64,000 nucleotides of DNA from Ferrimonas kyonanensis DSM 18153 (lineage in GTDB: Bacteria; Pseudomonadota; Gammaproteobacteria; Enterobacterales; Shewanellaceae). Under the pieces are notes generated by a model that was not told where the DNA came from, ran no database searches, and saw only the letters and a list, made by a program, of their open reading frames with translations. Shown here in pieces: positions 1-64,000 of this stretch; positions within the stretch are counted from its first letter, which is position 1, and the number at the start of each line of letters is the position of its first letter. The stretch lies in assembly GCF_000425405.1 (NCBI RefSeq), contig NZ_AUDJ01000011.1, positions 124,001 to 188,000 on the forward strand. The letters run 5' to 3'. The position numbers and the translations under genes were made by a program.

Positions 1-227
1 GAAAAGCCATCATTTCCCTGTGGTATTTATCACCAGCACGGTAAAGAAATGCTCCTATAACTCCCGGTCGAGAATCTGTGTCGAAATGTATAGAGATTTA
101 GCGCAAGCCTAAAAAGGGTGATCGGCATTGGAATTCAAAGCCTGCAAAACCGGCTTGGCTGCATCGTAATTCGCCACGCGATATAGATTCGATGCCCTAA
201 GGTTTGAGCATCACTCTGCCATCAACG

Positions 228-995
228 TCAGAAAATCAATCTGTTCCGGTATAGATGAGAAACGAGATGAACCCGGTTTTTCGCACCAATTTTGTCTTTC
301 AATGTATCGATGTGATACATCACGCCCCTTTCGGTCATAAAGAGAGAATCGGATATCGACTTCGTGGTTTCTCCCTTTGAAAGCAGCTCAATGATTTTTA
401 AAGACTTAGCGCCTATTACTGAAAAATTAATATAGGGATTTATCTCATCGGCATGACATCGGAACAGATCCTCACTGCAGGCTTTTAATTGATGCGATAC
501 TTCTGGCAATCCAAGTCGTCTCTGCAATTCAGACTGCTGGTAACTCGAATACAGTGTAAACACGGCGACCCAGTGAGGCATGACGTCCAACTCCATGACC
601 ACCAACACCTTGGCGCCGACGCCGAACTGCCCCCAATAGTTGGTGCACGACTGGCGCTTCACACATTGAAAGGCGGAGCAGCCCACGACTCGGTCACCGG
701 CCTCGCTGCGTGAGGTAAACGGCAGCAAGTGCTGACATCGCTTCCTGAACCTCAGGGTATAATCTGAATTGCAGATGCTCCTTGCAGGTTGTCTTATGCA
801 AGACTCTTTCGGGCGACGCCCCAGTTCCCCTCCGACTTCCAGCCACTCCTTGTCATAGAGGTAATAATCAATAAAGCGCAGCCCGAGCTGTGGCAGTGCT
901 TTGGCCAACCTCTCAAGCCGCTCCTTGCCTTCCAAGACTGCCACCTCTCCAGAAAGTGCCATCGACACACGGCCAATGCCTATCCCAGTATTCAT
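228..995 (-). CDS. LuxR-type transcriptional regulator
   Basis: A 255-residue protein whose last 65 or so residues form a LuxR/FixJ-type helix-turn-helix, seen as SKGETTKSISDSL, then MTERGVMYHI and IGAKNRVHLV. The first ~180 residues match no sensor domain I recognise. The ATG at 995 has a strong ribosome site (GGAGG, 5 bases upstream). The same architecture and C-terminus (TxRGxxYHxxxxKxxxGAKNxxxLV) recur in the regulator at 7986-8705, so the two look like paralogues about 7 kb apart. The position suggests local control of the hydrolase and cytochrome genes next door, but no target site is visible. The LuxR-type HTH is clear; the ligand is unknown. Confidence 0.8.
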   Translation of the reverse strand: MNTGIGIGRVSMALSGEVAVLEGKERLERLAKALPQLGLRFIDYYLYDKEWLEVGGELGRRPKESCIRQPARSICNSDYTLRFRKRCQHLLPFTSRSEAGDRVVGCSAFQCVKRQSCTNYWGQFGVGAKVLVVMELDVMPHWVAVFTLYSSYQQSELQRRLGLPEVSHQLKACSEDLFRCHADEINPYINFSVIGAKSLKIIELLSKGETTKSISDSLFMTERGVMYHIDTLKDKIGAKNRVHLVSHLYRNRLIF

Positions 996-1337
996 ATCCC
1001 CTCCTTTACCGCGGAGCTCTTCTCTCCCTCGCCAATGACAAAGCCCTCATCACCTGAAGTGAAGAAATTTTGAGTCTGGTTACACGGCCATTAACGAACC
1101 GTACCGTACGGTACGATAAATGGAGAATCATAAGCAACGATCGCTAAGATCCTGGGCCCTCATTTGCGATCAACATCAACTTTGTCTCAGTAAAGCCAGG
1201 ACAGCAGAGTAACTCCTATCCGGTATCAGCCCCGTTCCCGGGCTAACAGTCCCGGGCCCGACCCTGTCGCCACCAACCGAATCGGCCCGGAGGAATCCCC
1301 CGGGCCGAACCTGAATACCGCCAATCCAATACAGCCG
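996..1337. other. Intergenic stretch with strong palindromes
   Basis: No gene seen. The stretch holds a perfect 16-base palindrome, CGTACCGTACGGTACG, at 1100-1115, about 105 bases upstream of the LuxR-type gene, which could be an operator. A GC-rich stem (TCGGCCCGG paired with CCGGGCCGA, about 1280-1304) lies just beyond the end of the hydrolase gene and may act as its terminator, although no T-run follows it. Confidence 0.4.
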
Positions 1338-2240
1338 TTACCAGCCCATATGATAATAGGCCCAGATTCGCTCAACATTCATAGGCAACCACTGTTCGTA
1401 GTATTGCCATTGTTGGTACTTAGGCAGTTTGATGTGCTGCCTTAACGCATCAGGACTATGCACACCGGAGTCCATGGCTTGCTTCACCGCAGCCATCAAG
1501 TCTTCGATGTAGACTCGCTGCTCCTTAATCACCGAAGCCGGATCTATGGCGGGCTGATCCTGAGGCCCGTGAGCCGAAATCACATAGGCTAAATCCATGC
1601 GTTCAATCTCCTTCAGGGAACGCACCCACTCATCGGGCCAGAAATCCGGCATTCCCCGGAATGCCACTCTTCTGGGGGTGACAATATCGACGATAAACGC
1701 AATATTCTCTTCGGGAAAATGAGTCACAATCAGGCTATTACCATGATTAGGTCCGAAATACCTCAGTTCCAGCGTCCGGCCTCCCAGGGTCAGTGTGTAG
1801 CTGTCTTCAAAGGTGATATCAGGCAGTGGCAACACCGGACTTGGGTGGTCCGCTAACTCAGCCAACACATTTTTATGCCCGATAAATTGGGCGCCTTGAT
1901 CCTTGAAGATGGTGCCACCGGAAATGTGATCATGGTGATTGTGGCTGTAAATGACGTACTTCACCGGCTTGGTGGTGACCTTACGAATTTCAGACTGCAG
2001 CAACTGTGCCGCCTTGGGGTTCAGTGGATCCGACACAATTACCCCCTCGTCGGTCACCAGAAAGAAGTTTCGATACACCCACCAGCGAAACACATACAAG
2101 CCATTACCGATATGCTTAACACTGTGACCGAACTCTTTTCCTCCCATGGGTTCCTGAGTCGGGAAGGTGGCTGTGGCCATCGCCGTAGTGGACAGCAAAA
2201 GGCCAAAACAGATAAGGGCCGCTTGCGCTATTGATTTCAT
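1338..2240 (-). CDS. Exported metallo-beta-lactamase-fold hydrolase
   Basis: Metallo-beta-lactamase-fold protein of 300 residues. It carries the metal-binding HxHxDH motif (HNHHDHISGG), later metal-ligand positions in FGPNHGNS and FIVDIV, and a terminal SAHGP. It starts with a Sec signal peptide (MKSIAQAALICFGLLL, cleavage probably near AMA-TA), so it should act in the periplasm. I place the start at 2240 rather than the upstream 2303 because the signal peptide begins there and AGGAG precedes it. The gene follows a cytochrome b561 gene on the same strand with a 78-base gap, which suggests co-transcription and possibly a redox-linked role. The substrate cannot be told from sequence; it is not a classical beta-lactamase. 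Confidence 0.82.
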   Translation of the reverse strand: MKSIAQAALICFGLLLSTTAMATATFPTQEPMGGKEFGHSVKHIGNGLYVFRWWVYRNFFLVTDEGVIVSDPLNPKAAQLLQSEIRKVTTKPVKYVIYSHNHHDHISGGTIFKDQGAQFIGHKNVLAELADHPSPVLPLPDITFEDSYTLTLGGRTLELRYFGPNHGNSLIVTHFPEENIAFIVDIVTPRRVAFRGMPDFWPDEWVRSLKEIERMDLAYVISAHGPQDQPAIDPASVIKEQRVYIEDLMAAVKQAMDSGVHSPDALRQHIKLPKYQQWQYYEQWLPMNVERIWAYYHMGW

Positions 2241-2318
2241 AACAGAGTTCTCCTTTAACTGAGGTATTTGCAACGCTCCTGCTGACGAGCGGTAACCAGG
2301 CAAATGGATAACAGGGAT

Positions 2319-2885
2319 TTACGAGCGAGGTTTTACCGGCAACATTCGCGGCAACACATCCGCTTCCGGGGCATCGAAAACACGGTGCTTGATGGCGCCA
2401 GCAATGTGAGCCAACAGAGCCCCCATCAATCCCGATACCAAAATCAGGTGAGCTTGCTTCGCGACCTCAACCAGAGCAGGGTCTTTATCAACCAACAGTG
2501 GCAGTTTCACCAGTCCAAACACAATGACTGGAAAACCCGCGTAATTAGTCATCAGATAACCACTGAACGGTATGGCCAGCATAAAGAAATACAACGCCAG
2601 GGTAATGGTCTGGGAAAGTCGACGCTCCCAGGCCGCCAACACCTGAGGCAATTTCGGAGGACGTGAAATTCGGTGCCAAATCACTCGAGCTATGGCCAGT
2701 TGCATAAACACCACCCCAAGGGATTTATGCAGTCCCATCAGCGGCAAACGATTCGGATCACCACTCTCCAGGCTGACCATGTAGTTTCCTATGGCGACGA
2801 GCGCAATCAGCATCAGGGCCATGACCCAATGTAATCCCATCGCCAGAACGCCATACCTTTGTTTATCTATACGATTCGTCTTCAT
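2319..2885 (-). CDS. Cytochrome b561 family membrane protein
   Basis: Four-helix di-heme b-type cytochrome of about 188 residues, similar to YodB/YceJ proteins. Candidate heme-ligand histidines sit in MGLHWVMALM, MGLHKSLG, QAHLILVSG and LLAHIAGA. Such proteins pass electrons between membrane quinol and periplasmic partners. The ATG at 2885 (MKTNRIDKQRYG) has GAGGT five bases upstream and is preferred to an upstream TTG at 2903. It lies directly upstream of the exported hydrolase and divergent from a LysR gene, so the three probably form one regulated unit. The partner is unknown. Confidence 0.85.
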   Translation of the reverse strand: MKTNRIDKQRYGVLAMGLHWVMALMLIALVAIGNYMVSLESGDPNRLPLMGLHKSLGVVFMQLAIARVIWHRISRPPKLPQVLAAWERRLSQTITLALYFFMLAIPFSGYLMTNYAGFPVIVFGLVKLPLLVDKDPALVEVAKQAHLILVSGLMGALLAHIAGAIKHRVFDAPEADVLPRMLPVKPRS

Positions 2886-3015
2886 AAGCCACCTCTGCCT
2901 CAAATGGAACTGACACCGGTCCCCCGGTAACCATCACTAGCCCCAGCTTATTGTATCCATGAGGGTGGATATATAAGCTAAGGTTCACATCATTGTTCAC
3001 CTATTGGAAACAACC

Positions 3016-3906
3016 ATGCATACATTGGCGTTAATGGAGACTTTTACGGTGGTGGTGGAGTCCGGCAGTTTTACCGCCGCTGCTGAAAAGCTGAAACTGT
3101 CAAAGTCCTTTGTCAGTAAACAGGTGTCTCTATTGGAACAGGATCTGGGAACCCGATTGCTGCATCGAACCACCCGAACCCTGAGCTTGTCTGATGAGGG
3201 GAGCCAATTTTACCGCCACTGCCAACGGATCATGAAAGAAGCGGAGCTTGCCAGGGCGGAGATACTGGACAGCCAAAACGCCCCCAGAGGAAAAATCCGC
3301 ATGACAATTCCTCAAAGTCTGATTATCTCCGGATTCAGTCAGCTATTGATTGCATTTCAACGCCAATACTCCGACATCGACCTCGACGTTATCGCCAGCG
3401 GCCGGGTAGAGAACCTGATCGAAGAAGGCATTGATCTGGCCATCAGAGTCGGGCAACTGGAAGACTCTAGCTTAGTATCGCGGCGGCTAGGCGAGTGTCG
3501 GTTTCAGGTTGTCGCCTCGCCAAGCTACCTTCAGGCTTGGGGGGAACCCACGCACCCATCGGACTTAATGAAACACAACTGCCTGCTCTACGGTGATTCG
3601 AAGTCGAGCAGAGGCTGGCAGTTTCGCAAACCCGATGGAGAGGCGTTAACAGTAAAGGTAACAGGGAAGCTAACCAGTAATGATGGAAACCTAATCGTGG
3701 AGGGTATGAGGCAGGGGCTGGGCATTGGATTTGGCCCCAGCTTCCTGTTTAAAGACCACATCGATAGCGGTGAGTTATGCCCGCTTCTGGGCGACTACTG
3801 TCAGCCCCCCAGCTCCATATCGGCTCTGTATCCACTCAACCGCACTCTGCCACGAAGGGTGAGAATTCTTATTGAGTATCTGGCCGCTCACCTCGCACTG
3901 GAGTAA
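3016..3906 (+). CDS. LysR-family transcriptional regulator
   Basis: LysR regulator of 296 residues. The N-terminal winged HTH is clear (FTVVVESGSFTAAAEKLKLSKSFVSKQV split over residues 8-37), followed by the usual LRTTR-like segment (LLHRTTRTLSLSDEG) and a two-lobe effector domain. The HTH wording, with SKSFVSK and HRTTR, matches the large CrgA/DsdC-like subgroup. I use the ATG at 3016; a TTG 12 bases upstream is also in frame. It is divergent from the cytochrome b561/hydrolase pair across about 130 bases, the usual arrangement for a LysR protein controlling its neighbour. The effector is unknown. Confidence 0.88.
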   Translation: MHTLALMETFTVVVESGSFTAAAEKLKLSKSFVSKQVSLLEQDLGTRLLHRTTRTLSLSDEGSQFYRHCQRIMKEAELARAEILDSQNAPRGKIRMTIPQSLIISGFSQLLIAFQRQYSDIDLDVIASGRVENLIEEGIDLAIRVGQLEDSSLVSRRLGECRFQVVASPSYLQAWGEPTHPSDLMKHNCLLYGDSKSSRGWQFRKPDGEALTVKVTGKLTSNDGNLIVEGMRQGLGIGFGPSFLFKDHIDSGELCPLLGDYCQPPSSISALYPLNRTLPRRVRILIEYLAAHLALE

Positions 3907-3936
3907 ACCCAAGGCTATCGGTATGGATTCTGCCAC

Positions 3937-3964
3937 ACAAACGGCCTCCTTCGAGGCCGTTTGT
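3937..3964. terminator. Bidirectional terminator hairpin
   Basis: A perfect 12-bp stem (ACAAACGGCCTC, loop CTTC, GAGGCCGTTTGT) sits between the convergent ends of the LysR gene and cyuP. The stem is long enough to serve both directions. Confidence 0.75.
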
Positions 3965-3984
3965 GGTGTCGCTCCTTTCCCCGA

Positions 3985-5304
3985 TTACAGGAACGCCAGC
4001 ACCGGCGAAATGCACAGCAAGATGCCGGTGCCGATAATCAGGTTGGTGCCCAGGCCCTTGTACTTGTGCAGATCCGGCACCCGGTGCACCAGGTACGCCG
4101 GGATCAGGCATCCCACCAGACCGAAGATCGGGCTGCAGATGGAAGTAAAGGAGAGAATTGGCGCATTCAACGCGATGGCACTCCAGGCCATCAGAATAAT
4201 GAACACCACCACCACTTTATCCACCAGCTGCTGATTCACCTGCTCTTGGCTTCTGCTGCGCAGCAGCAGGTTCATCACCAGCCCCTTACAGGCTTCACGA
4301 AACGCCAGGAACACCCCAAAGAAAGAGGTGACGATGGCGAAGATGTTGATCACCACGCCGGTGATGGTCGCCCAGCTGCCGGGGAAGTAATGGGCAATGA
4401 TCGCCAGCGCCGACACGTTGCGGTTCATGGCATCCACCGCCTGATCCTGGCTGATGGCCAGGGTGAACGACACCGCGAAGAAAAACACCACCACAAACAG
4501 AATTGCAAAGGCGATGGTCATCGCCCGCGACGCCTTGTACCGCGCCACCTCGATGGACTTTTCATGGGCGCGATAGGAGATCACCATCGGGCTCAGAGAC
4601 TGAATAAACAAGATCGAGGTCAGGGTGAACGGCAGGGTAATGATGGCGTCTTTGAGCATCGGCACCATGTCGCCCACCGCAGGAATGTTGGCCAGGTCCC
4701 AGCGTGAGATCAACAGCACGCCCATCACCGCCACCAGCGACAACACGGTGACCGCCATGAAACCGGACAATTTAAACAGCAGCTTTTCCCCTTTGCTGCC
4801 GAGGTAAGACAACACACAAATCAGCCCCAGACCGTAAAACAGGTTGTCACTCAACAACCCTTCGGTCACCCCGAACGACTGCAGGTAGGAGGCGCTGTCA
4901 TTGGTCACCGCCAGTGAATACACCAGCACCCAGATCACCAGCATCAGGAAATACAGTACCCCCAGGGCCACGCCCCAGTTCTTGCTGAGATACCCCGAGA
5001 TCACCCCGGGGTAATCGGTGCATTGTTTGGATTCCGCCAAGGTATTGATGAACAGTTTCTGAAACAGGTACATGGCCGGATAGCCAATCACCGACGACAG
5101 CAGGAACACCCACAGCCCCATGATCCCCACCTGCACCGGCAGAAACACGATGCCGGCGCCGATGGCCATGCCGATACTCATGACGATCCAGCCAATATCC
5201 ACGCTGTCGAACCGCGTGGCCTGCCGCCAATCCGATTCAGACATCCCTGCCTGTTCGTGGGCAGGCAGTCTCCCCTGCCCCAGTGTTGCCGTGTTTGTAT
5301 TCAT
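3985..5304 (-). CDS. cyuP: Cysteine/serine transporter CyuP (YhaO-like)
   Basis: Inner-membrane amino-acid permease of 439 residues in the hydroxy/aromatic amino acid permease family, with about 11 membrane segments. It is close to E. coli YhaO/CyuP throughout: MSESDWRQA, then SIGMAIGAGIVFLPVQVG, then TNDSASYLQSFGVTEGLLS, and LSFTSICSPIFGLVGCLIPA near the end. In E. coli this permease is encoded with the cysteine desulfidase CyuA, and here cyuA lies across a divergent promoter region. The likely role is cysteine (possibly serine) uptake for anaerobic catabolism. The start at 5304 has only a weak ribosome site. Two identical palindromes in the divergent region may coordinate both sides. Confidence 0.9.
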   Translation of the reverse strand: MNTNTATLGQGRLPAHEQAGMSESDWRQATRFDSVDIGWIVMSIGMAIGAGIVFLPVQVGIMGLWVFLLSSVIGYPAMYLFQKLFINTLAESKQCTDYPGVISGYLSKNWGVALGVLYFLMLVIWVLVYSLAVTNDSASYLQSFGVTEGLLSDNLFYGLGLICVLSYLGSKGEKLLFKLSGFMAVTVLSLVAVMGVLLISRWDLANIPAVGDMVPMLKDAIITLPFTLTSILFIQSLSPMVISYRAHEKSIEVARYKASRAMTIAFAILFVVVFFFAVSFTLAISQDQAVDAMNRNVSALAIIAHYFPGSWATITGVVINIFAIVTSFFGVFLAFREACKGLVMNLLLRSRSQEQVNQQLVDKVVVVFIILMAWSAIALNAPILSFTSICSPIFGLVGCLIPAYLVHRVPDLHKYKGLGTNLIIGTGILLCISPVLAFL

Positions 5305-5334
5305 CAGTTGTGTCTCGTTGTTTTTGGATTTTAT

Positions 5335-5348
5335 TCAAATTTATTTGA
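5335..5348. promoter_or_regulatory. Candidate operator, copy 1 (TCAAATTTATTTGA)
   Basis: A dyad with arms TCAAAT and ATTTGA around a TT centre, 31 bases upstream of the cyuP start. An identical 14-base copy lies at 5468-5481 on the ridA side. Two identical dyads bracketing one divergent region suggest binding by a shared regulator, possibly the YheO-like protein encoded at the end of the operon. The regulator assignment is inference. Confidence 0.5.
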
Positions 5349-5467
5349 GAGATGCTATTTTCTCAACAATTTTTGCACGCTCGTTAACAAGGCTGAGACG
5401 AAACGCAGCAAAACCGCCAGAAAACGCGACAATGATCACGCTATTTGCGTGAAATCCCAGTCAAAAC

Positions 5468-5481
5468 TCAAATTTATTTGA
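5468..5481. promoter_or_regulatory. Candidate operator, copy 2 (TCAAATTTATTTGA)
   Basis: Exact repeat of the dyad at 5335-5348, 70 bases upstream of ridA. It is followed by a second inverted pair, TAATTGAGT (about 5484-5492) and ACTCAATTA (about 5531-5539), so the ridA promoter may sit inside a larger operator complex. Confidence 0.5.
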
Positions 5482-5551
5482 TTTAATTGAGTGCTGAATT
5501 TACAGTTGACCGCAACAGTCACACTGATTTACTCAATTATTAAGGAAAGTC

Positions 5552-5932
5552 ATGAAAACCCTTATTGATGCCGCCCAAGCCCCGAAAGCGATTGGCCCAT
5601 ACTCCCACGGTACCCGTTTCGAAAACTTGATCTTCACCTCAGGTCAGCTTCCGGTTGATCCACAAACCAACGCCGTGGTTTCCGGTGGTATCTCGGCACA
5701 GAGCCTGCAATCCCTGACCAACCTGAAAACCGTGCTGGAAACCGGCGGCGGCAGCATCGACACCGTGCTCAAGACCACCTGTTACCTGGCCAACATCGAA
5801 GACTTCCCGGCCTTCAATGCCGTCTACGCCGAAGTCTTCAACCGTGATTGCCCGGCTCGCAGCTGTTTCGCGGTCAAGGATCTGCCTCTGGGCGTACTGG
5901 TGGAAGTCGAAGCCATCGCCCACACAGCCTAA
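5552..5932 (+). CDS. ridA: RidA family 2-aminoacrylate deaminase
   Basis: RidA/YjgF enamine/imine deaminase of 126 residues, the family's usual length. The signature segment [21 protein letters not shown] contains the catalytic arginine. RidA proteins hydrolyse 2-aminoacrylate, a reactive intermediate of cysteine and serine breakdown, to pyruvate and ammonia. It sits first in an operon with cysteine desulfidase CyuA, whose product is 2-aminoacrylate, so the context explains its job. A strong ribosome site (AAGGAAAGTC before ATG) supports the start. It may be a pathway-dedicated copy in addition to a housekeeping ridA elsewhere in the genome, which cannot be judged from this window. Confidence 0.93.
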
Positions 5933-5946
5933 GCCGGGGAAACTCC

Positions 5947-7227
5947 ATGCGTCCTGATTCACAGCCACATCCGTACATCGACATCATCAACAAGGTGGTG
6001 AAACCCGCCGTTGGCTGCACCGAACCCATTGCCGCCGCCTACGCGGCTGCCGTGGCCTGTCGGGCCCTGAACGCGGTACCGGACACCCTGCAGGTGTGGG
6101 TATCGGACAACCTCTACAAGAACGCCATGGGCGTGTTTGTGCCCGGTACCGGCAAAACCGGTCTGGCCATCGCCGCCGCCGCCGGTGCCATCGCCGGCAA
6201 CCCGGACAAAGAGCTGGAGGTACTGGGAGAGGTCTCAAGCGAGGATGTGACCGTGGCTCAGGCGCTGATCGATGCCGGCAAGGTGACGGTCGAACGAGCG
6301 GTTACCGAAGAGTTTATCTACTGCAAGGTGATCGCCACTCAAGGCAACACAGTGTCCCTGGTGGAGATCAGCGGTGGTCACACCAACGTCATCCACACCT
6401 CTTTGAACGGCCACACCCAGTTTCAGCAGGCCAGTGCCGAAGCCAGCAATACCGCTTCGGTGTGCGACGGCATCGACATCAGCATCGAAGCCATATACGA
6501 CTTTGCCCTGCATGCGGAGTTTGAGTCGATTCGGTTCATCCTCGATGCCGCCGAGATGAATGACCGGCTGTCGCAGGAGGGGCTGGCCAACAACTATGGC
6601 CTCGAAGTGGGACGCACCCTCCAGGACAACATCGAAGACGGTCTGCTGTGCGACGACCTGTCCACCCGGATTCAGATGCGCACCTCCGCCGCGTCCGATG
6701 CCCGTATGGGCGGTGCCAGCCTGCCGGCCATGAGCAACTACGGCAGTGGCAACCAGGGCATCGCCGCCACCCTGCCGGTGGTGGTGACCGCCGAGCAGCT
6801 GCGCAGCAGTGACGAACAGCTGGCGCGGGCGCTGATCATGAGCCACCTGGGTGCAATCTACATCAAATCCCATTATCCTCCTCTGTCGGCATTCTGTGGC
6901 AACACCGTCACCAGTGCCGCCGCGGCGATGGCGATGGTGTACCTCAGTGGCGGCAGCTTCGAGCAGAGCTGCTACGCCATCCAGAATGTCCTCAGCGACA
7001 GCTCCGGCATGGTGTGCGACGGCGCCAAATCGTCTTGCGCCATGAAGGTGTGTACCTCCTCCACGGCGGCGGTACGTGCCTTCTTAATGGCCCGCCGCAA
7101 CAAGGTGGTCAGCAACCAGGGCATCGTCGCGGAAGAGGTGGAAGCCACCATTGCCAACGTCGGCTGTGTGGTTAACAGCGGCATGCAGGCCACCGATTCG
7201 GTTATCATAGACATCATGTCGCAATAG
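5947..7227 (+). CDS. cyuA: L-cysteine desulfidase CyuA (YhaM/UPF0597)
   Basis: Iron-sulfur L-cysteine desulfidase of 426 residues. The expected cluster cysteines are visible in [14 protein letters not shown] near the N-terminus and in [18 protein letters not shown] near residue 360. The enzyme removes sulfide from cysteine, giving 2-aminoacrylate and then pyruvate plus ammonia, mainly under anaerobic conditions. Family members were once annotated as serine dehydratase-like UPF0597. I start at the ATG at 5947, where GGGGA precedes it, not at a longer in-frame extension back to 5848 that overlaps ridA. It follows ridA by 14 bases and precedes the regulator gene by 12 bases, so one transcript is likely. 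Confidence 0.92.
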
Positions 7228-7239
7228 AAAAGGACGAGA

Positions 7240-7902
7240 GTGCACACCGTGGAACTGAAGCAGCTGACCCCCAGTGATTACGAGATCCTCGATGCCCTGG
7301 CCACCGTGGTCGAAGGCATCGCCGCCAGCTTTGGTGAGCACACCGAAGTGGCGCTGCACAGCCTGGACAAGAACTCGGCCGGGATCTACCGGATTGCCAA
7401 CGGTCACGTCACCGGCCGCAGCCCGGGGGCGCCCATTACCAACCTGGCGTTAATGAAGCTGAAAGAGGGCAAAGACGTCTCTGACTCCTACTTTGCCCGC
7501 ACCGAGACCAACCGCGAGCTGAAGTCGACCACCACCATCGTGCGCAACGGCGCCGGCGATCCCATCGGCCTGCTGTGCATCAACGTGGATCTGGGGGCAC
7601 CGATTCAGTCCTTCCTCAAGGCCATGGTGCCCATGGACTGCACCCTGCCCGGCGCCAGCGGCACCCCGGAAACCTTTGCCCGCAACCAGGAGGAGTCGGT
7701 GAGCAGCACCGTGGAGCTGGTGAAAACTCAGGTGTTGAGCGACGACCAGATCACCCCCTCCAAGCGCAATCGCGAGGTGGTCACCCGCCTGCATGGCCTG
7801 GGCATCTTCAACTACAAAGGCAGCATTCCACTGACTGCCAGCCTGCTGGATATCTCCAAAGACACCGTCTACCTCTACCTCAGAGGGCTGGAGAAGAAGT
7901 AA
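7240..7902 (+). CDS. YheO-like PAS/HTH transcriptional regulator
   Basis: Regulator of 220 residues with an N-terminal YheO-like PAS domain (VEGIAASFGEHTEVALHSL, then NLALMKLKEGKDVSDSYF and GLLCINVDL) and a C-terminal HTH of the DauR/YheO type (LTASLLDISKDTVYLYLRG). It starts at a GTG with AGGA upstream and is the third gene of the ridA-cyuA operon, so it probably controls cysteine utilisation. E. coli uses an unrelated Lrp-type protein for its cyu genes. The last ~80 bases are duplicated in decayed form at 12597-12677, evidence that a second copy once existed nearby. Confidence 0.85.
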   Translation: MHTVELKQLTPSDYEILDALATVVEGIAASFGEHTEVALHSLDKNSAGIYRIANGHVTGRSPGAPITNLALMKLKEGKDVSDSYFARTETNRELKSTTTIVRNGAGDPIGLLCINVDLGAPIQSFLKAMVPMDCTLPGASGTPETFARNQEESVSSTVELVKTQVLSDDQITPSKRNREVVTRLHGLGIFNYKGSIPLTASLLDISKDTVYLYLRGLEKK

Positions 7903-7908
7903 GCCCCT

Positions 7909-7936
7909 CCACCGCGGTCTCTCTATTGCCGCGGTG
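7909..7936 (+). terminator. Terminator-like hairpin after the ridA-cyuA operon
   Basis: CCACCGCGG and CCGCGGTGG form a 9-bp stem with an 10-base loop just after the stop codon. The T-run is weak. A hairpin in the equivalent place follows the decayed regulator copy at 12685-12707. Confidence 0.5.
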
Positions 7937-7985
7937 GGATTTCCATCGCCGTCTCGATGCCAGCGAGGACTCTCAAACCGCCCAC

Positions 7986-8705
7986 TTAAATCAACAATAA
8001 GCTGTGAGATTTATGCACCAGGTTATGGGTGTTTTTCGCCCCTAATAAACACTTGGCCCGTTCGAGATGGTAATCAATGCCTCGTGGGGTCATATGGTGA
8101 ACCTCAGACAATTCGGTCCGTGAGCAGCCCTGAGATAAATGCCGAATAATCGAGATGGTGGCCGACTTCAACATTCCGTAGTCTTCCAGCGGGCTGGTAA
8201 TTAGATGGGAGGCACTCACGGCAGTTTGATAAACAATCATTTCATTGAGACTATTCTCAATACTGCGGCGAATCTCAAACTCACTCTGCTCACTGACACC
8301 GTCATAAAAATACAGAAACCGGCCGCGAAGATCGCTGCAGGTCGCCAGTGGAATCGACACGGAAACCACCCGCTCATAGCCCCCTTCCCGAATTCGCTTT
8401 GCTGCATGGCTGCTTACAGACGACCAGCTATAGAGATCTTTCCTGACGCTCTTGGACAGCTCAATATCCATAGATTTCAGTCGCTTCCTGTAGCTCTCAA
8501 AGGTCTCTTCCAACCTGGCTGAAGAAAACAGGATCGACTGCCTCTGTTTCAGGCATTTCAACCAGGACTTGCCGAGCCAAACTTCCGGCTTATTGAGGTC
8601 TATATGAAACAACGCATCCACCGCCCCCACAGAAGTAACCAGTGATTTCAGCATGGCCGACAACGCCTCTTGCTGATTATTAAGATCTTCAAACTGGATT
8701 TTCAT
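7986..8705 (-). CDS. LuxR-type transcriptional regulator (paralogue)
   Basis: LuxR-type protein of 239 residues with a C-terminal HTH (CSRTELSEVHHMTPRGIDYHL, then AKCLLGAKNTHNLVHKSH). It shares layout and a TxRGxxYHxxxxKxxxGAKN signature with the regulator at 228-995. The N-terminal ~170 residues are not a recognisable autoinducer domain, though their length is right for one. It is divergent from the tetraheme cytochrome gene, which begins 275 bases away, and could control it. The ribosome site at the start is weak. Confidence 0.78.
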   Translation of the reverse strand: MKIQFEDLNNQQEALSAMLKSLVTSVGAVDALFHIDLNKPEVWLGKSWLKCLKQRQSILFSSARLEETFESYRKRLKSMDIELSKSVRKDLYSWSSVSSHAAKRIREGGYERVVSVSIPLATCSDLRGRFLYFYDGVSEQSEFEIRRSIENSLNEMIVYQTAVSASHLITSPLEDYGMLKSATISIIRHLSQGCSRTELSEVHHMTPRGIDYHLERAKCLLGAKNTHNLVHKSHSLLLI

Positions 8706-8979
8706 AAAGGCGCACCATCACTGACTGAATAGCAATTAGTGTACCGATAACTTGCCCCTGCCAGATAAGACCCACCTCAAAAAAACTCCCCTGGTTTGGG
8801 GCCGTGTTTCTAAGCTGTGAACCCTGCCCTGCGCCCCTGCTGAATCGCGGAAATTCAGTGTGATTTTACGAAGTCGAAATCCGGCCATTCCGATGCAGTA
8901 TGGAGTAACGCTTTCTTTAGAAATGAATTTAATTGACCAGGTTCTTCAGAAAGGGCAAAAACAGATAAGGAAACACGAG

Positions 8980-11061
8980 ATGATGAAAAGAAATATCGGG
9001 GTGCTGTTGGCCTCATCACTATTACTGAGTGCCTGCGGCGACAGTGACAGTAATGAGGTTTCGGTACCCACTCAGCCCCCAGAGCAGGAAACCCCTGCGA
9101 CCGGCACCGGTGCGTTTGAGAAAGTATGGGGCCCGGACGTTAAGTATCAACTCAACACCACGGTGTACGCCTACCTCGATGGCAACATCGATCGCCAGGA
9201 CATGATCGACCAGTTCGAGCGCAAAACGCCCGAGCACGGCATTGCCGTCGATCCTGAAAAACTGCGGGCCGCCAAGGCGGCATCCTATAAAAAGGGTGAT
9301 GGCCTCTACATTGCCAGTGACATCTTCAACGACAATCAGATTACCTTTGCCGATGTACTGATGTACCTGTCACAGACCCGGGACGATTTCCACGTCGAAT
9401 ACCAGTGGAGTGATGAGATACAGTCGTACCGTTACACCGTCTGGCACGATAAAAATGGCGATGGTGACTTCGACGATGAGGGCGACGTCAACGCCGATCC
9501 CAACTGGTACGCCACCTACATGATCGATTTCGGCCGCTTCAAGCGGGAACTGTATTACACCGAGTCGGGAGAAGCGCTGTACCTTCGCCTGGAAGAGGTG
9601 TTGGTGCAGCCCAACTCCGGGCTTCACTTCCGCTCCTACAGCCCGATGATGACCAAACGCCGGGAGTCGGTTCAGCACTACCAGGCGGAACTGAAAGACA
9701 GCAGTACCCCCTCCTATTACAGCCAGGATACCCACGTGATCGTGGTGCCTACGGTGGCCCTGACCCCCATCGAAACCATTGGCACCGCCGGCGGCAAACA
9801 GTTGCTGTTTCACAACGTCGAGGCTCGAAGCCACAACCTGCGCCCCGATGTGTTTAAGAAGGATCAGGCCATTACCATGGCCGACGTGCTGCTCAGCATG
9901 AAGGAACAAGGACTGATCGAATCGGTAGGCTTCACCTTCTGGGGCAAACTGGCGTCCGACGTCGACGTGCAGCACTTTGTTATCAACGAGATTAACGGTG
10001 CCCGCTCGTCCGGCTTTCACAACTACGTTATCAACACCGGCGTTAGCTGGGCCATGGAGGACTTTGCCGCCAAGTACATGGTCAGCCAGCAAACCAATCT
10101 GGACTCCACCGCCATTGGTGCCTCCTCATCGACCATGCCCACCTACTGCGATCGCAAAGGCCAGTCCAACCCCTTCGATCCCAGCGACACCAGCCTGGAT
10201 CATGCCGATGGCATTATCGATGCTGTCGGTGATCCTTTGAGGCTGGAGGAGTGCGATCCGGACACCACCGACATCAGCGATTGGTACAACGATCAGGAGT
10301 TTCATTTCTTCAGCGACACCTGGGTCATGAACCACCCCGGCGACCTGATGACGGTCATTAACTTCACCATGTACGATTTCTATCCTGAAGAGGAATCCAA
10401 ACGGCTGGTGGGGGATGAAAAGTGGCCGGTGGCCGACATTGAGGACGCCATTGCACCGCTGGATCAACAGCACTTCGGCTGGGGCGTCGCCGACTGCGGC
10501 ACCTGCCACTCTCTGGATGGCATTCACGCCGACGGCGATGTGGGCGTCAGCCTCGGAGTCAATCCCAAGCCCATCTCCATCTATGACGAAGGCGTGCGCA
10601 GCTACCCGGTCGACGACGCCTCACAACTGTTGGTGGCACCGTACCAATGTGCCGCCTGTCACGGCAGCAACGGCGCCCCCAAAGGCCACGGCGAAACTGG
10701 CACCTGCTTCTGGTGTCACTCGGAGGACTACATTCCGCCCAACCACGGCACCGCCTCCAGCTACATCTCCAAGATGTACCAGGGCGGGAATACGCCAGAC
10801 ATTCCTAACCGCACCTTCGACGCCATCGATGTCGACAGCACCGATGCGGCCGCCGTATCCCAGCTGGAAGCGGAGTTGCAGGAGTCGCTGACCCCGATCA
10901 TGAATCTTGGCATCTACCCTGCAAAACAGGACGTTACCTGGCAAGGGTACTGGGGCCGTTATAGCGATGACATGAAGGTGAGAACCAACAGCAGCTGGAC
11001 CACGGATCCCGTGTACCCGGACCCCTATGCCTGTGTCACCTGCCACCCCAAAGGCGAGTAA
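8980..11061 (+). CDS. Tetraheme c-type cytochrome lipoprotein
   Basis: Protein of about 693 residues beginning with a lipoprotein signal (MMKRNIGVLLASSLLLSAC), so Cys-19 or -20 should be lipidated and the protein anchored in the inner or outer membrane. Four c-type heme sites lie in the C-terminal part: CGTCH (~505), CAACH (~556), CFWCH (~575) and CVTCH (~684, almost at the end). The ~480 residues before the first heme contain none, and I do not recognise their fold. The start is chosen by AAGGAA upstream and by the signal peptide; a longer frame opens at 8860. Electron transfer at the cell surface or periplasm is likely, but substrate and partners are unknown. It is not a decaheme MtrC/OmcA-type protein. 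Confidence 0.8.
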   Translation: MMKRNIGVLLASSLLLSACGDSDSNEVSVPTQPPEQETPATGTGAFEKVWGPDVKYQLNTTVYAYLDGNIDRQDMIDQFERKTPEHGIAVDPEKLRAAKAASYKKGDGLYIASDIFNDNQITFADVLMYLSQTRDDFHVEYQWSDEIQSYRYTVWHDKNGDGDFDDEGDVNADPNWYATYMIDFGRFKRELYYTESGEALYLRLEEVLVQPNSGLHFRSYSPMMTKRRESVQHYQAELKDSSTPSYYSQDTHVIVVPTVALTPIETIGTAGGKQLLFHNVEARSHNLRPDVFKKDQAITMADVLLSMKEQGLIESVGFTFWGKLASDVDVQHFVINEINGARSSGFHNYVINTGVSWAMEDFAAKYMVSQQTNLDSTAIGASSSTMPTYCDRKGQSNPFDPSDTSLDHADGIIDAVGDPLRLEECDPDTTDISDWYNDQEFHFFSDTWVMNHPGDLMTVINFTMYDFYPEEESKRLVGDEKWPVADIEDAIAPLDQQHFGWGVADCGTCHSLDGIHADGDVGVSLGVNPKPISIYDEGVRSYPVDDASQLLVAPYQCAACHGSNGAPKGHGETGTCFWCHSEDYIPPNHGTASSYISKMYQGGNTPDIPNRTFDAIDVDSTDAAAVSQLEAELQESLTPIMNLGIYPAKQDVTWQGYWGRYSDDMKVRTNSSWTTDPVYPDPYACVTCHPKGE

Positions 11062-11083
11062 CACAGTAATCTAACCATCCCCA

Positions 11084-11116
11084 GACAGGGCAGAGAGCCG
11101 CTGCCCTGTCTTCTCC
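11084..11116 (+). terminator. Terminator after the tetraheme gene
   Basis: GACAGGGCA and TGCCCTGTC pair over 9 bp with a 9-base loop and are followed by TTCTCC, 23 bases after the stop codon. Confidence 0.65.
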
Positions 11117-11287
11117 TGCGCAATAATCAGCAGCCGAACCGACAACCTAACTGAACTGCCAACTGCAAAAGGCTTTTCAAGTGCCTGGACAGTAATCTAA
11201 ACCGGAAACACTCAACTGCACCGGGGTAACCCCAGTGACGTGTCATGTTCCGGCATCATAACGATAAGAAGATGGCGAGAATGTTCC

Positions 11288-11728
11288 TTACCTTTCGTCT
11301 TTTGGCGTATCCATAACCACCATGGTTGTAATGGCGTTCACTTGTGGGATCTCTCCCAGCACATCAGAATGAAAACGTTTGTAGGCCGCTAAATCGCTCG
11401 TCTCAACCCTGAGCAAATACTCATTCTCGCCCGTGACATTGAGGCACTCTGTCACTTCTACTGCCCCCATGATGTGATCTTCAAAGCCCTGCTGTGATTT
11501 TTTGCTATGGTTCGACAGACCAATGGCAACATAGGCGATAAAGCCAATTCCCAGTTTGTTAAGGTCGAGTACCGCTCGGTATCCTTTTAGCACACCAAGA
11601 CGTTCGAGTTCCTGAACCCGTCGCAATGTCGCCGAAGGAGATAGACCTATCCTGTTGGCAAGTTCCACATTGGACAGCTTGCCGTTCGACTTCAACTCGC
11701 GCAATATTCTTTCGTCAAATCTATCCAT
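11288..11728 (-). CDS. Lrp/AsnC family regulator
   Basis: Lrp-type regulator of 146 residues. The N-terminal HTH is clear (FDERILRELKSNGKLSNVEL, then LANRIGLSPSATLRRVQELE) and the C-terminal ligand-binding ferredoxin-like domain carries the usual VTGENEYLLRVETSD segment. It is divergent from a LysE-type exporter across 110 bases, a classic pairing in which the Lrp protein switches on amino-acid export. A near-perfect dyad at 11741-11766 sits immediately upstream of its start. No good ribosome site precedes the ATG. It sits at the left edge of the AT-rich island. Confidence 0.9.
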   Translation of the reverse strand: MDRFDERILRELKSNGKLSNVELANRIGLSPSATLRRVQELERLGVLKGYRAVLDLNKLGIGFIAYVAIGLSNHSKKSQQGFEDHIMGAVEVTECLNVTGENEYLLRVETSDLAAYKRFHSDVLGEIPQVNAITTMVVMDTPKDER

Positions 11729-11740
11729 ATTTTTATTTTA

Positions 11741-11766
11741 TTGCTAAAAAAGCCATTTTTGAGCAA
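11741..11766. promoter_or_regulatory. Candidate Lrp-type operator
   Basis: TTGCTAAAAA and TTTTTGAGCAA form an interrupted dyad with one extra base in one arm, 13 bases upstream of the Lrp-type gene and within the divergent region shared with the LysE-type gene. AT-rich cores of this kind suit Lrp binding; the assignment is inferred from position. Confidence 0.45.
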
Positions 11767-11838
11767 AGTTAGGGATAAAATTTACGTCATATCTCACTAA
11801 TATACAAGGACTCACAACCAACACGAAATGAGAGAAAT

Positions 11839-12432
11839 ATGGATCACCAGCAGCTCCTCGCCCTAGTGGCCTTCGCGTTCGTATCAACCGTTTCACCAGG
11901 TCCTAACAATGTCATGCTGATGACATCTGGCGCTAAGGTTGGCTTCATGCGTACCATCCCCCATATGTCTGGTATTGTACTGGGATTCAGCCTTATGGTG
12001 TTCTTGGTCGGTATCGGCTTAATGAAGATATTCGCTCTATACCCCATCACCCAACAAATATTACAAATCAGCTGCATTGGTTATCTTTTGTATTTAGCTT
12101 GGAAAATCGCCTTGAGCCAATCAACAGGTAACAGTGCATCAGATTATAAGCCAATGAGTTTCTGGGCTGCAGTCTACTTTCAATGGATAAATCCAAAGGC
12201 TTGGTCAATGGCACTAACCGCCATTAGCGTTTACAACGCTTCTACCAATGTGTACGGCGTTTTATTTGTCTCTCTGGTGTTTGCCTTAATCAATATTCCA
12301 TCGGTTAGCATTTGGACAATTGCTGGCAAGACATTAAGCGCAGCATTAAATAATGAGTCAAAAATGAAGGCCTTTAATTATGCCATGGCTCTATTGCTAT
12401 TGGCATCCACATTAATGATGCTCGAAATCTGA
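11839..12432 (+). CDS. LysE/RhtB family amino-acid exporter
   Basis: Membrane exporter of 197 residues with about six membrane segments. The family signature SPGPNNVMLMTSGAKVGF lies near residue 20, and YFQWINPKAWSMAL near residue 115 is also typical. It should export an amino acid or homoserine-like compound from the cytoplasm. GAGAG precedes the ATG. It is divergent from the Lrp-type gene that probably controls it. Base composition is AT-richer than the neighbouring core genes, in line with acquisition. The substrate cannot be read from sequence. Confidence 0.88.
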   Translation: MDHQQLLALVAFAFVSTVSPGPNNVMLMTSGAKVGFMRTIPHMSGIVLGFSLMVFLVGIGLMKIFALYPITQQILQISCIGYLLYLAWKIALSQSTGNSASDYKPMSFWAAVYFQWINPKAWSMALTAISVYNASTNVYGVLFVSLVFALINIPSVSIWTIAGKTLSAALNNESKMKAFNYAMALLLLASTLMMLEI

Positions 12433-12596
12433 TTTCGGTATTACGTAAAGCCATTTCTCTAGCCATAAACTTCTGTTTTTGTCATTAGCGCCTAATTGGT
12501 GTTGCCAAACTTATGGGGACTCATCAAGGTCCTCTTGTCTTAACCATGGATAAAGCATTGATCCATATAGCTCACAGAATGGATGCCTCTGTAGCG

Positions 12597-12677
12597 CAAA
12601 GGCAGCACTCCTCTGACTGCCAGCCAGCTTGATACCTCCAAAGACACCGTCTATCTCAGAGGGCTAATAAGAAGTAA
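12597..12677 (+). pseudogene. Decayed 3' end of a YheO-like regulator gene
   Basis: This stretch matches the last ~80 bases of the intact regulator gene at 7240-7902: shared blocks include CAAAGGCAGC, CTGACTGCCAGCC, TCCAAAGACACCGTCTA, CTCAGAGGG and AAGAAGTAAGCC. A 6-base deletion and a 1-base deletion break the frame, and nothing similar remains upstream. A GC stem-loop follows it, as it does the intact gene. It is the debris of a duplicated or horizontally acquired paralogue. Confidence 0.8.
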
Positions 12678-12684
12678 GCCAATC

Positions 12685-12707
12685 CGCCGCGACTCGAAGT
12701 CGCGGCG
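12685..12707 (+). terminator. Hairpin after the decayed regulator copy
   Basis: CGCCGCGAC and GTCGCGGCG pair over 9 bp with loop TCGAA. The position matches the hairpin after the intact regulator at 7909-7936, although the stem sequence differs. Confidence 0.5.
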
Positions 12708-12765
12708 TCATTGGGCTATGCCAGCAACTGCCTAATCTGCTATCTGCAGTTAAACAAGCAAGTCC

Positions 12766-13044
12766 ATGAAAACGTTACGAAGCGATGAATTGTCGAAATG
12801 GAAGCAGGACAACGATTGCGATCAGCGCTCATTATCAACAACGGCCATGTATCGCATCACACAGCCCTTTTGTTCTCAAACTGAACCTGCGTAACTGCAA
12901 CACCCAAGTCGGCGTGGCGTTGACTGGAATCAAAGTGCTGAACAAAGTCATAGGCCTCAGTATGCCCGTTCGACGACGAACAGCTTAGATAGTAATTTCC
13001 CTTGGGGCATAAACGTCTCAAGCCGGGATTTGCTCAACAAGGCC
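12766..13044 (+). mobile_element. 3' remnant of an IS5-family (IS903-type) element
   Basis: Two reading frames together spell the C-terminus of an IS903-type transposase. From 12766 one frame gives SLSTTAMYRITQ; after a frameshift the second frame, ending at 12988, gives LNLRNCNTQVGVALTGIKVL and then NKVIGLSMPVRR, close to the family's ETAMYRxKxL, LSLRNYNAQVGEAL and MNKxIGLGMPVRQ. The sequence GATTTGCTCAACAAGGCC at 13027-13044 matches the IS903 terminal repeat as I recall it at 15 of 18 positions and lies the expected ~40-55 bases after the stop. The 5' half and left end are gone, so the element is dead. Confidence 0.82.
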
Positions 13045-13408
13045 CTCAAAACGTGAAACGCTACCAGGAGCAACCTCTTAAGAGTTTGCGAATGCCGCAT
13101 GAATGGAATTTTCCAATCACGTCACAATTATCGCAAATGGTTGTTATTCGCATTTAGGTCAAACTGGCTCTCTGATAGAGTAGTGCCTAGATTTAAGTTA
13201 CAAAGGTTTTTACCTAGTGAGTCTATTTTTTTTCTTGGCCATATAATGTTGTCTTTGCATTCATTGGCTCAGGATGATTCTAAAACTTGCTCTAACCAAA
13301 ATACAGCGTTTTTCACAAGGCAATAACTAATTGGAACTATGTTAATTTCACCGCTGTTGAGCAAAAGGAATTACATTTTAATTATGGTAATTTAAAGGGT
13401 ATGCTTTT
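13045..13408. other. AT-rich intergenic stretch, no gene recognised
   Basis: Between the insertion-sequence remnant and the small membrane protein there is one open frame (13099-13326, 75 codons) without a ribosome site or recognisable similarity, which I do not call. No repeats or terminators stand out. Confidence 0.5.
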
Positions 13409-13609
13409 ATGGGTGGATTTAGTATTTGGAACTTGTTGGTAGTATCATTGTTTTTGGGTTCATTTATACTGCCTTTCTTCTTAACCGTTTTTTCTAAGCG
13501 AGCAAGAGGCGCTGAGAAATTTGGTTGGGTTATCTTGGTAATTGTGACATCTTGGATAGGATATGCCGTATTTTTGATCGTTACCAGAATGGCAAGAGGT
13601 AATACCTAG
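13409..13609 (+). CDS. Small two-helix membrane protein
   Basis: A 66-residue protein with two predicted membrane helices (about residues 8-28 and 39-59) joined by a short basic loop (SKRARGAEK). The second helix, FGWVILVIVTSWIGYAVF, resembles the PLDc_N and phage superinfection-immunity (Imm-like) small membrane families, but the match is too weak to assign. AAAGGG lies about 10 bases upstream of the ATG. It stands alone in the AT-rich island beside transposon debris, so it may be acquired. Function unknown. Confidence 0.6.
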   Translation: MGGFSIWNLLVVSLFLGSFILPFFLTVFSKRARGAEKFGWVILVIVTSWIGYAVFLIVTRMARGNT

Positions 13610-14245
13610 ACAAGGTTTTTGACGCCAAATAACCCTTACATAGTTATGATAAAAAGCTTTTTATAGTATTTTATAAATTGAAAATAGGAGCGGCATCGTG
13701 CGATGCCGTTAGAACTGCGATTCGAACGACCACAACGGCGACAATTGTCCGCACGCAGCCTTACCAAGACCCTATGCTCGCAGCACTGTTAAAACATTGA
13801 TTCAATGATGAGTGTCTTTGAAATCACCAGGCTCCATCGGCTCAATAATCAGACACCTTCTCTATAGGTTGCCAGCAGGCCGGGCCTCTCTGAATACATT
13901 TCAAGCCGAGCTTATGCTCCTGACCGTCGATATTATTGATGGCAATATCGAGTCAATTGGGTAAATGCGGTGACATTTAACCAATGAAAATAGTTTAAAG
14001 GCTGTTCAAATTCGGTTTGAATTACATTAAGAAGAGTATTTACCTTATCCTGTCTAGAGTGGTGATCATGGTAACAAAAGTTTGCACTGGCTATAATTCA
14101 CACAGCCTGAATTGATCCATATCAGTTCTAATAAAAATCACCAGCGCATCATTTGAAGGAATACGTACTTTACTGATAAACGATTTTTTGGATGGGGGAG
14201 TTCCGAAAATCAAATTCGCTTTTAGTGTGAATAGGATTTAACGCT
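13610..14245. other. AT-rich intergenic stretch with one perfect stem-loop
   Basis: No coding sequence recognised on either strand. CGGCATCG and CGATGCCG at 13691-13708 form an 8-bp stem with a 2-base centre and no T-run. The region after about 13720 is GC-richer and may be a decayed gene fragment, but I could not match it to a family. A TATAAT hexamer at about 14093 is a possible promoter element for the gene at 14246, without a good -35. Confidence 0.4.
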
Positions 14246-15166
14246 ATGCTCTTATTTGAAACTATCTCTATTGAGGCTGCCCTGGCCTGGTTTGCCATTC
14301 TCATGGCACTTATCCTCCTGAACGAAGTAACCCGTTACAACAAGCAAATGGGGATACTCTTCTTCGTGTTATTACCCATTGCATTAACGCTATTCGTGTG
14401 GCCAACGACATCAGGAACGGACAGCGGTGCTCAAACCGCAAACTGGTTTGCCTGGATAAAAACCTATTCTGCGCTAATCGGCTGCTACATTGGTTTAGGC
14501 TTGCGGTTCTCTAAACGCCTGCAAGCAAATAAATGGTGGTTGTTATTAGCGCCAGGCATCTTAGCCATCAACATTCTTGAAGCCGTGATTCGCGAAGTTG
14601 AGGTGGTTGGAATGCAAGGGATCACCGAAGGCATGTTTTATATGGGTGGCCCCTGGAACTACGTCAACGCACTCGCCGGAATTATCAATATCCTGTGTAT
14701 CAGCGGCTGGTTTGGCATCATCATATCGAAAGACAAACACCATGATCTCGTTTGGCCCGATATGCTGTGGTTCTGGATTATCGCGTATGATTTGTGGAAC
14801 TTCGCCTATGTCTACAATTGCCTGACTGACCGAGCCTTCTTTAGCGCGGCCTTGCTAATTTCCTGCACAATTCCAGCATTTACCACCAAACGTGGAGCAT
14901 GGGCGCAACACCGGGTTCATACCTTAGCCTTATATATGATGGCCATGATGACCTTCCCAAGCTTCTTTATCGAAAGCAGTATGGCGGTACCCTCCACTCA
15001 CGATCCTGTCGCCTACTGGTCGGTGAGCATAATTGCTCTTGCATTTAACGTGTGCGTACTCGTCTACCAAGTTAACACCATCATTAAACGTAAGAAGAAT
15101 CCCCTTACTGAAGACATCTACGATCACTTTGCAGAACACCAAGCTATCGTAAAAGCGAATCGTTGA
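14246..15166 (+). CDS. DUF5692-like multi-pass membrane protein
   Basis: A 306-residue integral membrane protein with about nine hydrophobic segments. Conserved-looking polar motifs are GGPWNYVNALAGIINILCIS, then PDMLWFWIIAYDLWNFAYVY and FFIESSMAVPS. These match my recollection of the DUF5692 family; no biochemical role is known to me. The start has AGGAT about 10 bases upstream. It is monocistronic and followed by a strong terminator. It lies at the right edge of the AT-rich island, with base composition intermediate between island and core, so transfer is possible. Confidence 0.7.
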   Translation: MLLFETISIEAALAWFAILMALILLNEVTRYNKQMGILFFVLLPIALTLFVWPTTSGTDSGAQTANWFAWIKTYSALIGCYIGLGLRFSKRLQANKWWLLLAPGILAINILEAVIREVEVVGMQGITEGMFYMGGPWNYVNALAGIINILCISGWFGIIISKDKHHDLVWPDMLWFWIIAYDLWNFAYVYNCLTDRAFFSAALLISCTIPAFTTKRGAWAQHRVHTLALYMMAMMTFPSFFIESSMAVPSTHDPVAYWSVSIIALAFNVCVLVYQVNTIIKRKKNPLTEDIYDHFAEHQAIVKANR

Positions 15167-15173
15167 TTTGAGC

Positions 15174-15201
15174 GAAGGCCGGGTTAGCCGGCCTTCTTTT
15201 T
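15174..15201 (+). terminator. Rho-independent terminator
   Basis: GAAGGCCGG and CCGGCCTTC (9-bp stem, 5-base loop) followed directly by TTTTT, 7 bases after the stop of the DUF5692-like gene. Confidence 0.88.
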
Positions 15202-15310
15202 AACCTGCTGCATTACACATTTGTACTCGTGTGATGTTCGCTTATTTTCAGGCTCGGCCGCCTTCCATTGAAAAGACGTGCCCCACCAGCGCGCAGACCT
15301 CTACGCCGCA

Positions 15311-15934
15311 CTAGCGGCCCCGCAGATGGCCCCACATCACCTTGAGTCGCTCCACAAACCCCGGCCTTGGTGCCATTTCAACAGGGGTCGGTTCCGGCAT
15401 GATCACCCTGGGAGCGATCTGGCTCAGCAGTTCAGACAGGTTGTCCGCCAGCTTCTGATGCGGCTCCTGCCCGGGAATCTCCAGCCACAGGCTGCCATCG
15501 GCATTGTCCATCACCACCATGGCATCAGACTGTTCCATCAGCCCCACAAACCAGGTCGCCGGTTGCTTGAGGCGTTTTTTCATCAGCGCGTGCCCCACCA
15601 GGTTCTCCTGCAGGAAGGCAAAATCATCCTGGTTCCAGGGCTGCAACAGCTCACCGCTGCCAAACTCGGCGTCAAACTGCAGGTTGCCGGCAAAGAAGTG
15701 ACCGTAGAACGCCTGCAGATCCGGGTGTACCGGCAACTCCAGCGCCGGCTCCAGGTTGGTAAACGCCCCCAGCGGCTGCTGAGCCACCGCCTGCCAGTGC
15801 TGGCCCAGCTCATGCTCCGACACCGCCGCCGGTCCGGCTTCGTCGCGGTCGGTTACCGGCAACTGGCCGTGGGTAGACTGCCAAGCGTGGCGAAAACGGT
15901 CGAAAAACTGCTCTAATGCGGCACTGTGGTTCAT
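15311..15934 (-). CDS. syd: SecY-interacting protein Syd
   Basis: Syd protein of 207 residues; E. coli Syd is 181. Shared landmarks are LQPWNQDDFAFLQENLVGH, then MKKRLKQPATWFVGLME and the C-terminal LADNLSELLSQI. Syd binds SecY on the cytoplasmic side of the inner membrane and is linked to quality control of the translocon. I take the ATG at 15934; the longer frame back to 16018 would overlap queF. It is divergent from queF with starts 58 bases apart, an arrangement common in Shewanella and Vibrio relatives. The 26-residue extension is mostly at the termini. Confidence 0.93.
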   Translation of the reverse strand: MNHSAALEQFFDRFRHAWQSTHGQLPVTDRDEAGPAAVSEHELGQHWQAVAQQPLGAFTNLEPALELPVHPDLQAFYGHFFAGNLQFDAEFGSGELLQPWNQDDFAFLQENLVGHALMKKRLKQPATWFVGLMEQSDAMVVMDNADGSLWLEIPGQEPHQKLADNLSELLSQIAPRVIMPEPTPVEMAPRPGFVERLKVMWGHLRGR

Positions 15935-15991
15935 AGATTCCGGGTCACTGGGGTAGAATAGAGGATTATTGTGCCACGAATCGGAAACGTT

Positions 15992-16846
15992 ATGACAGAT
16001 CATCACGATCCCTACCATGGGGCCGACGCCCTGTCGGGATTAACTCTGGGTCAGCAAACCCAGTATCAGGACCAGTACGCCCCAGAGCTGTTGCAAGGGG
16101 TGCCACGGCAACTGAACCGTGATGCCATCGGTCTCGGCGATGCCCTGCCCTTCACTGGCGCCGACATCTGGACCGGCTTCGAGCTGTCCTGGCTCAATGC
16201 CAAGGGCAAGCCCATGGTGGCCATTGCCCATTTTGCCCTGCCGGTCAGCTCCGCCAACCTGGTAGAGTCCAAGTCGTTCAAGTTGTACCTCAACAGCTTT
16301 AACCAGACCCGTTTCGACAGCGTCGACGCGGTGCGCGAGGCTCTGGCCAAGGATCTGAGCCAGTGTGCCCAGGGCGAGGTGTCGGTGCGCATTGTCCTGC
16401 CGGATGCCTTTGGCGCCGAGCCTCTGGTGGAACTGGAAGGGGAGCTGATCGACGACCTGGACATCAGCATCGACGACTACCAGTTCAACCCGGATTACCT
16501 CAGCGGCGCCGCCGCTGACGAGGTGGTGGAAGAGACCCTGCGCTCCAACCTGCTCAAATCCAACTGCCTGATCACCTCGCAGCCGGATTGGGGCAGCGTC
16601 CAGATCCGCTATAAAGGTGGCCGCATCGACCGGGAAAAGCTGCTGCGTTACCTGATCAGCTTCCGTCGCCACAACGAGTTTCACGAACAGTGTGTGGAGC
16701 GTATCTTCATGGACCTGAAACGCTACTGCGGTTGCCAACGGCTGACGGTGTACGCGCGCTACACCCGTCGCGGCGGCCTCGACATCAACCCGTTCCGCAG
16801 CGACTTTGAAGCCCTGCCAGCCAACCACCGTCTGGCCCGCCAGTAA
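15992..16846 (+). CDS. queF: NADPH-dependent 7-cyano-7-deazaguanine reductase
   Basis: QueF of 284 residues, the long two-domain form of gammaproteobacteria. It reduces preQ0 to preQ1 in queuosine tRNA modification. Visible landmarks are [17 protein letters not shown] for the N-terminal lobe, [20 protein letters not shown] with the catalytic cysteine, and [16 protein letters not shown] for the C-terminal lobe. I place the start at ATG 15992 (GGAAA upstream); a GTG at 15971 is in frame. No preQ1 riboswitch is visible in the short divergent gap with syd. Confidence 0.95.
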
Positions 16847-16951
16847 GCGGCAATAGCCACAAGTTGGCAATGGTTATTTTATAATCAAATTTGCATCCGC
16901 AGGCGGGCATTCTGTAGAATGCCCGCCGCCCTGAAGAGCTATAGGAATACC

Positions 16952-18331
16952 ATGTTTAAGCCAGAACTGCTGTCCCCTGCGGGAACCCTGAAGAATATGC
17001 GCTACGCGTTTGCCTACGGTGCCGACGCGGTGTACGCCGGTCAGCCCCGCTACAGCCTGCGAGTGCGCAACAACGATTTCAACCTGGACAATCTGGCGAC
17101 CGGCATCGACGAAGCCCACGCCCAGGGCAAGAAGCTGTACGTGGTTTCCAACATCGCTCCTCATAACAGCAAGCTCAAGACCTATCTGCGCGACATCGAT
17201 CCGGTGATGCAGATGAAGCCAGACGCACTGATCATGTCCGATCCCGGGCTGATCATGATGGTCAAAGACGCCTACCCGGATCAGCCTATCCACCTGTCGG
17301 TGCAGGCCAACGCCATCAACTGGGCCAGCGTCAAATTCTGGAAGCGCCAGGGCATTGAGCGGGTGATTCTGTCACGGGAACTGTCTCTGGACGAGATCGA
17401 AGAGATTCGCATGCAGTGCCCGGAGATGGAACTGGAAGTGTTTGTGCACGGCGCCCTGTGCATGGCCTACTCCGGCCGTTGCCTGCTGTCCGGTTACATC
17501 AACAAGCGCGACCCCAACCAGGGCACCTGCACCAATGCCTGTCGCTGGAACTACAACGTTCACGAAGCCAAAGAGAACGAAGCCGGAGACGTGGTCGCCG
17601 TCAACCCGCAAACCGACGCCAGCCAGCCACAAATCGTGCAGCCGACCCTGGGCGCCGGTGCCCCCAGCGACCAGATCGTGCTGCTGCAAGAGGGCAACCG
17701 CCCCGGCGAGTACATGCCCGCCTTTGAAGACGAGCACGGCACCTACATCATGAACTCCAAGGATCTGCGTGCCATTCAGCACGTGGAGCGCCTGAGCAAG
17801 ATGGGCGTGCACTCGCTGAAGATCGAAGGCCGTACCAAGAGCTTCTACTACGTTGCCCGTACCGCGCAGCTGTACCGCAAGGCCATCGATGATGCCGCCG
17901 CCGGTCGACCGTTCGATCCCAATCTGATGCTGTCGCTGGAATCCCTGGCCCACCGTGGCTACACCGAGGGCTTCCTGCGTCGTCACACCCACGACGAGTA
18001 CCAGAATTACGACTACGGCTACTCGGTGTCCGAGAAACAGCAGTTTGTCGGCGAATTCACCGGCGAGCGCAACGCGCAGGGCCTGGCGGAAGTGCTGGTG
18101 AAAAACCGCTTTGAGATTGGCAACAGCGTCGAGTTGATGACCCCACAGGGCAACCTCAACCTTAACCTGGAGCACATCGAAAACCGCAAAGGCGAAACCA
18201 TGGCAGTGGCGCCGGGCAACGGCCACACCGTGTACCTGCCGCTGCCGGAAGAGATCAATCTCGGCCACGCCATCCTGATGCGCAACCTGGACGAGGGGCA
18301 AACCACCCGTAACCCCATCAAACCAGCCTAG
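16952..18331 (+). CDS. trhP: Prephenate-dependent tRNA hydroxylase TrhP (YegQ)
   Basis: U32-family protein of 459 residues, close to E. coli YegQ/TrhP, which is needed to form 5-hydroxyuridine at tRNA position 34 using prephenate. The N-terminus PELLSPAGTLKNMRYAFAYG and the cysteine-bearing core (SGRCLLSGYINKRDPNQGTC, then TNACRWNY) are typical. AGGAA precedes the ATG at 16952. It ends in a terminator and is followed by the ferredoxin gene yfhL, itself followed by the ubiT-ubiU-ubiV genes that contain two more U32 proteins. The cysteines may hold an iron-sulfur cluster as in UbiU/UbiV (inference). Confidence 0.9.
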   Translation: MFKPELLSPAGTLKNMRYAFAYGADAVYAGQPRYSLRVRNNDFNLDNLATGIDEAHAQGKKLYVVSNIAPHNSKLKTYLRDIDPVMQMKPDALIMSDPGLIMMVKDAYPDQPIHLSVQANAINWASVKFWKRQGIERVILSRELSLDEIEEIRMQCPEMELEVFVHGALCMAYSGRCLLSGYINKRDPNQGTCTNACRWNYNVHEAKENEAGDVVAVNPQTDASQPQIVQPTLGAGAPSDQIVLLQEGNRPGEYMPAFEDEHGTYIMNSKDLRAIQHVERLSKMGVHSLKIEGRTKSFYYVARTAQLYRKAIDDAAAGRPFDPNLMLSLESLAHRGYTEGFLRRHTHDEYQNYDYGYSVSEKQQFVGEFTGERNAQGLAEVLVKNRFEIGNSVELMTPQGNLNLNLEHIENRKGETMAVAPGNGHTVYLPLPEEINLGHAILMRNLDEGQTTRNPIKPA

Positions 18332-18352
18332 CGCCGCACCGAACAGGCAATC

Positions 18353-18379
18353 AAAAGGGCACCCTAGGGTGCCCTTTTT
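18353..18379 (+). terminator. Rho-independent terminator
   Basis: AAAAGGGCACCC and GGGTGCCCTTTT form a near-perfect palindromic stem ending in TTTTT, 22 bases after trhP. It separates trhP from yfhL. Confidence 0.88.
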
Positions 18380-18402
18380 GCTCTGTGCTGACTCGCAACT
18401 AA

Positions 18403-18702
<300 letters not shown>

Positions 18703-18706
18703 GCGC

Positions 18707-19144
18707 CTAGCCGAACGGCCCTTTCAGCAACCGCTGACACCAGGGCAGCAACGACTGCGGCAACGGCGGCAGCAGGCTGACCCGCCCCAGCAGCGCTTTC
18801 AGTTCCATCGCCAACTCGGTCTCACCGCTCATCTCCAGCTGACGCTGGAAAAACAGCCCATCGGCATCCCCCTGGCCAAACGCCAGGAAGGTGAAAGCGC
18901 TGAGACTGCCATCGAGCAGGGCGTCTTCGCTGCCATCGGCCCAGTCAATCTGCCAGGCGCCGTCTTTCAACCCCAGCGACACCGCCATCGGCATCCCCCG
19001 CAGTTGAATGGCGATCCGTTTGCCTTGCAGAAAATCAAGGTCTCCCTGGCGCCGCAAATCATCGAAGCGCAGCTTCAAAACCTGCTGTAAAACCAAGGCG
19101 ATGGGAGTAAGCGGTGGGGTAAAATGGGGCAGAGTATGGGTCAC
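18707..19144 (-). CDS. ubiT: Ubiquinone anaerobic accessory factor UbiT (SCP2 domain)
   Basis: SCP2-like lipid-binding protein of 145 residues, like E. coli YhbT/UbiT. Segments GKRIAIQLRGMPMAVSLGL and QRQLEMSGETELAMELKALL are typical of the fold. UbiT is required for ubiquinone synthesis without oxygen and probably carries the hydrophobic intermediates. It is divergent from ubiU with 132 bases between the starts, as in E. coli, and convergent with yfhL, whose stop is 4 bases away. Confidence 0.92.
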   Translation of the reverse strand: MTHTLPHFTPPLTPIALVLQQVLKLRFDDLRRQGDLDFLQGKRIAIQLRGMPMAVSLGLKDGAWQIDWADGSEDALLDGSLSAFTFLAFGQGDADGLFFQRQLEMSGETELAMELKALLGRVSLLPPLPQSLLPWCQRLLKGPFG

Positions 19145-19202
19145 CTAAACGTCCATTATTAGGTCAAAAAACGCATTGTAAATAAGATCTTCGTCACAAT
19201 CA

Positions 19203-19216
19203 GTGTTCAGGATCAA
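19203..19216. promoter_or_regulatory. Possible FNR half-conserved site
   Basis: GTGTTCAGGATCAA compares with the FNR consensus TTGAT-N4-ATCAA: the right half is perfect and the left half matches at 3 of 5. It lies in the ubiT/ubiU divergent region about 60 bases before ubiU. The E. coli ubiUV genes are induced anaerobically by FNR, which makes the site plausible but unproven. Confidence 0.35.
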
Positions 19217-19276
19217 AGTCTGGTTTTCTGTTTCCGGTAAATTGGCCAAATCCACAAATTCAGTCGAGTTTAAGAC

Positions 19277-20272
19277 ATGGAACTTCTGGCTCCGGTTGCC
19301 AACCTGGCGGCCCTGGACAACGCCCTGGACGCGGGCGCCGACGCGGTCTACGTCGGCCTGAAAAACGACACCAATGCCCGCAGTTTCGCCGGCATCAACT
19401 TCACCGCCGAGGAACTGCAACAGGCCAGTGAACGCTGCCACCAGCGCGGCAAGGTGCTGATGGTGGCCATCAACACCTTTCCCCAACCCGGTCAGGAGCA
19501 GCGCTGGCAACAGGCGGTGTGCACCGCCGCCGAAGCCGGTGCCGACGCCCTGATCATGGCCGACCCCGGCCTGCTGGCCTTCGCCGCCTGCCACTACCCG
19601 GACACCGAGCGCCACCTGTCGGTACAGGCCAGCGCCGCCAACCTGCCGACCCTGAAACTGTTTCACGAGCAGTTTGGCATCACCCGGGCGGTGTTGCCCC
19701 GAGTGCTGGACATCGACACCGTCGAGGCCATTTGCGCCGACAGCCCGGTGGAGATCGAGGTGTTTGCCGGCGGCAGCCTGTGCGTGATGGCCGAAGGCCG
19801 TTGCCAACTGTCGCATTACGCCTGCGGCCACTCCCCCAACTCCGGCGGCGCCTGTTCCCCCGGCGCGCTGGTGAGCTGGGAGACGCAGAACCACAGCCGC
19901 GACGTACGCCTCAATGGCCACCTGCTGGATCGGGTTGCCCCCAACGAGCCCGGCGGCTACCCGACGGTGTGTAAGGGCCAGTTTGTAGTGGAAGGCAAAG
20001 CCCTCTACCCCATCTCCCGCCCCTGCTCCCTGTCCACCTTGCCACTGCTGCCCCGCTTTGGCCGTGCCGGCGTCGCCGCCCTGAAACTGGAAGGGCGCCA
20101 GCGCAGCCCCTACTATACCCGCCAGGTCACCCAGATCTGGCGCCAGGCCATCGACCGCTGGCGCCAGGATCCGGATGGCTATCGCAGCGATCCCCACTGG
20201 CAGGGACAACTGAAACAATTGGCAGAGGGCAGCCTGATCACCACCGGCGCCTATCTGGGCAGCTGGCACTGA
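19277..20272 (+). CDS. ubiU: Oxygen-independent ubiquinone hydroxylase subunit UbiU
   Basis: U32-family protein of 331 residues (YhbU). It forms a heterodimer with UbiV and holds a 4Fe-4S cluster; the four expected cysteines are visible in GRCQLSHYACGHSPNSGGAC and RPCSLSTL. The pair hydroxylates the ubiquinone ring without O2, with prephenate implicated as oxygen donor. The N-terminus MELLAPVANLAALDNALDAG is typical. ubiV follows after 12 bases, so they are co-transcribed. A possible FNR site lies upstream. Confidence 0.95.
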   Translation: MELLAPVANLAALDNALDAGADAVYVGLKNDTNARSFAGINFTAEELQQASERCHQRGKVLMVAINTFPQPGQEQRWQQAVCTAAEAGADALIMADPGLLAFAACHYPDTERHLSVQASAANLPTLKLFHEQFGITRAVLPRVLDIDTVEAICADSPVEIEVFAGGSLCVMAEGRCQLSHYACGHSPNSGGACSPGALVSWETQNHSRDVRLNGHLLDRVAPNEPGGYPTVCKGQFVVEGKALYPISRPCSLSTLPLLPRFGRAGVAALKLEGRQRSPYYTRQVTQIWRQAIDRWRQDPDGYRSDPHWQGQLKQLAEGSLITTGAYLGSWH

Positions 20273-20284
20273 TAAGGAACCTCG

Positions 20285-21139
20285 ATGAAACTGTCATTAA
20301 CCCTGAACAGCTGGCCCCTGAGCCGCCAACAACAGCAACAACAGCTGCAGCAACTGAGCCAGTTGAGCGTCGACCGGGTCTATCTCGGCGAAACCGTGTG
20401 TGAAAAGCGCGACCGACCGGCGCTGCGCACCCTGCTGGAGTACGCCGAAACGGCCAGCCACAGTGGTAAGCAGGTGGTGCTGTCGACCCTGAACCTGGTG
20501 AACGGCCCACGGGAATTGAAACTGGTGGAGAACGTCTGTCGCCAGTCGGAGTTTCTGGTAGAAGCCAGCGACCTGACGGCGGTGCAGCTGATGGCGGAGC
20601 AAAAACGGCCGTTCTGGGCCAGTGCCAACCTCAACCTGTACAACCTCGACAGCCTTCGCTGGATGCAGAGCCTGGGTGCCATCGGCTTTACCCCGCCCAT
20701 CGACATCAGCGATGACAATGCCGTCCGCTTAATCGCCGAGTCCAGAGAGTCGCTGATTGCGCCGTTGTCGGCGGAGATGATTGGCTTCGGGTGGCCGGTG
20801 TTGGCGGTGTCCGCCCGCTGTGCCACCGCCCGGATTCAGGGGCGCAACAAGCAGCACTGCGACAAAATCTGCCAGCAGAGGAGAGTGCCGCTGGCCTCCA
20901 CTCTCGAGGGCCAGAATCTGCTGCACATCAACGGGCCACAGTCACACGGTGCCCGCCCGGTAGACCGCCTCGACGCCGTCCATTACTGGCAACAACAAGG
21001 GGTAGAATGGATGCGGCTGGTGCCCGGCCCTAGCCTGGATGCCGACTGGTTAAGCCACCTTAGTGAGGATCTGGCCGCTGCGGCTCCGTTTCGCCGTCAC
21101 GAAATACCAGCACCAACGCATAAAACAGCCATAGGGTAA
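20285..21139 (+). CDS. ubiV: Oxygen-independent ubiquinone hydroxylase subunit UbiV
   Basis: U32-family protein of 284 residues (YhbV), partner of UbiU. Its four cluster cysteines appear in LGETVCEKRD, SARCATARI and KQHCDKICQQ. It begins with AAGGAACCTCG before the ATG. An unusual glutamine-rich run (about residues 15-25) sits near the N-terminus. The last 80 bases overlap the 3' end of the opposite-strand DUF998 gene, so the two transcripts converge inside coding sequence. The C-terminal tail beyond about residue 270 is a poor match to my memory of the family. Confidence 0.94.
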   Translation: MKLSLTLNSWPLSRQQQQQQLQQLSQLSVDRVYLGETVCEKRDRPALRTLLEYAETASHSGKQVVLSTLNLVNGPRELKLVENVCRQSEFLVEASDLTAVQLMAEQKRPFWASANLNLYNLDSLRWMQSLGAIGFTPPIDISDDNAVRLIAESRESLIAPLSAEMIGFGWPVLAVSARCATARIQGRNKQHCDKICQQRRVPLASTLEGQNLLHINGPQSHGARPVDRLDAVHYWQQQGVEWMRLVPGPSLDADWLSHLSEDLAAAAPFRRHEIPAPTHKTAIG

Positions 21140-21749
21140 CCGACACCAGCAACAGCCACCCCAACAACGCCGGCCACCAAATCAGTGGCCGTTCGGCCCC
21201 AAACAGGCCAAAGGGGTAGCGGTCCTGCAACACCAGCAGGGCGTCATCCCGAAACAGCAGGTTGGAAGCAAACAGCGCCGCCGCCACCGCCGGAACCACC
21301 CCCCAACGCGGCGGCTTATCCACCAGGATCGAGCGGCAGTAAAACAGGGCGCAGATAATGGTCATGGCATAGAAAGCCATCATCGCCTTGGAATGCAGGG
21401 TACCGACGTTGACCGGAAACAGACCGCAACCGGACAAACACAGGCTCAGCAGCACTCCACACACCAACAGGGGCGAACGAAAGCTCCTGTTGATCAACCA
21501 GTTACTGAAGATAAACGACAAGGTCAGCGCCAAACCGCCGAAAAACAGGCCGCCGTTCACCAGCACCGCCAGCGGCGAGGTGCCGTAGCGTCCCAGCTCC
21601 GACAGGCTGTGGTTCAGAAAACTGAACGACTCGCCGCTCTCCCCCTGATACACCAGTGCGGCAATCAAAGAGGGCAACAGCAACAAAGCCAGGGCGGCAA
21701 TGCCGATACGGTTGGTCAGTCGAACCAGAGGACGGTGCTGAAATTTCAT
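21060..21749 (-). CDS. DUF998 family membrane protein
   Basis: A 229-residue integral membrane protein with about six membrane segments. SFLNHSLSELGRYGTSPLAV and GCGLFPVNVGTLHSKAMMAF are the hallmark motifs of DUF998. Function unknown; some distant relatives are annotated as phosphatidic-acid phosphatase-like or lipid-related, but nothing here decides it. Its last ~26 codons overlap ubiV on the other strand. It lies downstream of proA on the opposite side with a GC-rich hairpin in the gap. Confidence 0.82.
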   Translation of the reverse strand: MKFQHRPLVRLTNRIGIAALALLLLPSLIAALVYQGESGESFSFLNHSLSELGRYGTSPLAVLVNGGLFFGGLALTLSFIFSNWLINRSFRSPLLVCGVLLSLCLSGCGLFPVNVGTLHSKAMMAFYAMTIICALFYCRSILVDKPPRWGVVPAVAAALFASNLLFRDDALLVLQDRYPFGLFGAERPLIWWPALLGWLLLVSVTLWLFYALVLVFRDGETEPQRPDPH

Positions 21750-21809
21750 ACTTTTTCCGCTTTGGGCAATGCTGCACAGTGTACCCGCTCAGGGAGATTG
21801 AGCAAACTG

Positions 21810-21838
21810 CGGCGGCGCGGCCGAATGTAGCGCCGCCG
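21810..21838 (-). terminator. GC-rich hairpin after proA
   Basis: CGGCGGCGC and GCGCCGCCG pair over 9 bp about 14 bases beyond the proA stop. A short T-run (CAGTTTGC) follows on the minus strand. Plausible but not a classic terminator. Confidence 0.5.
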
Positions 21839-21851
21839 AGAAAGGAAGGGC

Positions 21852-23102
21852 TTACTGACGCACGGTGTAGTCGCCGACGCCCAGCCACTTGTAGGTGGTC
21901 AATGCCTCCAGCCCCATGGGGCCGCGGGCATGCAGTTTCTGGGTGCTGACCGCCACCTCGGCGCCCAAACCAAATTGGCTGCCATCGGTAAAGCGGGTGC
22001 TGGCGTTGATGTACACCGCCGCCGAATTGATGCTGGCGGCAAAATAGTGCGCCACCGCCATGTCGGCGGTCAGGATCGACTCAGAGTGATCGCTGGAGTG
22101 GGCCCGAATGTGATCAATGGCCTGCTCGACGTCGTCCACCACCTTGATGCCCAGGGTCAGAGACAACCACTCACGGTCGTAATCACCGTCACCGGCGGGC
22201 GCCACCTCGATCACCGCACGGCTGCGCTCACAGCCCAGCAACGTCACCTGCTGAGGGGCCAGTCGCGCCTGCAGCGCCGGCAGCAGGGCATCGGCCATCT
22301 CGGCGTTCACCAGCAGGGTGTCCAGGGCGTTGCATACCGTCGGCCGCTGCACCTTGGCGTTTTCGATCACCGCCAGTGCCTTATCCAGATCGGCGCTGGC
22401 ATCCACATACAGGTGGCAGATGCCGATGCCGCCGGTGATCACCGGAATGGTGGCCTGCTCCTTACACAGCTGATGCAGACCGGCGCCGCCACGGGGAATG
22501 ATCATATCCACGTAGCGATCCAGCTTCAGCAGCTGGGTCACCAAAGCTCGATCCGGGTTGTCGATCAGGCCGATGGCGGCCTCGGGTAAGCCGTGCTCCG
22601 CCAGGGCCCGGTGAATCACCGCCACCAGCGCCAGATTACTGCGGCGGGTCTCCTTGCCACCCCGCAAAATGGCGGCGTTGCCGGTTTTCAGCGCCAGCAC
22701 CGCGATGTCGATGGTGACATTGGGCCGCGCTTCGTAGATCACCCCGACCACCCCCAGGGGGATGCGGCGACGACTCAGGCGCATGCCGTTGTCCAGCAGC
22801 TTGCTGTCGATGTCCTCGCCCACCGGATCGGCCAAGCCGATGACGGTCTGAATGTCGGCGCAGATCGCCGCCAGTCGCTGCGGCGTCAGCAGCAACCGAT
22901 CCAGCATGGCGTCATCCAGGCCGGCGTCGCGGGCATCGGCCAGATCCTGACCATTGGCCGCCAGAATCTCCGCCTCGGCGGCACCGATGCCGTTAATGAT
23001 GCTGGTCAGCAAGGCGTCTTTCTGGGGGCGACACAGTGACATCAGGGCAAAGCTGGCCTTGCGGGCCGCCTGGCCCAGAGTACTTAATTCGTTGTTAGTC
23101 AT
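21852..23102 (-). CDS. proA: Gamma-glutamyl phosphate reductase
   Basis: ProA of 416 residues, the usual length. It reduces gamma-glutamyl phosphate to glutamate semialdehyde with NADPH, the second step of proline synthesis. Landmarks are [20 protein letters not shown], the active-site cysteine in [16 protein letters not shown], and the C-terminal [20 protein letters not shown]. It overlaps the end of proB by 4 bases (ATGA), so the two are translationally coupled. Confidence 0.97.
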
Positions 23103-24217
23103 AGAATCACCAAATCGTTGCGATGCACCGCCACGGTGCCGTAACTGAAGCCCAGGTGCTGCTCAATCTGATCCGAATGGCAGCCCAGAATCTTGGCCAG
23201 GCTGGCACCGTCATAACGGGCGATGCCGCGACCGATGATACGGCCATTCTGGTTGCAGATGTCGATGGTAGCGCCGCGCTGGAATCGCCCGTGCAGCGCC
23301 ACGATGCCCTTGGGCAACAGGCTGGAGCCCTTATTCACCAAGGCGCGTACCGCCCCTTCGTCGACGGTCACCGAACCGGCACTGGAAGGCGCCGCCAGCA
23401 ACCACTGCTTGCGGGCATCCAGGGGCTGGGCATCGGCGCAAAAACGGGTACCGACCGACTCGCCCAGCACCAACCGCTCGATCACCCCTTCGCTGTGACC
23501 GGCGGCGATCGCCACCGGAATTCCGGCCCGCTGGGCCACGTCGGCGGCTTGCAGCTTGGTGGCCATGCCGCCGGTGCCCAGGTTGGTGCCACTGCCGCCG
23601 GCCAGTTTGCGCAGCTCATCGGTGATGCGGTTCACCTCGGAGATCAACTCGGCCTCGGGGTTGGAGCGGGGATCGGCGGTAAACAGCCCCTGCTGGTCGG
23701 TCAGCAGAATCAGCTTGTCGGCGTCCGCCAGCATCGCCACCAGCGCCGACAGGTTGTCGTTATCGCCGACCTTGATTTCGGCGGTGGCCACGGCGTCGTT
23801 TTCGTTGACGATAGGCACGATGCCAAAGTTCAGCAGCGCGTGCAGGGTGTCCTTGGCATTGAGGTAGCGCTCGCGATCGTCGAGATCGGCCCGGGTCAGC
23901 AACATCTGTCCCACGTGCATGCCGTAGAGGTTAAACAGGTGCTCCCACTGCTGAATCAGATGGCTCTGCCCCACCGCCGCCAGCATCTGTTTGCTGGCCA
24001 CGTTGTTGGGCAGGCTCGGTTGTCCCAGATGCTCCCGTCCTGCGGCGATGGCACCGGACGTGACCAGAATCACCTCGCAGCCGCCGCGTTTCAGGCGAGC
24101 CATCTGGCGCACCAATTCAACCATGTGGGCCCGATCCAGGCACTCTCCCCCAGAGGTGAGAACACTGGTTCCAAGCTTAACCACCACGCGTTTATAGGAC
24201 GTTGATAAAGAAGACAT
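23099..24217 (-). CDS. proB: Glutamate 5-kinase
   Basis: ProB of 372 residues: N-terminal amino-acid kinase domain ([14 protein letters not shown], then [16 protein letters not shown] and [20 protein letters not shown]) followed by a C-terminal PUA domain from about residue 275. It phosphorylates glutamate at the start of proline synthesis. The start is ambiguous: the ATG at 24217 fits homologues, but the strong AAGGAGG lies just before an in-frame GTG at 24238, which would add 7 residues. That same site also precedes a four-codon frame (ATG TGT CTC TAA) overlapping the GTG. Confidence 0.95.
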
Positions 24218-24291
24218 CGTACTGACAGTTAGAGACACATCCCTCCTTTATAACTCAGGCCATCTCAAAGCACATCTTAAAAACGCAAAAA

Positions 24292-24312
24292 GGCGCCCCT
24301 AAAAGGGACGCC
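24292..24312 (-). terminator. Terminator of the purine permease gene
   Basis: On the minus strand GGCGTCCCT and AGGGGCGCC pair with a short TTT loop and are followed by TTTTT, 33 bases after the permease stop. Confidence 0.8.
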
Positions 24313-24345
24313 CATCACGACTCGTTGCTTTTTTATACGACTTGC

Positions 24346-25635
24346 TTATAGGAAGGCGTATTTCAGGATAAAGGCCACCGCCAGAATGGCCACCGCCGGG
24401 TTCAGATCCCGGAACCGGCCGGTCATCAGCTTCAGTGCCGCGTAGCTGATGAAGCCCACGGCGATGCCGTGAGAGATGGAGTAGCTGAGCAGCATCACCA
24501 GGGTGGTCAGTACTACTGGCGCCGCTTCGGTCAGATCTTCCCAGTCCACGCCCACCAGGCCAGACATCATCAGGATGGCGACGTACAACAGCGCCCCGGT
24601 GGTGGCGTAAGCAGGCACCATCCCCGCCAGTGGCGAGAACAGCAGACAGGCACAGAACAGCAGGCCAACCACCACCGCGGTCAGGCCGGTCCGGCCGCCG
24701 GAGGCAACACCGGCGGTGCTTTCCACGTAACTGGTGGTGGTGGAGGTTCCCAGCATGGCACCGGCGATGGTGGCACTGGAGTCGGCAAACAACGCCTTGC
24801 TCAGACGAGGCAATTTGCCCTGGTCGTCGAGCATGTTACCGCGCTGGGCCACTGCAATCAGGGTACCTGAGGTATCGAACAGGTCCACAAACAGGAAGGC
24901 GAACACCACCGACAACATGCCCACTTCCATGGCACCGGCCAGGTCCATCTGCATTAGAGTCGGCATGATCGACGGCGGCGTCGACATGATGCCGGTAAAC
25001 TCCTGCTTACCGAACACCAGTGCCAGCACGGTTACCACCAGAATGCTGATCAGCACCGCCGCTTTGAGGCGGAAATGCACCAGGGTAATCACCATCAGGA
25101 AGCTGAGCATCGCCATGATGCTTTCGAAACGGGTCACATCGCCCAAAGACACCAGGGTTGCCGGGTTATCGACGATGATCCCGGCACTTTGCAGGCCGAT
25201 GAACGCCAGGAACAGGCCGATGCCTGCAGCAATGCCCAGACGCAGCGACATGGGAATGGCGTTGACGATCCACTCGCGAATCTTAATCACCGACAGCAGC
25301 AGGAAGCACAGACCGGACAGGAATACCGCTCCCAGTGCCGTCTGCCAGGAGTAGCCCATCTGACCGACGACCACAAAGGTGAAGAATGCGTTCAGGCCCA
25401 TCCCGGGTGCCAGAGCGATGGGGTAGTTGGCCACAAAGCCCATAATGAAACAACCGATGGCAGCCGCCAGACAGGTGGCCACAAACACGGCCCCTTGGTC
25501 CATTCCGGCAATGGCCAGCATCGATGGGTTTACGAAGATGATATAAGCCATCGCCAGGAAGGTCGTCAGTCCGGCGATCACCTCTTGGCGCGCGCTGGTA
25601 CCGTTGGCCTTCAGCTTGAAGAGCTTTTCCAACAT
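24346..25635 (-). CDS. AzgA-type adenine/guanine/hypoxanthine permease
   Basis: NCS2/AzgA-family permease of 429 residues with about 13 membrane segments. Typical motifs are TARQEVIAGLTTFLAMAYII-like at the N-terminus, GMGLNAFFTFVVVG near residue 80, FLFVDLFDTSGTLIAVA near residue 255 and the substrate-binding GTSTTTSYVESTAGVASGGR near residue 300. E. coli relatives (PurP, GhxP, GhxQ) import purine bases by proton symport; which base cannot be told. It is monocistronic, with a promoter at about 25708-25736 and a terminator. Confidence 0.92.
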   Translation of the reverse strand: MLEKLFKLKANGTSARQEVIAGLTTFLAMAYIIFVNPSMLAIAGMDQGAVFVATCLAAAIGCFIMGFVANYPIALAPGMGLNAFFTFVVVGQMGYSWQTALGAVFLSGLCFLLLSVIKIREWIVNAIPMSLRLGIAAGIGLFLAFIGLQSAGIIVDNPATLVSLGDVTRFESIMAMLSFLMVITLVHFRLKAAVLISILVVTVLALVFGKQEFTGIMSTPPSIMPTLMQMDLAGAMEVGMLSVVFAFLFVDLFDTSGTLIAVAQRGNMLDDQGKLPRLSKALFADSSATIAGAMLGTSTTTSYVESTAGVASGGRTGLTAVVVGLLFCACLLFSPLAGMVPAYATTGALLYVAILMMSGLVGVDWEDLTEAAPVVLTTLVMLLSYSISHGIAVGFISYAALKLMTGRFRDLNPAVAILAVAFILKYAFL

Positions 25636-25896
25636 AGGATGTCCTAATTTTTTTGTATTTTAATAATTTGAGTACAGAGTCGCACTGCCTGGGGCAGTTG
25701 CGGCGCAATTATGCGGATTTCGCCTCATTTCAGCAAGCAAAAGGCCAAAATGATGGCAAAAGTGTTATGAAAATGCGCAGGAATGTGATCGGGATTAACC
25801 GACAGATTAAACTCGGTTCAGACTCTGTTTCGACGGTCTCCTTAGCCTAGGCATACGCCAATGGGTACCAGGGTGCCGCTGAAAACAGATAAAAAA
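25636..25896. other. Upstream region of the purine permease
   Basis: No gene. It holds the permease promoter and an AT-rich leader just before its ATG (GGACATCCT precedes the start). I looked for a purine riboswitch and for a PurR palindrome and saw neither. Confidence 0.5.
25708..25736 (-). promoter_or_regulatory. Probable sigma-70 promoter of the permease gene
   Basis: On the minus strand TTGCTG (25736-25731), a 17-base spacer and CATAAT (25713-25708), about 70 bases upstream of the ATG. Each hexamer is close to consensus and the spacing is ideal. Confidence 0.45.
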
Positions 25897-25921
25897 ACGC
25901 CGGCAACAAGGTTGCCGGCGT
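25897..25921 (-). terminator. Terminator of the tandem peptide array
   Basis: On the minus strand CGCCGGCAAC and GTTGCCGGCG form a 10-bp stem followed by seven T residues, about 100 bases after the third peptide gene. It is the only terminator on this strand between the array and the permease, so it marks the end of the array transcript. Confidence 0.88.
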
Positions 25922-26021
25922 CAAGGATGACAAAGTTGGACCGTACAACCATCGGCGAATCCCGCCAATGGCACAGATGGGGTCTAAAACAAGTAACTGA
26001 TGAAATTACAAAGGGTAAAGC

Positions 26022-26111
26022 TTAGCGAACGTAATAAATTGCGGTCGCGTTCCAGCCGGCGGATGACCAGCTGCCATACAGGTTAACGGTGTAACCAAAT
26101 GGGGTATTCAT
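26022..26111 (-). CDS. Tandem microprotein, copy 3 (29 aa)
   Basis: A 29-codon gene, too short for ordinary gene calling, read from ATG 26111. The peptide starts MNTPFGYTVNLYGSW and ends WNATAIYYVR. It is identical to copy 1 at 18 of 29 positions, including GSWS, WNATAIY and the final Arg, and has the same length. CGGAG stands 9-10 bases before the ATG, as in copy 2. It is the most diverged copy, and its differences include many silent third-position changes. No homologue or function is recognised. It is the last gene before the terminator. Confidence 0.75.
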   Translation of the reverse strand: MNTPFGYTVNLYGSWSSAGWNATAIYYVR

Positions 26112-26196
26112 AATGTATGCTCCGATAGTTGCTAACACTGATTCGATAGTGGTGCGGTTCCCTGGCACAGCGACTCGGTTCCTTGGAGATACGGTT

Positions 26197-26214
26197 GCCT
26201 CAGCGGAGTGAGGC
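26197..26214 (-). ncRNA. Leader stem-loop of unit 3
   Basis: GCCTCA and TGAGGC form a 6-bp stem, loop CTCCGC on the minus strand, in the spacer before copy 3. It corresponds to stem-loops at 26422-26439 and 26644-26661. Confidence 0.6.
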
Positions 26215-26217
26215 GGG

Positions 26218-26236
26218 GTAACGGCGACGCCGTTAC
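26218..26236 (-). ncRNA. Post-gene stem-loop of unit 2
   Basis: GTAACGGC and GCCGTTAC form an 8-bp stem with a 3-base loop, beginning 8 bases after the stop of copy 2. It has no T-run, so it is more likely a stabiliser or processing site than a terminator. Confidence 0.6.
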
Positions 26237-26244
26237 GGTTTCTC

Positions 26245-26334
26245 TTAGCGAGCGAAGTAGATCGCGGTGGCGTTCCAGCTCATGTGAGACCAGCTGCCGT
26301 GAAGAGAAACGTTGTAAGCGAATGGGTAGTTCAT
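26245..26334 (-). CDS. Tandem microprotein, copy 2 (29 aa)
   Basis: A 29-codon gene from ATG 26334 with CGGAG upstream. The peptide starts MNYPFAYNVSLHGSW and ends WNATAIYFAR; it differs from copy 1 at only two residues (Pro-4 for Gln, His-17 for Asn). The two genes differ at seven bases, five of them silent third positions, which points to selection for this frame. Alternating residues (F5, Y7, V9, L11, then W20, A22, A24, Y26) around GSWS would suit an amphipathic beta-hairpin. The peptide is nearly neutral and has no signal peptide. Function unknown. Confidence 0.8.
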   Translation of the reverse strand: MNYPFAYNVSLHGSWSHMSWNATAIYFAR

Positions 26335-26421
26335 TGTGTATGCTCCGATAAATTGCTAACACTGATTAAAATAGTGGTGCGGTTCCTTGGCACAGCGACT
26401 CGGTTCCCTGGAGATACTGTT

Positions 26422-26439
26422 GCCTCACCGAAGTGAGGC
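26422..26439 (-). ncRNA. Leader stem-loop of unit 2 with UUCG tetraloop
   Basis: On the minus strand GCCTCAC and GTGAGGC form a 7-bp stem closed by C(UUCG)G, an exceptionally stable tetraloop. The seventh pair is C-G here and A-T in the unit 1 leader, a compensatory change that supports a real RNA stem. Confidence 0.7.
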
Positions 26440-26442
26440 TGA

Positions 26443-26459
26443 GTAACGGTGTCCGTTAC
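26443..26459 (-). ncRNA. Post-gene stem-loop of unit 1
   Basis: GTAACGG and CCGTTAC form a 7-bp stem with a 3-base loop, 8 bases after the stop of copy 1. The same stem, one pair longer, follows copy 2. Confidence 0.6.
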
Positions 26460-26467
26460 CGTCCTTC

Positions 26468-26557
26468 TTAGCGAGCGAAGTAAATCGCAGTCGCGTTCCA
26501 GCTCATGTTTGACCAGCTGCCGTGAAGGGAAACGTTGTAAGCGAATTGGTAGTTCAT
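26468..26557 (-). CDS. Tandem microprotein, copy 1 (29 aa)
   Basis: The promoter-proximal 29-codon gene, from ATG 26557 with CGGAGAA six bases upstream. The peptide starts MNYQFAYNVSLHGSW and ends WNATAIYFAR. Consensus over the three copies is MN-x-x-F-x-Y-x-V-x-L-x-GSWS-x3-WNATAIY-x-x-R. It is rich in aromatic residues (three Tyr, two Phe, two Trp), low in charge and without a long hydrophobic helix, so neither a typical membrane toxin nor a cationic bacteriocin. No modification enzymes or transporter lie beside the array. I do not recognise the family. Expression probably depends on the HexR-like promoter at 26712-26739. Confidence 0.8.
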   Translation of the reverse strand: MNYQFAYNVSLHGSWSNMSWNATAIYFAR

Positions 26558-26643
26558 AATTGTTCTCCGATAAAAATGCTAACACCTAGTGAAAGTGGTG
26601 CGGTTCCTTGGCACAGCTCGCTCAGTTCCTTGGAGAAACTTTT

Positions 26644-26661
26644 GCCTCAACCCTTTGAGGC
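26644..26661 (-). ncRNA. Leader stem-loop of unit 1
   Basis: On the minus strand GCCTCAA and TTGAGGC form a 7-bp stem with loop AGGG. It is the counterpart of the stem-loops at 26422-26439 and 26197-26214, with a changed but still paired seventh base pair. Confidence 0.65.
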
Positions 26662-26711
26662 AAGAAAACCAATCTGGCTTTACTAGGGGGAGTTGCCTCC
26701 CGACAGTTGCT

Positions 26712-26739
26712 ATAATACCTTTTTGTAATTTTATTACAA
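26712..26739 (-). promoter_or_regulatory. Array promoter overlapping a HexR-like palindrome
   Basis: On the minus strand TTGTAA (26739-26734), a 16-base spacer and TATTAT (26717-26712) form a good sigma-70 promoter. The -35 is the left end of a perfect 17-base palindrome, TTGTAATAAAATTACAA (26723-26739). As I recall it, the HexR consensus of gammaproteobacteria is TGTAATWWWATTACA, and this site fits it fully. HexR is an RpiR-family regulator of central carbon metabolism. A site covering -35 and spacer would suit repression. Confidence 0.6.
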
Positions 26740-26920
26740 GCTTTTCTGTGAATTAATTTAAAAAAACCGCGATTTCTGAAAGTTTATTACATGATAACCA
26801 ATGTGAATGAACCCTCCTGGCGCGACCGTCATCACAAAACCCCTCCAAAATGACAAGCTCACCCCAAAGCTGCCCAACAACAGTGGCATCGATCACACTT
26901 TCAGGCCCGCTTTCTGCCAT

Positions 26921-27820
26921 TTATTCATCCTCAGCCCGGATTGCCCGGGACGCCCTCAGGATGCAGGCCTGTATTCGACTGACCCGTTGCCGTTCCAACT
27001 CGGGCTGGTGTAACAGGCTAATGGTCAATCGCCGTTTACGCGACAGATAGTCAGGTAAAGCAGGACGCGACTCCGCGGCCAACACCGACTCAGGCACCAG
27101 CGCCAGCGCCACGTCGGCATTGACGGCTGCCAGCACGTTATCCATCACCGCCGTCGACAGCACCACCTTATGTCCAGCCCCACCGGACTTAAGATCCGCC
27201 AACGCCCAATCCCGAACCAGGCAGTCCTCGCTGAACAGGGCCACCGCCAATGGCTGTTCCGGGGTCATCAACAGTCGCGGCGCGCCGTGCCAAACCCAGG
27301 TTTCCTGCCATAACACGGTGGCACGCTCGTCGGCGTTGTCGGTAGCCACAATGGCCATATCCAATGCGCCCAGCGCCATCAAGCGCTGCAACTCCCGGCT
27401 GCGTTGGCATACGATACGAGCGTCTAACCCGGGAAACTCCATCGACAACGCCGGCATCATTTTTTGCAGCAGCGCCGGCAGGTACTCACTGGGCACACCG
27501 ATACGAAGTTGGCCGGTGATCAGAGGCTGACTGACCGCCGACACCGTCGCGGCATTCAGTGCCACCAGCCGTTCCGCATACTGTTTCAATGTCTGCCCGG
27601 CCTGGGTCAACTGAATACCCCGATTGGAGCGGCTCATCAGGCTGGTTCCCAGTTGCGCCTCCAGCTTTTTCAGTTGCATGCTGACCGCCGCCTGGGAACG
27701 ATACACCTCGGTCGCGGCGGGTTTGAGACCGCCGTGTTTCACCACCGCCAAAAACGTGTTCAGCAACTCGGTGTCGAGCAATGGGCGGGTATCGGTATTC
27801 TGCGGCAGCGTAGGGGGCAT
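26921..27820 (-). CDS. LysR-family transcriptional regulator
   Basis: LysR regulator of 299 residues. The HTH lies at about residues 20-45 (TFLAVVKHGGLKPAATEVYR, then SQAAVSMQLKKLE), followed by an effector domain with GQLRIGVPSEYLPALLQKM. It is divergent from a medium-chain oxidoreductase across about 110 bases and probably controls it. An N-terminal extension of roughly 15 residues (MPPTLPQNTDTRPLL) precedes the usual start, and the true start could be slightly downstream. The effector is unknown. Confidence 0.88.
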   Translation of the reverse strand: MPPTLPQNTDTRPLLDTELLNTFLAVVKHGGLKPAATEVYRSQAAVSMQLKKLEAQLGTSLMSRSNRGIQLTQAGQTLKQYAERLVALNAATVSAVSQPLITGQLRIGVPSEYLPALLQKMMPALSMEFPGLDARIVCQRSRELQRLMALGALDMAIVATDNADERATVLWQETWVWHGAPRLLMTPEQPLAVALFSEDCLVRDWALADLKSGGAGHKVVLSTAVMDNVLAAVNADVALALVPESVLAAESRPALPDYLSRKRRLTISLLHQPELERQRVSRIQACILRASRAIRAEDE

Positions 27821-27932
27821 CGGCGGCTCCAGTGATTCAGGTTTACTAAATCATACTCCAATTTTATTCGTTTGCCTGAATAACAGCGTGCCCCTACCCT
27901 GCCCTTATTGATTCTCAGATCGGAGCTGCGCC

Positions 27933-29069
27933 ATGACTCACCCTTCTCTCCCCACCACCATGAGTGGCGTCCAACTCAGCGGCCATGGAGGGCTGGAGAC
28001 ACTGAACTACCGAACCGATCTAAAGGTGCCCAGCCCAGGTCCGAATCAGGTGTTGATTCGAGTCGGGGCCGCCGCCATCAACAATACCGACATCAATACC
28101 CGCATCGGCTGGTACTCCAAGTCCGTGACTCAGGCAACCGATGCCGGCGGCCGTCACGGCTTTGAGGCCCTCGCCAGTCAGGATGCCTCCTGGGCCGGCC
28201 AGCCGCTGTCCTTTCCCCGCATTCAGGGGGCCGATTGCTGCGGTCGCATTGTCGCCGTCGGCGAAGGCGTGGCGCCACAACGGCTGGGCCAGCGAGTATT
28301 GGTGCGACCGCTGCAGTCGCCGCTGCACGCCGTTACCGACGATCATCCCGACTGCATTACCTGGGGCTCAGAGTGCGACGGTGCCTTCGCTCAGTTTGCC
28401 CTATGCCGGGCCTCGGAGGCGTATCGGGTCAACAGTCGCCTCAGCGACGCCGAACTGGCTGCCATTCCCTGCGCCTACTCCACCGCGGAAAACATGTTGC
28501 ATCGCGCCAACCTTGGCGCCGGCGAACGGGTGCTGATCACTGGCGCTTCCGGCGGCGTCGGCAGTGCCGCCATTGAGTTGGCCCGGCGCCGCAATGCCAG
28601 AGTCTGGGCGGTATCGCAGCCCAACAAACACGCGTCGCTGTTGGCCATGGGGGTAGAGCGGGTCTTCAGTCGAGACAGTGATCTGCTGGCCGAGGTGGGG
28701 CCGGAGTCGGTGCAGGTGGTGATCGATCTGGTGGCCGGCAATCACACCGCCACCTTAATGGAGCTGCTCTGTCGCGGCGGACGCTACGCCATCGCCGGCG
28801 CCATTGCCGGCCCGCTGATACAGCTGGACATGCGCACCCTGTACCTGAAAGATCTCAGTCTGCTGGGCTGCACGGTTCAGCCACGAGTGGTGTTTGAAAA
28901 CCTGCTGGATTACCTCGAACGGGATCAGTTGTCCCCCAAAATAGCGGGCCGCTTTCCGTTGTCGCAGATACGCCAGGCCCAGCAGGTCTTTTTACAGAAA
29001 CGCCACGTCGGCAAGTTGATTCTAGAGCCTCACGGGCCTCAGGCAGGGAGCGGGCCCCTGCCTGAGTAA
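27933..29069 (+). CDS. Medium-chain NADPH:quinone-type oxidoreductase
   Basis: MDR-superfamily oxidoreductase of 378 residues. It has a GroES-like N-terminal domain (GPNQVLIRVGAAAINNTD) and a Rossmann domain with the nucleotide motif ITGASGGVGSAAIELARRRN. The structural-zinc cysteine cluster of alcohol dehydrogenases is absent, which points to the quinone-oxidoreductase side of the family. Unusually, the catalytic domain carries IQGADCCGRIVAVGEGV. CGGAG precedes the ATG. It is divergent from the LysR gene that probably regulates it. The substrate is not deducible. Confidence 0.85.
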   Translation: MTHPSLPTTMSGVQLSGHGGLETLNYRTDLKVPSPGPNQVLIRVGAAAINNTDINTRIGWYSKSVTQATDAGGRHGFEALASQDASWAGQPLSFPRIQGADCCGRIVAVGEGVAPQRLGQRVLVRPLQSPLHAVTDDHPDCITWGSECDGAFAQFALCRASEAYRVNSRLSDAELAAIPCAYSTAENMLHRANLGAGERVLITGASGGVGSAAIELARRRNARVWAVSQPNKHASLLAMGVERVFSRDSDLLAEVGPESVQVVIDLVAGNHTATLMELLCRGGRYAIAGAIAGPLIQLDMRTLYLKDLSLLGCTVQPRVVFENLLDYLERDQLSPKIAGRFPLSQIRQAQQVFLQKRHVGKLILEPHGPQAGSGPLPE

Positions 29070-29074
29070 TGGCA

Positions 29075-30595
29075 TTACAACTCGGCCATCATCGCCAGCA
29101 GGGTGGCCACCGGCCGCGCGGTCGGTTTGCCGTACAGCGGGTTGCTGGCTTCCACCGCGCTGGAGGCGATGTCCACATGCAGATAGGGAATGGGCTTGTC
29201 GCTGCCGAGGTGATACCGGTCCAGGCCAGACGCTTTGAGCAGGAAGGCCAGTGGAAACTGGTGACCACGACTGATGTTGACCGATGCCCCATTGTTGGAG
29301 GACAACAGATCTTCCGACTCACTGCGCGGCGCCACCTGAGCGAAGTCTTCCCGTCGCAGCGTCGACAACTCCACCGGCTCTGCCCAGCGCTCCCCCACTT
29401 GCTGCATCACCCGGCCCAGCTGGCCACTGCGGGCCACGCTGTTTTCCACCACTCCGGTATAGGGCCCATAGGCCCGGCCCACGTGACCGGTGAGGGTCGC
29501 CAGGGAAAAGACTCTGGGGTTCACGGCCTGGTCGGCCTGCTGGCGCAGGTGCGACAGCAGGTCCGCCAGCACCAGCCGCCCTTCGGCATCGGTGTTGCCG
29601 ATGCGGACTTTGGCACCGGCATGGCCGGTAATGATTTCGTCAGGCACAAAGGCATCGCTGCCGATGCTGTTGCGCACCAGCCCCAGCTCGGCGATGATTC
29701 GTATCCCTTTGGGCTGCAGCATCGCCACCGCCTTCATCAATCCCGCCGCCGCCGCCGCGCCGCCTTTATCCCGGCTCATGCCCGCCATGGAGCCGCCGAC
29801 TTTCAAATCGGCGCCGCCGGTATCGAAGGTCACGCCTTTGCCGGCAATCAACCAGGTCTGGTGAATCTCTCCTTCGGGGCAATACTCCACCCGCACTACC
29901 CGGGCGCTGTGGCGGGCTACGGCGAAACTGCTGCGGGCCACGGCACTCAGCAGCGGGTACTCCCGCACCAGTTGCTCGGCATCATCGATGATGGAGACGT
30001 CCAGCGGCTCCTCCTCAAACAGCGCCAGACAATAATCCGCAAACGCCGGTGGCGCCATCTGTTCCGGATCGCCGCCACACAGGTCCCGGGCTGCAACCCG
30101 CCCATGCTCGAGCGCATTCAGCCTATCGGCATCCTGACTATCCAACACCCCAACCCGAACCTGGGTACTGTCCTCCACATCCGGATTCAGATACAGACCC
30201 TGACCACAGCCTAGGGCCGCCACATCGGCGCCATACAGGTAACGGGCATCGGTTTTCGGACCATCGACCAGCAACAGCACATTGCGGGCACCGGCGCGAT
30301 ACGCCATCTTGATGCCGGTCTCTGCCGCTTCATAAAAGCGGCGGGCGTCTTCATAGTCGCTGCCCAGATCACCGGTGGGAGCCAAGACCAAACGGCCACC
30401 GGCCAGCCCTGGCGCCAACAACAGAGTGGCTTCGCTGCCGATGCGCTGATCCACCGATGCCGCATGCTGAATCAACTGCGACACCTCCGGCCATTGAGCC
30501 AGCTCGAATCGATCGCTGACCACCAACACCGCGTCCCAGGGGGACTGACCAAACAGCGCATCCCGCTGCTGTGAACTGAAGATTACCTGTGCCAT
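29075..30595 (-). CDS. M17 family leucyl aminopeptidase
   Basis: Metallo-aminopeptidase of 506 residues. The catalytic domain has the M17 signature NTDAEGRLVLADLL and the metal/substrate segment GVTFDTGGADLKVGGSMAGM followed by SRDKGGAAAAAGL. The N-terminal half is diverged from E. coli PepA. It should cleave N-terminal residues from cytoplasmic peptides. It is convergent with the oxidoreductase gene (5-base gap) and divergent from pepD, so two peptidases share a promoter region. Confidence 0.9.
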   Translation of the reverse strand: MAQVIFSSQQRDALFGQSPWDAVLVVSDRFELAQWPEVSQLIQHAASVDQRIGSEATLLLAPGLAGGRLVLAPTGDLGSDYEDARRFYEAAETGIKMAYRAGARNVLLLVDGPKTDARYLYGADVAALGCGQGLYLNPDVEDSTQVRVGVLDSQDADRLNALEHGRVAARDLCGGDPEQMAPPAFADYCLALFEEEPLDVSIIDDAEQLVREYPLLSAVARSSFAVARHSARVVRVEYCPEGEIHQTWLIAGKGVTFDTGGADLKVGGSMAGMSRDKGGAAAAAGLMKAVAMLQPKGIRIIAELGLVRNSIGSDAFVPDEIITGHAGAKVRIGNTDAEGRLVLADLLSHLRQQADQAVNPRVFSLATLTGHVGRAYGPYTGVVENSVARSGQLGRVMQQVGERWAEPVELSTLRREDFAQVAPRSESEDLLSSNNGASVNISRGHQFPLAFLLKASGLDRYHLGSDKPIPYLHVDIASSAVEASNPLYGKPTARPVATLLAMMAEL

Positions 30596-30769
30596 AACGT
30601 TGTCTTTCCTCTATAAATCCCTTGTGAGCCATGATAGCAACTCCCCGGCCCCTTCGCTCCCCTTGCGCGCCCCCTGTCAACCTGAGCTTCCAGTTGACCA
30701 CAGCGGTCTGCGGTGGATGTGGTACACTGCCCCGACCCTTTTTTTCGGCGAATACAGGAGTAATTGCTT

Positions 30770-32227
30770 GTGCAGTCACTGAGTTCCTTGAGCCCACAGC
30801 CATTGTGGCGCTGGTTTGAAACCATCTGCTCCATCCCACACCCTTCCAAGCATGAGATTGCCTTGCGTGATCACATTGAGCGCTGGGCAAAACAAAAGGG
30901 GCTCAGCACCCAGATCGATAACGTGGGTAACCTGATCATCTCCAAGGCCGCCACCGCTGGCATGGAGAACCGCAAAGGGGTGATTCTGCAAGCGCACCTG
31001 GACATGGTGCCGCAAAAGAACGCCGACACCGATCACGACTTTACCCGTGACCCGATTCAGGCGCGCATCGACGGCGACTGGGTGACGGCCACCGGCACCA
31101 CCCTGGGCGCCGACAACGGCATCGGCATGGCATCGGCGCTGGCGGTTCTGGAAGCCGACGATCTGCAGCACGGGCCACTGGAAGTGCTGTTGACCATCGA
31201 TGAAGAAGCAGGCATGACCGGCGCCTTTGGCCTGGAAGCCGGGGTATTGAACGGCGACATCCTGATCAACACCGACTCCGAAGAAGAAGGCGAGGTGTAC
31301 ATGGGGTGTGCCGGTGGCGTCGATGCCGCCCTGACCGTGGCCATCTCCCGCGAAACCGCTCCGGCGGATCTGCACAGCTTTGACATCGCCCTGACCGGTC
31401 TCAAAGGCGGCCATTCCGGCTGCGACATCCACCTGGGACGAGGCAATGCCAACAAACTGCTGGCCCGGTTCCTGTTTGGCCACGCCGACGAACTGGGCTT
31501 GCGTCTGTCCAGCTTCAACGGTGGCACTCTGCGCAACGCCATTACTCGAGAGGCCTGGATGTCGGTGCAACTGCCGGCGGCTAAGGTCGATCTGCTGGAG
31601 CAGCGCATCAGCCAGTACCGAGCCATTTTGCAAAACGAACTGGCCGCCACCGAGCCCGGCCTGGCTCTGACCCTGCAGCCTTCCGACAAGGCCGCACAGG
31701 TGTTCAATGCCGACGCCCAAAGCAAGCTGGTTGCCCTGATGCACGCCGCCCCTAACGGCGTCATCCGCATGAGCGACGAGTTTGACGGTGTGGTGGAAAC
31801 CTCATTGAACATGGGAGTGGTCACCACCAGCGACGATCAGGTCGAGATTCTGTGCCTGATTCGCTCCACCATCGACAGTGGCCGAAGCATGGTAGAAAAC
31901 ATGCTCAAGGCCCTGGGCCAGTTGGCCGGCGCCGAGCTGTCCCTGTCTGGTGCCTACCCTGGCTGGAAGCCCGATGCCAGCTCGCCCATCATGGCGGTGG
32001 TACGGGAAACCTATCAGGCTAAGTTCGGTACCCTGCCCAACATCATGGTGATTCACGCCGGTCTGGAGTGTGGCCTGTTCAAGAAGCCTTATCCGAATCT
32101 GGATATGGTCTCCATCGGCCCCACCATTCGATTCCCGCACTCGCCAGACGAAAAAGTGGAGATCGCCACGGTCGACAAATACTGGCAGTTACTGACCGAA
32201 GTGCTGCAGGCGATTCCAGCCAAGTAA
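30770..32227 (+). CDS. pepD: Aminoacyl-histidine dipeptidase (peptidase D)
   Basis: M20-family dipeptidase of 485 residues that hydrolyses Xaa-His and other dipeptides. It matches E. coli PepD throughout: SPQPLWRWFETICSIPHPS, metal site VILQAHLDMVPQKN, TLGADNGIGMASALAVLE, INTDSEEEGEVYMGCAGG and the C-terminal HAGLECGLFKKPYPNLDMVS. I choose the GTG at 30770, which has AGGAG nine bases upstream, over a TTG six bases earlier that sits too close to it. A strong terminator follows. Confidence 0.96.
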   Translation: MQSLSSLSPQPLWRWFETICSIPHPSKHEIALRDHIERWAKQKGLSTQIDNVGNLIISKAATAGMENRKGVILQAHLDMVPQKNADTDHDFTRDPIQARIDGDWVTATGTTLGADNGIGMASALAVLEADDLQHGPLEVLLTIDEEAGMTGAFGLEAGVLNGDILINTDSEEEGEVYMGCAGGVDAALTVAISRETAPADLHSFDIALTGLKGGHSGCDIHLGRGNANKLLARFLFGHADELGLRLSSFNGGTLRNAITREAWMSVQLPAAKVDLLEQRISQYRAILQNELAATEPGLALTLQPSDKAAQVFNADAQSKLVALMHAAPNGVIRMSDEFDGVVETSLNMGVVTTSDDQVEILCLIRSTIDSGRSMVENMLKALGQLAGAELSLSGAYPGWKPDASSPIMAVVRETYQAKFGTLPNIMVIHAGLECGLFKKPYPNLDMVSIGPTIRFPHSPDEKVEIATVDKYWQLLTEVLQAIPAK

Positions 32228-32240
32228 GCCCCATCAATCA

Positions 32241-32268
32241 AAAAAGCCGTCCAGCTGGACGGCTTTTT
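32241..32268. terminator. Bidirectional terminator
   Basis: A 28-base perfect palindrome: AAAAAGCCGTCCAG followed by its reverse complement. It gives a strong stem with T-runs on both strands and separates pepD from the convergent gene at 32283-32690. Confidence 0.9.
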
Positions 32269-32282
32269 TATGCCCGACGGGG

Positions 32283-32690
32283 TCAGATCAAACCTTTCTT
32301 TTTCACCGCGGGCTTGTTGTGCTCCAGCACCAGCATCTCCACCAGATCGCCGGGGGCCTCGCGGCAGCTCTGCAGCAACGCCTCATGACGCTGAGTCTCG
32401 CACGCTTTAACTATCTCGATGCCTTTGTCCTTACCAAACCGGCGCATCAGATAGCCCATGGCGTTGTCTTCGGCGTAGCCGAGCAGCACCTTCACCTTGT
32501 CGGTATTGCCCTGATCCTGATAATAGGTCACCGTGCGACAAAAGGTTTTGTCGCCCACATACTGGGTGAAATAATCGGAATCCCGCATTGGCTTTTGTTG
32601 GTAGAAGCCATACCCAAGGCCGTAACAGACCCCCATCACCAGCGTCAGCAGACCCGCCGACACCAGCAGTTGTTTCGCTAAGGTTCTCAT
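32283..32690 (-). CDS. Hypothetical membrane-anchored protein
   Basis: A 135-residue protein with one N-terminal hydrophobic helix (about residues 5-28, LVSAGLLTLVMGVCYGLGYG), likely a membrane anchor, and a soluble ~100-residue domain containing three cysteines (TFCRTVTYY, VKACETQ, LLQSCREAP). I place the start at 32690, where a perfect AGGAGG lies 6 bases upstream, not at an upstream ATG in frame at 32729. I do not recognise a family. It stands between the pepD terminator and dinB, and is probably transcribed alone. Confidence 0.75.
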   Translation of the reverse strand: MRTLAKQLLVSAGLLTLVMGVCYGLGYGFYQQKPMRDSDYFTQYVGDKTFCRTVTYYQDQGNTDKVKVLLGYAEDNAMGYLMRRFGKDKGIEIVKACETQRHEALLQSCREAPGDLVEMLVLEHNKPAVKKKGLI

Positions 32691-32950
32691 CCTTAACCTC
32701 CTTCCTGTCGCCGGTGGATTGCTGGTCACCGACTGATGGTAGGCGCTGTATTGCCAGCTGGCAGAAAGGACGCAACGCCGTACCCGAAACCAGGCAAAGA
32801 TGTGTAATGTGGGGATACTGCTTGTAACACGCCTGGTGTTCCCGCTTCACCAACACCTCTGGCTCTATGGCATCATGCGGGTGTTTTCAGGAAGCTCACT
32901 ACCAGATTATGCTGTTGTTTAATTGAGCGTTTTGACGAGGATCAAAAAAA

Positions 32951-34000
32951 TTAAAGCGGCAAGGTCAACTGTTTCAGCGCCTTGGCATCCGCCAGCTCCA
33001 CCTGAATCCCCACCAAGCGCACCGCCCGGCCGCCGCCACGGTTGAAAGCGATGGTCAACAGGGCTTCAAACAACTGTGGACTCAACTGCTGACTCTGTTG
33101 AGACACCGTGGTCAGTTCGAAATCGGAGAACTTCAGTTTCACCGTCTGTCCCTTGATGCTGCGCCGACTCTTGGCCAGGCGTCGCTGCAGCTCCGGCACC
33201 AGCGTCTGCAACTGGTTCAGACAGGCATCCACGCTGGGCAGATCTTTAGCCAGTGTGGTCTCCACCCCCACCGACTTGCGGATGCGGCTCGGCTCAACCG
33301 GGCGTTCGTCCAGCCCCTGACACCGTTGCCACAACACCGGGCCAAACTTGCCCAGCATCTGCTCCAACTCCACCGCCGTCAATGCCAGCACATCCTTGCC
33401 GCTACTGAGCCCCATCCGCTGCAAGCGCTCGCTGGTCTTAGGGCCGACACCGGGAATTCGCTTCAACGGCAACCGGGCGGCAAACTCGGCCGCCTGTTCC
33501 GGGGCCACCACCATTTGACCATTGGGCTTATTTTCATCCGAGGCCACCTTGGCGAGGAATTTATTCGGCGCCACGCCGGCGGAAGCGGTTAAGCCAGTTG
33601 CCGCGTAAATGTCGGCCCGAATCGCTTCCGCCATGCGGGTAGCACTGCCCTGACAATGGGGTTTGCCAGTCACGTCCAGGAAGGCTTCATCCAGTGACAG
33701 CGGCTCCACCAGCTCGGTGTATTGTCGAAAGATGGCGTGAATTTGCTGAGAGACGGCCTTATAAACCTCCATTCGGTGAGGCACCAACACCAGATCCGGA
33801 CAGAGTTGTTGTGCCTTATGGGTCGGCATTGCCGAGCGCACCCCAAAGGCGCGGGCCTGGTAATTGCAGGTGGCAATCACCCCCCGCCCCGACGCCTGAC
33901 CACCCACGGCAATGGGCTTGTCCCGCAATGACGGGTTGTCCCGCATCTCCACGGCAGCATAGAAACAATCCATGTCGATGTGAATGATCTTACGCTGCAT
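32951..34000 (-). CDS. dinB: DNA polymerase IV
   Basis: Y-family translesion polymerase of 349 residues, full length. Catalytic carboxylates are visible in HIDMDCFYAAVEMRDN at the N-terminus and in VEPLSLDEAFLDVTG near residue 100. The thumb helix-hairpin-helix (LKRIPGVGPKTSERLQRMGL) lies near residue 180, with the little-finger domain after about residue 240. It copies damaged DNA and is usually SOS-induced. Tandem-like CTGTATATAAAACCAG upstream (about 34012-34027) is a near match to a LexA box in the right place. Confidence 0.95.
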   Translation of the reverse strand: MQRKIIHIDMDCFYAAVEMRDNPSLRDKPIAVGGQASGRGVIATCNYQARAFGVRSAMPTHKAQQLCPDLVLVPHRMEVYKAVSQQIHAIFRQYTELVEPLSLDEAFLDVTGKPHCQGSATRMAEAIRADIYAATGLTASAGVAPNKFLAKVASDENKPNGQMVVAPEQAAEFAARLPLKRIPGVGPKTSERLQRMGLSSGKDVLALTAVELEQMLGKFGPVLWQRCQGLDERPVEPSRIRKSVGVETTLAKDLPSVDACLNQLQTLVPELQRRLAKSRRSIKGQTVKLKFSDFELTTVSQQSQQLSPQLFEALLTIAFNRGGGRAVRLVGIQVELADAKALKQLTLPL

Positions 34001-34011
34001 CCAGCCAACAC

Positions 34012-34027
34012 CTGTATATAAAACCAG
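34012..34027. promoter_or_regulatory. Possible LexA box upstream of dinB
   Basis: CTGTATATAAAACCAG matches the LexA pattern CTGT-N8-ACAG except for one position (CCAG for ACAG). It lies 11-27 bases before the dinB start, where a LexA site would be expected. Confidence 0.6.
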
Positions 34028-34065
34028 TATCAGAATATCAGCTTGTTACTGCAATGCCAATGACC

Positions 34066-34638
34066 TTAGGCCACGCTGTGCAACCGGGTGCGAATCCTGG
34101 CCAACGCCTGCTGACGCAGGTAGGTATCCAGCTGATTGGCATGAATCACGGTCAGATCCGTGATGCCCATCTGGGCCAGTGGCCCTCGCAACTGCAACTC
34201 GGCGCCCCCGGTGTCGCTGCCGCCACAGGCCAGCACCAGGTAAGCACGTTTGCCGGACAACATGCCTTGAATGCCGCCATCATGGTAACGAAAGGTTCGT
34301 CGTGGCCGCATCACATGATCCAGCCAGCTCTTGAGGGTAGAGGGCAACGCACTGTTGTAAACAGGCGCACCAATCACCACCACATCGGCGGCCTTTAACT
34401 CATCGATAAGCCGGTTCGACAGTCGATCGGCAGCGTCGATCTCCGGGCTACTCTGTTCACCATAGAAGGCTTCCAATGTGTGGCCACTGAAATGGGGCAG
34501 CGGATCGGCAGCCAGATCCCGCTCCGTCAATGTGATTGACTGAGTCTGGCTTAAGCTGGCGACCAGCTCACGGCACAGGCTTCGAGACTGGGATTCTTGC
34601 TCACGGGCGCTGCTGTGCAGCAGCAACAGATTGGTCAT
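34066..34638 (-). CDS. azoR: FMN-dependent NADH:quinone reductase / azoreductase
   Basis: Flavodoxin-fold reductase of 190 residues, AzoR type. The FMN site begins LLLLHSSAREQESQSRSLCR and the active-site region reads GAPVYNSALPSTLKSWLDHV. Such enzymes reduce quinones by two electrons and azo dyes at the expense of NADH, protecting against quinone stress. It is divergent from soxR, and its promoter has the 19-base spacer and central dyad of a SoxR-activated promoter, which makes it a strong candidate SoxR target. Confidence 0.9.
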   Translation of the reverse strand: MTNLLLLHSSAREQESQSRSLCRELVASLSQTQSITLTERDLAADPLPHFSGHTLEAFYGEQSSPEIDAADRLSNRLIDELKAADVVVIGAPVYNSALPSTLKSWLDHVMRPRRTFRYHDGGIQGMLSGKRAYLVLACGGSDTGGAELQLRGPLAQMGITDLTVIHANQLDTYLRQQALARIRTRLHSVA

Positions 34639-34705
34639 TGGGACTCCGATTCCAGAAAGGGTCTGACGGCCCCTGTCTGGGGCCGGTTCGTTAAGGCTGA
34701 AACGG

Positions 34706-34736
34706 AGTCTAAAACTTAAACATTACTTTAAGTCAA
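34706..34736 (-). promoter_or_regulatory. SoxR-type promoter for azoR
   Basis: On the minus strand TTGACT (34736-34731), a spacer of exactly 19 bases and TAGACT (34711-34706). A perfect dyad, ACTTAAA-N6-TTTAAGT (34714-34733), is centred in the spacer. Overlong 19-base spacers with a central dyad are the hallmark of MerR-family activated promoters, and soxR is encoded on the other side. Confidence 0.82.
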
Positions 34737-34774
34737 GTTATACTTCAGGCCTGAACCATAAACCGATTTGGGCC

Positions 34775-35263
34775 ATGAAACGAAAAGACAATTACCTCAG
34801 CGTCAGCGAGGCCGCCGACCGAGCCGGAGTGGCGGCCTCGGCGCTGCGCTTCTACGAAAGCCGGGGGCTGATTCGGGCCAGCCGCACCGCCGGCAATCAA
34901 CGACGTTTTCACCCGTCGGTGCTGCGCACCATCTCGGTGATTCAGGTGGCGCAGAAGCTGGGCCTGACTCTGGAAGAGATCGGTCAGGCGCTGGCCAGCC
35001 TGCCCGATGAGCGACCGCCGAATAAGCGCGATTGGGAGCGGCTATCGGCCCGCTGGAAAAACCAACTGGACCAACGGATTGAAAACCTGCAACGACTGAG
35101 GGACAACCTCAGCGGCTGCATCGGCTGTGGCTGCCTGTCGATGCGCTCCTGCGCCCTGTTCAACCCCGACGATGAAGTGGTTGCTCGAGGCAGTGGTCCC
35201 CGGTTTCTGCTGGAAGACGCCATTCAAGGTGGCGAAAGCGGCCATCAAAAAGGCCACCCCTAG
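34775..35263 (+). CDS. soxR: Redox-sensitive regulator SoxR
   Basis: MerR-family regulator of 162 residues with the SoxR 2Fe-2S signature: Cys-115, -118, -120 and -126 in SGCIGCGCLSMRSC (C-X2-C-X-C-X5-C). The HTH (YLSVSEAADRAGVAASALRF) is at residues 7-26. Oxidation of the cluster by redox-active compounds activates target promoters. Here the divergent azoR is the evident target; no soxS lies nearby, as is usual outside enteric bacteria. The last codons overlap the stem of the terminator at 35251-35272. Confidence 0.95.
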   Translation: MKRKDNYLSVSEAADRAGVAASALRFYESRGLIRASRTAGNQRRFHPSVLRTISVIQVAQKLGLTLEEIGQALASLPDERPPNKRDWERLSARWKNQLDQRIENLQRLRDNLSGCIGCGCLSMRSCALFNPDDEVVARGSGPRFLLEDAIQGGESGHQKGHP

Positions 35264-35272
35264 GGGTGGCCT
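35251..35272. terminator. Bidirectional terminator
   Basis: AGGCCACCCC and GGGGTGGCCT form a 10-bp palindromic stem between the convergent soxR and chemoreceptor genes. Its left arm overlaps the final soxR codons. Confidence 0.75.
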
Positions 35273-35290
35273 GATTGTTCCTGGCTTCTG

Positions 35291-37294
35291 TCAGACCCGG
35301 TAGCGGTCCAGGCCGCTGGCCAACTGATGGCCCCCTTCCGACAACTCCTCCAGATTGCGCTCCAGCTGATCGCCACGCGCCACCGCGTCGTCGGACAACT
35401 CATGCACCCGGGACACCGTGGTAGCAATCTCCTCCGCTACCCGCGCCTGCTGAGAGATGGCCTGAGTCATCTCCTGCACCTGATGCTCAATCCGCCCCAC
35501 CTCGGCACCGGCCTCGGCCAGGGTATCGACAATCTGTTGATTGCTGACCTGACTCTGATCCACCTGGGCGCAACTGGTCTGCATGGCACGTTCCGCCTCA
35601 ATGCTGGATTGCTGCAAGGTGGCGATAATGGCCTGAATGTTGGCGGTGGAATCCTGAGTCTTCGACGCCAACGTGCGCACCTCATCCGCCACCACCGCAA
35701 AGCCCCTTCCCTGCTCTCCGGCCCGAGCTGCCTCGATGGCGGCATTAAGCGCCAGCAGGTTGGTCTGCTCGGCGATGGTGCGAATCACATCCAGCACTTC
35801 GCCGATCTGGTCGGCATTCTGACGCAACCGTGATACCACCCCACTGGCATCGCCGACCTGGGCCGACAGTTGTGCCAGCGCCTGTTTGCCCTGCTCCACC
35901 GCATCACCAGCCTGGCGCATCTGTGCCGTCACTTGCTGCGCATGCTCGGTAACGGTATCGGCACTGCGGGCCATCTCGGCGCTGGTCTGCGCCATCTCGT
36001 TGGTGGCTGCCGATGCCTGTTCCACTTCGCCTTTTTGCGCCGACATCGAGGCCAACGTCTGCTCCCAGATGTCGGTGGCCACCTGGCTGCTTCGGGACAC
36101 CGACTGAGTCAGCTCTTTGCTCTGGTTCACCAACTGATGTACCCGCTCTGCGAACAGATTAAACGCCCTCCCCAATTGGCCCAGCTCGTCGGCGCGACTG
36201 ACCTCGATGCGGCTACTGAGATCCCCGTCTCCCTGAGCGATCTCCTCCATCGCCCTCACCAGCTGCCGAATCTGGGCTTTCAGCGGCAGCAACAACAACC
36301 ACACCACAGCGGACACCAACAGAGTCAGCAGCACCGATGCCAGTCCGGTCGACCAGGCTTCGCTGGCGACATGGGCATCCACCACCTGCTCCGGCAGCAG
36401 GAACCCCAGTCGCCAGTGCATTAACGGATAGTCACTGTCTACCGGTTGCCACTGCACTCGCTGCGTTTGGCCCTGCCACTGTACCGAGGCGGTACCAGTG
36501 GGCTGGTTGATCAACTGGCTCGCCAAAGCGGCAAAACCGCTGCTGTCGGCAAACTGATTGTCCACCTCGCCCAACAACGAACCAGGGGGAAAACGGTCAG
36601 AAAACGCCGGGAAAAATACCAGCTTGCCCTGTTCAGTCATCAGGAACGCTTGCCCCTGTTGCTGGTACTTAATGTTCGACAGCAGCGACTCACCGATGGT
36701 GGTGATCAAAATGTCCATGCCACCGATCCCCAGCAGCTGGCCATCGTGGTCATAGACGGTGCGCTTTACCGTCGCCGAGACCGAGCCGTCATTAGCGTCC
36801 ACCGCCGGATCGGTGACGTAGAGGCGATCTTTGCCGAGGGCCTCACCCCACCAGGGGCGTTTATTGGTGTAGTAGTTGGGATCGTCGGAGTAGCGACCAT
36901 TGAGATCAAAATACTCATAGGTGTGATTGCTGCCGAAAAACAAGCTCTTAATCGCCGGGTCCTGGTCGGAAAAGAAGCGAAAATAATCGGTCACGTCGTG
37001 GTAGTCAGCGTTGCCCTGCAATGAGCCGCCGCGTTGATCGTATTCGCGAAAGAAGCGCTTCACCTGCGGACTGGAAAACGCCGCGTGAATCACCTGGCCC
37101 TTGGCCTCGAAAAACGCCGCAATGGCGCTGGCCTGTTCCGACACCAGTTGCGCCACCTCGCGCCCCACCTGTTCCCGGGTTTGTTGCCGACTCTGGCTGA
37201 CCTGATACACGGTCACCAGCGTCAGAATGATAAACAGCGACCCACCAATGGAAGCCACCAGTTGCCGAGTAAGCGATGCCCTAAACCAATTCAT
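35291..37294 (-). CDS. Methyl-accepting chemotaxis protein with Cache domain
   Basis: Chemoreceptor of about 667 residues. A transmembrane helix (~12-34) is followed by a periplasmic dCache-type sensor (~50-310, with [20 protein letters not shown] and GIGGMDILI), a second helix (~325-345), a HAMP domain and a signalling domain. The signalling tip [20 protein letters not shown] is fully conserved. dCache sensors often bind amino acids or organic acids. The ATG at 37294 has GGGGA seven bases upstream; in-frame ATGs at 37312 and 37336 are alternatives. No pentapeptide tether is seen at the C-terminus. Confidence 0.9.
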
Positions 37295-37547
37295 CCTTGA
37301 TCCCCAATTCATCCATTTCTTATCGTTATCGGCCAAAATTACCGTTGCTAAACATCATACCGGAAGCAGGCGGCAATGGACGGCTGAAGAGGCAAACACG
37401 ATATTGCTCTGCCACTGGCCGACAACTCAATATAAACGTCGCAAAATCAAAGACTCATCATTTTTTCGAATCCGAATTAGCAGTCGCAAAGGCAATATCC
37501 GTCGGCCATTGCTGGCAACATCCTGGCCATTGACCAGGCAAAAAAAA

Positions 37548-37573
37548 CGGGCCTGGTGTCAACACCAGGCCCG
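37548..37573 (-). terminator. Terminator of the nqr operon
   Basis: CGGGCCTGGTGT and its reverse complement form a 12-bp stem followed on the minus strand by seven T residues, 24 bases after the nqrM stop. Confidence 0.9.
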
Positions 37574-37596
37574 CCATTGAATCGGAAGCATCAGCC

Positions 37597-37818
37597 TCAG
37601 ATGATGCGCTGTTCCATCAACTGCTGACGGCGGCTCTCCTGTGCCATCTTGGCTTTGCGCTTGTCGCAGGGCTCAGGACAATCACAGGCCTTGTCGACGC
37701 CAACGCCGCCCAGTCCGCCACAGGAGCCGCTGATGGTCTTACGCTTAAATACATAGCCCACCGCCATGATGGCCACAACGCCCAACATAATCACAAAGGT
37801 GGCAATAAAGGTGTTCAT
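37597..37818 (-). CDS. nqrM: Na+-NQR maturation factor NqrM
   Basis: A 73-residue protein with one N-terminal membrane helix (residues 3-24) and four cysteines (33, 45, 47, 51 in SGSCGG and ACDCPEPC), the hallmark of NqrM (DUF539). It is needed to insert iron into Na+-NQR. It overlaps apbE by 4 bases and is the last gene of the operon. Confidence 0.95.
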   Translation of the reverse strand: MNTFIATFVIMLGVVAIMAVGYVFKRKTISGSCGGLGGVGVDKACDCPEPCDKRKAKMAQESRRQQLMEQRII

Positions 37819-38855
37819 GATGCTTGCTCCTTAGACTCCAGATAGGCGTTGAACGCCTTGCTGTAATGCACCTGATACTGGCCATCAGCCCGCTCTATCA
37901 ACATTACCGCTAACCCGGTGCGCTCAGCAAGGGCCAGGCCCTTTTCCACGCCCATCACCATCAGCGCCGTCGCCAGACCATCGGCGGTCATGCAGCTGTT
38001 GGTGATCACCGTGGCGGACACCAGGTGGTGAGCCACCGGCCGACCGGTAGCCGGATCGATCAGATGGGAAAACTGCACCCCGTCCTGCTCGAAGAAATTG
38101 CGATAATCGCCGGAGGTGGCCACCGACATGTTGCCCGGTTCAATCACCGTGAACACATCCCGACCGGCGGGATCCGGACGCTCAATGGCCACGCGCCAGG
38201 GTTGCCCCTGAACCTTATGCCCCTTGACCCGCAGTTCACCGCCCACCTCGACCAGGTAGTTGTGAATGCCCCGGCTTTCCAGCACTTCGGCCACCACATC
38301 GACCCCATAGCCTTTGGCAATGGAGGAGAGATCCACCTTCAGAGTCGGTTCGGTTTTAAACAACCAGCGCCCTTTCATGGACAGCTTGTCATGACCGATG
38401 GTGGCTTTAACTCTGGCGATCTGTTCGTCAGAGGGGGCCGTCTCAATATGGCCGTCGGGACCAAAGCCCCACAGGTTGACCAGCGGCCCCACGGTCACAT
38501 CCAACGCGCCGTCGGTGAGATCGGTAAGCCGTTTGGCTTCGGTCAGCACCTTGGCGAACTCAGAACTGATCTCCATGCCGCCTACCCGCTGCATGCGGTT
38601 AAAGCGACTGACCTCGGAACTGCGCTTCCAGGTGGACATGGACCGGTTGACCTGACCCAGCCTCAGGTCGATCTCGCCCTGCAACAGCAGCGGATCCACC
38701 GGCGAGTCGGTGTCGACCCAGCTGATGTGATAGGTGGTGCCCATGGTGTGTCCGGAAACGGACTCCACCTCCGGCGTTGTCGGGGAGCATCCAGAAAGAA
38801 AGATGGCCAGCCCGACGAGGGCCAGCCATAGATGCTTATAGGCTCGATACAACAT
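37815..38855 (-). CDS. apbE: FAD:protein FMN transferase
   Basis: ApbE lipoprotein of 346 residues. It has a lipoprotein signal (LALVGLAIFLSGCSPTTP) and the family motifs VSGHTMGTTYHISWV, SSIAKGYGVDVV and TSGDYRNFF with SHLIDPATGRP. It attaches FMN covalently to threonine in NqrB and NqrC, working outside the inner membrane. The ATG at 38855 with GAGG five bases upstream is preferred to a TTG at 38867. It sits between nqrF and nqrM, so the maturation factors are made with their target. Confidence 0.95.
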   Translation of the reverse strand: MLYRAYKHLWLALVGLAIFLSGCSPTTPEVESVSGHTMGTTYHISWVDTDSPVDPLLLQGEIDLRLGQVNRSMSTWKRSSEVSRFNRMQRVGGMEISSEFAKVLTEAKRLTDLTDGALDVTVGPLVNLWGFGPDGHIETAPSDEQIARVKATIGHDKLSMKGRWLFKTEPTLKVDLSSIAKGYGVDVVAEVLESRGIHNYLVEVGGELRVKGHKVQGQPWRVAIERPDPAGRDVFTVIEPGNMSVATSGDYRNFFEQDGVQFSHLIDPATGRPVAHHLVSATVITNSCMTADGLATALMVMGVEKGLALAERTGLAVMLIERADGQYQVHYSKAFNAYLESKEQAS

Positions 38856-38869
38856 GAAGCCTCGCAAGT

Positions 38870-40099
38870 TTAGCCACCGAAATCATCCAACAGGATGTTT
38901 TCGTCTTCGACGCCCAGATCTTTGAGCATGTTGATCACCGCGGCGTTCATCACCGGAGGACCACACATGTAGAACTCGCAATCTTCGGGGGCGTCATGGT
39001 TCTTCAGATAGTGTTCAAACAGCACGTTGTGAATGAAACCGGTGTAGCCGTCCCAGTTGTCCTCAGGCTGAGGATCGGACAGGGCCACGTGCCACTCGAA
39101 GTTGTCATTCTCGGCCGCCAGACCATCGAAATCTTCGGTATAGAACATCTCACGCTTGGAGCGGGCACCATACCAGAAGCTGATTTTACGATCGCTGCTC
39201 AGACGCTTCAACTGGTCAAAGATGTGCGAGCGCATCGGCGCCATACCGGCACCACCACCGATGAAGATCATCTCGTTCTTGGTCTCTTTGGCGAAGAACT
39301 CCCCAAACGGCCCGGAGATGGTCACCTTATCGCCGGCCTTCAGGCTCCAGATGTAGGACGACATCTTACCGCAAGGCAAGCTCAGGTTGTTTGGCGGCGG
39401 CGTCGCGATCCGCACGTTCAACATGATGATGCCTTCCTCTTCCGGGTAGTTGGCCATGGAGTAGGCGCGAATGGTCTCATCCTCAACCTTGGATTCCAGG
39501 TTGAAGAAACCAAAACGCTCCCAGTCGGCCCGGTACTCTTCCGGAATGTCGAAGTCGGCGTATTTCACGTGGTGCGCCGGCGCTTCGATCTGAATGTAAC
39601 CACCGGCGCGGAACGGCACCGATTCGCCGTGAGGAATCTTCAGCTTCAGCTCTTTAATGAATGTGGCCTTGTTATCGTTGGAGATAACTTCGCATTCCCA
39701 CTTCTTGATGCCGAACACCTCTTCCGGCAACTCGATGTCCATGTCGTTCTTAACTGCCACCTGGCAAGCCAGACGACACCCTTCACGGGCCTCGCGCTTG
39801 GAGATGTGGTCCAGCTCGGTAGGCAGGATCTCGCCGCCGCCTTCGTGTACCTTCACCCGGCACTGGCCGCAGGAGCCACCGCCACCACAGGCTGAGGAAA
39901 CAAAAATACCGTTACCCGCCAGCGCGCCCAGCAGTTTGTCGCCGGCTCCGGTGGTAATGGTCTTATCTTCATCGTCATTGATCTTAATGCTGATGTTACC
40001 GGAAGAAACCAGCTTGGATTTGGCAAACATAATCACCAGTACCAGCACGGTTACAATTGCGGTAAACATCGTTACGCCGAGTACAATTTCCATCGACAC
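38870..40099 (-). CDS. nqrF: Na+-NQR subunit F
   Basis: NADH-oxidising subunit of 409 residues. It has one N-terminal membrane helix, a 2Fe-2S ferredoxin domain ([17 protein letters not shown] plus the later GCRLACQ) and an FAD/NADH domain ([33 protein letters not shown]). It takes electrons from NADH at the cytoplasmic side and passes them on to the membrane flavins. Length and motifs are standard. Confidence 0.98.
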
Positions 40100-40128
40100 G
40101 TCCTTTTACTTCTTATTCTCGGCGCCGC

Positions 40129-40737
40129 TTACAGCGACACTCCGGAAAATGACATAAAGCCCAGAGCCATCAGGCCCGCGGTCACGAAGGTGATGCCCAG
40201 CCCACGCAGCCCTTCCGGCACGTCGGAGTACTTCATCTTTTCGCGGATGCCTGCCAACAGAACCAGCGCCATGGCCCAGCCCACACCGGCACCCAGACCA
40301 AAGACCACGGATTCAATGTGACCGTACTCGCGGTTAGCCATGAAGGACACGGCCCCGAAGATGGCACAGTTCACCGTAATCAGCGGCAGGAAGATGCCCA
40401 GCGCGTTGTACAGAGGCGGGAAGAACTTATCCAGAATCATCTCCAGAATCTGCACCAGAGCCGCAATCACACCGATGAAGGTAATGAAGTTCAAGAAGCT
40501 CAGATCCGAATTTTCCATCCCCGCCCAGGACAGCGCGCCCGGCTTAAGGATGTACTGAAAGATCAACTGGTTAAACGGCACCGCCAGGGTCAGCACCACA
40601 ATCACGGCCACACCCAGGCCCATGGCGGTTTTGACTTTCTTGGACACCGCCAGGAAGGTACACATCCCCAGGAAGAAGGACAGCGCCATGTTTTCAATAA
40701 AGATCGCCCGAACCAACAGGCTGATGTAATGTTCCAT
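40129..40737 (-). CDS. nqrE: Na+-NQR subunit E
   Basis: Integral membrane subunit of 202 residues with six helices, paralogous to NqrD in inverted topology. [20 protein letters not shown] and [20 protein letters not shown] contain the conserved cysteines that hold the intramembrane iron centre between NqrD and NqrE. Confidence 0.98.
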
Positions 40738-40746
40738 ATCTTGTCC

Positions 40747-41376
40747 TTAGTCCTTAGGTTCGACCTGCTCCGGACGCGCAGTCCGAATGCCCCAGATAAT
40801 GAAGCCAATCAGGAAGAACGCGCTCGGAGGCAGCAACAGCAGACCATTAGGCACGTACCAACCGCCGTCGGTTACCTTAGACAGTACTTCAACTCCAAAC
40901 AGGGAACCGTTACCAAACAGCTCTCGCACGAAACCGATGGACATCAGTACCGCCGAGTAACCCAGGCCGTTACCGATACCGTCGAGGAAGCTCGGCAGCG
41001 GCGGGCTCTTCATGGCGAACGCTTCGGCGCGTCCCATCACGATGCAGTTGGTAATGATCAAGCCAACGAATACCGTCAGCTGCTTGGCGACTTCGTAGGC
41101 GTAAGCTTTCAACACCTGGTCCACCACAATCACCAACGAGGCGATGACGGTCATCTGGACGATGATGCGCACACTGTTGGGAATGTGATTGCGAATCATG
41201 GAGATGAACAAGTTGGAGAAGGCACACACCATTGTCAGGGCGATGGACATCACCAACGCCGTTTCCAGCTTGGAGGTGATCGCCAGGGCAGAACAGATAC
41301 CCAGTACGTTAAGTGCAATGGGGTTACTGGCTATCACCGGTCCCAGGACAATGTCCTTCATGGATTTCTCAGACAT
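40747..41376 (-). CDS. nqrD: Na+-NQR subunit D
   Basis: Integral membrane subunit of 209 residues. [20 protein letters not shown] and [20 protein letters not shown] carry the conserved cysteine positions paired with those of NqrE. It overlaps the stop of nqrC by one base (TGATG), so translation is coupled. Confidence 0.98.
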
Positions 41377-42152
41377 CAGAGAATGCCTCCTTTACGAGCG
41401 TTGGCAATAAAGGGACCAAAGCCCTCCTCACCCAGCCAGAAGTCCAGGGTGTACTGCACGCCGTTGGCGGTCAGCGTGGCTCCGGACAGAGCGTCAATGT
41501 CGTGTTGTTTGTCGGTGGGCATCTTGGTGACACGAATCTTGAGATCGCCCTGCGAATCAAACAGCTTTTTGCCAGGCCACAGCGCCTTCCATTTCGGGTT
41601 CTGGACCTCACCGCCCAGACCGGGAGTTTCACCGCTGTCGCTGAAGTCGTAGTAGACCATGGCTTTGACGGTGTTCATGTCCGGTTCCAATGCCAGGAAG
41701 GCGTACATGGTGGACCACAAGCCGTAGCCGTGCACCGGCAGAATCACGCTGTCCAGCTCGCCATTGTCGTCTTTCACCAGATACACCAGCGCCTGATTGG
41801 CACGGCGCTTGATGGACGCCACGTCGTTGACCGGCACCATGGAGGTGGCGGTATCTCGGGCAGCCTGGCGCTGGTTAAATCCGGCGGCGTCGACATTGGT
41901 ATCGAACTCACCGCTGTTCAGGTCAACCACCTTGGCTTCGATGTACTGGTTGTACACCGCTGCCACGTCGCCGTTGACCTTATCCAGCAGACTGGCGGCT
42001 TCCAGGATGTACTTCTGGGTGTCCTGGGCCTTGTTCTTCTCCTGCAGCGGCTTCAGGGCCACGGCGGCCGTAGACACCACCAGGGAACACACCAGACACA
42101 GGCCGATAACCACGCCCAGGGTCTTGCCAAAACTTTCGTTGTTGTTAGCCAT
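41376..42152 (-). CDS. nqrC: Na+-NQR subunit C
   Basis: Subunit of 258 residues with one N-terminal membrane helix and a periplasmic domain carrying the covalent FMN site [14 protein letters not shown], where ApbE attaches FMN to the threonine. The start is ATG 42152 ([13 protein letters not shown]), overlapping the end of nqrB by 8 bases. Confidence 0.97.
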
Positions 42153-43371
42153 TGCGCGCCAGCCTCCGCTTGATGTTGGATTGAACCACGAAGTGGTCGA
42201 ACAAAGGTGCCCACAAGTTGGCAAACAGAATCGCCAGCATCATGCCTTCGGGGAAGGCCGGGTTCACCACGCGGATAAGCACCACCATCACCCCAATCAG
42301 GATGCCGTAGGCCCACTTGCCCTTCTCGGTAAAGGAGGCGGACACCGGGTCGGTAGCCATAAAGAACATACCGAAGGCGAAACCACCCAGAACCAGGTGC
42401 CAGGTCCAGGGAACGTTGAACATCGGGTTGGCGTCGGAGCCAATCAGGTTAAACAGAGACGACATGGCAATCATGCCCACCATAGTACCCATGACGATGC
42501 GCCAGGAGGCGATGCGGGCGTAGATGATCACCAGTCCACCCAGGGCCAGGGCCAGGGTCGAGGTCTCACCAACACTGCCGCCAATGAAGCCGTAGAAGGA
42601 GTCCCACCAGGCGGCATCGCTGAAGGCATCGAACCAACCGTAATCGGCAAAGCTCTTGGCGCCGGACGCGGCCTGACTCAGGTAAGTAGCCCCGGTGTAG
42701 CCGTCAACCGCACGCCAGATGGAGTCACCGGACATGTTGAGTGGGTACGCGAAGAACAGGAAAGCCCGTCCCGCCAGCGCCGGGTTCATGAAGTTACGAC
42801 CGGTGCCGCCAAACAACTCTTTGGCAACGACCACGCCGAAGGTGATCCCCAGCGCCACCTGCCACAACGGAATGGTGGCCGGCAGAATCAGTGCGTACAA
42901 CACCGAGGTCACGAAGAAACCTTCGTTAACTTCGTGTTTGCGCACACTGGCAAACAGTACTTCCCAGAAGCCCCCCACCGCGAAGGTGGTCAGGTAGATG
43001 GGCAGGAAGAAACAGGCGCCGTACAGCATCAGGCCACCGATGCCGGTAGCGGCGTTGAGCTGCCCTCCCAGCATCTCAAACAGGCCAACCTGCCACATGG
43101 CTGGCAGTCCAAAGCCTTCAGCCATGGCCAGTTGCGCCTGCAAACCGACGTTGTACATACCAAAAAACATGGCCGGGAAGGTACACAGCCACACGGTAAT
43201 CATGATCCGCTTCAGATCGATGTTGTCACGGACGTGGGTGCCACCCTTGGTGGTGTGTCCCGGAGTGTACAGAATGGTCGCCGCCGCTTCATACAGGGCA
43301 TACCACTTCTCGTACTTGCCGCCTTTTTCAAAATGCGGCTCAATTTGCTCGATAAAATTCTTCAGACCCAT
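42145..43371 (-). CDS. nqrB: Na+-NQR subunit B
   Basis: Membrane subunit of 408 residues that forms the ion channel and holds riboflavin and a covalent FMN. The FMN attachment motif reads [12 protein letters not shown], the TGAT form of the S/T-GAT signature. [20 protein letters not shown] and the C-terminal [20 protein letters not shown] are also typical. The start codon overlaps the nqrA stop (TGATG). Confidence 0.98.
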
Positions 43372-44711
43372 CAGCCTTCCCTCTCGATGATCTCAAGACA
43401 GCGACGCAGTTCGACCCCGTAGTCGTACTTGCCCGGACACACGAAAGTGCACAGGGCCAGATCTTCTTCGTCCAGTTCCAGACAGCCCAGCGATTGGGCG
43501 TTGTCGGTGTCTTTGGCGATCAGATCACGCAGCAAAATGGTGGGCAGAATGTCCAGAGGCATCACCCGCTCGTAGTTGCCCAGCGGCACCATGGCACGCT
43601 TGGAACCACCGGTACTGGTGCTCATGTTGAACAGCTTGCCCTTGCTCAGGTGAGCCAGGAAGGTGCGGGTCAGGGAGAACTTGTCACCGCCGGGCATCAG
43701 CCAGCCGAACAGGTCTTTGCTATCGCCCTCTTCCAGCACGGTCACCTGCTGGTGGAAACGCCCGAGGAAGCCATGGGAACCGCTGCCGGTATGACCGGAC
43801 AACACCGAACCGGAGATCACCCGGTGATGAGGGTTGGACAGCGCACCGTCGGTCAACTGCGCCAGGTCGGCGCCCAGCAGAGTCTTGAGCAGACGCGGCT
43901 GGTTGACCACCGGACCGGCCAGGGACACGACCCGTCGGCAATCCAGCTCACCGGTGGTGAACAGGGTGCCGATGGCAATCACATCCTGATAGCCGATATG
44001 CCATACGCTGCGAGCCATGCTGGCCGGCAACAGATGATGGATGTGGGTGCCTGCCAAGCCTGCCGGGTGGGGCCCTTTGAACTGGGTCATCTGCAGATGA
44101 TCGTTGTCACCCACATCCAACGCGGTTTCGCCGGTATTGAGGTACACCTTACCGTCGGTCAGCTTACCCAGCACCGTCAGGCCGTGACAAAACGCATCGT
44201 AGGCTTCGGCAATCACCACCATGGGATCCGCAGCCAACGGATTGGTGTCGATGGCCGTCACAAAGATGCCGGCGGGGGCACTGTCCAATGCAGGAGTTTT
44301 GCTGAACGGGCGAGTACGAAGGGCGGTCCACAAGCCACTGTCCACCAGGTTGCTTTGTACCCGGTCGCGACTCAACTGACTCAGCTCTTCGACGGTGTAG
44401 TGGGGGAAGCGAATGCCTTCGTCGCCATCAATGTCGATGACTACGGATTGCAATACGCGTTTGGCACCCCGGTTGATGGCACTGATGGTGCCACAGGCAG
44501 GAGAGGTAAACTTAACGCCCGGGTTCTTTTTGTCTTCAAAAAGTACCTGGCCGCGCTTCACCCGCTCACCCTCTTTGATATGCATGGTGGGGCGCATACC
44601 GTGATATTCTTCTCCAAGGAGCGCGACCCGAGTGACCGATGGGCCCTCAAAAATCTTTTGCTCCGGACTCCCTTCAATGGGGAGGTCCAATCCTTTCTTT
44701 ATTGTAATCAT
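43371..44711 (-). CDS. nqrA: Na+-NQR subunit A
   Basis: Peripheral cytoplasmic subunit of 446 residues, first gene of the operon. It matches Vibrio NqrA along its length ([16 protein letters not shown], then [52 protein letters not shown]). I start at ATG 44711 by homology; in-frame ATGs at 44717 and 44777 are possible. None has a strong ribosome site. The six nqr genes plus apbE and nqrM form one tightly packed transcript ending at the terminator at 37548-37573. Confidence 0.97.
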
Positions 44712-45161
44712 ACTCATTTGCACTGCTGTCTGGGACTTCGTCTCTTCGCCCACGAATGGTGGAAAAGAGGAATTCATGTTGACGTCGTTAGCAATTCACC
44801 AACCAGACATGAACCGCCGCATAAAAATGACTATTAGTGAGATCCATGTCACGCTGACTCGGGCGAATCATACCCCAACCGTGCCTATACTGCTACGAAA
44901 ATCACCAAAGAATGGATCGATTGCTGCGATTACTGCCGTTTTATTAACAAAAAGCGCTTAAACGTGCGAAAAGCAGGTGAAATATATTACTAACCCGGTT
45001 CACCTCTCATGATTAGCGTGATATTTCCACCCCCAATTTCGATCGAATTTCAGTCATATATTTTTCCGATTTTATTGCATAAAAGTCCCGACTTGAGTTG
45101 CAGGGGCAGATTCGAGTAGAGTCGGCACACCGCAATTACATCGATAACACAGGGACAACAG
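44712..45161. other. Divergent control region of nqr and the POT transporter
   Basis: About 450 bases without a gene I can support. The sequence becomes AT-rich towards the transporter side. I found no clear operator or riboswitch, and no promoter good enough to call on either strand. Confidence 0.4.
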
Positions 45162-46697
45162 GTGCAACAGCTGGATAAATACAAAGACAACGACCTGACC
45201 GAGGTTAAGCAGCTGGGGTTATGGGCCTCCATCGCCGGGCTGGGCTACATCTTCTGGTTGGTCGGAGGCATGGAGATCATCGAACGCCTGGCCTACTACG
45301 GGGTCAAGGCCACCGCCGGCATCTACGCCAGCGACCCGGTCTCCAAAGGGGGACTGGGGATCACCATGACCGATTACGGGGTGATCATGTTCATCTTCGC
45401 CCTGACTCAGACCACGGTGCCCATCGTCACCGGCGGCCTGTCGGATCGCCTCGGCTATAAAGAAACCATCGCCCTATCAACGCTGATAAAGATCGCCGCC
45501 TACCTGATCATGGCGTTTTTCCCCAGTTTTCTGGGCTTTACCCTGGGAGCCATGACCCTGGCCTTTGGTACCGGCATCTTTAAACCGGGCATTCAGGGCA
45601 CCATGGTGAAGGCGGTGCCCAGAGAGTCCACCACCATGGCCTGGGGCATCTTCTACCAACTGGTGAACATCGGCGGCTTCCTGGGTCCACTGGTGGCGGT
45701 ACAGCTGCGCCAGCTGTCCTGGGATCACCTGTTTTTCGCCTGTGCCGCCATTATCTCGCTGAACTTCCTGTTTCTGCTGATGTACACCGAACCGGACAAG
45801 GACGAGCGCCTGGCCCGAAAGCAGGCGGTGAAGGCCGGCGAAATCAAGCAACAGGCATTGTGGAAAGAGTCTCTGAGAGAGATCCGCAAACCGTTGGTGT
45901 TTGGCTACATGTTTGCCTTTTCCGGTTTCTGGTTCATGTTCAACGCCATGTTTGATGTACTGCCGGTACACATCAAAGAGTGGGTGGATACCAGCACCAT
46001 CGTTACCGACCTGTTTGGCGCCGGCGGCACCCAGAATCCGTTCTGGATCGGCCTGCTGGGACTGAACCACGAAGGCACCCGGGTGATGCCGGACTTCCTG
46101 ATGAGCGTCAACTCAGTGATGATCGCCACCTGCTGCTTCCTGGTGGCCGCAGGCACCGCCAAGTTCCGCATCATGAGCTCCATGCTGGCCGGTGCCCTGT
46201 TCTGTACCGGCGCCATGCTGGTGGTGGGCTTCACCCCCGGCGCCTGGTTTATGATCATGGCCATTGTGGTCTTCAGCCTCGGCGAAATGCTGCTCAGCCC
46301 CAAAAAGGGCGAATTCATGGGCAACATCGCCCCGGCCGACAAGAAGGCGATGTACCTGGGCTTCGTCATGCTGCCCCAGGGAATCGGCTGGACTCTGGAG
46401 GGCTTTATCGCTCCCTGGCTGTACGACATGTTTGCCTCCAAGGATCGGTTGTCCCGCGACTACCTGGGTGAGCTGGGAATGGCCACCGACCGAATTCAGG
46501 GCATTCCTCAAGGGGAGGCGTTCGATCGGCTGGTGAGTTTTGCCAACACCACTCCGGAGCTGATGACCCAGACCCTGTATCAGGCCAACAACATCGGCCT
46601 GGCCTGGTACATCATCGCCACCGTAGGCGCCATCTCGGCGGTGGGCATCTACATCTACGCCAAGATGGTGTTCCGCATTCAGAAAGCGGCTAACTAA
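45162..46697 (+). CDS. POT-like MFS transporter
   Basis: Membrane transporter of 511 residues with about 12-14 helices. The segment GGMEIIERLAYYGVKATAGI holds an ERxxYYG motif typical of proton-coupled oligopeptide (POT/PTR) transporters, and FKPGIQGTMVKAVPRES resembles their second signature. Compared with DtpA-type proteins the central region is diverged, so the substrate may be peptides or something related. GTG start with AGGGA upstream. A strong terminator follows. Divergent from nqr. Confidence 0.82.
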   Translation: MQQLDKYKDNDLTEVKQLGLWASIAGLGYIFWLVGGMEIIERLAYYGVKATAGIYASDPVSKGGLGITMTDYGVIMFIFALTQTTVPIVTGGLSDRLGYKETIALSTLIKIAAYLIMAFFPSFLGFTLGAMTLAFGTGIFKPGIQGTMVKAVPRESTTMAWGIFYQLVNIGGFLGPLVAVQLRQLSWDHLFFACAAIISLNFLFLLMYTEPDKDERLARKQAVKAGEIKQQALWKESLREIRKPLVFGYMFAFSGFWFMFNAMFDVLPVHIKEWVDTSTIVTDLFGAGGTQNPFWIGLLGLNHEGTRVMPDFLMSVNSVMIATCCFLVAAGTAKFRIMSSMLAGALFCTGAMLVVGFTPGAWFMIMAIVVFSLGEMLLSPKKGEFMGNIAPADKKAMYLGFVMLPQGIGWTLEGFIAPWLYDMFASKDRLSRDYLGELGMATDRIQGIPQGEAFDRLVSFANTTPELMTQTLYQANNIGLAWYIIATVGAISAVGIYIYAKMVFRIQKAAN

Positions 46698-46714
46698 CGC
46701 TAAAAAAGCGCATC

Positions 46715-46743
46715 AAAAAGGGGAGCCTGAGGCTCCCCTTTTT
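46715..46743. terminator. Bidirectional terminator
   Basis: AAAAAGGGGAGCC, loop TGA, GGCTCCCCTTTTT: a 13-bp stem with T-runs on both strands between the convergent transporter and luxS genes. Confidence 0.92.
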
Positions 46744-46759
46744 CATATTCAAATGCCAG

Positions 46760-47269
46760 TTACAGCTTGGCCAGCTGCTCTTCACTGAGGGTGATGTCAC
46801 TGTTGCGGTTGACCCCAACACCGCGGGCAATAATATCATTGGCAATGGCCTTGGCCTGCTCCAGCGAGTGCATCTCATAGGTCCCGCATTGGTACTCATT
46901 CAGCTCCGGAATCTGCGACTGCGACTGCACCGCCAACACATCCTTCATGCTCGCCAGCCAGGCATCGGCCACCTGCGACTCTGCCGGCGTCCCCACCAGG
47001 CTCATGTAGAAACCGGTGCGACAACCCATGGGGGAGATGTCGATGATCTCCACCCCGTCGCCGTTAAGGTGATCCCGCATAAACCCGGCAAACAGGTGCT
47101 CCAACGTGTGAATGCCCCGCTCCGACAGAATTTCGGCGTTCGGCAGGCAAAATCGCAAATCGAACACCGTGATGGTGTCGCCCTTGGGGGTCGCCATGGT
47201 TTTCGCCACCCGCACCGCGGGCGCTTCCATACGAGTATGATCAACGGTAAAACTGTCTAGCAGTGGCAT
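46760..47269 (-). CDS. luxS: S-ribosylhomocysteine lyase
   Basis: LuxS of 169 residues. The metal site [12 protein letters not shown] gives His-54 and His-58 with the catalytic Glu-57; Cys-83 in [12 protein letters not shown] is the catalytic cysteine, and the third metal ligand is the cysteine in YQCGTYE near residue 127. It converts S-ribosylhomocysteine to homocysteine and DPD, the precursor of autoinducer-2. Monocistronic. Confidence 0.98.
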
Positions 47270-47334
47270 TGGACCATTTCCTTCTATACGTCTAAACGGC
47301 TATACGCAAACCATACTCTGACGCCGTGCCGAGA

Positions 47335-48429
47335 TCAATCCTGCTCAATCGGCCCGCGAGCTTGGTTATACGCCTCTTCACTGATTTTATGATAGCGCCG
47401 TACCCCCTGATAGAAATTGCGGTAGCTGTCATAGACCTTTTTCATCTGAGGATCGGACGCCGCCTGCTCGGCCACCACCTGTGCTGACGCCTGGCGCAGC
47501 GCGTCCAACACGTCGTCGGGAAAACGGCGCAGCTGCACGCCGTGGTCCTGCACCAAAGCCTGCAGGGCATCGATGTTACGCATGGTGTACTCATCCAGCA
47601 TATCCTGGTTCACCGCCTGGGAGGCGCTGACCACGATGGCCTGCAGATCCACCGGCAGGGCATCGTAGGCCTGCTGATTGACGATAAACTCCAGCGTGGT
47701 GCCCGGCTCATGCCAGCCCGGGTAGTAGTAATAAGTGGCGGCCTTATGCAGGCCAAAGGCCAGGTCGTTATAGGGCCCCACCCACTCGGTGGCATCGATG
47801 GCTCCGGTCTGCAGGGCGGTAAACAACTCCCGCCCCGGCAGCGTCACCGGCACACCGCCGAGACGGGCCAGCACTTCGCCGCCCAGGCCCGGCAGTCGCA
47901 TCTTCAAGCCTTTAAAGTCCTCAAGAGAGTTGATCTCCTTATTGAACCAGCCCCCCATCTGCACCCCGGTGTTGCCACCCGCCAACGGCTTAATGCCAAA
48001 GGGGGCGTAGACTTCATGCCACAGCGCCATGCCACCACCGTAGCGCAGCCAGCTGTTCATCTCCTGGGCATTCATGCCAAACGGCAATGAAGAGAAAAAC
48101 TGCGCCGCCGGCACCTTGCCCTTCCAGTAGTAGGCGGCACTGTGACCCATCTCGGCCGTGCCCTGACTAACCGCATCAAACACTTCGAAAGCCGGCAGCA
48201 GATCGCCGGCCCCATAGACGGTGATGGTCAGGCGGCCATTGGACATCTGATTGACCCGCTCGGCAAAGCGTTCTGGCGCCATCCCCAGGCCGGGAAAGTT
48301 CTTCGGCCAGGAAGTCACCAGCTTCCATTGATGAAGCTGTTGCGGTTGAGTGGCCGCCACCTCCTGATCCTGAGGTTTGGAACAGCCCAGCAGGGCCAGA
48401 GTGAGCAGTGCAGTAACCATGACGCGCAT
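47335..48429 (-). CDS. dctP: TRAP transporter solute-binding protein (DctP type)
   Basis: Periplasmic binding protein of 364 residues with a lipoprotein-like signal (MRVMVTALLTLALLGCSKPQ). KLVTSWPKNFPGLGMAPERF and GGWFNKEINSLEDFKGLKMR, then TEWVGPYNDLAFGLHKAATY, match the DctP group that binds 2-oxo acids or similar carboxylates. I start at ATG 48429 with GGAGGATCTCA upstream; the frame stays open further but is not plausible coding. It is the last gene of a dctQ-dctM-dctP operon. Substrate uncertain. Confidence 0.92.
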   Translation of the reverse strand: MRVMVTALLTLALLGCSKPQDQEVAATQPQQLHQWKLVTSWPKNFPGLGMAPERFAERVNQMSNGRLTITVYGAGDLLPAFEVFDAVSQGTAEMGHSAAYYWKGKVPAAQFFSSLPFGMNAQEMNSWLRYGGGMALWHEVYAPFGIKPLAGGNTGVQMGGWFNKEINSLEDFKGLKMRLPGLGGEVLARLGGVPVTLPGRELFTALQTGAIDATEWVGPYNDLAFGLHKAATYYYYPGWHEPGTTLEFIVNQQAYDALPVDLQAIVVSASQAVNQDMLDEYTMRNIDALQALVQDHGVQLRRFPDDVLDALRQASAQVVAEQAASDPQMKKVYDSYRNFYQGVRRYHKISEEAYNQARGPIEQD

Positions 48430-48494
48430 TGAGATCCTCCCCGAACGACTTCGCCGCAGGCGGTCGATATGTTGTTGTTGATTGTGTTTAATTA

Positions 48495-49856
48495 TTAACC
48501 ATATATTTGAGACGGCAACCAGGTGGCCAGAGAGGGCCACAGTGCCAACGCCAACATCATCAGCAGTTGCAGCGCAATAAAGGGCATCACCCCGCGATAC
48601 AGGGTGAGGCTGTCCAGACCCGGCGGCGCCACCCCACGCAGATAAAACAACGCAAATCCAAACGGCGGTGTCAGGAACGAGGTCTGCAGATTCAGTGCCA
48701 GCATGATCCCCAACCACACCGGATCCAGCCCCATCAACATCAGGGTCGGCGCCACCAGCGGCACCACCACAAAGGTGATCTCGATAAAGTCGAGGATGAA
48801 CCCCAGCAGGAACACCAGCAGCATCACCACCAGAGTGGCGCCGATCACTCCCCCGGGCAAATTGGACAACAGCTCATGAATCAGGCTCTCTCCTCCCAGG
48901 CCGCGGAACACCAGCGAGAACATCGACGCCCCGATCAGGATCAGGAACACCATTGCGGTAATGCGAACCGTCTCCTGCAGCGCCGCCGCCAGCACCGTAA
49001 GGTTGAGATTGCCCCGTAACCTGGCCAGCACCAGGGCACCGAACGCCCCGACCGCCGCCGCTTCGGTGGGGGTGGCCAGCCCCAGTAAAATCGATCCCAG
49101 CACCAGTACGATCAGCACCAGTGGCGGCAGCAGGGCCAACAACACCTGCCTCAGGGCTCCGGGCTGCGCCGCCTGATGATCGGCAGCAAAGCGCTCGGGC
49201 TGACGCCACGATAGCCACAGGGTGTAGAGGATGTAGAGGGCCACCAACAACAAGCCGGGGATCAACGCCCCGGCAAACAGATCCCCCACCGACACCGTTC
49301 GAGGGCTGAACACCCCGGCCTTGAGTTGCGCCTGCTGAAACGCCGACGACAACACGTCACCCAACAACACCAGGGCAATGGAGGGGGGAATGATCTGCCC
49401 CAGGGTACCGGTGGCACAGATGGCACCGGCGCTGAACGCCGGATCGTAGCCTCGCCTCAGCATGGCCGGCAGCGACATCAGCCCCATGGTCACCACGGTG
49501 GCGCCGACAATGCCGGTACTGGCCGCCAACAGCGCCCCCACCAGCATCACCGAGATCGCCAGCCCGGCCCGAACCCGTCCAAACAGCTGCGCCATGGCCC
49601 CCAGCAGTTGCTCTGCCAACCGTGAACGCTCCAGGATCACCCCCATCAGCACAAACAGCGGCACCGCCAGTAGCGTTTGGTTGTTGATGATGCCAAACAG
49701 GCGATTGGGCATGGCGGTGATAAACGCCCAGTCAAACACCCCGGCGGCACTGCCGATAAGGGCAAACCACAGCGCGGTGCCCGCCAGGGCAAAGGCCACC
49801 GGTATGCCGGTCATCAGCACCAGACACACCACGACAAACAACGCCAGCGCCATCAT
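48495..49856 (-). CDS. dctM: TRAP transporter large permease (DctM type)
   Basis: Large membrane subunit of 453 residues with about 12-13 helices. AISVMLVGALLAASTGIVGA and GILGQIIPPSI-like (ATGTLGQIIPPSIALVLLGD) are the standard DctM signatures. It imports the solute by sodium-driven symport together with DctQ and DctP. It overlaps dctQ by 4 bases. Confidence 0.95.
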   Translation of the reverse strand: MMALALFVVVCLVLMTGIPVAFALAGTALWFALIGSAAGVFDWAFITAMPNRLFGIINNQTLLAVPLFVLMGVILERSRLAEQLLGAMAQLFGRVRAGLAISVMLVGALLAASTGIVGATVVTMGLMSLPAMLRRGYDPAFSAGAICATGTLGQIIPPSIALVLLGDVLSSAFQQAQLKAGVFSPRTVSVGDLFAGALIPGLLLVALYILYTLWLSWRQPERFAADHQAAQPGALRQVLLALLPPLVLIVLVLGSILLGLATPTEAAAVGAFGALVLARLRGNLNLTVLAAALQETVRITAMVFLILIGASMFSLVFRGLGGESLIHELLSNLPGGVIGATLVVMLLVFLLGFILDFIEITFVVVPLVAPTLMLMGLDPVWLGIMLALNLQTSFLTPPFGFALFYLRGVAPPGLDSLTLYRGVMPFIALQLLMMLALALWPSLATWLPSQIYG

Positions 49857-50353
49857 GACGACCGCCTCAATTGCCTGAGATTACGCGCCACCTCCACCAG
49901 CGCCTGCAGCCCCAGCGTCAGACACAACATCAGCAACAACGATTTCTGCAGATAGACGCCGGGCAGGCCGCCCGCTTCGCCGGAGCCCTCCAGGCGAGAC
50001 CAGGAGGCGCTGACGTAGGGCCAGCTCAGTATCCAGATGGCCACCAGAGCCGGCAGCAGAAACAGCAATAGGCCGGCCAGATCCACCCTAGCCTGACCAC
50101 GGGGAGAGAAGTTGCGGTAGAAGATATCGACCCGAACATGGCCCTGATGCTTCAGGGTAAACGCGGCTCCCAGGGTAAAGGCGGCGCCGTGCAGGTAGAG
50201 CACCGTCTCCTGCAGGGCAATGGAGCCAACTTCAAGGCCATAGCGCAGCGCCACCACGGCCATGGCACACAACAGCATCACCAGAATCATCCAGCCACAC
50301 AGCCGCCCCAGGCGTTCACTGAAGGCATCCCCCCACTCGATCCATCTCTGCAC
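49853..50353 (-). CDS. dctQ: TRAP transporter small permease (DctQ type)
   Basis: Small membrane subunit of 166 residues with four helices. RYGLEVGSIALQETVLYLHG and GHVRVDIFYRNFSPRGQARV are typical of DctQ. I choose the GTG at 50353 (VQRWIEWGDAFSERLG), which has GGGAGG about six bases upstream, over a start at 50407. It is the first gene of the operon. Confidence 0.9.
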   Translation of the reverse strand: MQRWIEWGDAFSERLGRLCGWMILVMLLCAMAVVALRYGLEVGSIALQETVLYLHGAAFTLGAAFTLKHQGHVRVDIFYRNFSPRGQARVDLAGLLLFLLPALVAIWILSWPYVSASWSRLEGSGEAGGLPGVYLQKSLLLMLCLTLGLQALVEVARNLRQLRRSS

Positions 50354-50549
50354 CCTGCCCTCCCTTTGCGTTATGACCGGACAGCACCGGACCTCAAGAG
50401 TTAACACCTTGATAACAAAAAACGCAGAGGATAGCGAATAAACGCGGAAACGACGGCTTCGGGCAGCGAAGTGTCAACCTAGCTGCTCGCCGCGACAGAC
50501 GGTCAATCAGGCTGCCAGCGACGGCAGCCTCTGTTTCGCTCAGATGGGA

Positions 50550-50858
50550 TCAGCTCAGCGAGCCGGTGCAGCCCGGTGTGCGCGGGGCTTGTTGCTGCTG
50601 CTGCCACTCATCCGGCGTATAGGTGTGCAGGGCCAGGGCATGCAGGCCGGCATCAAACTGGGGCTGCAGCAGGCCATTGATGGTGCGATGACGGGCCAGC
50701 AATCGCTGCCCCTCAAACTGAGCACTGACCACGATCAGCTTAAAGTGGGTTTCACTGTCTTTGGGGGTACGGTGCATGTAGCTTTCGTTGATCACCTCGA
50801 GGTGAACCGGTGCCAGCGCCTCGTTTACTGTGGTTTCGATGGCCTGTTGAATCGACAT
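50550..50858 (-). CDS. bolA: BolA family protein
   Basis: BolA-like protein of 102 residues. ESYMHRTPKDSETHFKLIVV and LLARHRTINGLLQPQFDAGL followed by HALALHTYTPDEW match BolA, with the invariant histidine in ARHRTI. BolA partners monothiol glutaredoxin in iron-sulfur trafficking and affects cell shape under stress. The gene stands alone between dctQ and the AlkB-like gene, in the same direction. Confidence 0.95.
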   Translation of the reverse strand: MSIQQAIETTVNEALAPVHLEVINESYMHRTPKDSETHFKLIVVSAQFEGQRLLARHRTINGLLQPQFDAGLHALALHTYTPDEWQQQQQAPRTPGCTGSLS

Positions 50859-50952
50859 TGGGGGACTCCATGGCGTCTGAATGTGTGCCTTGGGCCACTT
50901 ATACCCTGCCGAGTGGGGGAACTCAACCGCACCGCCAGCAGGGGCATTGGCA

Positions 50953-51564
50953 TCAGTGCCAGAATCCGGGAATGATGTGGCGGAAGGTCAGGCTGATGCG
51001 CTCCTGGTCCACCCGCTTTCGAGCCGGTAACTGATGCTTACACTGACGCTGGGCCAGAGGCAACAGCTGCAGCAAGCTGCCGTGAGGCATGGTGAAATCC
51101 TGCTGCTGATGATCCTGGCTGCGCAACTGCAGCGGCCGCCCGGCGCCAAGGGAGACGATGGCCACTTGCGGCTGCTGCCCCATCTCGGGCTCGTTATCGC
51201 TGTGCCAGCCCATCTTGTCATCCCCGCTGCGATAGCGGTTAGCCAACACGGCATTGAAGCGGGTGCCACAATGCTGCGAGACATTGAACATCAGGGCATT
51301 CAGCCAAGGGGGCAGAGGTTGAGGTTTCAGCAGGGTACCGGAATAGCGGTAATCGCACTGGTGTTCGCCCAACCAGCACTGCATGCGCGGGATCTGGTGT
51401 CGACGTCCAAACACCTGCACGCTGGGTTGCTCCCAGGGCAGGGCCAGGCATCGCTCAAACAGCTGATCGCTTTGATCCCGAGTCAAAAATTGTGGCCAGT
51501 AGCGGGCCAGTTCACTGTCTTTCAGGTACAGCCGCTGCGGCACCTGGGCCTGATCAAGTATCAT
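50953..51564 (-). CDS. AlkB-like 2-oxoglutarate/Fe(II) dioxygenase
   Basis: Dioxygenase of 203 residues. NRYRSGDDKMGWHSDNEPEM supplies the HxD iron ligands and the NxY motif, CKHQLP the second histidine, and RISLTFR the 2-oxoglutarate-binding arginine. It is closest to the ALKBH2/3-like group that repairs 1-methyladenine and 3-methylcytosine in DNA. The start region is plausible, but the gene directly follows glycerate kinase (28-base gap) on the same strand. Repair of alkylated nucleic acid is likely; RNA cannot be excluded. Confidence 0.88.
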   Translation of the reverse strand: MILDQAQVPQRLYLKDSELARYWPQFLTRDQSDQLFERCLALPWEQPSVQVFGRRHQIPRMQCWLGEHQCDYRYSGTLLKPQPLPPWLNALMFNVSQHCGTRFNAVLANRYRSGDDKMGWHSDNEPEMGQQPQVAIVSLGAGRPLQLRSQDHQQQDFTMPHGSLLQLLPLAQRQCKHQLPARKRVDQERISLTFRHIIPGFWH

Positions 51565-51592
51565 CTGTCACCGTATTCCTTTACCGGTCTGG

Positions 51593-52765
51593 CTAGGCTG
51601 CCGACGAACGAGCCCGCGTATAGAGGTTCATCTCCTGAGCCAGCACCAGGCTCATGGCCAGGTTTCTGGCGGTGCGTTCCACGTTGGTCTGTGCCTGGGC
51701 CAGCGCCTGCTGCAGAGGCACCGACGCCGGTACCACAGGGAATACCGCATCGATGCCATGCTCCAGCACCACATCGCTGTCGTCGGAGACGCAGCCGGCA
51801 ATGGCGATCACCGGAATGTTCTGTGCCTTGGCGGCCCGGGCGACGCCAATGGGGGTTTTGCCATGAATGGTCTGGCTGTCGATGCGGCCTTCACCGGTAA
51901 TCACCAGATCGGCGCCTTTGAGCTGCTCCGGCAGCGCCACGGCCTCCATGACGATATCGATGCCCGGCCGCAGTGAGGCGTTCAGCAGCCCCAACAGGGC
52001 AGCCCCCAGTCCTCCGGCGGCTCCGGCCCCGGCGGCGTGCTTGATGTCCCGCCCCAGTTGAGTCTTAATCAGATCCGCGTAATGACTGAGGTTGGCATCC
52101 AACTGCAGAATCATGTCTTCGCTGGCGCCCTTTTGCGGACCGAACACCCGTGACGCTCCACGAGGGCCGCACAACGGATTATTCACATCGCAGGCCACTT
52201 GCAAGGTCACCTGGGCCAGACGAGGATCCAGCCCCGACAGATCGATCTCGGTCAGTCCGGCCAGGGCACCACCGCCAAAGCCGGCGTCATTGCCACACAC
52301 GTCCAGCATGCGCGCCCCCAGGGCCTGCACCATGCCCATACCGCCGTCGTTGGTGGCGCTGCCGCCAATGCCGACAATCAGGTGGCGAACCCCCAAATCC
52401 AGCGCCGCTCGAATCAATTCGCCGGTGCCAAAACTGGTGGTGATAAGGGGGTTTCTCTGCGCCGCCGGCACCAGATGCAGGCCGGAGGCCGCTGCCATCT
52501 CGATGACCGCAGTCTGTCCGTCTCCCAGAACGCCAAAGAAGGCATCGACCGGTTGGCCCAGCGGGCCGGTCACCTGTTGATGAACCAAGCGTCCACCGGT
52601 GGCATCCACCAGGGACTGCACCGTTCCTTCGCCGCCGTCGGCCATCGGCAACTTGTGAATGTCGGCGTCGGGCATCGCCTGCCGCAGGCCGGTTTCAATG
52701 GCACAGGCCACTTCCATGGCATTGAGGCTCTCTTTGTAAGAGTCCGGGGCGATGACAATTTTCAT
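51593..52765 (-). CDS. garK/glxK: Glycerate 2-kinase (GarK/GlxK type)
   Basis: Class I glycerate kinase of 390 residues. MKIVIAPDSYKESLNAMEVA, then GGEGTVQSLVDATGG, GIGGSATNDGGMGMVQALGA and DLVITGEGRIDSQTIHGKTP are the family landmarks. It phosphorylates D-glycerate to 2-phosphoglycerate in the cytoplasm, feeding glycolysis. The ATG at 52765 has GAGGA upstream; a TTG 9 bases earlier is in frame. The CdaR-type regulator of glycerate and sugar-diacid use lies just upstream. Confidence 0.95.
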   Translation of the reverse strand: MKIVIAPDSYKESLNAMEVACAIETGLRQAMPDADIHKLPMADGGEGTVQSLVDATGGRLVHQQVTGPLGQPVDAFFGVLGDGQTAVIEMAAASGLHLVPAAQRNPLITTSFGTGELIRAALDLGVRHLIVGIGGSATNDGGMGMVQALGARMLDVCGNDAGFGGGALAGLTEIDLSGLDPRLAQVTLQVACDVNNPLCGPRGASRVFGPQKGASEDMILQLDANLSHYADLIKTQLGRDIKHAAGAGAAGGLGAALLGLLNASLRPGIDIVMEAVALPEQLKGADLVITGEGRIDSQTIHGKTPIGVARAAKAQNIPVIAIAGCVSDDSDVVLEHGIDAVFPVVPASVPLQQALAQAQTNVERTARNLAMSLVLAQEMNLYTRARSSAA

Positions 52766-52939
52766 GGCGTGCAATCCTCACAGTCGGCCGACGATTCCCC
52801 CGAGAATCCCTGAGGGTAACCATAAGACGGGCCTTCGGCCCTTCCACAGCCGCGAAGCTGCGTCAATTACTATGGCACAGGCGGGAACCTTGTTCTTTGT
52901 ACGGATGACTGAATATGAGGCGAAAAAAATTCCCCTTTT

Positions 52940-52955
52940 TTGTGCACTCGCACAA
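52940..52955. promoter_or_regulatory. Candidate CdaR operator
   Basis: TTGTGCACTCGCACAA is a perfect 6-4-6 dyad between cdaR and the glycerate kinase gene, about 175 bases before the kinase start. An outer pair (CCCC and GGGG) extends the symmetry. Its place suits CdaR binding; I know no consensus to compare. Confidence 0.5.
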
Positions 52956-52999
52956 TCCAAGTGGGGATTTTGCGCAAAATCAGGCCGATTTTACCCGGG

Positions 53000-54139
53000 T
53001 TAACGGTTCAACATCGCCAGATACAACCGGGTGCGATCGCTAAGGGTGTGGATATCCAGGCCGGTAATGCTGGACACCTTATCGAGGCGGTATCTCAGGG
53101 TGTTGCGGTGAATGTGCAAGGTGTCGCAGGTGCGGCTGAGGTCGCAATCCTGATCGAAGTAGTGATGCAACGTTCGCAACAGACTGCCATTGCCATCGGC
53201 GGCTTGCAGCAGTTGCAGAGGCTGTTGCAGTTGCTGCTGGCGCCAGCTGTCCGCATTGAGGCCACTGAGCAACACCGGCAGGATATGATCCTGATAGAAA
53301 AGAACCTCACCATGATCACCGGCGGCATCCAGGGTGGCTTTGGCGGTTTGGTAGGAGCGGGCCAGCCCTCTCAGGCCGGGGAAAAACTCCCCCAGGGCGA
53401 TGCGGATTCGAAACTGGTCTTCGCCGCTGATCCGTTTCATCAGCTTATCCACTCGCTTACGTTCGTTCTCCACCGACCAGCCTTCATCGGTCAACTCCAC
53501 CGGCTTGAGCACCACCACTTCGTTGTCGGACACCGACGAGATCGCCACCAGGTTGTCTCGCTGTGGGTACTCCAGCAACTGCACCAACCGCTGCAGGTGA
53601 TGGTGGGACTGGCCATCGCGGTTGTATGGAAACACTTTGACGATGGCGGCGATACGAGGCTGAGTCAGGTCCAGCTGCAACCGGTCGGCCACCGACAACA
53701 ACTGCGACTCATTGAGGCTCTGACCATGGGTCAGGCTGAGCACCAGCTCCTCACGATGGCGCTTGCTCCACTGAATCTGATCCATCAGCGCCGCCTGCTC
53801 CACCACCAACTCGGCGGTCATCTTTACCAACTCACCGTAGTTGCTGACCTGCTCCGGCTTACCGGAGATGCCCACCACGCCGATGGGCTTACCCTGGAAC
53901 AAGATCGGCAGGTTAATGCCCGGCAGCACCCCTTTGAGGCTGGCCGCCATGGCATCATCGATCTCCAACACCCGGTTGTCTCCCATCGCCAGGATGGCCC
54001 CTTCGTGGCGCTGATTGAGCCGGCGCGGATCACCGGAACCGATGATCCAGCCATTTTCGTCCATCACCACCACCGAAAACTTGATGATCTTCATGGTGCG
54101 TTCGACGATCTGTCGGGCAATGGTTTTGGTCAGTTGCAT
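53000..54139 (-). CDS. cdaR: CdaR-type sugar diacid/glycerate regulator
   Basis: Regulator of 379 residues: an N-terminal sugar-diacid recognition domain (KIIKFSVVVMDENGWIIGSG, then GKPIGVVGISGKPEQV), a central GGDEF-like segment, and a C-terminal PucR-type HTH (CDTLHIHRNTLRYRLDKVSS). CdaR activates glucarate, galactarate and glycerate use in E. coli. It lies directly upstream of glycerate kinase on the same strand. Confidence 0.94.
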   Translation of the reverse strand: MQLTKTIARQIVERTMKIIKFSVVVMDENGWIIGSGDPRRLNQRHEGAILAMGDNRVLEIDDAMAASLKGVLPGINLPILFQGKPIGVVGISGKPEQVSNYGELVKMTAELVVEQAALMDQIQWSKRHREELVLSLTHGQSLNESQLLSVADRLQLDLTQPRIAAIVKVFPYNRDGQSHHHLQRLVQLLEYPQRDNLVAISSVSDNEVVVLKPVELTDEGWSVENERKRVDKLMKRISGEDQFRIRIALGEFFPGLRGLARSYQTAKATLDAAGDHGEVLFYQDHILPVLLSGLNADSWRQQQLQQPLQLLQAADGNGSLLRTLHHYFDQDCDLSRTCDTLHIHRNTLRYRLDKVSSITGLDIHTLSDRTRLYLAMLNR

Positions 54140-54296
54140 AGAGATTTTGAGTTGTTGAAGGACCCGGCCAGTGTGCCATGTGCGCCGGTCAGCGGCAATC
54201 GCTTCCCGGTCGAGCGCCCATTAAGCGCAGTTTGCCGTTTGGCGCCCCGGCCGACTTCTGCGACAATAGCGCCACCTACACTCTTTCCACGCCGCC

Positions 54297-55403
54297 ATGT
54301 CCGAGACCCTGACCCTGGAGTCCCTCAACCTGAGACTCCGCCGCTTCCCCGACACCCAGCACAGCGACTTGCTCGCCTGGGATGCCGCCGATGAACTGTT
54401 GATGCTCAATGCCCTGCCCGACGTCAGTGGCCCGTTGCTGATCATCAATGACCACTTCGGCGCCCTGGGCTGTGCCACTGCGACACTCAATCCACTGTGG
54501 GTCAACGACTCATTCGTTGCCCATCAGGCACTGAAGCAGAACCTGGATCTCAATGCCCTGCCCCGGCCCAGCCATTGCCTGGCGGATCTGCAACCGCCGC
54601 AGGCCCCCATCGAACAGGTGTGGCTGAAACTGCCGCGCAATTTGCGCTACCTGGAGTACATTCTGGACTGGCTCAATGGCCACCTGCCCGAGGGCACCAA
54701 GGTGATCATCGCCGCCCGACTGAAAGAGATGCCCACCACCCTAAAAGGGCTTACTGAAGCCTACCTGGACGAGATTCAACCGTCCCGAATCCGCAAGAAG
54801 GCCCGTCTGCTGACGGGGCGGACCAGTGGCCGCCGCGCCACCAAGACGCTAAAGCAACGCTGGAGCGCCGACGATACCGGCTGGCAACTGGACAACTACC
54901 CCAATGTCTTTTCCGGCAACCGTCTGGATCTTGCCGCCCACCTGATGCTGCAACACATTCCCGGCGGTCATCGGCAGATCATCGACCTTGGCTGCGGTAA
55001 CGGCGTGCTGTCTCTGGCGGCGGCCCGGGCCAACCCGGACGCGGTGGTACACGCGGTGGACGAATCCTGGCATGCGGTTAAAAGCTGTGGCGACAACCTG
55101 GGCCGCTACCTCGAACCGGGACAATTCCAGACCCATTGGGACGACTGCCTGACCCACTTCGATGGCGACAGCGTCGACCTGATCCTGTGCAATCCGCCGT
55201 TCCACCAACAGCAGGCCATCACCGATCACATCGCCTGGCAGATGTTTCGCGACGCCAAACGCACCCTGGCGCCCGGCGGCCGCTTAAGAGTCATCGGCAA
55301 TCGCCATCTGGGCTACCACATCAAACTGATGCGGTTGTTTGGCAAGGTGGAAACCGTGGCAGCCAACGCCAAATTTGTTATTCTCGATGCCGTTAAACAC
55401 TAA
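54297..55403 (+). CDS. rlmG: 23S rRNA m2G1835 methyltransferase
   Basis: RlmG (YgjO) of 368 residues. The first half is a degenerate methyltransferase-like domain; the second carries the SAM motif IDLGCGNGVLSLAAARANPD and the catalytic LILCNPPFHQQQAIT, as in RsmC-type N2-guanine methyltransferases. The segment DEIQPSRIRKKARLL before the catalytic domain is typical of RlmG. It is divergent from cdaR and followed by yajG after 24 bases. Confidence 0.93.
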   Translation: MSETLTLESLNLRLRRFPDTQHSDLLAWDAADELLMLNALPDVSGPLLIINDHFGALGCATATLNPLWVNDSFVAHQALKQNLDLNALPRPSHCLADLQPPQAPIEQVWLKLPRNLRYLEYILDWLNGHLPEGTKVIIAARLKEMPTTLKGLTEAYLDEIQPSRIRKKARLLTGRTSGRRATKTLKQRWSADDTGWQLDNYPNVFSGNRLDLAAHLMLQHIPGGHRQIIDLGCGNGVLSLAAARANPDAVVHAVDESWHAVKSCGDNLGRYLEPGQFQTHWDDCLTHFDGDSVDLILCNPPFHQQQAITDHIAWQMFRDAKRTLAPGGRLRVIGNRHLGYHIKLMRLFGKVETVAANAKFVILDAVKH

Positions 55404-55427
55404 CCACCTCACCAGTTAGGGACCCCT

Positions 55428-55982
55428 ATGAACAAAATTCTGCTCATCGCCGCCGCCCTCCTGCTCGGCGGCTGTGCCTCGACCCCCAACACTCTGATTC
55501 TGTCTCCGGATGCCCCCATGGTCGCCAGCCACAGCCCCCAAGGCCAACTGCGGATGGAAACCGTCGATCATCGCAGCGAACAGTACCTGGTGGAGATTCG
55601 CAGTGGCGACGGCGCCGCTCAACTGCTGAGCCCGGCCGAGCCCCCTAGACAACTGCTGGACAACGGTGTGCGCAACGCCCTGACCCGAATGGGCTTTGAC
55701 ATTAACCCCGCCGCCAATACTCGAATGACCCTGTCGCTGGACCGACTGGTGATGGAGGTGAATCAGACCACCTTTAAGCACGACGCCAACAGCCAGTTGG
55801 ACGCCACCGTGTTCATCGACAACAACGGCCGCCAGCTGACCAAACGCTTTACCGTGCGCAGCAACTTCAACGGTCCGCTGAAACCGGACATGGCCCGCAT
55901 CGAGCGCGAAATGAACGACCGCCTGACTCAGTTGATGACCGACATCGTCACCGACGCCGAAGTCCAACAGTACCTGCAATAA
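55428..55982 (+). CDS. yajG: YajG family lipoprotein
   Basis: Lipoprotein of 184 residues: signal LLIAAALLLGGCASTP, lipidated cysteine about residue 16. The mature part matches YajG (LILSPDAPM near the start, LLDNGVRNALTRMGFDINP in the middle). Function unknown. It is followed after 13 bases by ppiA and then ampG, the same order as in Shewanella and Vibrio relatives, so the three are probably one transcript connected with the cell envelope. Confidence 0.9.
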   Translation: MNKILLIAAALLLGGCASTPNTLILSPDAPMVASHSPQGQLRMETVDHRSEQYLVEIRSGDGAAQLLSPAEPPRQLLDNGVRNALTRMGFDINPAANTRMTLSLDRLVMEVNQTTFKHDANSQLDATVFIDNNGRQLTKRFTVRSNFNGPLKPDMARIEREMNDRLTQLMTDIVTDAEVQQYLQ

Positions 55983-55995
55983 GGAGATGGCAAGG

Positions 55996-56577
55996 ATGCG
56001 AACCCTGATCCCCCTGCTGCTGTCACTGTTCATCGGATCGGCCTGGGCCGATGCCATACAGAGTGACAATCTGTTCCCTCGGGTACAGATGCAGACCAGC
56101 AAAGGCACCCTGATCGTGGAACTGGATCGTACCCGGGCACCACTAACGGTGGACAACTTCCTCACCTACGTGGTCAACGGCGACTACGACAACACCGACT
56201 TTCATCGAGTGGTGGCCGGGTTTGTGGTTCAGGGCGGAGGCTACCGCGCCGATGGTGACGCCATCGCCGAACGGGCCACCATTTTCAATGAATCCGGTAA
56301 CGGCTTGTCCAATGAGTACGGCAGCATCGCCATGGCACGGGAAAATGCGCCCCATACCGCCAGCAACCAGTTCTTCTTCAACCTGGACGACAACAGTCGC
56401 CTCGACCCGTCGCGGCGCCGCTGGGGATACGCGGTATTTGGCTCGGTCAGCGAAGGACTGGAGGTGCTCGACGCCATGGGCGAAGTGTCCACCGAATACG
56501 ATCCGGACATGGGGGCCGACAGCAAGCCAGTCGAACCCCTGCTGTTGATCAAAGCCACCCTGTTACCGGAACAATAA
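55996..56577 (+). CDS. ppiA: Periplasmic cyclophilin-type peptidyl-prolyl isomerase
   Basis: Cyclophilin of 193 residues with a Sec signal (MRTLIPLLLSLFIGSAWADA). Active-site segments are FHRVVAGFVVQGGGY with the catalytic arginine, NQFFFNL and WGYAVFGSVSEGLEVLD. It should assist folding in the periplasm. I choose ATG 55996; the ATG at 55987 abuts the AAGGAG ribosome site and would leave no spacing. Confidence 0.92.
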   Translation: MRTLIPLLLSLFIGSAWADAIQSDNLFPRVQMQTSKGTLIVELDRTRAPLTVDNFLTYVVNGDYDNTDFHRVVAGFVVQGGGYRADGDAIAERATIFNESGNGLSNEYGSIAMARENAPHTASNQFFFNLDDNSRLDPSRRRWGYAVFGSVSEGLEVLDAMGEVSTEYDPDMGADSKPVEPLLLIKATLLPEQ

Positions 56578-56581
56578 GCCG

Positions 56582-57967
56582 ATGATCGATCGCCTGCAGC
56601 AGCGCTTCGGCGCCTTTTCCGTCTATCTGCACAAGCGGGTATTGGTGCTGCTGGCGCTGGGGTTCTCTTCCGGCCTGCCACTGATGCTGGTGTTCGGCTC
56701 ACTGTCTTTCTGGCTGCGGGAAGCGGGCATCGACCGCACCACCATCGGCTTCCTCAGCTGGGTGGCCATGGCCTACACCGTCAAGTTTTTGTGGGCACCG
56801 GTGGTGGACCGAATGCCGCTGCCGTTGGCAACCCGGCTGTTTGGCCGTCGCCGCAGCTGGATGCTGCTGTCGCAGTTGGGACTGGTCCTTGGCCTGGCCG
56901 GCATGGCCAGCTCCGATCCAACCCAGAACCTGACGGCACTGGTGGGCTTTGCCCTGATGGTGGCGCTGTGCTCGGCCACTCAGGACATCGTCATCGATGC
57001 CTTTCGCATCGAAACCGCGCCCGAAGAGATGCAGGGCGCACTGGCCGCCGCCTATCAAACCGGCTACCGCCTCGGCATGATGCTGGCCACCGCCGGCGCC
57101 CTAGCCATCGCCGCCTGGGCCGGCGGTGATGATGGGTACAATCCGGTGGGCTGGCAAACGGCCTACCTGGCCATGGCTGCCGCCATGAGCGTCGGCATCA
57201 TCGCCACCTTGTTGGCCAAAGAGCCTGAGATCAACCCACAGCGATTGCAACTGGAGTCCCTGGACACGCTGGAGCGGCTGCTGCACCTGCCGCCACGGTT
57301 GCAGCGGTTGCTGATGTGGGGCTACACCGCCGTCGTCTGCCCGTTTAAGGACTTCTTCCAACGCTTTGGCCGCCAGGCACTGCTGATCCTGCTGCTGATC
57401 GCCTGCTACCGCATCTCCGACGTGGTCATGGGGGTAATGGCCAACGTGTTTTACGTCGACATGGGCTTCTCCAAGGCCGAGATTGCCACCATCTCCAAGG
57501 TGTATGGGGTGATCATGACCATGGTCGGCGCCGCCGTCGGCGGCGTGCTCATCGCCCGTTTCGGGACCCTGAAGATTCTGTTCGCCGGGGCTCTGGCCGT
57601 GGCCCTGACCAACCTGCTGTTTTCCCTTCAGGCGCTGGTGGGCTACAACACCACCTTACTGACGGTGGTAATTGCCGCCGACAGCTTCAGCGCTGGCATT
57701 GCCACCGCCGCCTTCATTACCTACCTGTCCAGCCTGACCAATGTGGCGTTTTCGGCCACCCAGTACGCGCTGCTGTCTTCGATGATGTTGCTGCTGCCCA
57801 AATTCCTGGCGGGCTTCTCCGGGGCCCTGGTGGACGCGGTCGGCTATCCGAGCTTCTTCCTGCTGTGCTGCTTGCTGGGGCTGCCGGTGCTGGTGCTGAT
57901 TGCCCTCACCGCTCGCCATGGCAGCACCGGGCCGGCGCCGGAGGCCGACGCTCCCCAGCAACAGTAA
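56582..57967 (+). CDS. ampG: Muropeptide permease AmpG
   Basis: MFS transporter of 461 residues and about 12-14 helices that imports anhydro-muropeptides for cell-wall recycling. LALGFSSGLPLMLVFGSLSF, then VAMAYTVKFLWAPVVDRMPL, and ATQDIVIDAFRIE are diagnostic for AmpG. It starts 4 bases after the ppiA stop. In bacteria with inducible AmpC it also carries the induction signal; no ampC is seen here. Confidence 0.95.
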   Translation: MIDRLQQRFGAFSVYLHKRVLVLLALGFSSGLPLMLVFGSLSFWLREAGIDRTTIGFLSWVAMAYTVKFLWAPVVDRMPLPLATRLFGRRRSWMLLSQLGLVLGLAGMASSDPTQNLTALVGFALMVALCSATQDIVIDAFRIETAPEEMQGALAAAYQTGYRLGMMLATAGALAIAAWAGGDDGYNPVGWQTAYLAMAAAMSVGIIATLLAKEPEINPQRLQLESLDTLERLLHLPPRLQRLLMWGYTAVVCPFKDFFQRFGRQALLILLLIACYRISDVVMGVMANVFYVDMGFSKAEIATISKVYGVIMTMVGAAVGGVLIARFGTLKILFAGALAVALTNLLFSLQALVGYNTTLLTVVIAADSFSAGIATAAFITYLSSLTNVAFSATQYALLSSMMLLLPKFLAGFSGALVDAVGYPSFFLLCCLLGLPVLVLIALTARHGSTGPAPEADAPQQQ

Positions 57968-58075
57968 TGCCGTCACAGGGCTTTCCTTTGCTGGCCAAAT
58001 CGGATTAAATTCATCCAATAAATTCATAAGATTAGGTGTCTTAGCCCCTAGTCCCACCATCACCCTGGAGTCGTA

Positions 58076-58903
58076 ATGAATCGTCAGTCCCTGGGAATCG
58101 CATTCATGGTACTGTTATTGAGTGCCTGCTCCCTCGTCGAATACAACACCAATGACAAAACAGTCTCCAGCAGCCTAGTCAGTTTCCTCTACCCGGATGA
58201 GCAGAGCCGGGTAGAGCATCAGCCAGCGTTGCCCAGGTTAACCCTGCCGGTAAAAGTCGGCTTAAGCTTCGTCCCCTCCAGCAGCTGGCACGACCAGGCC
58301 CTGAGCGATGCCGAGCAGATGGCGTTATTGGAACAGATCAAAGACGCGTTTACCCAGTACGACTACATCGATCGGATTGAGGTGATTCCCAGCACCTACC
58401 TGAAGGCCGGCAAAGGCTTCGAGACCCTGGACCAGCTATCACGGCTGTATGACATCGATGTCATGGCACTGGTGTCCTACGACCAGATCACCAAGAGCCA
58501 GGAAAACACCGCCTCACTGCTGTACTGGACCATTGTCGGCATGTACCTGATCGAAGGCAACGACCACTCCAGCCAGACCTTCGTCGACACCGCCGTGTTT
58601 GATATTCGCAGCCGTACCCTACTGTTTCGGGCGCCGGGCCTGAGCAAGCTGGACGCCAGCTCCACCGCTGTGCACCGCAAAGGCGAACTGGACAAGCTGT
58701 CCATGGAGGGCTTCACCCAGGCCGTGGCACAGATGACCGTCAATCTGGACAAGGAACTGCACCGCTTTGAAACTCGGGTGAAGGAGGAAAAAATTGCTCA
58801 GGTAGAGACGAAACCGGGCTACAGCGGTGGCGGCCTGGGTGGGGTCGTACTGCTGGCCGGAGCCCTGCTGGTTGGCTGGCGACGCCACGGCCTGATCCCC
58901 TGA
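58076..58903 (+). CDS. Rhombotarget lipoprotein with GlyGly-CTERM tail
   Basis: A 275-residue lipoprotein (signal MVLLLSACSLVEYN) whose C-terminus is a GlyGly-CTERM sorting signal: a Gly-rich motif (YSGGGLGG), a hydrophobic helix (VVLLAGALLVGW) and a basic end (RRHG). Such tails are cut by rhombosortase, a rhomboid-like protease. The combination of lipoprotein signal and this tail is the rhombotarget lipoprotein family as I recall it. The middle (residues ~30-240) is unlike any enzyme I know. No rhombosortase gene is visible in this window. Confidence 0.85.
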   Translation: MNRQSLGIAFMVLLLSACSLVEYNTNDKTVSSSLVSFLYPDEQSRVEHQPALPRLTLPVKVGLSFVPSSSWHDQALSDAEQMALLEQIKDAFTQYDYIDRIEVIPSTYLKAGKGFETLDQLSRLYDIDVMALVSYDQITKSQENTASLLYWTIVGMYLIEGNDHSSQTFVDTAVFDIRSRTLLFRAPGLSKLDASSTAVHRKGELDKLSMEGFTQAVAQMTVNLDKELHRFETRVKEEKIAQVETKPGYSGGGLGGVVLLAGALLVGWRRHGLIP

Positions 58904-58945
58904 TCGGCACCGCGACTGGCAATGGGCCAGCATCGCCGCGGATCA

Positions 58946-58974
58946 CACCACGCCGGCATTGCGCCGGCGTGGTG
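58946..58974. terminator. Strong convergent hairpin
   Basis: CACCACGCCGGC and GCCGGCGTGGTG form a 12-bp stem with a 5-base loop between the convergent rhombotarget and permease genes. There is no T-run, but the stem is very stable. Confidence 0.6.
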
Positions 58975-58983
58975 CCTGTTGCC

Positions 58984-60054
58984 TTAAGCGAACAGGAAGG
59001 AGTACAGGAACCCGGCGCCGATGGCCATGGTCAGAATCACGGTGACAAAGGCTACAATCATTTGATTCTTAAAGATCGATTTCAGCAGAATCACCTCGGT
59101 CAGGCTGGCTCCGGCACTGCCGATGATCAACGCCATCACCGAACCCAGCGCCATCCCTTTGGCCACCAGTGCCGAACTCAGCGGAATCACCGCCTCGGCC
59201 CGAATGTACAGCGGAATACCGATGACGGCGGCAACCGGAATCGCGTACCAGTTACCGGCACCGGCGTACTTGGCAATCAGATCGGTGGGAATGAACCCAT
59301 AGATCAACGCCCCCAGCGAGATCCCCAGCATCAAGTAAGGAAACACCTGCTTGAAGTCTTTCCAAGTCGCATGCCACAGACGCAGCCAGCGATTTTCCTT
59401 AACCACCTCGACACTGCCACAGGCGGTCGCCGTGCCGCAGCCGCCAGTAGCCACCGTCACCTGTGGCTCGGAAGACGCGCAGCAACTGCTGGTCGCCTGA
59501 GGTGCCGGGGCACTGTCACAGCAGCCCCCGCTGGTTGTCTTGGCGGCCGGTTCGCCACAACCACCGCTGGTGCCGCAACTGCTGCCACTGCCGGCGGCTT
59601 CATAGGCTTCCGGCTTCACATAACGCTCAAAGCCCAGTTTCTCTAACAGGATCCCGGCAGTGACCGACACCGCCATGGCCACCACAAAGTAGAACGCCGC
59701 CACCTTGATGCCAAAAGTCACCACAAACAGGCCGATGATCACCGGATTCAGCAGCGGGCTGGAGAACAGAAATACCATCATGGGTCCAAAACCCGCCCTG
59801 GCCCGAAGCAACCCTTTGAGGAACGGGATGGTGGAGCAAGAGCAAAACGGGGTAATGGAACCCAGCAGCGCCGCCACGATGTAACCCTTGCCCTTACGGG
59901 AACTCAGAATCGACTGAATCTTTTCCGGAGTCAGAAACTCCTGCAGCACGCCGACCAGATAGCTGATCACCAGGAACAGGATGATCAACTCGGTAGCAAG
60001 AAAGGCAAACATGTTGGCCGCCTCTTTGGCCATGGTCATAAACTCGGGACTCAT
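58984..60054 (-). CDS. ArsP-like permease with cysteine-rich loop
   Basis: DUF318/ArsP-type permease of 356 residues. The motif LLGSITPFCSCSTIPFLKGL in the first half and MVFLFSSPLLNPVIIGLF next to it are family hallmarks. Between the two membrane halves is an unusual cytoplasmic loop (~165-225) with about 11 cysteines in pairs and GC repeats (SSCGTSGGCGE, SGGCCDSA, SSCCASSE), suggesting metal or metalloid binding. Relatives export methylated arsenic or copper/zinc. Paired dyads cover its promoter, as expected for an ArsR/SmtB-type repressor encoded elsewhere. The exact substrate is open. Confidence 0.82.
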   Translation of the reverse strand: MSPEFMTMAKEAANMFAFLATELIILFLVISYLVGVLQEFLTPEKIQSILSSRKGKGYIVAALLGSITPFCSCSTIPFLKGLLRARAGFGPMMVFLFSSPLLNPVIIGLFVVTFGIKVAAFYFVVAMAVSVTAGILLEKLGFERYVKPEAYEAAGSGSSCGTSGGCGEPAAKTTSGGCCDSAPAPQATSSCCASSEPQVTVATGGCGTATACGSVEVVKENRWLRLWHATWKDFKQVFPYLMLGISLGALIYGFIPTDLIAKYAGAGNWYAIPVAAVIGIPLYIRAEAVIPLSSALVAKGMALGSVMALIIGSAGASLTEVILLKSIFKNQMIVAFVTVILTMAIGAGFLYSFLFA

Positions 60055-60069
60055 AACAAGCTCTCAATC

Positions 60070-60116
60070 ATTTCGAATAATGTCGAAATATTAGACCTGC
60101 CTAATATCGCCGTCAA
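60070..60116 (-). promoter_or_regulatory. Permease promoter with two adjoining 7-6-7 dyads
   Basis: On the minus strand TTGACG (60116-60111), a 17-base spacer and TAATAT (60093-60088) make a near-consensus promoter. One perfect dyad, ATATTAG-N6-CTAATAT (60088-60107), covers the spacer and -10; a second, ATTTCGA-N6-TCGAAAT (60070-60089), follows and shares two bases. Both have 7-base arms and 6-base centres, the geometry of ArsR/SmtB-type operators. Confidence 0.75.
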
Positions 60117-60298
60117 GCAATTATTTCCATTAATATGGAATTGTTCATTATGAGATTGAAATTCTGTCGAATAAAATGTGGGTAAATCCCCCGAACACCC
60201 TCGGCGACCTGTCGGAACATGACCCCCTCAACAGTGACCCCGACGAAAATACCGTACACTGGTGGCCATGAACCCGATCGCCTTAACACCCCGTCGCC

Positions 60299-61618
60299 AT
60301 GACTAACTGGATTGCCGCAACCTTGCTGGCCTTGCCGCTGTGGCTGGGCATGAGCCATGCAACGCCCCCCTTGCAAGGCATGCTGCTGTTCGCCCTGGCG
60401 ATGATTCTGTGGAGCAGTCGCTTGCTGGGTGAATTGCCCGGCATTGTGCTGATTCCGGCCCTGGCGTTGGCACTTGGATTGATTCACCCCGCCGACATCG
60501 CCGATATTCTGTTATCACCGGTGCTGGCCATCTTCATCTTCGGCTTTACCTTTGCCACCCTGAGCCGGGAACAACAATTGGATCGTCTGACCCTGTCGCT
60601 GTTAAGCCGCTACTCCGGTCACAGCGAACGCCGAGCCTGCTACCTGCTGTTCGCCATGACCGCGCTGATCTCTATGTGGACCAGCAATGTGGTGACCACC
60701 GCCTTAATGCTGCCCCTGGCAATGAGTATCGCTCTGACCACGCCCAGTCAGCAGCAGGTCCACAAGACTCATTATCTGGGCATTGGCGTGGCCTTCAGTG
60801 CCACACTGGGTGGCATGGCTACCCAGGTGGGCAGCTCCACCAGCCTGATCGCCAGTAATCTCAGCGGACTCGACTTCATTGGCTGGTCCACCCTGGCGCT
60901 ACCTGTGGTGGTGGTGTTGTGGCTGTTGATGCTGGTGACCCTGGAGATCCAGTTTCGACCTGAATTCAACCCCAACATGTCACTGCCCGAAGCCACCGCC
61001 ATGACCCGGTCACAGCGGTGGACCTTGAGCATTGTGCTCGTCACTCTGATTATCTGGGTCGCCGGCGCCATCGCCCTCAGAGGGCAGACCCGCATCTACG
61101 GCCTGGTGCCCCTGATCGCCGTGCTGGCTTTGCTGGCCAAGGGGCTGGTAAGCCCCATGAGCGTCGTGAAGTCGATAAAATGGCGGGTGGTCAGCATCTT
61201 TGTCAGTGCCATTACCCTGGGAAAGGTGCTGCACAGCAGTGGCGGCGGCGAGTTACTGATGCAATCAGTATCGCCGCAGGCCTCGGCGCTGCCGCTGCTG
61301 GCCCAATTCGCCCTGTCACTGGCCATCATCGCTGTGGTCACCGAGTTTATGAGCAATGTCGCCAGTGCTTCTCTGCTGGCGCCGCTGTTGGCGTTGTTGC
61401 TGCTGCCTCAGGGGGTCAGTCAGGAACAGGTGGCATTGTTGGTGGGGATCGGCTGTTCCTTTGCCTTTGTGTTGCCCAGTTCCACCCCCACCAACAGCTT
61501 GATTCTGGCGTCGGGAGCGGTGTCCCCGTCCAGACTCATGCAGGTCGGCCTGAGGTACAAGTTAGTGGCCGTCTGTTTACTGCTGCTGGTGCTATACGCC
61601 GTTGGTGTCCGCCCTTAG
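60299..61618 (+). CDS. SLC13/DASS-type anion permease
   Basis: Membrane transporter of 439 residues and about 12 helices. The two SNT-type motifs of the divalent anion:sodium symporter family are visible: SMWTSNVVTTALMLPLAM near residue 125 and VLPSSTPTNSLILASGAV near residue 400, with MATQVGSSTSLIASNLSG between. It probably takes up a dicarboxylate or sulfate-like anion. Its stop overlaps the end of the convergent LysR gene by 4 bases. Its closeness to a fumarate-reductase-type flavocytochrome suggests dicarboxylate uptake, which is inference. Confidence 0.88.
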   Translation: MTNWIAATLLALPLWLGMSHATPPLQGMLLFALAMILWSSRLLGELPGIVLIPALALALGLIHPADIADILLSPVLAIFIFGFTFATLSREQQLDRLTLSLLSRYSGHSERRACYLLFAMTALISMWTSNVVTTALMLPLAMSIALTTPSQQQVHKTHYLGIGVAFSATLGGMATQVGSSTSLIASNLSGLDFIGWSTLALPVVVVLWLLMLVTLEIQFRPEFNPNMSLPEATAMTRSQRWTLSIVLVTLIIWVAGAIALRGQTRIYGLVPLIAVLALLAKGLVSPMSVVKSIKWRVVSIFVSAITLGKVLHSSGGGELLMQSVSPQASALPLLAQFALSLAIIAVVTEFMSNVASASLLAPLLALLLLPQGVSQEQVALLVGIGCSFAFVLPSSTPTNSLILASGAVSPSRLMQVGLRYKLVAVCLLLLVLYAVGVRP

Positions 61619-62505
61619 GCTGGCTTTTTGGATACATCACAACTGTCCAGAAAGGTGTCCATCAGTGGCGTCAGATTGGCCTGCTTGTAGATGACGTAGA
61701 TGTGCCTCGACTGTGTCTCGGTGTCGGTAGCCACTTCCACCAGTTCGCCCCGCTCCAGCTCAGCATCGACGGACAACAGCGGTAACACACTCAGGCCAAG
61801 GCCGGTGCCCACCGCCCGCTTAATGGCCCCCATGGTGTTCATGATGATCTCATCCTGAACCGTCACCCCCAGCCCCTTAAGCAGATGCAAAGACTCAATG
61901 CGGGTGGCCGAATCCTCCTCATCCAGAATCCAGGTCGCGGCAGACAAGTCTGCCGCAGTGGCTGGCCGGTGGGCCAATTTATGCCCAGGCGCCGCGACCA
62001 CACATAAGCGGTCACTGCGCCAGCGAATGAACTCCAGATCTTTGCTTTTGGGAGGGCGGCCGATAAACGCCAGATCCAGCTCATTCTGAGTCACTAACTC
62101 TTCGATGGCGGTGCTGGAAAGAATTTTGAGGCGAGTGTTAACCGAAGGGTACAGCATTTTGAAATGAGGCAGCTTTTTAGACAGTACGTAATTGCCAGAG
62201 GTCTTATTGGCGCCAATACTTAAAGTGCCGCCGATGCCTTGAGCTTGCTCCTTAAACAGCTTCTCCAGCTGCTGCACTTTATTCAGCACCGTATTGGCGT
62301 AGGTCAGCACCAGAGTGCCGGAATCGGTGATCACCAGCCCGGACGCGGTTCGCTCAAACAGACGAGCCCCCAGTGAAGACTCCAACTCCTTCAGGCTCAT
62401 GCTCACCGCCGGCACCGACAGATGCAGTTGCCGCGCCGCCTTAGACAGCTGACGACCGTCACAAATGGCCTTGAACACCGTCAATTGCTTTAACGTAATT
62501 CTCAT
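61615..62505 (-). CDS. LysR-family transcriptional regulator
   Basis: LysR regulator of 296 residues: HTH at residues 1-60 (MRITLKQLTVFKAICDGRQL, then SKAARQLHLSVPAVSMSLKE) and an effector domain with LSIGANKTSGNYVLSKKLPH. The short N-terminus and HTH resemble the CysB/YwfK subgroup. A GAGGGAGA ribosome site supports the start. It lies beside the flavocytochrome gene (same strand, downstream of it) and the anion permease, and may control either. Confidence 0.9.
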   Translation of the reverse strand: MRITLKQLTVFKAICDGRQLSKAARQLHLSVPAVSMSLKELESSLGARLFERTASGLVITDSGTLVLTYANTVLNKVQQLEKLFKEQAQGIGGTLSIGANKTSGNYVLSKKLPHFKMLYPSVNTRLKILSSTAIEELVTQNELDLAFIGRPPKSKDLEFIRWRSDRLCVVAAPGHKLAHRPATAADLSAATWILDEEDSATRIESLHLLKGLGVTVQDEIIMNTMGAIKRAVGTGLGLSVLPLLSVDAELERGELVEVATDTETQSRHIYVIYKQANLTPLMDTFLDSCDVSKKPA

Positions 62506-62581
62506 GACTCTCCCTCACCTTTGCCTACAGTGTATCCAGCCCCGTGCCAATGCGCTGCGGCAACCCTCACGCAGGCTAAAA

Positions 62582-62606
62582 AAAGCGGGACCCTAGGTCC
62601 CGCTTT
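62582..62606 (-). terminator. Terminator of the flavocytochrome gene
   Basis: AAAGCGGGACC and GGTCCCGCTTT form an 11-bp stem with a 3-base loop; the minus strand continues with a run of T residues, 27 bases after the stop. Confidence 0.92.
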
Positions 62607-62632
62607 CGTCGATGTGATGATGATGTTCTGAG

Positions 62633-64000
62633 TTACTTATCCTTGGCAAAGGCCGCCGCATGGGCACCGGCCCGGCGACCAAAGACCACGGTATCGGCAA
62701 TGGCATTGCCACCCAGGCGGTTATAGCCATGAACCCCGCCAGTGACTTCACCGGCAGCATACAGACCTGGAATTGGCCAGCTCTGCAGGTTCAGCACTTC
62801 GGACTCATCGCTGATGGCCACGCCGCCCATGGTATGGTGAATGCCCGGTGCCACCTTCACCGCATAGTAAGGAGGTTTGCTCAAATTCAGTGGCATGTCT
62901 TCACGGCCAAAGGCCTCGTCCTTACCCTTAGCCTGGTAACCATTGTAGGCGGTCACGGTTGTTGGCAGATCCTTCATACCGGTGATGCTCGCCAGCTCCT
63001 CGACGGTGTTGGCTTTTGACAACATGCCCAGGTGGTCGTAACCCCGTACCATCTTCTTCTTTTCCACCAGTTGCTGGTCAAACACCAACCAGGCGTATTG
63101 ATCCTTCTGCTTCAAAATGGCGTCAGACGCCCGGTCACGGGTGGTCAGTTCACTGATAAAACGCTGACCATCGGTGTTGACCATAATTGCTCCCACACCT
63201 CGCACGGTCTCGGAGATCAGGATGCGACTGTCCTTACCGATGGTCGGGTGCGCCTGAATCCAGTCGATGTCGGTCATGGACGCACCGATCTCCTTGGCCA
63301 AGGTGATGCCATCACCGGTGGCGGTGACGTTGTTGGAGCTGGTCATATCGGCGAAAGTAGGCCGGTAGTAGGCGATCATCTCTTTATTCATGCCGTAGCC
63401 ACCGGTAGCCAGAACCACCGAGTCGGCCGCCACCATGCGGTAGCCAGAGTGCTTACCGTGCACCACCACCCCGGCAATGCTCTTATCGTCGTTCAGCACC
63501 AGCTTTTCTACCCGGGAGTTAAGGCGCACGTCGACATTTTCACGTTTGGCCGCTTTACGCAGGGTGTCAATGATGTGAGGGCCGACACTGGCACCGCCGG
63601 AAGGCCGGTGAGTCCGCTCAACCCGGGCACCGCCAGAGCGCTTCAGGTCATCCATGTTGGCACCCAGAGACTCCAACCACTTGATGCCGTCCGCCGACTC
63701 CTCGGCCATGATCCGCACCAACGACTCATCATTTTGATAACGCCCCCCTTTCATGGCATCTTCGACGAACCAGTCGATGCTGTCCTTGATCCCTTTTTTC
63801 TGCTGCTGCGGCGTCATTACCGCATTGAAGCCACCGGCAGCCAGCATGGAGTTGCCACCGGAGTACGGCGCCTTTTCAAACAAAATGACCTTGGCCCCCG
63901 CCATTTTGGCGGAGATGGCGGCGTTGAACCCGGCACTGCCGGCACCCACGACAATCACGTCGGTGGTTTCTACCGGGCCTTTGTCGATGGCTTTCTGAAT
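62633..64000 (-). CDS. Flavocytochrome c fumarate-reductase-type flavoprotein (5' end outside window)
   Basis: At least 455 residues; the frame stays open through the last base, so the N-terminus, where a tetraheme domain or signal peptide would be, lies outside. FAD binding is shown by VIVVGAGSAGFNAAISAKMA. Catalytic segments match Shewanella FccA: WIQAHPT, ELTTRDRASDAIL with the proton-donor arginine, PGIHHTMGG and GYNRLGGNAI. At the substrate site FccA has MIT before the ExVRG motif, whereas this protein has LIS, so the acceptor may be fumarate or another unsaturated acid such as urocanate. Periplasmic anaerobic respiration is the likely role. Confidence 0.9.
   Translation of the reverse strand: MQKAIDKGPVETTDVIVVGAGSAGFNAAISAKMAGAKVILFEKAPYSGGNSMLAAGGFNAVMTPQQQKKGIKDSIDWFVEDAMKGGRYQNDESLVRIMAEESADGIKWLESLGANMDDLKRSGGARVERTHRPSGGASVGPHIIDTLRKAAKRENVDVRLNSRVEKLVLNDDKSIAGVVVHGKHSGYRMVAADSVVLATGGYGMNKEMIAYYRPTFADMTSSNNVTATGDGITLAKEIGASMTDIDWIQAHPTIGKDSRILISETVRGVGAIMVNTDGQRFISELTTRDRASDAILKQKDQYAWLVFDQQLVEKKKMVRGYDHLGMLSKANTVEELASITGMKDLPTTVTAYNGYQAKGKDEAFGREDMPLNLSKPPYYAVKVAPGIHHTMGGVAISDESEVLNLQSWPIPGLYAAGEVTGGVHGYNRLGGNAIADTVVFGRRAGAHAAAFAKDK

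Follow-up and report, generated by a model that had tools for sequence, protein, structure and literature searches.

SgrS/SgrT and SR1/SR1P are dual-function RNAs whose small protein is linked to sugar metabolism. VcdRP of Vibrio cholerae is described in PMC8672173 as an RNA of ~300 nt that carries a 29-residue protein, has its own promoter and terminator and is controlled by CRP; by the same account, VcdP acts on citrate synthase and the RNA acts on sugar transport. The ymdA leader of Escherichia coli is reported to carry two GGA sites before the start codon and a structure that hides the ribosome site, and its translation is activated by CsrA (PMC7492729). The SELEX consensus of CsrA is given as RUACARGGAUGU, with GGA in the loop of a hairpin with short stems, and a CsrA dimer is reported to bridge sites 10 to 63 nt apart; the six-nucleotide loop is presented as a SELEX preference and not as an absolute rule (PMC7652899). 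In Shewanella, the HexR regulon is reported to have grown to include central glycolysis and fermentation (PMC3223726, PMC5343134), and the HexR site of Pseudomonas is given as TTGT-N7-8-ACAA (PMC5489143).

Here we describe a microprotein locus in a 64,000-nt stretch of the Ferrimonas kyonanensis DSM 18153 genome (contig NZ_AUDJ01000011.1), called the window; coordinates are positions in it. Of the features of a dual-function sRNA, the locus has a short autonomous transcript that encodes a small protein under selection. Like VcdRP, the Ferrimonas array encodes a 29-residue protein on an RNA with its own promoter and terminator, under a putative regulator of carbon metabolism; the array differs in its HexR-like operator, its GGA-loop hairpins and its tandem copies, and the order-wide profile search described below gave no confident match outside Ferrimonas. 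SgrS/SgrT and SR1/SR1P, likened by description only, share the small protein on a structured RNA tied to sugar metabolism and have regulators other than the putative HexR and CsrA of the array. With ymdA, the Ferrimonas leaders have in common two GGA sites, where CsrA binding is putative, and a predicted structure hiding the ribosome site, which CsrA would open. In contrast to ymdA, a single arm serves both the first hairpin and the hiding helix, so that only one of the two can form at a time, and the arrangement is repeated before each tandem gene. Short hairpins with a GGA loop are numerous in CsrB and CsrC as well, but the Ferrimonas RNA is a messenger with selected reading frames, has one or two hairpins per frame and reaches the gathering score of no Rfam family. 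In the open literature on Ferrimonas small proteins, HexR and CsrA microprotein hairpins, with subscription papers outside its scope, no description of the locus was found.

Three tandem microprotein genes are under selection

Three tandem 29-codon genes on the minus strand of the window are real and selected. A previous sequence-only reading had placed them head to tail with starts at 26557, 26334 and 26111, each with an upstream CGGAG and a TAA stop, and our analysis bore this out, with spacings of 223 and 223 bp. The 223-bp repeat takes in the leader as well as the gene.

26468 to 26557, minus strand: microprotein gene 1, peptide MNYQFAYNVSLHGSWSNMSWNATAIYFAR; omega 0.07 against copy 2
26565 to 26569, minus strand: ribosome site CGGAG of copy 1, from the sequence
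26245 to 26334, minus strand: microprotein gene 2, peptide MNYPFAYNVSLHGSWSHMSWNATAIYFAR
26343 to 26347, minus strand: ribosome site CGGAG of copy 2, from the sequence
26022 to 26111, minus strand: microprotein gene 3, peptide MNTPFGYTVNLYGSWSSAGWNATAIYYVR
26120 to 26124, minus strand: ribosome site CGGAG of copy 3, from the sequence

As counted before, there are 7 base differences between copies 1 and 2, of which 5 are synonymous and 2 non-synonymous, and copies 1 and 3 are identical at 18/29 residues (62%). Pairwise omega ranged from 0 to 0.45 in 21 of the 22 pairs where it was defined, one pair being without any change. When eight pairs of near relatives were pooled, 34 synonymous changes on ~150 sites stood against 19 non-synonymous changes on ~555 sites (Fisher p 2e-12). 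The reading frame was intact in 26/26 genes. Because of the synonymous excess and the intact frames, we conclude, in agreement with the earlier claim, that the peptide is the selected product. No homologue was found in which the hairpins described below are kept and the frame is broken; two stray hairpin matches, in genomes G003 and G004, lie outside this count.

The family was followed by profile searches. The initial profile, built from the three window peptides, missed 3/14 Ferrimonas genomes and gave five weak matches (E 0.04 to 0.09) in other genera of the taxonomic family. The final profile, built from 22 distinct peptide sequences, detected 26 intact genes in 14/14 Ferrimonas genomes, including Ferrimonas futtsuensis, F. 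sediminum and F. aestuarii, and none in 138 other genomes of the same family at E <= 0.02. Homologous arrays are thus present in related genomes. In an order-wide search with an intermediate profile (394 genomes, four of them Ferrimonas), 18 non-Ferrimonas genomes matched at E 0.003 to 0.05, and none of these matches was confident. Seven of the 18 were inspected: the five from genus g6 were a single common sequence without an in-frame start codon, and two of the seven matches (G168 and G311) were on the minus strand, with G168 left as a candidate. The two-hairpin pattern, which would miss the four single-hairpin forms, occurred in 0/390 non-Ferrimonas genomes of the order-wide set (reversed control, 0), and a narrow pattern had no match in one scan of viral contigs. 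By these searches, the microprotein family is Ferrimonas specific.

Copy number varies. Triple arrays occur in five genomes (15 genes) and a lone gene in seven; G001 has two genes in two whole transcripts side by side, and G013 has two genes on two contigs. Single-copy versions are as frequent as arrays, so that triplication is not essential. The exact 223-bp period that had been claimed holds in the F. kyonanensis genome; elsewhere, the triple arrays are spaced 219 to 223 bp from start to start. In F. aestuarii (G001; L034, 4060 to 4898), the tandem duplication involves the whole transcript, from promoter to terminator, and not the internal unit. The second gene copy of G013 (L093, 3534 to 3632) lies on another contig, away from the usual neighbors.

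In a tree of the units, copies holding the same position in two close species grouped together, and the deep branches were poorly supported. Copies 1 and 2 are near-identical in G000 and G009. Likeness is only 61 to 64% among the copies of G008, of G005 and of G012, so that recent duplication alone does not account for the array in every species.

The peptides are 29 to 32 residues long, with M1, Y7, V9 and W20 invariant and F5 and L11 nearly so. They fall into two clades: clade A, with GSWS...WNATAIY, and clade B, with YNTW...WTTGA and allies. Searches of Pfam and NCBIfam gave no family that fits the peptides, in line with the earlier reading, which recognized none. An NCBIfam adhesin matched by 2/18 peptides at E 0.091 was judged a chance match, and so were the five sequences at E <= 1 (best 0.034) in a PDB profile search. 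The small beta-hairpin proposed earlier is weakly supported: AlphaFold2 predicted strands at residues 3 to 12 and 17 to 26, but with low confidence (pLDDT 65, pTM 0.21), and the model is too uncertain for a fold search. The microprotein is probably a small beta-hairpin. The best 15-residue Kyte-Doolittle window was <=0.91 in 26/26 peptides. With no hydrophobic stretch, the microprotein is predicted not to be a membrane peptide.

The array is one transcription unit

The array is one unit of ~800 nt with its own promoter and its own, strong terminator; the transcript was analyzed as 817 nt. The functional unit is wider than the sequence-only reading had it; its limits are the operator near 26739 and the end of the terminator at 25896. 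That reading had overlooked the operator, the paired GGA-loop hairpins before every copy and the frequency of single-copy versions.

26778 to 26792, minus strand: second, degenerate operator ATGTAATAAACTTTC, with 3 mismatches, 53 bp upstream of the main operator
26724 to 26739, minus strand: operator TTGTAATAAAATTACA, a HexR-like palindrome and the sole exact match in the genome
26712 to 26717, minus strand: predicted -10 element TATTAT from the promoter scan, its position kept in 16/16 aligned promoters
26688 to 26701, minus strand: leader hairpin GGGAGGCAACUCCC, paired in the fold, with the same sequence in 7/7 clade A transcripts
25896 to 25922, minus strand: Rho-independent terminator, a 12-pair stem and a T run, both kept in seven aligned clade A transcripts

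The promoter scan gave one promoter-like site against a mean of 1.5 in shuffled sequences, which is weak by itself. Transcription is predicted to start near 26705. Folding of the whole transcript gave a z-score of -5.1, indicating that the RNA is structured without telling which structure it adopts. At the 3' end (window positions 25923 to 26021 and the homologous regions of clade A), GTAATTTCATCAGTTA after the last gene and TTTGTCATCC ahead of the terminator are conserved. These segments could possibly serve in base-pairing.

A LysR gene is located upstream of the array in the window. Downstream are a transporter of the Xan_ur_permease family, an amino-acid kinase with a PUA domain and a gene of the aldehyde dehydrogenase family. 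The position is mostly conserved, the permease being downstream in 12/15 loci; it was not found within 4 kb in G010 and at both G013 loci. We considered the array as a leader of the Azg-type permease and rejected this reading, because the terminator lies between them and 3/15 loci have no permease within 4 kb. The LysR gene and a divergent zinc-type alcohol dehydrogenase gene (26921 to 29069) also occur upstream of the array in G012, at 54 to 65% identity; in G009, G008 and G005, the 4 kb ahead of the array contained no match to either. The upstream side of the array is a variable insertion point in Ferrimonas.

A HexR-like operator overlaps the promoter

The palindrome TTGTAATAAAATTACA overlaps the array promoter and adjoins its -10 element. 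A genome scan revealed five further sites with one mismatch each (the six sites make nine rows of the scan), and the reversed-pattern control gave one match. The one-mismatch sites adjoin genes for iPGM phosphoglycerate mutase, a Trp_Tyr_perm permease, an aldehyde dehydrogenase (which we take to be adhE-like), PEP synthase together with a kinase-PPPase (kinase-pyrophosphorylase), and phosphoketolase. Thus, 4/5 of the other sites are beside central-carbon genes and the fifth is beside an amino-acid permease gene. The 15-nt operator core is exact in 12/16 transcripts of the genus and has one mismatch in the other 4/16. A second operator within three mismatches was detected in 13/16 promoters, 52 to 53 bp upstream of the main operator in 10, 63 bp in 2 and 38 bp in 1; spacings of 52 to 53 and 63 bp correspond to five and six helical turns.

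The only HTH_6 (RpiR) protein encoded in the genome scored 523 bits on the NCBIfam HexR model NF008451 (cut-off 296), and this HexR orthologue sits between zwf, for glucose-6-phosphate dehydrogenase (G6PD), and the pyruvate kinase gene. Two observations count against the HexR reading. The spacer of the Ferrimonas palindrome is N9, against the shorter N7-8 published for Pseudomonas HexR, and the zwf-hexR and hexR-pyk gaps contain only boxes with three mismatches. From the operator sequence and its neighbors, we infer that HexR binds the array operator. As in the HexR regulon of Shewanellaceae, the palindrome adjoins central-carbon genes in the array genome; a microprotein array as a target is absent from the parts of PMC3223726 and PMC5343134 on which this comparison draws.

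GGA-loop hairpins precede every copy

Ahead of each of the three genes, the window contains a pair of hairpins with GGA in the loop.

26644 to 26661, minus strand: hairpin 0 of copy 1, GCCUCAAAGGGUUGAGGC, from sequence and fold
26621 to 26635, minus strand: GGA-loop hairpin 1 of copy 1, pattern match
26598 to 26614, minus strand: GGA-loop hairpin 2 of copy 1, pattern match
26399 to 26413, minus strand: GGA-loop hairpin 1 of copy 2, pattern match
26377 to 26393, minus strand: GGA-loop hairpin 2 of copy 2, pattern match
26174 to 26188, minus strand: GGA-loop hairpin 1 of copy 3, pattern match
26152 to 26168, minus strand: GGA-loop hairpin 2 of copy 3, pattern match

The window transcript has six such hairpins, against a mean of 0.13 and a maximum of 2 in 500 shuffles. 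The pattern CTCCANGGAAYYGAG gave 33 matches in 14/14 Ferrimonas genomes, 31 of them at the array locus, and the reversed control gave 0. The single stray matches off the locus are G003:C1:698598 and G004:C1:1154925. Counting only hairpins with at least three stem pairs, which dropped six further candidates with shorter stems, we found the 9-nt loop CANGGAAYY in 48/48 hairpins over 26 units. The variable position N is A in 32, G in 9, C in 6 and T in 1, and GGAA and both flanking C/G pairs are invariant in 48/48. Two hairpins are present in 22/26 units, spaced 20 to 27 nt in all 22, and 4/26 units have one strict hairpin. The stems differ between clades, being GUGC/GCAC or ACUC/GAGU. RNAalifold on 17 units gave no compensatory pair, either for the hairpins or for the switch described below, and covariation of the hairpins thus rests on the stem differences between clades and not on a formal test.

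These features point to CsrA. Its gene is present as a single copy in 14/14 Ferrimonas genomes, the loop CANGGA with its free N resembles the published CARGGA core, and the pair spacing of 20 to 27 nt falls inside the published bridging range of 10 to 63 nt. The six-nucleotide loop closed by AC/GU is not seen here: the loop has 9 nt, and no UG follows the GGA. The GGA-loop hairpins, their pair spacing, csrA in 14/14 genomes and a CsrB RNA in the genome together lead us to propose CsrA control of the leaders, as a prediction from sequence. The CsrB sRNA (L040, C6:114472-114768) is located on the same contig, ~9 kb before the window, and scored 83.2 bits (cut-off 71). A second, weak CsrB match in the genome (L041), with many GGA hairpins, may be a CsrC. 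For the window RNA, no Csr family of Rfam came up at the gathering score or at E up to 5; the looser search gave only weak matches near the terminator, the best being Esr41 (26.3 bits; gathering score, 102).

A possible translation switch

The ribosome site GGAG(A) has its complement in UCUCC, the 5' arm of hairpin 1. Across the 26 units, the arms pair better with their own ribosome site than with swapped ones, only 3/5000 permutations being as good; these units are related and thus not independent, and with 14 representatives 103/5000 permutations were as good. In free folds, the ribosome site was mostly paired, its unpaired probability being <=0.43 in 26/26 units. Holding hairpin 1 raised the predicted accessibility of the ribosome site by >0.1 in 14/26 units and not in the other 12; in the window, this gain was seen only in copy 3 and not in copies 1 and 2. 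The folds and the likeness to ymdA are suggestive of CsrA-activated translation, with repression as a serious rival.

As the best explanation, on which we would make an even call, the locus would produce the messenger of a new family of microproteins that serve central carbon metabolism, with HexR and CsrA in control. Peptide selection, genus-wide conservation, the operator, the hairpins and the terminator are the parts that the sequence analysis shows. One autonomous transcript of ~800 nt would serve as messenger for three copies of a ~30-residue microprotein. HexR, a regulator that responds to the Entner-Doudoroff intermediate KDPG, would gate transcription via the palindrome, which overlaps the -35 region; repression relieved by KDPG would be the likeliest sign. 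CsrA would gate translation copy by copy, a dimer bridging the two GGA-loop hairpins in each gene's own leader. Activation is the preferred direction: the UCUCC arm could pair with the GGAG ribosome site, and CsrA, by holding this arm in hairpin 1, would leave the site open, much as at the ymdA leader of E. coli. Once made, the microprotein would target an enzyme or a transporter of central carbon metabolism, in the manner of VcdP, SgrT and SR1P. A target in central carbon is proposed because both regulatory inputs point to carbon flux; by analogy with VcdP, the peptide may bind a central-carbon enzyme or transporter. The putative parts of the proposal are accordingly the binding of HexR and of CsrA, the sign of the CsrA effect, and the partner of the peptide. 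A further elaboration is doubtful, though conceivable: with a two-hairpin switch per copy and a single HexR operator, the cell would compute sugar flux (through HexR) AND free CsrA, and graded peptide doses would retune the Entner-Doudoroff pathway or lower glycolysis.

The opposite sign of CsrA control is somewhat unlikely and yet has to be taken seriously. Here, the dimer would grip a GGA hairpin and bridge to the GGAG ribosome site, as in the glgC mechanism, and the peptide would be made only when CsrB/CsrC titrate CsrA. GGAG is the ribosome site in every unit, the single-hairpin units retain both the hairpin and this site, and repression is the commonest CsrA mode according to PMC7652899. 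However, two hairpins at 20 to 27 nt already give a dimer both of its sites, with no call on the ribosome site, and the UCUCC arm changes in step with the ribosome site, for which repression has no need. The RNA might instead be primarily a third CsrB-like RNA under HexR, a CsrA sponge with the peptides secondary. Six GGA hairpins on one 817-nt transcript speak for such a role, and HexR control would tie sugar flux to free CsrA. We consider it quite improbable, since the peptides are under purifying selection, the hairpins are tied one pair per reading frame, 9/16 transcripts have one frame with one or two strict hairpins, and the window RNA has no CsrB match in Rfam while the genome has a real CsrB.

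The hairpins could also be a ligand-binding element, such as a tandem-hairpin riboswitch, or bind a protein other than CsrA. Two identical loops are reminiscent of guanidine-II, and GGAA and the flanking C/G pairs are invariant in all 48 hairpins, beyond the needs of CsrA. CsrA should tolerate change there, and with the 9-nt loop this makes another binder possible. Such a binder is nevertheless improbable: the hairpin number varies from 1 to 3 and the stems differ between clades, unlike a fixed ligand pocket, no Rfam family reached the gathering score, and the free N in CANGGA matches the CsrA prediction. Tandem repeats, short peptides and structured leaders are also features of type I toxin-antitoxin loci, such as the ldrABC or ibs/sib tandem repeats. 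That the array belongs among them is very hard to believe, given that 26/26 peptides are without a hydrophobic stretch, that the promoter scan detected no promoter-like site on the opposite strand, and that the locus is conserved in 14/14 genomes, largely at the same place.

Meaning of the locus

The locus is more richly regulated than first noted, and it would join the small-protein messengers of carbon metabolism. Bacterial microproteins are difficult to find and more so to assign; this new family brings two readable regulatory inputs toward central carbon metabolism. Its hosts are non-pathogenic marine bacteria, among which versions with one, two and three copies occur naturally and can be compared, and it provides a direct test case for CsrA as a per-gene activator acting via a hairpin that competes with a ribosome-site-hiding helix. 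If true, an element of this kind before every cistron, in which the hairpin and the anti-ribosome-site helix exclude each other, would put CsrA to a new use. Our analysis suggests a small-protein arm for HexR, as for CRP and SgrR.
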